Below are positions 1 through 23,602 of a DNA stretch of 23,602 bases, in pieces (within the stretch, counting starts at the first letter, position 1; the number at the start of each line of letters is the position of its first letter). The notes under the pieces are model-generated. The model worked only from the letters and a program-made list of their open reading frames with translations, searched no databases and was not told where the DNA came from. A program made the translations under genes and the position numbers. Location of the stretch: the IMG/VR virus record IMGVR_UViG_3300048587_001106, positions 1-23,602 of that record, one strand, 5' to 3'. The DNA comes from a virus.

Positions 1-189
1 CTACGATGTCAACGGATGGCGCAAATCCGGAACACCGTGCGAAACGTGGTTTTCCGCTTCGTCATCACGCATGAACACATTGAGAACGGAAACGAAACAG
101 AGCGGGCCTTGCCTGCAAGCTGCCTGCAACCCGTCCTCGCGTATCGTCACCTCGGTATGGGCGGTCGTGCCAGACATTGCCGCGCTCAC
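1..189 (-). CDS. Small hypothetical protein, 62 aa
   Basis: This is a possible 62-residue protein with a GTG start at 189 and a TAG stop at positions 3-1. I do not recognise a family. The main support is its junction with the gene before it: the GTG start overlaps that gene's TGA stop in a four-base GTGA arrangement, which usually means translational coupling. An internal ATG lies four codons in. The protein has no signal peptide or membrane segment; it has two cysteines in the middle and an acidic stretch near residue 42. A plus-strand frame covers the same bases but collides with the neighbouring gene, so I prefer this reading. It could still be spurious. Confidence 0.42.
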   Translation of the reverse strand: MSAAMSGTTAHTEVTIREDGLQAACRQGPLCFVSVLNVFMRDDEAENHVSHGVPDLRHPLTS

Positions 190-548
190 CGCTTCTTCTT
201 TTGCACAATTCGCTCAGCCTCCACCCAGGCGCGCCGCCTCTGCGAGAACGAATCCTCAGGGTAGCGCTCGCACACGTAGTCGAACGCGGCGCGAGCCACG
301 AGGGCGCTTGACGCGAATGCTATGAGTTCCGCTCTCTCGCCATTGGGATAGAGACGATAGACGGCGCTGCCTTGAGTGAATGCGTCGATGTTGCTCAGGC
401 GATCCGGGCCGCGACTTGGCGGTCGGCCGTCAAGATGTTCAGCGACGGCGAGGGCTGTTTCAGGAGAGAGCACAACGTTCTTGCCGGCGCGAGCTTTCCG
501 CCGAACGGCCTCGGCGAGGTGTCTCAGGCTTTTCCATTCGTGAGGCAT
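186..548 (-). CDS. Hypothetical phage-associated protein, 120 aa
   Basis: A 120-residue soluble, Arg/Glu-rich protein of unknown function. The N-terminal third is predicted helical and carries a basic stretch (residues 10-24, around AVRRKARAGK). The C-terminal third contains an Ala-rich helix followed by a Trp/Glu-rich segment (AWVEAE) and ends in a Lys/Arg tail. It resembles small conserved proteins I recall from rhizobial prophages, but I cannot name a domain. ATG at 548 is the only standard start in frame, yet it has no clear Shine-Dalgarno sequence. The frame stays open and coding-like back to a stop at 611-609, so the true start is uncertain. It is divergent from the gene at 606 and overlaps the next minus-strand frame by four bases. 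Confidence 0.72.
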   Translation of the reverse strand: MPHEWKSLRHLAEAVRRKARAGKNVVLSPETALAVAEHLDGRPPSRGPDRLSNIDAFTQGSAVYRLYPNGERAELIAFASSALVARAAFDYVCERYPEDSFSQRRRAWVEAERIVQKKKR

Positions 549-570
549 GAACGAAATAGGAACATAAGCC

Positions 571-598
571 TTGAATGAGTCAAGACGGGGGGATAAAT
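571..598 (+). promoter_or_regulatory. Possible sigma-70-type promoter for the plus-strand cluster
   Basis: In the 57-base divergent gap, TTGAAT (571-576) and ATAAAT (593-598) are separated by 16 bases, a fair match to a -35/-10 pair pointing right. Transcription would start almost at the ATG at 606, giving a very short or absent leader, which fits the lack of a well-placed ribosome binding site there. It is assigned by eye only. Confidence 0.28.
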
Positions 599-605
599 CT
601 GTCTC

Positions 606-776
606 ATGTCAGACGAAGCGCCCCGCCCCGAAGACGCCCCTCGCCGCGAGACACCAGCCGGCATATGGGAGCACCTGTGCGAACACCCCGGTTGTAAGGA
701 GTGGGGCGGATGGGGGTTCCCCGGTAAGGAGCCCAAGACAACTGTCTGGTTCTGCACCGAGCATAAGCCGGAGTGA
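606..776 (+). CDS. Small Cys/His (zinc-binding-like) protein, 56 aa
   Basis: A 56-residue protein, short enough to be missed by routine ORF calling. It starts at ATG 606 and stops at TGA 774-776, seven bases upstream of the next gene. The N-terminal 18 residues are Pro/Arg/Glu-rich and probably disordered. The rest carries C25, C30, C50 and H53, a C-x4-C-x19-C-x2-H arrangement typical of a small treble-clef or zinc-ribbon fold, with a Trp/Gly-rich loop between the metal-ligand pairs. That makes zinc binding likely, but the role is unknown. Such proteins are common in phage accessory regions, where they often bind nucleic acid; that is inference here. No strong Shine-Dalgarno precedes the ATG. 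Confidence 0.72.
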   Translation: MSDEAPRPEDAPRRETPAGIWEHLCEHPGCKEWGGWGFPGKEPKTTVWFCTEHKPE

Positions 777-782
777 ACCGCC

Positions 783-1046
783 ATGACCGGGCGCCCTGAC
801 TATGGCGCGCATTTCCGCCGCGCGACCGTGATTCACCCGGCGTTGACGGCGCCGAAGGACGGCAGCGCGGTCATAGGACGCGACGCCGACGGTCGATGCG
901 ACCTCATTCGCTGGCGCATTGGAGCCGATCTCGAAGAGGGTACCGAGCCCTATTGGGCTAGGTACGACACCGACGAGGAGTTCGAGCTTGTGGCGTGGAT
1001 ACCGTCGCCACTGTCGGGCGAGCAGATACTCGAAATCTATGAGTAA
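783..1046 (+). CDS. Hypothetical protein, 87 aa
   Basis: An acidic 87-residue soluble protein that I do not recognise. It starts at ATG 783, seven bases after the previous stop, and ends at TAA 1044-1046. The middle contains a WRIGADLEEG segment and then an acidic stretch (around residues 62-67, DTDEEF) followed by a hydrophobic strand and a C-terminal amphipathic helix. No membrane segment, signal peptide or metal cluster is seen. It lies in a compact plus-strand run with the Cys/His protein and the SRAP gene, so co-transcription is likely. Confidence 0.68.
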   Translation: MTGRPDYGAHFRRATVIHPALTAPKDGSAVIGRDADGRCDLIRWRIGADLEEGTEPYWARYDTDEEFELVAWIPSPLSGEQILEIYE

Positions 1047-1061
1047 GCGGCGAGCCCGCCA

Positions 1062-1355
1062 ATGCCCCTGAAACTGAAATGGGAGCGCACGTGGCCTGAT
1101 CGACCGCGTGACTATGTTGCTCGCCTCGAAGACGGGCAGAGCGTTTGCCGCGTCTATTTCAGCTATGGCAGCGCTTTTCGGTCGGATGAATGGTCCTGGA
1201 CGTGCAACGGCAGGTATAAGGGCTGGAACGGCTCCACCTCAGGATACGCCGCGACCAAGAATGAGGCGGCCAGACTCGCTGAGGAAGCTTGGTTCGCCTT
1301 GATCGAGCGCTATAATCAGGCGAACGGCAGGGGCACGAACGGCGATCCGGAATAG
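1062..1355 (+). CDS. Hypothetical protein, 97 aa
   Basis: A 97-residue Trp- and Tyr-rich protein with no family I can name. It starts at ATG 1062, fifteen bases after the preceding stop, and ends at TAG 1353-1355, five bases before the SRAP start. Residues 15-55 read as an antiparallel beta segment (RDYVARLEDG, then VCRVYFSY, then WSWTCNGRYKGWNG). Residues 63-88 form an Ala/Glu-rich helix (AATKNEAARLAEEAW). This strand-then-helix layout suggests a small alpha/beta domain. Close spacing suggests one transcript with the genes on either side. Confidence 0.68.
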   Translation: MPLKLKWERTWPDRPRDYVARLEDGQSVCRVYFSYGSAFRSDEWSWTCNGRYKGWNGSTSGYAATKNEAARLAEEAWFALIERYNQANGRGTNGDPE

Positions 1356-1360
1356 AAGCC

Positions 1361-2083
1361 ATGTGTGGACGCGTTCATATCAGGACCAGCATCGAGGGCG
1401 TTCTCAACGCCTTCTCCTTCGCTCAGCGGGGAGGTGACGTCGAAGGTCTGGCGAACTCGTTCCCGCGCTGGAACGGAGCTCCAAGCCAGGAATACCCGAT
1501 CATCATTCAGGAGCCGGACGTACGCGGACCGGTCTTCATGCGCGCCGTATGGGGCTTCGTTCCGGCATGGGCGAAGGAGCGCAGCACAGGTCGCCCGCCG
1601 CCGATCAACGCGAAGTCGGAGACCGTCGCCACGAACGGCATGTTCAAGGCGGCGTACGCGTCTCGCCGCGCGCTGATGCCGATCGACGGATTCTTCGAGT
1701 GGAAGGACATTTACGGCACGGGCAAGAACAAGCAGCCCTACGCCATCGCCATGGCCGACGGCTCGCCGTTTTGTCTCGCCGCGATCTGGGCGACGTGGCG
1801 CGACCGCGCCTCGGGAGAGGATTTCCGGACGTTTTGCGTCCTCACCTGCGAGCCGAACGAGATGGTGGCGCAGATCCACGACCGGATGCCCGTCATCCTG
1901 CATCGAGCGGACTACCAGCGCTGGCTCGATCCCGAGGAGAAAGACCCGCGCGACCTGTTGAAGCCGTTCCCGGCCGAACTGATGAAGATGTGGCCGATCG
2001 GCCGGAAGGTCGGAAACCCGCGCAACAACACGCCGGACATCCTGGACGAAGTGCCGCCGGACGGCGAAGGAACGTTGCTATAG
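1361..2083 (+). CDS. yedK: SOS response-associated peptidase (SRAP/HMCES family)
   Basis: A full-length SRAP-domain protein of 240 residues, the usual size for YedK. Family members bind abasic sites in single-stranded DNA and form a thiazolidine DNA-protein crosslink through Cys2 after the initiator Met is removed by self-processing, shielding the lesion from strand breakage. All key residues are visible: C2 in MCGR, N83 in PINAKSE, E113 in GFFEWK and H173 in IHDRMP. The start is fixed by the need for Cys2. It is the last gene of the plus-strand cluster and ends seven bases before the convergent DUF982-type gene, with no clear terminator between. Carriage by a phage suggests protection of replicating phage DNA, which is inference. 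Confidence 0.93.
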   Translation: MCGRVHIRTSIEGVLNAFSFAQRGGDVEGLANSFPRWNGAPSQEYPIIIQEPDVRGPVFMRAVWGFVPAWAKERSTGRPPPINAKSETVATNGMFKAAYASRRALMPIDGFFEWKDIYGTGKNKQPYAIAMADGSPFCLAAIWATWRDRASGEDFRTFCVLTCEPNEMVAQIHDRMPVILHRADYQRWLDPEEKDPRDLLKPFPAELMKMWPIGRKVGNPRNNTPDILDEVPPDGEGTLL

Positions 2084-2090
2084 GCGGGAA

Positions 2091-2354
2091 TTAGTCGCCG
2101 ATCGCAATCCCGGCTTCCTTGGCTGCCTCAAGGAACGCCTCGCGGGCAGTGGCCTGTCGCGCGGCGTCCAGCGCCTTTTGCCTTGCCGCGTAGACCGCTT
2201 TGCGCGCCGCGAGGTGCTTAGGGCCGGGGTCGACAGGCCACTCTTCGCAAAGGATGCGTTCGGCCTGCACGGTATTGTTGACGTTAAGTCCTCGACCATA
2301 CCGATCCTTCTCGATCCTGACCGGCTTTTCCCACCATCCACGTTCCAATGACAT
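2091..2354 (-). CDS. DUF982-type protein, 87 aa
   Basis: An 87-residue protein with the hallmarks of the Rhizobiales DUF982 family, whose function is unknown: an early W-x-K-P-V strand, a V-x-N-T-V-x-x-A segment near the middle, a W-P motif followed by PGPKHLAARKA, and a C-terminal helix ending in an AGI segment. I place the start at ATG 2354 because a GGAG lies eight bases upstream; an in-frame GTG at 2363 has no such site. DUF982 genes are often found as many paralogues in rhizobial genomes. The gene is convergent with the SRAP gene and lies just beyond the terminator of the late operon, so it needs its own promoter. Confidence 0.8.
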   Translation of the reverse strand: MSLERGWWEKPVRIEKDRYGRGLNVNNTVQAERILCEEWPVDPGPKHLAARKAVYAARQKALDAARQATAREAFLEAAKEAGIAIGD

Positions 2355-2377
2355 GACACGCACTCCGACAAGGCGAG

Positions 2378-2394
2378 TCGAGTCTAGGACTCGA
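2378..2394. repeat. Perfect inverted repeat 7-3-7, possible operator
   Basis: TCGAGTC-TAG-GACTCGA is a perfect 17-base inverted repeat centred on a rare CTAG, 24 bases upstream of the DUF982-type start at 2354 and downstream of the late-operon terminator. There is no T-tract, so it does not look like a terminator. A dimeric repressor operator is the simplest reading. It could also be chance in GC-rich DNA. Confidence 0.4.
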
Positions 2395-2420
2395 TTCGCC
2401 GGGGTGGAGTCCGGAAACGC

Positions 2421-2452
2421 AAAAAACCCGCCCCGGCGTGAGCCGAGGCGGG
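2421..2452 (-). terminator. Rho-independent terminator of the late tail/lysis operon
   Basis: Read on the minus strand, a GC-rich hairpin is followed directly by six T (2426-2421). The stem pairs 2447-2452 with 2427-2432 and 2442-2445 with 2434-2437, with one mismatch and a four-base loop (2438-2441). It lies 44 bases past the stop of the last lysis-block gene and ends the long right-to-left transcript. No gene lies between 2354 and 2496. Confidence 0.88.
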
Positions 2453-2495
2453 CAGGTCTTACATGCCGCGGTGGACATGCTTGGGTATCTATAGA

Positions 2496-2912
2496 TTAGG
2501 GCGGCGGTCTGCCGGTGAGGTAGGTGTAGCCTGCGAGAACCCAACCGGCGAAGGTGACAACGCCGATACCGATCTTGATGAGCCAACGACCCGCAGTACC
2601 GGCGCCGAGCGCGCGCTCGCGCATGATCTGCACGCCATCGGTCACCAGCTCCACCTTCTGCAGGCGGTCGTTGGTGTTGACCTCGACGTTTTCAACGCGA
2701 ACCTTCGTCGTGAGAACGTCCTGCTCGATATGCGTGGTTCGCACCACGAGCTCGTCAAGGCGGCGATGGACGTTCGCCCTGCTCTCCGTGGACCGATCCT
2801 CGGAATCTGCGATGTTCTGCTGAATGGCGTCGACCTTCTCGGCCAGCGCCCTCATGGTGCCGGTCAATTCCCCGAGTCTGGCACTGATCTCGATCAGGCT
2901 TCCGGATGGCAT
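2496..2912 (-). CDS. Coiled-coil protein with C-terminal membrane segment (DUF1515-like)
   Basis: A 138-residue protein. Residues 5-95 are a long heptad-patterned helix (ISARLGELTGTMRAL, then repeated L/V spacing through RRLDELVVR and VENVEVN), predicted coiled coil. Residues about 110-131 form one hydrophobic membrane segment, followed by a short Pro-rich tail. It resembles DUF1515, a family of unknown function I associate with rhizobial prophages; that match is from memory. The start at 2912 is chosen because GAGG lies seven bases upstream; an upstream in-frame ATG at 2948 lacks this. It is the last gene before the operon terminator. Its place in the lysis block would allow a role in holin control or lysis timing, but nothing in the sequence proves it. 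Confidence 0.75.
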   Translation of the reverse strand: MPSGSLIEISARLGELTGTMRALAEKVDAIQQNIADSEDRSTESRANVHRRLDELVVRTTHIEQDVLTTKVRVENVEVNTNDRLQKVELVTDGVQIMRERALGAGTAGRWLIKIGIGVVTFAGWVLAGYTYLTGRPPP

Positions 2913-2958
2913 GCTATTTCCTCTGCCCTGGCGAGGTTGCTGTCTCATGCTTCGGCCC

Positions 2959-3063
2959 TCACCAAAGCTGTTGAAGGATCACCGCCAGACAGGCGATGAT
3001 CAGGAGCGCTGCCACGCCGAGGACGACCCTCGCGCCGAAGTTCACGGCCTCCACCCGCACCAT
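2959..3063 (-). CDS. Small membrane peptide, 34 aa
   Basis: A 34-codon frame, ATG 3063 to TGA 2961-2959, too short for routine ORF calling. After a short polar N-terminus (MVRVEAVNFGAR) comes one continuous hydrophobic helix of about 20 residues (VVLGVAALLIIACLAVI), then a brief tail. An AAGG lies about six bases before the ATG. It overlaps the 3' end of the o-spanin gene by 22 bases in another frame. It could be a holin, antiholin or accessory lysis peptide, given its neighbours, or a chance reading. No homology can be judged at this length. Confidence 0.5.
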   Translation of the reverse strand: MVRVEAVNFGARVVLGVAALLIIACLAVILQQLW

Positions 3064-3260
3064 TCGACGCCTTTTTGGTTGTGGGCGTTCATCTCATCCA
3101 GCTCCGGCCGGGACATCGCCGCAACGACCGGCGGCGTCGGCCGTCGAGGCTGGTTGTGCTCGCACCAGATGCCGCGAGGGTCATCGGTTTGATGCCTGGG
3201 CATCGAGGCGCAGCCCGCAATGATACCGAACAGCGCGACGAGTATCAGCGCTTTGCCCAC
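3042..3260 (-). CDS. Outer-membrane lipoprotein spanin (Rz1-like o-spanin)
   Basis: A 72-residue lipoprotein. A short hydrophobic signal (residues 3-16) ends in a lipobox, IAGC, with lipidated Cys17; the mature part is about 56 residues with a Pro/Arg-rich segment (RRPTPPVV) and two further cysteines near the C-terminus. The start is a GTG at 3260 with a consensus AAGGAGG seven bases upstream, lying inside the 3' end of the i-spanin gene with a 16-base overlap. That nested, out-of-frame pair is the classic Rz/Rz1 layout. O-spanins bridge to the i-spanin across the periplasm and fuse inner and outer membranes in the last step of lysis. Confidence 0.82.
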   Translation of the reverse strand: MGKALILVALFGIIAGCASMPRHQTDDPRGIWCEHNQPRRPTPPVVAAMSRPELDEMNAHNQKGVEWCGWRP

Positions 3261-3511
3261 TTCATCGCCTCCTTCCGGGCTTCGTCGTCTGTCTGGCCGG
3301 CGACTTTGCGCTCGATCTCCGTCGCCTCACGGTGCATCTCAAGCCTTTCTTCCTTCGCGGCCGCGTCGCGGCGAGCGTTGGCAAGATCGGCTTTCGCCTT
3401 GGCGTCCGAGCGGCCGCGCAGATAGACGGCACCGAAGGCGGTGATCGCCGCACCGATCGCCGCGATGTACGGCCATAGGCGGCGCAGAGGCGACAGGAGA
3501 AGCGTCCACAT
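3245..3511 (-). CDS. Inner-membrane spanin (Rz-like i-spanin)
   Basis: An 88-residue type II membrane protein: one N-terminal membrane segment at about residues 12-31 (WPYIAAIGAAITAFGAV) followed by a charged, Ala/Glu/Arg-rich helix (about 35-80) predicted as a periplasmic coiled coil. This is the i-spanin architecture, and the o-spanin starts within its 3' end. I chose ATG 3511 because GGAGG lies eight bases before it; an in-frame GTG at 3526 sits on that site. The ATG overlaps the stop of the DUF6527-like gene as ATGA. It is shorter than lambda Rz but similar to many small i-spanins. Confidence 0.8.
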   Translation of the reverse strand: MWTLLLSPLRRLWPYIAAIGAAITAFGAVYLRGRSDAKAKADLANARRDAAAKEERLEMHREATEIERKVAGQTDDEARKEAMKWAKR

Positions 3512-3813
3512 CAGCAGGACCTCCACACGCCGTCGGTGAGGTAGCCGTGCCAGTGCGGTTCACCCTTGGTGGCGAGGGCGACCGATTCACGCACCGAAGG
3601 TTTCTCACGACTGCCGTTCCACCATTTCCATGCGCCTACGCCGGAGACCACGACTCGGCCGATCTCGCGACAGCCGCATGGGCATTGGAAGTGGAAACCC
3701 GCCGGCGTGTGATCCTGTGTCGAATAGAACTTGATCGATCCCGCCGGCGAGTCAGATGCAACCACGTTGTCGACGAGAACGGCCGTGACTGGTTGTGTCC
3801 TGACCTCGGCCAT
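3511..3813 (-). CDS. DUF6527-like protein, 100 aa
   Basis: A 100-residue protein with features of DUF6527, a family of unknown function common in prophages: a central GFHFQCPCGC cluster (C44, C46, C48), a WKWWNGSREKPSV segment (62-74), and a C-terminal HWHGYLTDGVW motif (H87, H89). The three Cys and two His suggest a bound metal ion. I start it at ATG 3813, which overlaps the stop of the holin-like gene as ATGA; the frame is open further upstream but that part lies inside the holin gene. Its stop overlaps the i-spanin start in the same way. A conserved place among lysis genes hints at a link with lysis, unproven. Confidence 0.82.
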   Translation of the reverse strand: MAEVRTQPVTAVLVDNVVASDSPAGSIKFYSTQDHTPAGFHFQCPCGCREIGRVVVSGVGAWKWWNGSREKPSVRESVALATKGEPHWHGYLTDGVWRSC

Positions 3814-4025
3814 CACAGGTCGTCCGCCCTGCGCCGCCGCAGGTACTCCGTGAGAAGTCCATTGACGACGAGGAAGTAGGGGAACGCCTCGCTCGGGATC
3901 AGCGGCTGGAGCACCGCCGGTTCGACATAGGTTACGACGGCCGCGAGGACGCCGAGCAGCGTCTGCGCGCGAGCCCAGAAGATGGTCTCGCTGTCCTTGA
4001 AGAACGACTTGATCCTGCTCCACAT
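3813..4025 (-). CDS. Putative holin, 70 aa
   Basis: A 70-residue protein with one clear membrane helix (about residues 17-37, FWARAQTLLGVLAAVVTYV), a second, weaker hydrophobic stretch (about 45-60), and a positively charged C-terminus (YLRRRRADDL). Size, topology and position right after the endolysin fit a holin, the protein that opens the inner membrane at a set time. AAGGA lies seven bases before ATG 4025. No family-specific motif is visible, so the call depends on context. Its stop overlaps the next start as ATGA. Confidence 0.62.
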   Translation of the reverse strand: MWSRIKSFFKDSETIFWARAQTLLGVLAAVVTYVEPAVLQPLIPSEAFPYFLVVNGLLTEYLRRRRADDL

Positions 4026-4037
4026 GAGCGTTTCCTT

Positions 4038-4913
4038 TCAGCACCAAAGACCGACGAGATCGCAGGGCAGGGCCGTCAGCCATGCCCATAAGGCGTAGAG
4101 GCTCACGAGGATGAGCGCGCCGATGAGGCCGAAGATGCCCTTCGATTTCGGCTTCGCGGCGGTCACATCCTTCGACGGCTCGGTTGCCGGCTTGGACGGC
4201 TGGGGCTCCGGGGCAGGCGCTGGCGCCGGCGCAGCGGGCGCCTCCGGAGCCGGTATCGGGGTTGGAGCTGGAGCAGGCGCAGGGTTGGCCGTTGCCGAGT
4301 AGCCGGCCGCCATGAGAGCCGAATAGAAGGCGCGGTGATAGCCGGCGACGTCTTCGTCCGTCCCGTCCTCCCCGTTCACGATCCGGCGCGGGTTATTCTT
4401 CGGCAGGGCATTGAGCGCGGCCGGGAACTTGTAGTCGGCCAGCTTCCTGCTCCGAAACATGCCCTCAGCCATGCCGACGACGGCGATGTCGGCACCGATC
4501 TTCGGGTCCAGCGCCAAAGAGGGATTCTTGCGGAGCGGGACGCCGAGCCGCTTGCCCATCTTCTCGTAGTTGTCCCAATGCGTGATCTGGATCGGGCCGC
4601 GGCCGAAGCCTCCGTCACGCCAGTAGGGCTCCTTCACCCACGGGAGTTTGCCGGCCTTCCATGCGCGCTCGAGGCGGCGGATCGTCTCGTCGTCGCTGTC
4701 GGCGAAGGTTTCACGGACCGGCACCATGCGGCCGCCGGTCTCGCGGTAGACCTGGGCCAACACGTTGGATACGTGGTGAGGATCGGTGACACTGTTGCGG
4801 ACACAGGAATCGAGGAGAGCTTCGACGCCTTGCACCTGGCCGGTGCTGAGGCTGGTGCCAAAGACGCCGGAGCCGCGCGCACGCAGCGCGGCGAAGAACT
4901 TCGCGCGATCCAT
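4038..4913 (-). CDS. GH19-type endolysin with C-terminal membrane anchor
   Basis: A 291-residue cell-wall hydrolase. Residues 1-205 match the chitinase-like glycoside hydrolase 19 fold seen in many phage endolysins: VYRETGGRM with candidate catalytic E58, and GRGPIQITHWDNY (residues 105-116), a hallmark of the family. It probably cuts the glycan chain of peptidoglycan. Residues 209-245 form a Pro/Ala linker rich in PAP repeats, then a polar stretch, then a membrane helix at about 258-279 and a short tail ending in Cys. There is no N-terminal signal. A C-terminal anchor is unusual for a soluble endolysin. A weak AAAGG site precedes ATG 4913. The holin-like gene follows 12 bases later. Confidence 0.88.
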   Translation of the reverse strand: MDRAKFFAALRARGSGVFGTSLSTGQVQGVEALLDSCVRNSVTDPHHVSNVLAQVYRETGGRMVPVRETFADSDDETIRRLERAWKAGKLPWVKEPYWRDGGFGRGPIQITHWDNYEKMGKRLGVPLRKNPSLALDPKIGADIAVVGMAEGMFRSRKLADYKFPAALNALPKNNPRRIVNGEDGTDEDVAGYHRAFYSALMAAGYSATANPAPAPAPTPIPAPEAPAAPAPAPAPEPQPSKPATEPSKDVTAAKPKSKGIFGLIGALILVSLYALWAWLTALPCDLVGLWC

Positions 4914-4934
4914 AATGAAAGCCTTTCGGGAATA

Positions 4935-5168
4935 TCAGTCCCAGAGATTGATCTGCTGGGAGACCTGCGGGGGAGGGGTATACGCCGGCATCGTGATGAC
5001 GACGCCGGCCGGGAGGACCTCGGGGAGAAAGACGAGGTCTGGATTGGCGCGATAGACGACAGGCGTGGTTTCGTGGGCGCCGTAAAACTTGTAGGCGATC
5101 AGGTCGACCATATCGCCATCGCTGGTCGTATAAGTCGTGGTGCCGTCCGGCTGGACGTCAAACTTCAT
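4935..5168 (-). CDS. X: Tail protein X (LysM-like, P2 gpX family)
   Basis: A 77-residue protein of the P2 gpX family, which carries a LysM-like fold. Visible marks are SDGDMVDLIAYKFYG (residues 16-30), a VYRANP segment (38-43) and LPAGVVITMP (52-61), the usual gpX pattern. In P2-type phages gpX is a small, essential tail protein thought to sit at the hub or tail-completion site. In P2 itself the gene lies near the lysis genes; here it directly follows D, ten bases downstream, as in many P2-like prophages. Confidence 0.9.
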   Translation of the reverse strand: MKFDVQPDGTTTYTTSDGDMVDLIAYKFYGAHETTPVVYRANPDLVFLPEVLPAGVVITMPAYTPPPQVSQQINLWD

Positions 5169-5177
5169 GGTCGCCGC

Positions 5178-6293
5178 TTATTGCTCATCGATGAGAAGGG
5201 TTGGGTTATCGGTGGCCCCGGCGACAGACTGTGGTCCGGCGGTCGTCGGGCGCACCGTGGCACCAGCTCCGAAGCCCACTGCCGCTGTCGCTCCACCAGC
5301 GGTAGGAAGTTCGCATTCCACGGTGCATTGGAAATCCTGCGACGCGGAGTAGTTGTGGGTGACGGTCCGCGCGAACCACCGGCCATCGACACCGGCTCGA
5401 ATACCCGACGCCTGCACGAAGGAACCTCCGGACGCGGCAGGATCGCCCTTGATCGTGAAGTTGGCGGTCGCCTCAGCGCGCTTTAGCTCGTTGGCTTGCG
5501 CTGTCGCCGCCAGCTTAGCCTCGGACGCGCTCTGAAACGGTGATCGCATCAGGTAGGGCGGCCCTTCGGACCCGCCCGGCACCATCTCCACCATCCGCTT
5601 GTTCTTGCGGCGGTCGTACCAAGTCGCCTCAACCGAGCTGTGTTTCGGCGCATCCTGCATAGAGACCTGATACGAAATCAGATTGACGCCCTTGGCGATG
5701 AAGATCGTAGGCATGGCTGCGCCGCTGACAGCCATGCCAGATCCGCGCTCGACAACAACCAGGCGTCCACTCTTGACTGCAACGGCGGCGTCGAGCCGCC
5801 GACCAAGACGCGACGCGAACTCAATGTACTCTTCCTCGCCCTTCGCGACATACTCGTTTGGGATGCTCGCGATCGATCCGGCTATGGAAAGCGACCAGCC
5901 GCCTTGGCTGGCTATCTCGGCGAATACATCTCCGAAGGTCGGGTACTCCTCCTTGCGGTAGTCCTTTGGCTCCTTTCGCTTACCGTTCTGCTTGGCGGCG
6001 AGAGCCTGGGCAGAGATGGAAATCTGCTGCGGGAAGCCGGAAAGCGTGATCTGGTCGACGATGAACACGCCATAGTCGCGGACGGCACCGCCCTTGTATC
6101 CGCCGCGCGGCAGCAATGCCGCGCCGGTCGGCGGCACATTGACGCTGCCGTTGATGTCGTCGACCGTGATCTGCAGCGAGTCGGCGTTGAGTCCGTCGCC
6201 ATCGGTAATCGACATCGACATGCCACCGCCGCGCAGCTTGCCGGTGATGTCGTCGCCGGCGCCGGTGAAGATGCTGAAGGTAGGGACGGGCAT
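5178..6293 (-). CDS. D: Baseplate hub protein, phage late control D family
   Basis: A 371-residue protein, close to P2 gpD in length. It is a gp27-like hub that joins the tail tube to the spike. Visible family marks include the early GDDITGKLRGGGMSMSITDG (residues 13-32), a VPPTGAALLPRGGY segment (53-66) and a central YVAKGEEEYIEFASRLGRRL (about 148-167). The final 50 residues are Gly/Ala/Thr-rich and probably flexible. The ATG at 6293 overlaps the stop of gene U in an ATGA junction, so translation is coupled. The family name reflects old genetics and does not imply gene regulation. Confidence 0.92.
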   Translation of the reverse strand: MPVPTFSIFTGAGDDITGKLRGGGMSMSITDGDGLNADSLQITVDDINGSVNVPPTGAALLPRGGYKGGAVRDYGVFIVDQITLSGFPQQISISAQALAAKQNGKRKEPKDYRKEEYPTFGDVFAEIASQGGWSLSIAGSIASIPNEYVAKGEEEYIEFASRLGRRLDAAVAVKSGRLVVVERGSGMAVSGAAMPTIFIAKGVNLISYQVSMQDAPKHSSVEATWYDRRKNKRMVEMVPGGSEGPPYLMRSPFQSASEAKLAATAQANELKRAEATANFTIKGDPAASGGSFVQASGIRAGVDGRWFARTVTHNYSASQDFQCTVECELPTAGGATAAVGFGAGATVRPTTAGPQSVAGATDNPTLLIDEQ

Positions 6294-6766
6294 CAGAAGC
6301 CGAGCGATACCGAAAAGGGACCGGCAGAGAAGCTGGTGGAGAAGCCGAAACCCGCGCTTCCAACGCCAATGCCTTCGCCCACGCCACCGACATAGTAGGT
6401 CAGCGAGAGCGACACAGTTACGGTTTGCTGTATCCCGCCTGGCGCAAAATCTGCGCTATCGGCGTCGATCGAAGTGCCGATCCATCGCCGCCAATTTCGC
6501 CCGACCGCATCAACGAGGATAAGCGGGACTTGCTGACGAACAGCCTCTTGTACACCCGCGAGCTGTGCCAACCCCCTACCGTTGAGGTGCAACGGATGGA
6601 ATGTGCTTTTGAGCGTGATCGTTTCTTCGTCGGGACCAAGAAGGTGCGTCGGCGGGCGAGCACCGATCACCTGCTGCGACGAGACGCGGGATTTAACGTT
6701 GTGTGCGAGCTGCTCGACCGAATAGTTCGGCACCGTGAAGCGGAAGGGACCCCAACCCATAAGCAT
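6293..6766 (-). CDS. U: Tail terminator/completion protein U
   Basis: A 157-residue protein of the P2 gpU family, matching the usual length. It starts MLMGWGPFRFTVPNYSVEQL in style, with the typical G-x-F-x-F beginning, then HLLGPDEETITLKSTFHP (residues 41-58), an ETI-L-G-type beta segment in the family. The C-terminal 30 residues are Gly/Ser/Phe-rich. gpU acts at the end of the tail tube during completion. The start has no strong Shine-Dalgarno; a second ATG is two codons in. It follows the tape measure gene by five bases and overlaps D by three. Confidence 0.9.
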   Translation of the reverse strand: MLMGWGPFRFTVPNYSVEQLAHNVKSRVSSQQVIGARPPTHLLGPDEETITLKSTFHPLHLNGRGLAQLAGVQEAVRQQVPLILVDAVGRNWRRWIGTSIDADSADFAPGGIQQTVTVSLSLTYYVGGVGEGIGVGSAGFGFSTSFSAGPFSVSLGF

Positions 6767-6771
6767 GGTGG

Positions 6772-9717
6772 TCAGCCAAACTCGTATCTCGGCCGGCCAT
6801 CAAGGTTCGTCTGCCGAGAGCGCATCAGTTGGAAGTCGAGCTTGTGCATGAGTTTCCGTATGATCTCGTCGGAATTTCCACCGCTGATACTGATGTGGTT
6901 CGTGATGCTGATCCCGCCGCCTTTCCCTAGGGCGTGGTTGGGTGTGATCGTACCGCTGCTGCCGGGCGAGAAGATCTCGGGGCCTTCCTCACCGACGAGA
7001 TAGTTCATACCTCGGGATACAGGACCGCCGCCGGCGCGCGGGCCGCCGAACTTGGACAGGCCGGGCGTCGGCGCGGCGGCGCCGCCGCCGGTGATACCGC
7101 CGAGCATGGCGCGCAGTGTGCTTGCCTTCCGTATAGCGGCGTCGATGTAGGATGAATTCACGACAGGAGTAGCCTCAATGCTGAGGTTCTCCTGCACTTT
7201 CTGTCCTGCTGCCTGGCTCTCATTGACCAGCCTGTTGAAGATCGCCACGCCTTCGGCCGTAGTCGGCAATTCCCACATCGGATTGACGGCCTTCGGCTGC
7301 CAGTTCGACTTGCCGGAACGCTGCGCGTCATCAGGGCCGTCCGGCACAAACCGGCTCCGCGCCGCGAGGTTCTTCCGGCGCGTTTCCTCCATCCAGTCGG
7401 CGAGGGCGCTGTTCCGCTGCTTCGGCGGTTTGGTGTGCCAGACCCCGCCCTCGTAATCCTTGAGCAGGTACATGAGGCCGCCGAGCAGTGCGCCACCGCC
7501 GAGGATGCCGAGCCCGAAGCCCTTCCCCTTGCCGACGCCGAGAAGCCGACCGAGCAGCCCGCCGCCGGCGGCCGCCGCACCCTTGCCGCCACCGCCGCCG
7601 GCGAGGCCCAGCAGCGCGCCGAGTACCGACGCGCCGGCCTTTGCTCCCGACAAGGCAAGCAACGCGCCTGCCATGCTGCGGATCGCGGCGGCGGCCATGC
7701 CGATGCCGGCGGCCGCCACGACAAATCCTGCACCGTAACCCCACATCTGGCCCGCAAACTCACCGAACGCCTTGCCAGCATCGCTGTTGAGGAAGTCGAT
7801 GAGCGGCTGCATCGCTCCGGAGAAGGCCGATGCCTGCTCTGCGAGGTACTTCACGGCCGAGGCCATGTTGCTGAAGGCGGTGCCGACGCCCTCGATGAAG
7901 CCCTGCATGCCTTTCGTGTTATATAGGCGCAGGATCGCATCGACGATGCTGTTGATGCCTTCGGCTGTGCCGCTGCCGATCCCGGCGAAGAATTTCGACC
8001 AGCTCGCGTCGAACTTGATTGACTCGCCGGAGAACGCAGCCTTGAGCCGTTCGAAGGCGCTCGCCGCACCGTCGAGAATCTGAGGGTCTAGCTTGTCGAG
8101 GAAGCCGCTAGCGAAGGCCGTCAGCGACCGAGTGACGAAATCCCAGTTGTGATACGCCAGCGCGCCGAGCGCGCCGGCGACGATCGTCAGCGGGTTTGCC
8201 ATGAAGGCGAGGGAGGAGGCGACGCCGGAAATGGCCAGCCCCAGCGGAGCCATGGCGGCGAGCGCGAGAGCCGCGTAGCCCGAGAAGCGCAGAATATCGG
8301 GATTGGTATCGGCGAGGTCGGTTATGGCGTCGGCCAGCTTGTTGAATCCGGTGGTGGCCTGCTCAAGGAGCCCCGACTTGCCGAACGCGATGGACATCGC
8401 CTCGATGGACGCGGTGAACTGGTTCCAGGCCTTCACGATGCCCTGCATCATGATCTCGCGCATCTTGCGCGCAGTGCCGATCGCCTCGCCTTCGGTGGCG
8501 TCGAGGTAGTGCTTCAGGATGTCGAGATCAATCGCCTGCATCTTGGATGCGTGGTGCAGGCCGAAGATCGCGGCGTAGTCGGCGACGCCGGCACCCTTGT
8601 CACGAAGCGCCTTGAGGACGCCATAGAGGTCGATCTCTGAGACGCCGGCGGTGAGCGCGCTCTGGATCGTGTCCGCGATGAGCGTGCGGTCCTGACCTGT
8701 GGTGCCACCGAGCTCGGCACCGAAGGCGTCGATGATGGCGTTGGCCAGCTTCGCCGGCGATTTCCTCAGCCGAGGATTCGCGATCAGCCGAGCGAGTTCG
8801 GCCTCTATGCCCTCGGCGGAAAAACCGGCCGCCTCCAGCGCTGCGGCAACGGTGTCGCCGGTCGCGTTGCCCATCTTCTTGCCGACGAAGTCTTCCGGAT
8901 TAATGCCGAGTCGGGCGAACGCTTCGCGCGCCTTTGGGCTCGGCGCGGCCACGCGCACCGGAGCCGCGCGCAATCCCGTGCCGGCGGAAGATCCGTATAT
9001 GCCGGCCTTGGCAAGAGCGATCTGCCAGGCCATCGTTTCGCCCGGCTTCATCCCGATGGCGGCGGCGACCGGGTTGAAGTATTTGCCGGAAGTCGTGAAA
9101 TCCTCCAGCGTAGCGCCGGCGGTTTCCTTCATCGCATAGGCGAACAGATCGGCCATGCGAATGGACGATTTCATCGTCGCATTCATGTCCTCCATCGCCA
9201 TCTTCTGTGCGACCATGGCGTTCACGATCGCGGTCGAGGCCTGCGAGATCGGCACATCCATCGCCTGCGCGGTATCGAGGATGCCGTTCAGGGAGCCGAT
9301 GGTCTGCTCATAGGAGAGGCCGGACCTCAGAATTTCGTTAGCGCCCTCGACGATCTCGCTCGCAGTCGCCGCGTAGTCGTAGTTCAGCTTGACCGCATGC
9401 TTCAGCAAATTGCTTCTCTGCTGAAGGCTGAGGTCGCCAGCGGCCTGTCCCTTGTTCAGGTTCTTCTCAAGGTCGTAGACGCTGCGCGCCACCTGCGCCA
9501 GCCCGATGGAAAGACCGGCCGACATGGCGGTCATGTCCGTCACGCGCCGGCGCATGTCGCGTGCCATCGTTCCGAGGGCGCGGGATGGCAACATGGCCAT
9601 CGATGTGAAGCCGACGACGGTCTTGTTCAGCGCACCAAGCGACGCGGAGATCGCCCGACCAGGCCCGCTGACCTGATCGACCAGCCGCATGATCAGGCGG
9701 GCTTCTTTACTTGCCAC
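6772..9717 (-). CDS. T: Tail tape measure protein
   Basis: At 981 residues this is the largest protein here, in the range of P2 gpT (about 815). Tape measure proteins set tail length and leave through the tube at infection. The N-terminus (LIMRLVDQVSGPGRAI, then repeated helices) matches the P2-type family. Long Ala-rich helices fill residues 80-450, and hydrophobic stretches lie near 470-515 and 650-760, the second with long Gly/Ala runs, probably membrane-interacting. The C-terminal region has the NYLVGEEGPEIFSPG motif common in tape measures. The GTG start at 9717 has AGG eight bases upstream and overlaps the end of the E' frame by 11 bases. Its length predicts a tail of roughly 130-150 nm by the usual 1.5 A per residue rule. 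Confidence 0.93.
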   Translation of the reverse strand: MASKEARLIMRLVDQVSGPGRAISASLGALNKTVVGFTSMAMLPSRALGTMARDMRRRVTDMTAMSAGLSIGLAQVARSVYDLEKNLNKGQAAGDLSLQQRSNLLKHAVKLNYDYAATASEIVEGANEILRSGLSYEQTIGSLNGILDTAQAMDVPISQASTAIVNAMVAQKMAMEDMNATMKSSIRMADLFAYAMKETAGATLEDFTTSGKYFNPVAAAIGMKPGETMAWQIALAKAGIYGSSAGTGLRAAPVRVAAPSPKAREAFARLGINPEDFVGKKMGNATGDTVAAALEAAGFSAEGIEAELARLIANPRLRKSPAKLANAIIDAFGAELGGTTGQDRTLIADTIQSALTAGVSEIDLYGVLKALRDKGAGVADYAAIFGLHHASKMQAIDLDILKHYLDATEGEAIGTARKMREIMMQGIVKAWNQFTASIEAMSIAFGKSGLLEQATTGFNKLADAITDLADTNPDILRFSGYAALALAAMAPLGLAISGVASSLAFMANPLTIVAGALGALAYHNWDFVTRSLTAFASGFLDKLDPQILDGAASAFERLKAAFSGESIKFDASWSKFFAGIGSGTAEGINSIVDAILRLYNTKGMQGFIEGVGTAFSNMASAVKYLAEQASAFSGAMQPLIDFLNSDAGKAFGEFAGQMWGYGAGFVVAAAGIGMAAAAIRSMAGALLALSGAKAGASVLGALLGLAGGGGGKGAAAAGGGLLGRLLGVGKGKGFGLGILGGGALLGGLMYLLKDYEGGVWHTKPPKQRNSALADWMEETRRKNLAARSRFVPDGPDDAQRSGKSNWQPKAVNPMWELPTTAEGVAIFNRLVNESQAAGQKVQENLSIEATPVVNSSYIDAAIRKASTLRAMLGGITGGGAAAPTPGLSKFGGPRAGGGPVSRGMNYLVGEEGPEIFSPGSSGTITPNHALGKGGGISITNHISISGGNSDEIIRKLMHKLDFQLMRSRQTNLDGRPRYEFG

Positions 9718-10338
9718 CGAAGAGACCTTTCACGAGACCGTTGACGCGCATCTTCTCGCGGTGCTGAAAGATCTTGCAGGCCTGCGGATACCAGACCTTC
9801 AGGAGCTCATGGAACTCCATATCCATCAGCGTTTCGTACGAGAAATTGAGCTCCGCCGCGACCATGGCGGAGTATTCCGGGAACTCTAGGAAGTGCTCGC
9901 CCCAGATTCGGATGTCTCGGATGTGTCCGAGGATTCTGTCGGTTCCGCCGCCAGCTCCGCCGCCTTCGCCAGCATCTTCTCCGGCAAAAAAGCGTAGGTC
10001 GCCGCCACCGCCTCCGCGTAGTCTTCGGCGTCGAGCGCCTGTATCACGGCAATCGGGATACCGGACATGCAGTGCAGGACAATATCGTCATCGTCGTGCT
10101 TGCCCCGCAATGCCTGCATCGTCCGAAACGCCTTGCCGCGCAGACGGCCGACGGTGATCTCCCTGTATTCGACACCGTCATACTCAAGCGGCCACTGAAG
10201 CGGGATCGTCTTGGAGCCGGCTTCCCGCAGAAAGCGGGGAGGGGCCTTCGGCGCCATGGTCTCAGCCGCTCCCGGCTGCTCGCCAATCGGCTTGCCGTTC
10301 GCGTCGAGCTTCACGGCCTTGATTACCTTATCAGCCAT
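9707..10338 (-). CDS. E': Tail assembly chaperone E-E', -1 frameshift product (210 aa)
   Basis: This entry describes the fusion made by a -1 ribosomal frameshift in gene E. Reading follows E from ATG 10338 through codon 118 (TTG, 9987-9985), slips back one base and continues GCC from 9985 to TAA 9709-9707, adding 92 residues. The -1 frame has no stop and becomes clearly coding (RIWGEHFLEFPEY, then ETLMDMEFHELLKVWYP, ending GLFGGK). In P2 an equivalent E+E' protein is made by -1 slippage at the same heptamer, and by analogy with lambda gpG/gpGT the extension contacts the tape measure protein. The junction is not visible to ordinary gene calling. Confidence 0.85.
9886..10338 (-). CDS. E: Tail assembly chaperone E (unshifted product, 150 aa)
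   Basis: The unshifted 150-residue protein belongs to the P2 gpE/TAC family of tail assembly chaperones, which coat the tape measure before tube assembly and are absent from the virion. The core (residues 43-120) holds PLEYDGVEYREITVGRLRG, the usual strand-loop-strand of this family, then helices. The C-terminal 20 residues are Ser/Thr/Glu-rich. I start at ATG 10338, preceded by GAGGGG at six bases; an upstream in-frame start at 10395 would lie inside the tube gene. It ends at TAG 9888-9886, past the slippery site. Confidence 0.9.
   Translation of the reverse strand: MADKVIKAVKLDANGKPIGEQPGAAETMAPKAPPRFLREAGSKTIPLQWPLEYDGVEYREITVGRLRGKAFRTMQALRGKHDDDDIVLHCMSGIPIAVIQALDAEDYAEAVAATYAFLPEKMLAKAAELAAEPTESSDTSETSESGASTS
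9985..9991 (-). other. Slippery heptamer T_TTT_TTG for programmed -1 frameshift
   Basis: On the minus strand the heptamer TTTTTTG (9991-9985) sits in gene E in the correct phase: the last T of an Ala codon, then TTT and TTG. It has the X_XXY_YYZ form and is the same heptamer used by P2 gene E. The -1 frame is open for 92 codons beyond it. I see no strong downstream stem by eye. Confidence 0.85.
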
Positions 10339-10348
10339 GCTCGCCCCC

Positions 10349-10858
10349 TCAGTAGCCAAGAGCCTGGTTGATGCCTGCGAGCTCGTCGACACCATTGACT
10401 ATGCGCTTCGGAGGCCAAGCCTGAATCTCATGGATCAGGTCAGACCCCGCCTCGTAGCGATAGTAGATGATGCCGTTGAGGATGAACTGGAGACCGGACT
10501 GTTCTCCCCGCTTCCACTCGTCGCGGGACCCGAAGTTCGGACAGCCTTCGACAATGCCGATGTGGGTGACGTAGCCGCCCGAAGGTTCGTCGAGCACGGC
10601 GCCGCGGAAAGTGACCCTGCTGGTGCGGCCAGGCCCCTTTGCCATGAGTTTCATGATATCCGGGCTGTGACCCAGCATCTTTACCGTGGCCTCAAGCGCT
10701 TCCAGCGCGGCCATCGGCTGGTTAACACCGAGGTCCATGCCGCCGCCCCGGTATTCCTGAGTGAGCGGCGTTGGGTTCGGAAGCTCGATGGTGTCGGTGT
10801 CGTAGCCAAAGTCGCTACCACCAATGGACATGGTGAAGCCCTGCAGAATATGGCGCAT
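10349..10858 (-). CDS. FII: Major tail tube protein FII
   Basis: A 169-residue P2 FII-family tube protein, matching the P2 length of about 172. Stacked hexameric rings of it form the inner tube driven into the cell. Visible family features are an early YDTDTIELPNPTP segment (19-31), the Gly-rich EYRGGGMDLGV (35-45), the helix MAALEALEATVKMLGHSP (49-66) and RVTFRGAVLDE (about 80-90). AGGAG precedes ATG 10858 by nine bases. It lies 36 bases after the sheath stop and ten bases before the E start. Confidence 0.93.
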   Translation of the reverse strand: MRHILQGFTMSIGGSDFGYDTDTIELPNPTPLTQEYRGGGMDLGVNQPMAALEALEATVKMLGHSPDIMKLMAKGPGRTSRVTFRGAVLDEPSGGYVTHIGIVEGCPNFGSRDEWKRGEQSGLQFILNGIIYYRYEAGSDLIHEIQAWPPKRIVNGVDELAGINQALGY

Positions 10859-10894
10859 GGCGCTCTGCTCCTAGAAGTCGATGATGGCGAGGGG

Positions 10895-12682
10895 TTAGAC
10901 GTTGCGGCCAGCGAGGCGCGCGATCTCGCGAACCGCCTGGTCTGCGAGGACTTCGTAGTAGCCAGTGTTCCGGCTGAAGACGAAGGTGATGTGCTCGATC
11001 GGGGCCGGGGCCTCGGCGTCGTAGCTCACGTACAGGTGGCCGGCAGCCCAGGTCTCCTTCGTATTGAGCTGTGGATCGAGCCACACACGGCCGCCGAGCG
11101 TGGCTCCTAGACGCCGCCACCGCCGCAGGGCGCTGTTCACCGTCTCGGCGATGTCGAGAAGTGCTTGGAGGCTGAACGGCTTGCCGACAAACGGTTCGTG
11201 CGCAATCTCGACGGAGTCGATGATCGTGTTGTGCGAGCGGCGCACCGACCAGAATACCTGCAAGGGATCAGCCGAGGCGCCGCGAAGGCCCCAGAACTTG
11301 AAGCCGCCGGACGGCGAGCGGACAATGGCCGCGACGCCATTCTTGTTGAGGTACTGCGACTCCACGGAAGGGTCGTTCAGCGAGTGCTCTACATCGCGGG
11401 AGGTGCCGATAATCCCCTCGACAACATGGTTCGAGCAGGAGAACCAGAACCCCTCCTCGTAATCGACGCGCGCCTGAAGACCGGCGATACGGGCGGACGC
11501 CGGGATGCTCGTGGGTGCGTTGTTCTTCCAGACCTTCGCGAACGGATCGACGATCAGCAGGTTCGGATCGTCGAAGTCGAGGCGGAACTGCACCGCTGCC
11601 GAAGGCGTCGTGTTCGGGCCATCCACGACAACGCCAGCACGGAAGCGCTTCGCCAGCGAGAGCAGTTCGGCGACGACGGGATTCGCAACGACGCCAAGGG
11701 AGACCGTCGCGGCCGCGCCCGAACCGTCCCCGGTGAATACGACAGAAGGAGCGTCGTAGCCGCCCGACAGCGTGGCGCCTGAAACTGTTGCGCCGGCGAC
11801 CGTGGTTGCCACCGTGATCGCGTTGCCGGCGGCTCCCGCGCTCGCGGCCTGCAACTGCAACTCGGTTGCGGTCGCTGTGTAGTCGACGGAGGAAAGGCCT
11901 GCATCGACCGAACCGTTGAGCATGGAGGCCAGCGCCGTGAGTGTGGCGGCGAGATCCACGCCGATGTTCACCTGAGGCCCGGTGGCCCCGCTGGTCTTGA
12001 ACGTGACGGCGGTGCCCGCGATCGTCACCGTGGTCTCCGCCACGGGGTTGCTGGCGAAGGTGATCTTGCCGGAAGCCTTGTAGGCAGCCTCCGAATAACC
12101 TGCGCCCGGGTTGGTGACGACAATCTCGTCCACCTCGCCGTCTTCATTGATCGTGCAGATAGCGGTCGCGCCAGCGCCGCCGCCGCCCACGATTTCAAGG
12201 GTAGGCGCCACGGAGTATTCCGAGCCGGCGTTGCTGATGGCGATGGACGCCACGCCATCCGTCGGCCGGGTGCTGGTGTAACCGGGCGCAATAAGCAGCT
12301 TCGGGGTCAGATTGTGCTGGCTCTTGGCCTTGCGCAACGCGTGCATGCCCGTCTTCAGCAAGGAGCTGCCGATGATGTTGCCCATGGTCTCGGCAAGGTT
12401 CGCGCCTTCCGCCACCCGGACCGCGAGAATCGTCTGCGAGGCCCGGGTCGCCTGATCGAAGATGCCGTCGAACATATCGGCGCCGGTGCCGGTCGAACCG
12501 AGCCCTCCGGGAAGGCCTTGATAGCCGAGGACCGGCACGACGGTATTCAGCGGCCAGATAGCCGGATCGGCGTTCGGCGCAGTGAAAACGCCGCCGATGA
12601 TTCCGGTGTCGATGGTCTGGACAGGGCGCGGCCCGCTGTTCTTCTCGATGGTCTCGATACCGTGAAGGTAGATGTCGGTCAT
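10895..12682 (-). CDS. FI: Tail sheath protein FI with a large internal insertion
   Basis: The contractile sheath subunit, 595 residues against about 396 in P2. Residues 1-140 match the N-terminal half (LHGIETIEKNSGPRPV, then a TPKLLIAPGYTSTRP strand at 126-140), and residues about 334-595 match the C-terminal half (RIAGLQARVDYEEGFWFSCSN, FKFWGLRGASADPL, LYVSYDAEAPAP). Between them, residues 141-333 are extra: a beta-rich, Gly/Ala/Thr-rich block with NAGSEYSVAPT and NPGAGY motifs, interrupted at about 201-308 by a second unit (VTIAGTAVTFKTSGATGPQV). Both resemble repeats found in other phage structural proteins. The insert is probably an exposed decoration on the sheath. A terminator lies just upstream; GAGGA precedes ATG 12682. 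Confidence 0.93.
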   Translation of the reverse strand: MTDIYLHGIETIEKNSGPRPVQTIDTGIIGGVFTAPNADPAIWPLNTVVPVLGYQGLPGGLGSTGTGADMFDGIFDQATRASQTILAVRVAEGANLAETMGNIIGSSLLKTGMHALRKAKSQHNLTPKLLIAPGYTSTRPTDGVASIAISNAGSEYSVAPTLEIVGGGGAGATAICTINEDGEVDEIVVTNPGAGYSEAAYKASGKITFASNPVAETTVTIAGTAVTFKTSGATGPQVNIGVDLAATLTALASMLNGSVDAGLSSVDYTATATELQLQAASAGAAGNAITVATTVAGATVSGATLSGGYDAPSVVFTGDGSGAAATVSLGVVANPVVAELLSLAKRFRAGVVVDGPNTTPSAAVQFRLDFDDPNLLIVDPFAKVWKNNAPTSIPASARIAGLQARVDYEEGFWFSCSNHVVEGIIGTSRDVEHSLNDPSVESQYLNKNGVAAIVRSPSGGFKFWGLRGASADPLQVFWSVRRSHNTIIDSVEIAHEPFVGKPFSLQALLDIAETVNSALRRWRRLGATLGGRVWLDPQLNTKETWAAGHLYVSYDAEAPAPIEHITFVFSRNTGYYEVLADQAVREIARLAGRNV

Positions 12683-12708
12683 GGGAGGCTGGTCCTCTTG
12701 CGGGCAAC

Positions 12709-12731
12709 AAAAAACCCGCCTCGAGGGCGGG
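12709..12731 (-). terminator. Terminator between baseplate/fibre and sheath operons
   Basis: On the minus strand a six-base-pair GC stem (12726-12731 with 12715-12720, five-base loop) is followed by six T (12714-12709). It lies 27 bases after the stop of the 66-residue gene and ends 27 bases before the sheath start. In P2 the FI operon is separate from the V-to-G operon, so a break here fits. No promoter is obvious between the hairpin and the sheath ATG. Confidence 0.8.
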
Positions 12732-12758
12732 TCCGGGTGGAGGGAATGCGGGCTGGCG

Positions 12759-12959
12759 CTAGAAGCTCAGCTCCGGAGTGGTGAAGCGGATCTTCTCCGC
12801 TGTCTCGCTGCTCAACCGCACGGTCAGCAACGGCTTGTCGTCTTCGCCAAGGACGCGGATCTCTCGGACGTAAAGCCCGGTGTCTTCCACGATCTCTGTA
12901 ACCAAGACGTCCTCAACATCAGTGACGAGGAGCGCCTGCAATAGGGTGGTTATGGCCAT
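12759..12959 (-). CDS. Hypothetical protein, 66 aa
   Basis: A 66-residue acidic protein, unrecognised. It alternates short strands (VEDVLVTEIVED, LYVREIRVLGEDD, LLTVRLSS) and looks like one small beta sheet domain, with no membrane segment or cysteines. ATG 12959 lies nine bases after the stop of the assembly-like gene, so it is the last gene of the baseplate/fibre transcript before the terminator. P2 has no gene here. A fibre-assembly or sheath-linked role is possible from position only. Confidence 0.72.
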   Translation of the reverse strand: MAITTLLQALLVTDVEDVLVTEIVEDTGLYVREIRVLGEDDKPLLTVRLSSETAEKIRFTTPELSF

Positions 12960-12968
12960 TGTCGTCCC

Positions 12969-13547
12969 TTAGATCGCGGCCGGAATGAGCTGCTCGGCGA
13001 TGGCTTCACATTCCGCGCGAAGCCCCGCGACGGCTGCTTCCAGTTCGGCTGGCGTGGTGACGGCCGGGTCGAGAATGACCTCGCTGATGCGCCGTCGCAG
13101 ATAGACCGCTGCACGCGCGATGGCACGGAACGCGTCGGCTTTCGCAACGACGCTCTCCGCGTAGGCGAGCAAATCCTCATCCTTGTCTTCTGCGAGGCCC
13201 GGCAGGATCGCGGAAGCAGGAAGGGTGCCGCCATCCACCACAATGCGTGCTTCGGCTTCCTGCTTGTCCCACGACAGGATTTCGGCCTGCGCATATGCGC
13301 CCGTAACCTGTCCGGTGATAGCGTTGCCGAAGTCCATCGCCGTCTTCACGGCCGCCGCCTTGAGCGCGACCATGTCGTAGACCGGCACGCCCGGCGCGAA
13401 TTCCTCGCCGTCATAGGCCCAGCCGGGCGCGACGGTCGAGCCTTCCGGCAGGGCGACGAGCTGGCGGCCGTCGATCTCGAAATCGTCGTCGGCGAGAATG
13501 ACGTTCTCGACCACGCCGGCATTGATGACTGCCTTGCGCCCTACCAT
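12969..13547 (-). CDS. Putative tail fibre assembly protein
   Basis: A 192-residue protein. The N-terminal 55 residues (VENVILADDDFEIDGRQLV, then LPEGSTVAPGWAYDGEEF) read like the start of many tail-fibre assembly and DUF4376-type proteins, with the P-G-W-x-Y-D motif. A hydrophobic Ala-rich helix follows (63-85), and the C-terminal half (130-190) is helical. These proteins are usually chaperones that help fibres fold. Its place just after the fibre gene, overlapping its stop by seven bases (start 13547), supports this. P2 gpG holds the same place, but I see no clear gpG similarity. Confidence 0.62.
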   Translation of the reverse strand: MVGRKAVINAGVVENVILADDDFEIDGRQLVALPEGSTVAPGWAYDGEEFAPGVPVYDMVALKAAAVKTAMDFGNAITGQVTGAYAQAEILSWDKQEAEARIVVDGGTLPASAILPGLAEDKDEDLLAYAESVVAKADAFRAIARAAVYLRRRISEVILDPAVTTPAELEAAVAGLRAECEAIAEQLIPAAI

Positions 13548-14446
13548 TGAATGACCCTCACGAAGCCGTCTCCGCCGTTCCCGCCGTCGCCGCCGGATGA
13601 GCGGCCCGCGCCACCACCGCCGCCACCGGAGGCACGGCCGCCATTGCCGCCCTTACCGCCTGCCCCCGAGCTGCCACCGCCGCCGCCGCCGCCCTCATAG
13701 GGACCACCGTTGGCTCCGTCGCCTCCGCCAGCCGCACCACCGGCCCCTCCGGTTCCGCCCGTGTTAGCCCCTCGCTTGCCGCCATTACCGCCGTTGCCGA
13801 AGACGTTGGCGGTGGATATGCCGGACCCGCCACCGCCGCCCGGACCGCCGCGATACGAGTATCCGGCTGACCCACCGTTGGCGCCGGTGCTACCGCTCGA
13901 TCCTGCTCCTGGCGCAGACGCCGGATCACGCGCCTGACCGCCGCCCGCGCTGCCGCCGCCCGAGCTGCCGAGCCCGCCGGCGCCACCTCCGCGCGCATGG
14001 ACTTTACCTGCGAAGCTGCTGTCGCCGCCTGCGTTGCCGTTGGAACCGCTGCCTGCGCTCGGCGCACCTGCGCCGCCGACGCCACCGGCTCCGACGAGCA
14101 CGCTTTCCGTAGCGCCAAACTCCGAAGCCAGGAATATTTCGGTCGCTTCTTCGCCGCCACCGCCGCTGCCGCCACCACCCCGGTTTGAGCTGCTGTTGCC
14201 AGCAGCCCCGCCACCGCCGCTGCCGCCGGCTCCGTCCACGATTACCTTGATGAAGCGTGCCTTCGGATGCTTCGTCCACGTTCCGGAGTTGGTGAAGTCA
14301 TCGATCTGCAGGATGGGCAGCGACGCAACCAGCGCGTCTGCCTCCGCCTTCGTATACGTCTCGCTCTTGCGGTACGTGTCGAAAAGCCTCTGCCAGAGGC
14401 CGGGAGAAAGCAGCCCGGCCCGCTTTGCAGTCGCGATCAGGTTCAT
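13541..14446 (-). CDS. Glycine-rich tail fibre tip protein
   Basis: A 301-residue protein. I start at ATG 14446, which overlaps the stop of the previous fibre gene as ATGA; the frame is open further upstream but inside that gene. Residues 1-45 contain an YTKAEADALV helix typical of phage fibres. Residues 49-70 (SGTWTKHPKARFIKVIV) form the strand that opens glycine-rich fibre domains. Residues 71-293 are extremely Gly-rich with GG-x-GG-x-G repeats and Ser/Asn/Ala spacers, ending in GFVRVIQW. Such tracts can pack as a polyglycine II lattice, as in T-even phage adhesin gp38, with receptor-binding loops at the tip. It is probably a host-range determinant. Confidence 0.82.
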   Translation of the reverse strand: MNLIATAKRAGLLSPGLWQRLFDTYRKSETYTKAEADALVASLPILQIDDFTNSGTWTKHPKARFIKVIVDGAGGSGGGGAAGNSSSNRGGGGSGGGGEEATEIFLASEFGATESVLVGAGGVGGAGAPSAGSGSNGNAGGDSSFAGKVHARGGGAGGLGSSGGGSAGGGQARDPASAPGAGSSGSTGANGGSAGYSYRGGPGGGGGSGISTANVFGNGGNGGKRGANTGGTGGAGGAAGGGDGANGGPYEGGGGGGGSSGAGGKGGNGGRASGGGGGGAGRSSGGDGGNGGDGFVRVIQW

Positions 14447-16419
14447 AGCGCGGATACCTTCGGAAGATCGGCGGCGGCGATGGCCTTGCCGTATCGGGCG
14501 CGGCGACGGATATGGCCGCCGCCATAGAGATGCGTGCCGCCGTTGAGATGGCCGATGCACTCCTGACTGAGCCCGGCCGGCATGGCGCCGGCCGTGTCGG
14601 ACTGCACCGCGCCGCCATTCAGCGAAACGTGGAAGGCGTCCTTGGTGAACGACGCTGCGACGCGATGGCGCTGGCCCGGCGCGACGGCCGAGACCGGCAG
14701 GTAGGCGTTGGCGCTGCCGGCCTGAAGCACGATCAGCTCAAGGTTGCCGGTCGCGCCGTTGACGCGCAGGCCGAGCAGATTGCCGCCGGTGCCGTCCGTG
14801 ATCGACCAGATGTAGGCGACGGACGCGCCGAGATTGGTGCGGACCTCGAAGTCGATGACGACGCTGCATTCCAGCGCGTTCCAGTCCTCGGAGAAATCCG
14901 TGCCGGAGATCGTCAGGACGTCGGCGTTGCGGGTAGCCGTCGCCCCGGCCGTGCGGATGCGGGACGTCGCCGCCCGGCCGTCCTCGGACTGGACCTCCCC
15001 GAAATAGGCGCCCGAGGAACCGTTGCCGCTGTAGACGGCAGCGCCGTCGCCTGATGCCAGGAAGATGTCGACGCCGCCGGTGCCGGCCGCGAAGTTGCCC
15101 GTCACGCTGATCAGGCAGTTGCCGTTGTCGAGCCTTTCGATCACGCCGCTGCCGGAGACGACGGTCCCCGCCACGGCGTTGGCGAGATCGAAATAGACGC
15201 CGCAGACGCCGGCCGACGTGCTGTCGAAGGCGGAGAGGTAGCACCATGTCCGCTCGCCCGCCCGCGCCTCGACGCTGATGGTCTTGTAGCCGGCCGAGCC
15301 GAAATTGACGCTCTGCTCGGCGACATGCGTGTTCGTGGCCGTGCCGTCCTCCACGATCTTGTCGAGCGTCGTGGTGCCGTCCGATGCGAGGCCGGTGTTG
15401 GCCGAAACCGAGCACCGGACCTTCGCCCATGCCGCGTTCGACAGGTCCTGGCTGTGCAATGCCAGATTGGTCGCCGCCGGCTCCAGCAGCGCGCCCTTCA
15501 CCTTGCCCTGTGCATGGTCGATGCGCAGCGTATTGGCCGCGACGGAAGTCAACAGGCCGTTGACCTTGCGCGAGAGCGCCGTTCCCGAGCGCGTGAACCA
15601 TCCGGACGCGACGGCATAGTCGCCCGAAAAATCCAGATAGCTGACGGGCTGGATCGCCAGCCGGTCGAGCGGGTCGCGGTCGAGGTTGCGCAGCGCGTCG
15701 ATCTGCGCGGCCGAGTAGCTAAGAGCCTTCGACCAGTAGTTCACCGGGTCCCACGTCGCAGCGGCCGCTGCCGCTGCCTCGGCCGCAATCATGGCGGCGA
15801 CTGCATCATTCTTCGCCGCGACGGCAATCGGCGTATTTGCTGAGACACTTACGCGGTCATCCGCAACCGCCTGCTTGTCGGCTGCGACTTGCGCCGCAAG
15901 GCCGAAGACGCTTTCCCAAACGCCGGCGCTGGCCGCGATGATCCAGTCACCGAATGGGCCGGCATCGCCATGCTGTACCACGATTTCGCCGGTGAACGCT
16001 CCAGTTTGCGGGTCATAGGCGACCATGCGCACGACGGCAAAGTCGTCGCGTTCCGCCTCTCGGATGAACACGACCCATGGAGTTGGCGTGAAGAGTTCCC
16101 GCTGTTCTTCTACAACGAAGAGAAGATGCTCCTGGCCCTGCACCAAGGGAGCGTCGTTGCCCTCAGTGTTGGCAATGAGAAAGCCAAGCTCCGCGAGTTC
16201 CCCGATGCGCTCGATGGCCGGGGCAAGCGACTCGTCTATCCTGCGCAGACCGAATTGGGTGAGGTCAGCGACTGCCTGTTCCCAGGAGATTTTCAGCGTT
16301 TCGAGGACATCCAATCGGCGGTCGATCAAATCCCAGATCGGATTGAAATACTGCTCGCCAAGCTTCGTGATGCCGTCGCGCATGCGCGGCCAGAACTTGG
16401 AGCCGAACTCCCGGGCCAT
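14443..16419 (-). CDS. Tail fibre / receptor-binding protein, 658 aa
   Basis: A 658-residue probable tail fibre. Residues 1-80 are helical and attach-like; 90-175 form a beta domain (PTPWVVFIREAERDDFAVVR, TGAFTGEIVVQHGDAGPFGDW); 176-225 is an Ala-rich coiled coil. Residues 255-490 hold a carbohydrate-binding-like beta sandwich starting LEPAATNLALHSQDLSNAAW (312-331), a pattern of many phage fibres. Residues 515-640 resemble a concanavalin/laminin-G-like lectin fold (VVIDFEVRTN, LGLRVNGATGNLELIV, RHRVAASFTKDAFHVSLNGG). It has no visible similarity to P2 gpH. It probably binds a surface sugar. The stop overlaps the next start as ATGA. Confidence 0.8.
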   Translation of the reverse strand: MAREFGSKFWPRMRDGITKLGEQYFNPIWDLIDRRLDVLETLKISWEQAVADLTQFGLRRIDESLAPAIERIGELAELGFLIANTEGNDAPLVQGQEHLLFVVEEQRELFTPTPWVVFIREAERDDFAVVRMVAYDPQTGAFTGEIVVQHGDAGPFGDWIIAASAGVWESVFGLAAQVAADKQAVADDRVSVSANTPIAVAAKNDAVAAMIAAEAAAAAAATWDPVNYWSKALSYSAAQIDALRNLDRDPLDRLAIQPVSYLDFSGDYAVASGWFTRSGTALSRKVNGLLTSVAANTLRIDHAQGKVKGALLEPAATNLALHSQDLSNAAWAKVRCSVSANTGLASDGTTTLDKIVEDGTATNTHVAEQSVNFGSAGYKTISVEARAGERTWCYLSAFDSTSAGVCGVYFDLANAVAGTVVSGSGVIERLDNGNCLISVTGNFAAGTGGVDIFLASGDGAAVYSGNGSSGAYFGEVQSEDGRAATSRIRTAGATATRNADVLTISGTDFSEDWNALECSVVIDFEVRTNLGASVAYIWSITDGTGGNLLGLRVNGATGNLELIVLQAGSANAYLPVSAVAPGQRHRVAASFTKDAFHVSLNGGAVQSDTAGAMPAGLSQECIGHLNGGTHLYGGGHIRRRARYGKAIAAADLPKVSAL

Positions 16420-16425
16420 GAGAGC

Positions 16426-16587
16426 TTATTCCGCGAGCTTGCCGAGCGAGCGCAGTTCGTCGCGGAGCGCGGCGGACACCTTGATCAGCTTGCCCACCGG
16501 AAGGCGCCCGCCGGCAGGAAGGTCGTGAGGTTCGATCAGTTCGACCCTGACCAATTCGGTCGGGTCCTCTTGAGGCTTCTTCACCAT
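16426..16587 (-). CDS. Small hypothetical protein, 53 aa
   Basis: A 53-residue gene, too short for routine ORF calling, filling a 220-base gap. ATG 16587 has GGAG six bases upstream; the stop TAA (16428-16426) lies six bases before the fibre start. The protein is charged: a strand (LVRVELIEPHDLPAGGRLPV) then a short helix (SAALRDELRSLGKL). It resembles small phage proteins with a VKVxVLxP-type opening strand, but I cannot name a family. It lies between two tail genes, so it may be a small structural or assembly factor. Confidence 0.7.
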   Translation of the reverse strand: MVKKPQEDPTELVRVELIEPHDLPAGGRLPVGKLIKVSAALRDELRSLGKLAE

Positions 16588-16640
16588 GGCGGACTCCGTG
16601 GGATGAGAGCGCGGCGCAAGCGCGCCGCACCGGTAAAGCG

Positions 16641-18944
16641 TTAGGCCGCGATGGCGGAGTTCGCCGCTATGTCGGTGCGCTCCAGCACGACGTAGGGCGG
16701 TGCGCCGTTTGCGCGCGAGCCTGTGATTTCGATCTTGTATGTCGTGACCGGCGTGGTCGTATCGAAGATGAACGAGACGATCTTCGTCTGCTGCTCGTCG
16801 TCGCGATCCACCACCGCGGACGCGGTTGTCTCGCTCGAATACCCACCACCATGCTTCAACTTCACGGTGAGCGTCTGATCGGCGTCGTCCGGATCATGGT
16901 TGCTCACCCATAGGTCGATGCGGAAGTAGCGCTTCGACGATGCAAGCGTGCGCACGACCGACAAGTGGGACAACGTTGTGCCGAGCCGCATCAGGCGAAC
17001 TCGATCGTTGCCGAGCTTGATGGACGGCTGGAGATCCGACGTCCCAAGGAAGACGACGCGAAGCTCCAACGTATCAGGCTGGTCGCTGAACAGCCCCGGC
17101 GTATTGAGCGCAATCCAGTTGCCGGAGTTATTCTTGCGAACTTCGAATATCGCCTCCGTACCCTCCGGCTGGAGGATCTCGGTCGCGATCGTCATGTCGG
17201 TTACGCCGCCGGCGAGCACGACGGTCCCAAGAGTGACCTCGGTGCGTGTCCTCGTGTGCTTCTGCGCGTAGAACCGGAGCTTGAGGTCGCGGGATGCGTC
17301 GGTGACGACCCAGGTGTCGTCGTTCCCGTAGTAGCACATGCCCTCGGTGTAACCGGGCGCCGCAGTGGCGACGCGATGGCCGCCCTGGGTAAGAAGAATC
17401 GCAGCGTACAGGTTGCCACCCTTCAAGGAGCAGTTGCTGAGCGCCGACAGGGTCTCCTGTGCGTTGCTCTTCAGGTCGGCATAAGTGACCGTCACCTTCG
17501 CGAGCACATTGTCGATATCGGGCTTGCCGTTCTTCGTCTCGGTGATGATGACGGTCACGTCGCCGCTGGTGTCGAGCGATGTCAGGAAGAAGCCGACCTG
17601 GGAGAGGTTGAAGTCGCGCGGCGCCATGAAGGTCTGAGCGATCATGGCCCCGGTGTGGTTCACCGTCGTGTTCGACTGGTAGTAGACCGTCTCCGGCACC
17701 CAGTGGTGATGATGATGGAAGTAGAGCGCCGGATAACCACTGATCAGCGCGTGGTTGTGGCGGTGATTGTGATGCGCCCGCAGATACAGGTTCCACCAGG
17801 TCGTGTGCGCGTAGGCTGTCGCCCAAAGAGCCTGCGCCCACGACGATAGCCAGTAATCACGTGCCTTCTTCCAGTGCCGGAGAGCGAAGCTGGCGCAGAA
17901 TCCGTTGTGATGCTGATGATGCCAGACGAGCTTCGAGCGGGTGACCTGCGCCTTCATCTGGTAGCTCGACATAACGAGGTCGCCCTGCTGGCCGGGCACC
18001 TCCAGCATGAGCACGTGGCTCATGGCGGGCGTGATCCAGTCGCCGTCGTAGCGCCTGACGAGGGGGTCGGTCGGGTTGAGCAGCGTCAGATTGCGGTTCT
18101 GGATCGTGGTCTGGAAATGCAGACCATTCAGGTCGATCATGTGGCCAGCCGCGGAGCCGGGGTCGGTCTCGTCGCTGTTGTTGAAGAGATCGCTGCCGTA
18201 GTTGTAGTAGTCATCCGGCAGGTTTGCGCGCTCCTTCAGGCGGGCGAGATCCTGATAGACCGGGTAGATGTCCTCGGCGTCGAGCTTCTTGTCGGTCCTG
18301 CCTTCCAGTGTGGCGAGCTGCGTCGTCAATGCGCCGATCTGCGGCTCGACGCGTGTGCGGAAGTTCTCCAGACTGACTATGCGCTCGCCGTGCTTCCGAA
18401 GCGACGGAAGGCGATTGGCTTCCTCCATCGTGTAGGAGACGATGCCAGACGTGGTCATCAGCACGCGAGCCACGAGCAGCGCGCTGGACGGGATCGTCGG
18501 CATCTGCGGGTCGACATTCTCCTGCCCGATAACGAGCGAAACGGAACCCTGGCGAACGGAGCGCATGGACACCGCGAGCGGCTCGACGGTGTTCGAATCC
18601 GGGTCGATGAGATAGTCGCGCTCTTCGGTCTGGTCCGGCACATCGTCCTGGCCGCTGGTGACGATAGCGATGTAGCGCCGATGCGAAACGGGCAGGTTTT
18701 CGTAGACGTTGAACGCCGTCGGCACGCCGACAGCGTAGACACGACCATCCTTGACATATGCACCGGCCGCCACTGTGAAAGTCGTGGCGCTGGTCAGCGT
18801 GAGGTCGAGGTCGAGGAACTTGTCCTGATCGGTGACCGCGCCCTTCACGAGCCGATCTATCGAGGCGCGGACGATGGTCTGAATCCCGTTGAGGTCGGCA
18901 GGATCAAGCTCCTGACGATCGCGGAACTGAACAAGCTTTTCCAT
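16641..18944 (-). CDS. Large tail protein with His-rich segment (DUF4815-like)
   Basis: A 767-residue structural protein. The N-terminal 220 residues (RQELDPADLNGIQTIVRASI, then VAAGAYVKDGRVY) resemble the DUF4815 family of phage tail proteins. Residues 185-245 look like coiled coil. Residues 341-414 hold 16 histidines in 74 residues, including WHHQHH and a run of five, mixed with Trp and Tyr. Residues 430-767 are mostly beta strands and resemble fibre or lectin-like domains. Spacing of His suggests metal binding, as in T4 gp12, whose HxH residues hold a metal at the fibre tip. ATG 18944 follows gpI by five bases, in the slot of P2 gpH. Confidence 0.78.
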   Translation of the reverse strand: MEKLVQFRDRQELDPADLNGIQTIVRASIDRLVKGAVTDQDKFLDLDLTLTSATTFTVAAGAYVKDGRVYAVGVPTAFNVYENLPVSHRRYIAIVTSGQDDVPDQTEERDYLIDPDSNTVEPLAVSMRSVRQGSVSLVIGQENVDPQMPTIPSSALLVARVLMTTSGIVSYTMEEANRLPSLRKHGERIVSLENFRTRVEPQIGALTTQLATLEGRTDKKLDAEDIYPVYQDLARLKERANLPDDYYNYGSDLFNNSDETDPGSAAGHMIDLNGLHFQTTIQNRNLTLLNPTDPLVRRYDGDWITPAMSHVLMLEVPGQQGDLVMSSYQMKAQVTRSKLVWHHQHHNGFCASFALRHWKKARDYWLSSWAQALWATAYAHTTWWNLYLRAHHNHRHNHALISGYPALYFHHHHHWVPETVYYQSNTTVNHTGAMIAQTFMAPRDFNLSQVGFFLTSLDTSGDVTVIITETKNGKPDIDNVLAKVTVTYADLKSNAQETLSALSNCSLKGGNLYAAILLTQGGHRVATAAPGYTEGMCYYGNDDTWVVTDASRDLKLRFYAQKHTRTRTEVTLGTVVLAGGVTDMTIATEILQPEGTEAIFEVRKNNSGNWIALNTPGLFSDQPDTLELRVVFLGTSDLQPSIKLGNDRVRLMRLGTTLSHLSVVRTLASSKRYFRIDLWVSNHDPDDADQTLTVKLKHGGGYSSETTASAVVDRDDEQQTKIVSFIFDTTTPVTTYKIEITGSRANGAPPYVVLERTDIAANSAIAA

Positions 18945-18949
18945 AAGCC

Positions 18950-20206
18950 CTACGTCTCCTGGGTGAGTTCGCCGGCGAGATAGACGCCGGCCGTCGTGCC
19001 GACGCCGGCGGTCACCGGTACGGTTGTCTTGGTGCTGATGAGGATGCGGTCGGAAAGCCTCTTGTGCGTCACGATCGCTCGCTTGACGAACGCCAGCTCT
19101 TCCTTCGGGCGGTGCAACACGAACCCGGACACGAACCTCTGTGCGCGGAACGGATGCTGCCGCCCTCGCACCCGCACCGTCAGTTCTGCGTTGTGATGAG
19201 GCATGCCCAGACGCGCGATGCCGAGGAAAGTAGTCGCCCCCTTCGTCTTCAACGGCCGTGACGGATCGAACAGGTAGGTCCGCCGGTAGATGCGTTCCTT
19301 CGCTCGCGAAATCTGCGGGAAACTAGCGAACCAGCGAGCGCCGGGATAGGCGCGGCCGAGCGCCGGGATCTTCCGCACTCCAAGCTCCGCGACCGAGTCG
19401 GCAAGGACATTGATCGGGTCGAGAGAAGGGTAGACGACGCGCCGCGCGAGCGTCGTCTCGCCGGGAACCTCCAGCGTCGTGCGCGTGTGAACGGTGAAGA
19501 TGCGCCGAGCCGCTGTCGCGGAAAGGGCGAAAACGCGCCGGTTGGCGAGCGCGTCGTAGTGGTTGAGCCTTCGCGGAGCGCGCATGCGCAACTCGACGCG
19601 CTCCTCGACGGTAAGCGTTTCAGTCTCGTATCGCCGCTGTAGGACGGTGAGCTCGGTCTCAGCGCCGTGGTCCCACATGAACGCGCGGGGCAGGGCGCGA
19701 AAGAATGCCTCCGACTTCAGCGGGAAGTACCGGTTGTGGAACGATCGGGCTGACCCCGGGAACAAGCCACGCGCCGTGCCGATGGACCGCTTTGGATAGA
19801 TGCGAAGCTGCGGATAGCGGGACAGGAAATCCGCGCGCTGTTCCGGCGTCGTGTTCGGCGACAGGAACGTCTTCGCCGGGGGCGTCACGACCTTCAGCAG
19901 CTCGCCGCCGGCGAGGGCGATCGCCTCGCGGAGGCCTTGCTCAGTGCCCTTCAGCCTGTGCAGGCGAGGGGACAGGGCGATGGCTTCCCGCTTCTTCAGC
20001 TCAGGCCAGGTATCCTTCCAGATATCGACCGAGTAGTCGAAGGCGAGCGGGGGCAGCAGGCGCGCGGCCGTGCTCCAGGGATCGCGGGTATCGCGGATTC
20101 CCTCCGCACCGTAAGCCGACCACTGCTTCCAGTCGGCGTAATCATGCGCGATCTCCCATGGCGTCGCGACATCCCGAGCGACGACTGGCCGAAAGTCACC
20201 CGCCAT
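18950..20206 (-). CDS. I: Baseplate wedge protein I with extended C-terminus
   Basis: A 418-residue gpI-family protein; P2 gpI is about 176. Residues 45-110 carry the family core (ARLLPPLAFDYSVDIWKDTW, then RLHRLKGTEQGLREAIALAG), which lies in the baseplate wedge next to gpJ. The remaining 270 residues are extra: Arg-rich, with repeated strand-like segments (RRIFTVHTRTTLEV, IYRRTYLFDPSRP, HNAELTVRVRGRQHPF). This part may attach the large His-rich protein or the fibres, since it precedes their genes; that is inference. ATG 20206 overlaps the stop of gpJ by 11 bases. Confidence 0.87.
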   Translation of the reverse strand: MAGDFRPVVARDVATPWEIAHDYADWKQWSAYGAEGIRDTRDPWSTAARLLPPLAFDYSVDIWKDTWPELKKREAIALSPRLHRLKGTEQGLREAIALAGGELLKVVTPPAKTFLSPNTTPEQRADFLSRYPQLRIYPKRSIGTARGLFPGSARSFHNRYFPLKSEAFFRALPRAFMWDHGAETELTVLQRRYETETLTVEERVELRMRAPRRLNHYDALANRRVFALSATAARRIFTVHTRTTLEVPGETTLARRVVYPSLDPINVLADSVAELGVRKIPALGRAYPGARWFASFPQISRAKERIYRRTYLFDPSRPLKTKGATTFLGIARLGMPHHNAELTVRVRGRQHPFRAQRFVSGFVLHRPKEELAFVKRAIVTHKRLSDRILISTKTTVPVTAGVGTTAGVYLAGELTQET

Positions 20207-21071
20207 AGGTGATCACCCGGAGGCTGATACCTTGGCAGATGGCAACCTGACCGTTGCCGATCACGATGTCGGCTACCGGCGATCGCAGGACCACCTTGTC
20301 GACAGGGCCGATGCTGGCCGCGGCATAAATCGCGGACAGAGGTACATCGCGCCCGGGTGTACGACGATTGAGCGTCAGGGCTTCGACGGACGCGATGGAA
20401 CCGGACTTGACGACGGCATGATCGGGTCCATCGAGAACATACAGGTCGCCATCGACCGTGTAGTAGATCGGTGCTGCCGCGCGCACGAGCACCACGTCCG
20501 TGAGAGGCTTGATATCAGGGCGGTTGAGATAGCTGCGCACGACGCGAAGGAGATCTTCGCTCGGTATCCCGTTGCCCATGGCCGATTGAATTGCAACGAC
20601 AACGCGCCCCTCTTTCGGCGACCAGACATCGGCGTTCAGCACACGCGAGTCCGATGACAGTGCGTGATAGACATATGCTCCGTGCGATCCAGCGGTGCTG
20701 AACGCTTCGGGCGCGAGCTGTATACGGCGCCGATACCGGTCGTCGCTCTCGCCGACAAACCGGGCGGTGCCGTAGAAGTCCCCAAGCCGGTCGAGGAATA
20801 CCCCGTGTGCGAAGGCGACAAGTACATCGGCCTGAGCCTGGCTTTTGGCTTCGAGCGCCTTCTGCTCCCTGACCGCGCTCGCCTCCTGTATTGAGGCGCT
20901 GACTTCCGCCTCGATCTCCTCCGTGTCGAACGGAATGCCCTTCTCGGTCATCCATTCCCGGAGGTCGGAAATACGCGCTGCAACCAGCGCGTCGAACGAG
21001 ACCGGAGGCCAGAGAGCCGCCCGGTCGAGCCGCGACAGGTCCAGCGATGTCGCAGAAAACCGAGGCGCCAT
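20196..21071 (-). CDS. J: Baseplate assembly protein J
   Basis: A 291-residue P2 gpJ-family protein (P2 about 302), equivalent to T4 gp6 in the baseplate wedge. Visible family marks are an N-terminal LWPPVSFDALVAARISDL, a central YRRRIQLAPEAFSTAGSHGA (133-152), ALSSDSRVLNADVWSPKEGR (157-176) and the VRSYLNRPDIKPLTD segment (about 194-208). ATG 21071 lies one base after the gpW stop, so translation is probably coupled. Confidence 0.94.
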   Translation of the reverse strand: MAPRFSATSLDLSRLDRAALWPPVSFDALVAARISDLREWMTEKGIPFDTEEIEAEVSASIQEASAVREQKALEAKSQAQADVLVAFAHGVFLDRLGDFYGTARFVGESDDRYRRRIQLAPEAFSTAGSHGAYVYHALSSDSRVLNADVWSPKEGRVVVAIQSAMGNGIPSEDLLRVVRSYLNRPDIKPLTDVVLVRAAAPIYYTVDGDLYVLDGPDHAVVKSGSIASVEALTLNRRTPGRDVPLSAIYAAASIGPVDKVVLRSPVADIVIGNGQVAICQGISLRVITYGG

Positions 21072-21072
21072 C

Positions 21073-21498
21073 TCACCGCACCAGTTCGAGGTTGACCGTT
21101 TCCGAAAGGCTGTTGACCGCGTAGGTCACGACGCGGGGCGTGGTTTTCGCGAAATCGCCTTTGTGTCCGTTCGGCACCTCGTCGCCGATCAACGCGACTG
21201 TCACCTCGCCCGGGACGTCAGCCTTGAAACGAACCTGGCCGAGCGCGAAACGCGGCTCACCGTACCATTGCCCGTGCCGCCGCCGCGGCTCCAATGCCTC
21301 AGCGATCGCCATGTAGAAGTTGACGAGGGTTTCCTCGTTCTGGGGGCGGTCCTGCAGACGCGGGACAAGCGACCCCAGGTCGCGCCGTTCCGCGCGCGAG
21401 CCAAGTTCCGTCATCAGTGTCCGCCCGATGCAGTGGACGATATGGTCCCACCCGACCAGCAGCTTGCCGGTGCGGGCATCGATGCCGACAGACGACAC
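21073..21498 (-). CDS. W: Baseplate protein W (GPW/gp25 family)
   Basis: A 141-residue protein of the gpW/gp25 family, a wedge component and sheath-assembly starter related to T4 gp25. The N-terminus has the typical GIDARTGKLLVGWDHIVHCI, then the family's catalytic-looking segment GRTLMTELGSRAERRDLGSL (25-44), matching the conserved xPGxRxxxPxxG pattern. The end is beta strands. GTG 21498 is the start; the ribosome site is weak. It lies four bases after the stop of the 85-residue gene. Confidence 0.92.
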   Translation of the reverse strand: MSSVGIDARTGKLLVGWDHIVHCIGRTLMTELGSRAERRDLGSLVPRLQDRPQNEETLVNFYMAIAEALEPRRRHGQWYGEPRFALGQVRFKADVPGEVTVALIGDEVPNGHKGDFAKTTPRVVTYAVNSLSETVNLELVR

Positions 21499-21502
21499 GT
21501 GA

Positions 21503-21760
21503 CTACTTCGCGCTGCCCTTCTTCGCCGGCTTTTCGGCGGAGGTCGCAGCCGGGGGTGGAGCTTCCTTCACGACAGGCTTGTCGCTGAGCACGTTTGCCA
21601 TGACGAGGTACTTCGCCTCGTCGTCAGTCATGAAAACGGTGCTGTTCTGCTTCTCGAACACGCCATTGACCCAGGCGCCCTCGTCCGGCTGCACGTACCA
21701 GGACTTTTTGCCGTCGCTCTTCTTCACGATGTTTGCTCCGTAGATCAGTTGACGTCCCAT
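21503..21760 (-). CDS. Hypothetical protein, 85 aa
   Basis: An 85-residue protein with no named family. Residues 1-50 are beta/helix mixed (MGRQLIYGANIV, then KKSWYVQPDEGAW); residues 60-85 are a Pro/Ala/Lys-rich, disordered tail. It overlaps the PAAR gene by 16 bases and is followed by gpW, so it is embedded in the baseplate operon. Many P2-like phages have no gene here. It may be a small accessory of the spike, or a structural protein that decorates the tail; the sequence does not tell. Confidence 0.72.
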   Translation of the reverse strand: MGRQLIYGANIVKKSDGKKSWYVQPDEGAWVNGVFEKQNSTVFMTDDEAKYLVMANVLSDKPVVKEAPPPAATSAEKPAKKGSAK

Positions 21761-22008
21761 TTCTCAGCGCCGGAGATCAGCGCCGCACCACAGGCTGTGG
21801 TGTCGCCATGCCGCGCGATCGGAATCTCCTCGCATTTCCAGTTCGACGAACCGGAGACGATGGGGTTCGGGCCATGGATAGGGCAGTTGAGGATGTCGCC
21901 GATGCGGGCGATCATCTTGCCGTCGCCCTCACAATCCCACTTCGATGCGCCGGTGACGACTTCGCCGCCGTGCGTACTAGTGTCTCCAACCCGGACGCAG
22001 AGCGGCAC
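21745..22008 (-). CDS. PAAR-domain tail spike tip
   Basis: An 87-residue PAAR-type protein, the sharp cone that caps a gpV/VgrG spike and holds a metal ion. It is built from three repeats: R-x-G-D-T (R6-D9, R35-D38, R66-D69) each followed by a [VI]-x-G-[AS]-x-x-W motif (18-24, 51-57, 78-84), a pseudo-threefold symmetry fitting the trimeric spike. Candidate metal ligands are H13, H45, C42, H67 and C73. The GTG start at 22008 lies three bases after the gpV stop. The order V-PAAR supports a physical partnership. Confidence 0.88.
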   Translation of the reverse strand: MPLCVRVGDTSTHGGEVVTGASKWDCEGDGKMIARIGDILNCPIHGPNPIVSGSSNWKCEEIPIARHGDTTACGAALISGAEKWDVN

Positions 22009-22011
22009 GAT

Positions 22012-22458
22012 TCACCGCAGATGACCGCTTCCGGTCGCGGTGATGACCACCTCGCCGGACGTGATGTGGCGCTTGCCACCGGTCGTGAGATCGGTCGATG
22101 CGCCCACCTTCCGATATGCCTCGCCAAGCTTGTTGTGCGGCTGATCGAAAGTCTCGGTGTAGCCGGCCGGGATAATGAAACCCTTGCCTGGCTCACCGCT
22201 CGGATTGATCAGCATAACTCGTTGGCCTTGGCTGTAGGGTACCCAATCGCTGATCTCACCGGCCTGTTGCGGATGCTCGATCCGCTTCGACATGGACTCG
22301 TCGCCGTAGAACTTCGCTTCGTAGGTCCCGTCCTCGTAAGCCTTGACGATCTCGCCTTCTCGGAACATCTCGTTCAGCCGGCGATCCTGCTGATTTACGA
22401 CGCGCTCAAGGTGCTCGATGCGGGCCATGAGCTTCGCGAAGACGATGTCGAAATTCAA
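22012..22458 (-). CDS. V: Baseplate spike protein V
   Basis: A 148-residue gpV-family spike protein, shorter than P2 gpV (211). It has an N-terminal helix (MARIEHLERVVNQQDRRL), then an OB-fold segment (about 32-90, REGEIVKAYEDGTYEAKFYG, YSQGQRVMLINPSGEPG) and a C-terminal start of a beta-helix (TTGGKRHITSGEVVITATG). The P2 iron-binding HxH apex is missing; the PAAR protein may replace it. I choose TTG 22458 as start: it overlaps the previous stop as TTGA and has GGGAG nine bases upstream. A GTG at 22488 has no such site and would add ten residues. Confidence 0.88.
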   Translation of the reverse strand: MNFDIVFAKLMARIEHLERVVNQQDRRLNEMFREGEIVKAYEDGTYEAKFYGDESMSKRIEHPQQAGEISDWVPYSQGQRVMLINPSGEPGKGFIIPAGYTETFDQPHNKLGEAYRKVGASTDLTTGGKRHITSGEVVITATGSGHLR

Positions 22459-23219
22459 GGCAATGGGCTCCCGGAAGGGCCAAGCCACTGGATATTCGGT
22501 GGCAGCAGCACGGCGGGGCCGCTTTCATAGCCGAGCATCTGGCCGGTCTTCGTCGTCCACCCCATTGCGCTGATCATCTGCTCTGCCGACGTCAGTCCTG
22601 CGTCGGCGGTATAGGCAGCGCGCACCTCGGCGATCATCGGCTTGTAGTCGTCATACTCCTCAAGCTTATCGAGGAACGCGGCCACATGGGGCGCGACTAC
22701 GCCTTTGGCCGGCCCGCGCGGCACCTTTGCTTCGATCGTAATCTGCCGGGCCGCAAGCTTCTGGCCGCCCTCTACCGTGGCGCCGCGGCGACTGATGACG
22801 TCGTGAATCGCCGGCATGAAATGCCTCACGCATTCTGCAGCAGCGTTCGATGCCCGGATGGCTCGCGCAACCTGCATCTCGAACAGGTCGAGCGACGCTT
22901 CGAGCTCGGGATCGGTGTTCGGAAAACGAACCGCAAAGCCCTCGTCGCCGGGCAACTCCTTGATCTGCGCAACCAGCAGCTCCAGCGTCACCGTCAGCAG
23001 GCGATCACGGCCATTCAGGCTTTGGTGCAGCCAGTGATAGCGGTCGTAATCAGTATACACGACGCATAGCGGGAGGATCTGATCCTCCTTGAAATCCTCG
23101 GCCGGCTCGATCTTGGAATCGTAGACCAGATTGCCTGCGAGCGTGGGAAAGGGCGGCGTTGAGAAATTCGTGAGGGCATGCACCCACGCCCACCGGAGTA
23201 CCAGCCGGTCAAGGTTCAT
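22455..23219 (-). CDS. Putative tail completion protein, 254 aa
   Basis: A 254-residue protein with no motif I can name. Residues 35-120 alternate strands and acidic loops (DSKIEPAEDFKEDQILPLCV, then LTVTLELLVAQIK) and resemble phage tail-completion proteins in layout. Residues 120-200 are helical. ATG 23219 overlaps the stop of the upstream gene as ATGA, and its own TGA overlaps the gpV start as TTGA. P2 gpR and gpS, which complete the tail, sit at this place, so a similar role is likely from position alone. Confidence 0.7.
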   Translation of the reverse strand: MNLDRLVLRWAWVHALTNFSTPPFPTLAGNLVYDSKIEPAEDFKEDQILPLCVVYTDYDRYHWLHQSLNGRDRLLTVTLELLVAQIKELPGDEGFAVRFPNTDPELEASLDLFEMQVARAIRASNAAAECVRHFMPAIHDVISRRGATVEGGQKLAARQITIEAKVPRGPAKGVVAPHVAAFLDKLEEYDDYKPMIAEVRAAYTADAGLTSAEQMISAMGWTTKTGQMLGYESGPAVLLPPNIQWLGPSGSPLP

Positions 23220-23602
23220 GCCTGGCTTCCGAGGTGCACCAGTTGCACGAGCATGCGCGCCTGACCGTCACGCTTGGCGGAAACCACCTCGAAGCGCGGG
23301 AGGTTCGCGCGCTCGTCAAATTCTATGACATCGCCCTGTCGCGGCTCGCTGGCCAGCGTGGCGAAATACTTGCGGTCGATCGAGACCAGCGGTTCGCGGC
23401 CGCTTTGCAGCGCGCGCAGGTCGTTTGATTCCCGGTAGCTCTTGCGGACGCCGAGCTCGATGCCGTACTCGGCCTCGAAATAGTCGAAGACGGCCTTTCC
23501 GGTGACTACAGGCCGATCGTCGTCCGGACGTGCGCGGCCGTTCGGTGTCTTCACCATCGGTGTCAGCGTGAAGCCGATGGCATTGATGCGATCGACCGCC
23601 TT
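23216..23602 (-). CDS. Connector or tail completion protein, 5' end beyond window
   Basis: At least 128 residues; the frame stays open through the right edge, and the codons upstream of an internal ATG at 23557 (KAVDRINAIGFTLTP) read as coding, so the true start lies outside the window. The visible part has a VVTGKAVFDYFEAEYGIE segment and a beta-rich C-terminal half (DVIEFDERANLPRFEVVSAK). The layout suits a head-tail connector or tail-completion factor next to gpV, but I do not recognise a family. It ends at TGA 23218-23216, overlapping the next start as ATGA. Confidence 0.7.
   Translation of the reverse strand, partial: KAVDRINAIGFTLTPMVKTPNGRARPDDDRPVVTGKAVFDYFEAEYGIELGVRKSYRESNDLRALQSGREPLVSIDRKYFATLASEPRQGDVIEFDERANLPRFEVVSAKRDGQARMLVQLVHLGSQA

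Follow-up and report, generated by a model that had tools for sequence, protein, structure and literature searches.

A very probable P2-type −1 frameshift yielding an E–E′ tail chaperone fusion in a divergent alphaproteobacterial phage lineage

The viral DNA analysed here, the 23,602 nucleotides of IMG/VR record IMGVR_UViG_3300048587_001106 (hereafter the window), very likely encodes an E–E′ tail chaperone fusion made by a −1 frameshift of the P2 E/E′ type, because the slip site and open frame are conserved, the extension shows codon bias, dN is lower than dS, E′ is homologous to that of P2, and a separate E′ has no conserved start. The comparative evidence is strong: 26 relatives keep the arrangement and place the site at the same residue. 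A programmed −1 frameshift had been proposed from the sequence of the window, and that reading is supported by the homology of E and E′, the placing of the site, the order of the genes, the overlap with the tape-measure gene, the coding signature and the conservation seen in 27 sequences. The case is a well-supported and unexceptional example of the P2-type E/E′ frameshift, found in a divergent lineage. It would extend the P2 mechanism to a distant alphaproteobacterial group and brings to light an E′ gene that is missed when the single sequence is scanned against protein families.

The tail genes are on the minus strand in the order sheath, tube, E, E′, tape measure, which matches FI, FII, E and T of P2 in a gene comparison. 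The sheath gene, the FI homologue, occupies 10895..12682 (PF04984, 3.8e-13; PHROG 23, 4.1e-84) and the tube gene, the FII homologue, 10349..10858 (PF04985, 1.6e-22). E–E′ lies between the tube gene and the tape-measure gene, the T homologue, which runs over 6772..9717 from a GTG start at 9717 (PhageMin_Tail, 2.5e-22; TIGR01760, 6.8e-19). Gene E (9886..10338) encodes a putative tail assembly chaperone of 150 residues, including the unshifted C-terminal tail. Its product matches PHROG 166 (tail protein) and, over residues 44–118, PF10109 Phage_TAC_7, the tail chaperone family that takes its name from P2 E (1.6e-9; 38.1 bits against a cut-off of 25), and the PF10109 match stops at residue 118, which is the slip site. 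The E′ extension (9707..9985), recognized from its reading frame, its relatives, P2 homology and dN/dS, consists of 92 codons in the −1 frame and a TAA stop at 9709–9707, as the original prediction had it. This stop lies 11 nt inside the tape-measure gene (overlap 9707..9717). The single-coding part of E′ (9710..9888), delimited by codon score and hhalign, carries a conserved domain resembling P2 GpE.

The slippery heptamer T_TTT_TTG (9991–9985), in the E codons Phe117–Leu118, is identified by its sequence, its phase and its aligned position in the 27 sequences. The codons around it read TAC GCT TTT TTG CCG, so the correct phase claimed for it holds. Eleven in-phase X_XXY_YYZ sites occur in the genes of the window, among which the E heptamer alone has a U-only core. 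In the window, 26 of 209 Phe residues are encoded by TTT and 38 of 531 Leu residues by TTG; with the protein sequence and the preceding T held fixed, TTTTTTG arises in 152 of 20,000 resampling draws (0.76%). The heptamers listed as most efficient in E. coli do not include T_TTT_TTG (PMC4066793). In the window, RNA folding 3′ of the site is not significant (z −0.6 to −0.9), and no consistent downstream fold emerges across the loci, although some T_TTT_TTC relatives, unlike the window, reach z −2 to −3 within the first 50 nt. Upstream of the site, no consistent stimulatory Shine-Dalgarno motif is seen by eye.

The E′ frame is clearly coding beyond the E stop, as had been claimed. Scored against the codon usage of the window itself, it gives 0.57 bits/codon, while the other two frames give −0.53 and −0.54; true genes score 0.41 ± 0.17 bits/codon. 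The first half of the extension had been described as Gly-rich, which applies to residues 1–15 (8 of 15 are Gly), within the dual-coding stretch, and not to the remainder of that half. In the Gly-rich stretch frame 0 outscores the E′ frame (0.76 versus 0.19 bits/codon), and since frame 0 dominates the codon signal there, the Ala and Glu codons of E probably account for the Gly run. The linkers of the relatives in this region are unrelated to that of the window.

A DNA similarity search of phage records gave no match, and E or E′ alone as query retrieved only two contigs, which are identical and belong to the same virus. With the neighbouring tube protein and its profile as bait, 26 further distinct loci were collected, some on viral contigs and the others in genomes of Rhizobiales and further Alphaproteobacteria; one locus (L045) was left out because its downstream sequence is too short. 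The comparison set thus comprises 27 sequences, the window and 26 loci of related prophages and viruses, most of them alphaproteobacterial. The E/E′ architecture is present in genomes of Ensifer, Brucella, Rhizobium, Roseibium, Devosia, Pseudovibrio and others (L015–L025), and is also kept in the IMG/VR contigs. In all 26 relatives, as in the window, the −1 frame reads through the position of the E stop and on for at least 32 codons, and in the alignment of E a Phe-Leu/Phe/Met pair occupies the same column in all 27 sequences. The site is T_TTT_TTC in 12 sequences, T_TTT_TTG in six (the window included), T_TTT_ATG in four, C_CCT_TTC and T_TTT_CTG in two each, and T_TTT_CTT in one. The NNT_TTT codon pair is uncommon in most loci, at 0.3–6% in the majority and higher where TTT is used more. 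After the slip, the E′ of the relatives measures 58 to 108 residues, so the 92 residues of the window are long yet inside the family range.

At the site in seven of the 27 sequences (L016, L027, L029, L023, L046, L047 and L048), the canonical in-phase heptamer is absent and T_TTT remains; E′ is nevertheless conserved in all seven. The T_TTT_ATG group (L023, L046, L047 and L048) is monophyletic on the tube tree, and the two T_TTT_CTG cases need two changes on it, many branches of this tree being weak. Directly before TTT in the T_TTT_ATG group is an AAGGA Shine-Dalgarno-like motif (AAG GAT TTT ATG). More distant loci have T_TTT_CGT, T_TTT_CAG or T_TTC_AAG at the apparently equivalent place, judged by eye from unaligned sequences. 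Sharma et al. reported that U_UUC and U_UUU tetramers, which occur in IS elements, direct −1 shifts in E. coli, about tenfold more weakly than the best heptamers (PMC4066793). Since these tetramers shift in E. coli, slippage of tRNA-Phe on T_TTT would be the simplest reading for the relatives that lack the heptamer. The seven T_TTT-only sequences resemble the U_UUN tetramers of IS elements, although the latter are known from transposase genes and laboratory constructs, where the tRNA on the tetramer is described as occupying the A site (PMC4066793). The chances are even that several lineages of this alphaproteobacterial P2-like clade have lost the tandem heptamer and shift on T_TTT (U_UUU) with tRNA-Phe alone; if so, identical types of E/E′ protein would be made by different slip mechanisms. 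The natural series of sites, tandem heptamers versus bare T_TTT, could provide a direct test of the minimal slippery sequence for a tail chaperone.

Alignment of the E′ proteins reveals a common core of approximately W..V..(F/W)....L..M.F.EL..W..A, in which the L position is L or I. With hhalign, the E′ family profile matches P2 E′ with a probability of 94% (E 1.2e-7, 36 columns), the alignment covering E′ residues 36–72. PF06528 Phage_P2_GpE matches eight of the 27 members; one match above its curated cut-off of 23 was seen, that of L023 (28.8 bits). The E′ of the window itself has no match in Pfam, even at E 10. The AlphaFold model of E′ is helical with moderate confidence (pLDDT 67), and a fold search with it gave no significant match. 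Purifying selection on E′ in relatives, which the original prediction had offered as a check, is seen past the E stop as dN lower than dS in every within-group pair, for example 0.13 versus 0.92 for L024/L025 and 0.09 versus 0.55 for L018/L040. Because pairwise comparisons with the window itself approach saturation, we infer selection on its own E′ from the E′ family.

An open frame of this kind could be a chance overlap in which E′ is unexpressed. Synonymous resampling leaves the −1 frame of the E tail open in about 41% of cases, and dinucleotide shuffling leaves the 59 codons beyond the E stop open in 11.5%. Such a frame would arise by chance about 5% of the time under simple nulls in GC-rich DNA; alone, openness is weak evidence. 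The codon bias, dN lower than dS, the homology to P2 E′ and the arrangement in 26 relatives all contradict a chance overlap, which is the least credible of the readings and can practically be dismissed. Transcriptional slippage on the run of six Ts at the site, in place of ribosomal slippage, could also yield an E–E′ product. Six Ts are short for polymerase slippage, however, and relatives with the same architecture have a run of just four (T_TTT_CTG or T_TTT_ATG), while the site keeps one phase with respect to the E codons, a condition of ribosomal slippage; polymerase slippage is accordingly most improbable.

Scarcely more probable is an independently initiated small E′ protein, which ribosomes might translate by re-initiating once they have passed the E stop; conservation of E′ solely as such a reading frame, with its own ribosome site, had been named in advance as the contrary outcome. 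The window does have an ATG in the E′ frame, 23 nt past the E stop, that would give a protein of 52 residues, but no Shine-Dalgarno-like motif precedes it. Among the relatives, neither a conserved start nor a conserved Shine-Dalgarno motif for a separate E′ is found; their E′ starts are missing or elsewhere, and L016 and L030 have none ahead of the conserved domain. Moreover, traced upstream, the E′ frame meets no stop before the slip site in any of the 27 sequences, a constraint that separate translation would not impose. A −1 ribosomal frameshift remains the favoured reading.

Under a −1 frameshift, the majority of ribosomes would translate E through to its own stop, while a minority, positioned on T_TTT_TTG with P-site tRNA-Phe and A-site tRNA-Leu, would slip back one base and continue through E′ to give an E–E′ fusion of 210 residues. 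By analogy with P2 and lambda, we infer that the E portion provides the contact with the tape-measure protein, that E′, a small helical domain, brings in the tail tube protein, and that the ratio of E to E–E′, set by the slip, aids tail assembly.

Frameshifting of this kind has reportedly been known since the description of genes E and E+E′ of P2 by Christie et al. in 2002. The facts on P2 used here were drawn from GenBank record AF063097 and from papers that cite that study. The tail frameshift is documented in P2 and in many long-tailed phages (PMC5009743, PMC3931495), and in the chaperone model for lambda and P2 the tape measure is covered by the short form and joined to tube subunits by the long form (PMC5009743). 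That P2 E shares both heptamer and architecture with the window, as originally asserted, agrees with the P2 record, the gene order and the homology of the E′ domain: T_TTT_TTG is identical in the two, it occupies the slot between tube FII and tape measure T, and E′ ends just inside the tape-measure gene, by 8 nt in P2 and 11 here. The two differ in the length of E (91 residues in P2, 150 here), in the distance from the slip to the E stop (25 nt versus 103 nt), and in the variable linker that lies ahead of the conserved E′ domain here. The earlier comparison of 92 residues with about 51 mixed two quantities, since after the slip 57 residues are added in P2 and 92 here, for a net gain of 51 and 60, respectively. 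Smp131 and the xanthomonad P2-like prophages have the P2-type order and a T-run slippery site, which is T7G or T7C in them and T6G here (PMC3931495). Lambda G/GT likewise has a −1 slip near the end of the chaperone gene, before the tape-measure gene (PMC5009743), with a different heptamer and no reported sequence homology. The alphaproteobacterial relatives differ from the window in the A site, which is TTC, CTG, CTT or ATG in place of TTG, or have C_CCT_TTC.

An in-phase T_TTT_TTT with an open, E′-like −1 frame is also present in two phage records. In Ochrobactrum phage POA1180 (L107) it lies at 3855–4070, the E′ being unannotated, and in Wolbachia phage WO (L109) at 3622–3810, in a record where gpG and gpGT are entered as separate genes. 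Elsewhere in the window, two overlapping small genes on the minus strand (3526–3245 and 3260–3042) resemble an Rz/Rz1 spanin pair, a membrane protein followed by a lipoprotein-like one; the candidate pair has no match in Pfam, and a GH19-type endolysin gene (4913–4038) adjoins it. A SRAP gene of the SOS response associated peptidase family (PF02586, 5.3e-60) is located at 1361–2083 on the plus strand, opposite to and beside the lysis and tail genes.
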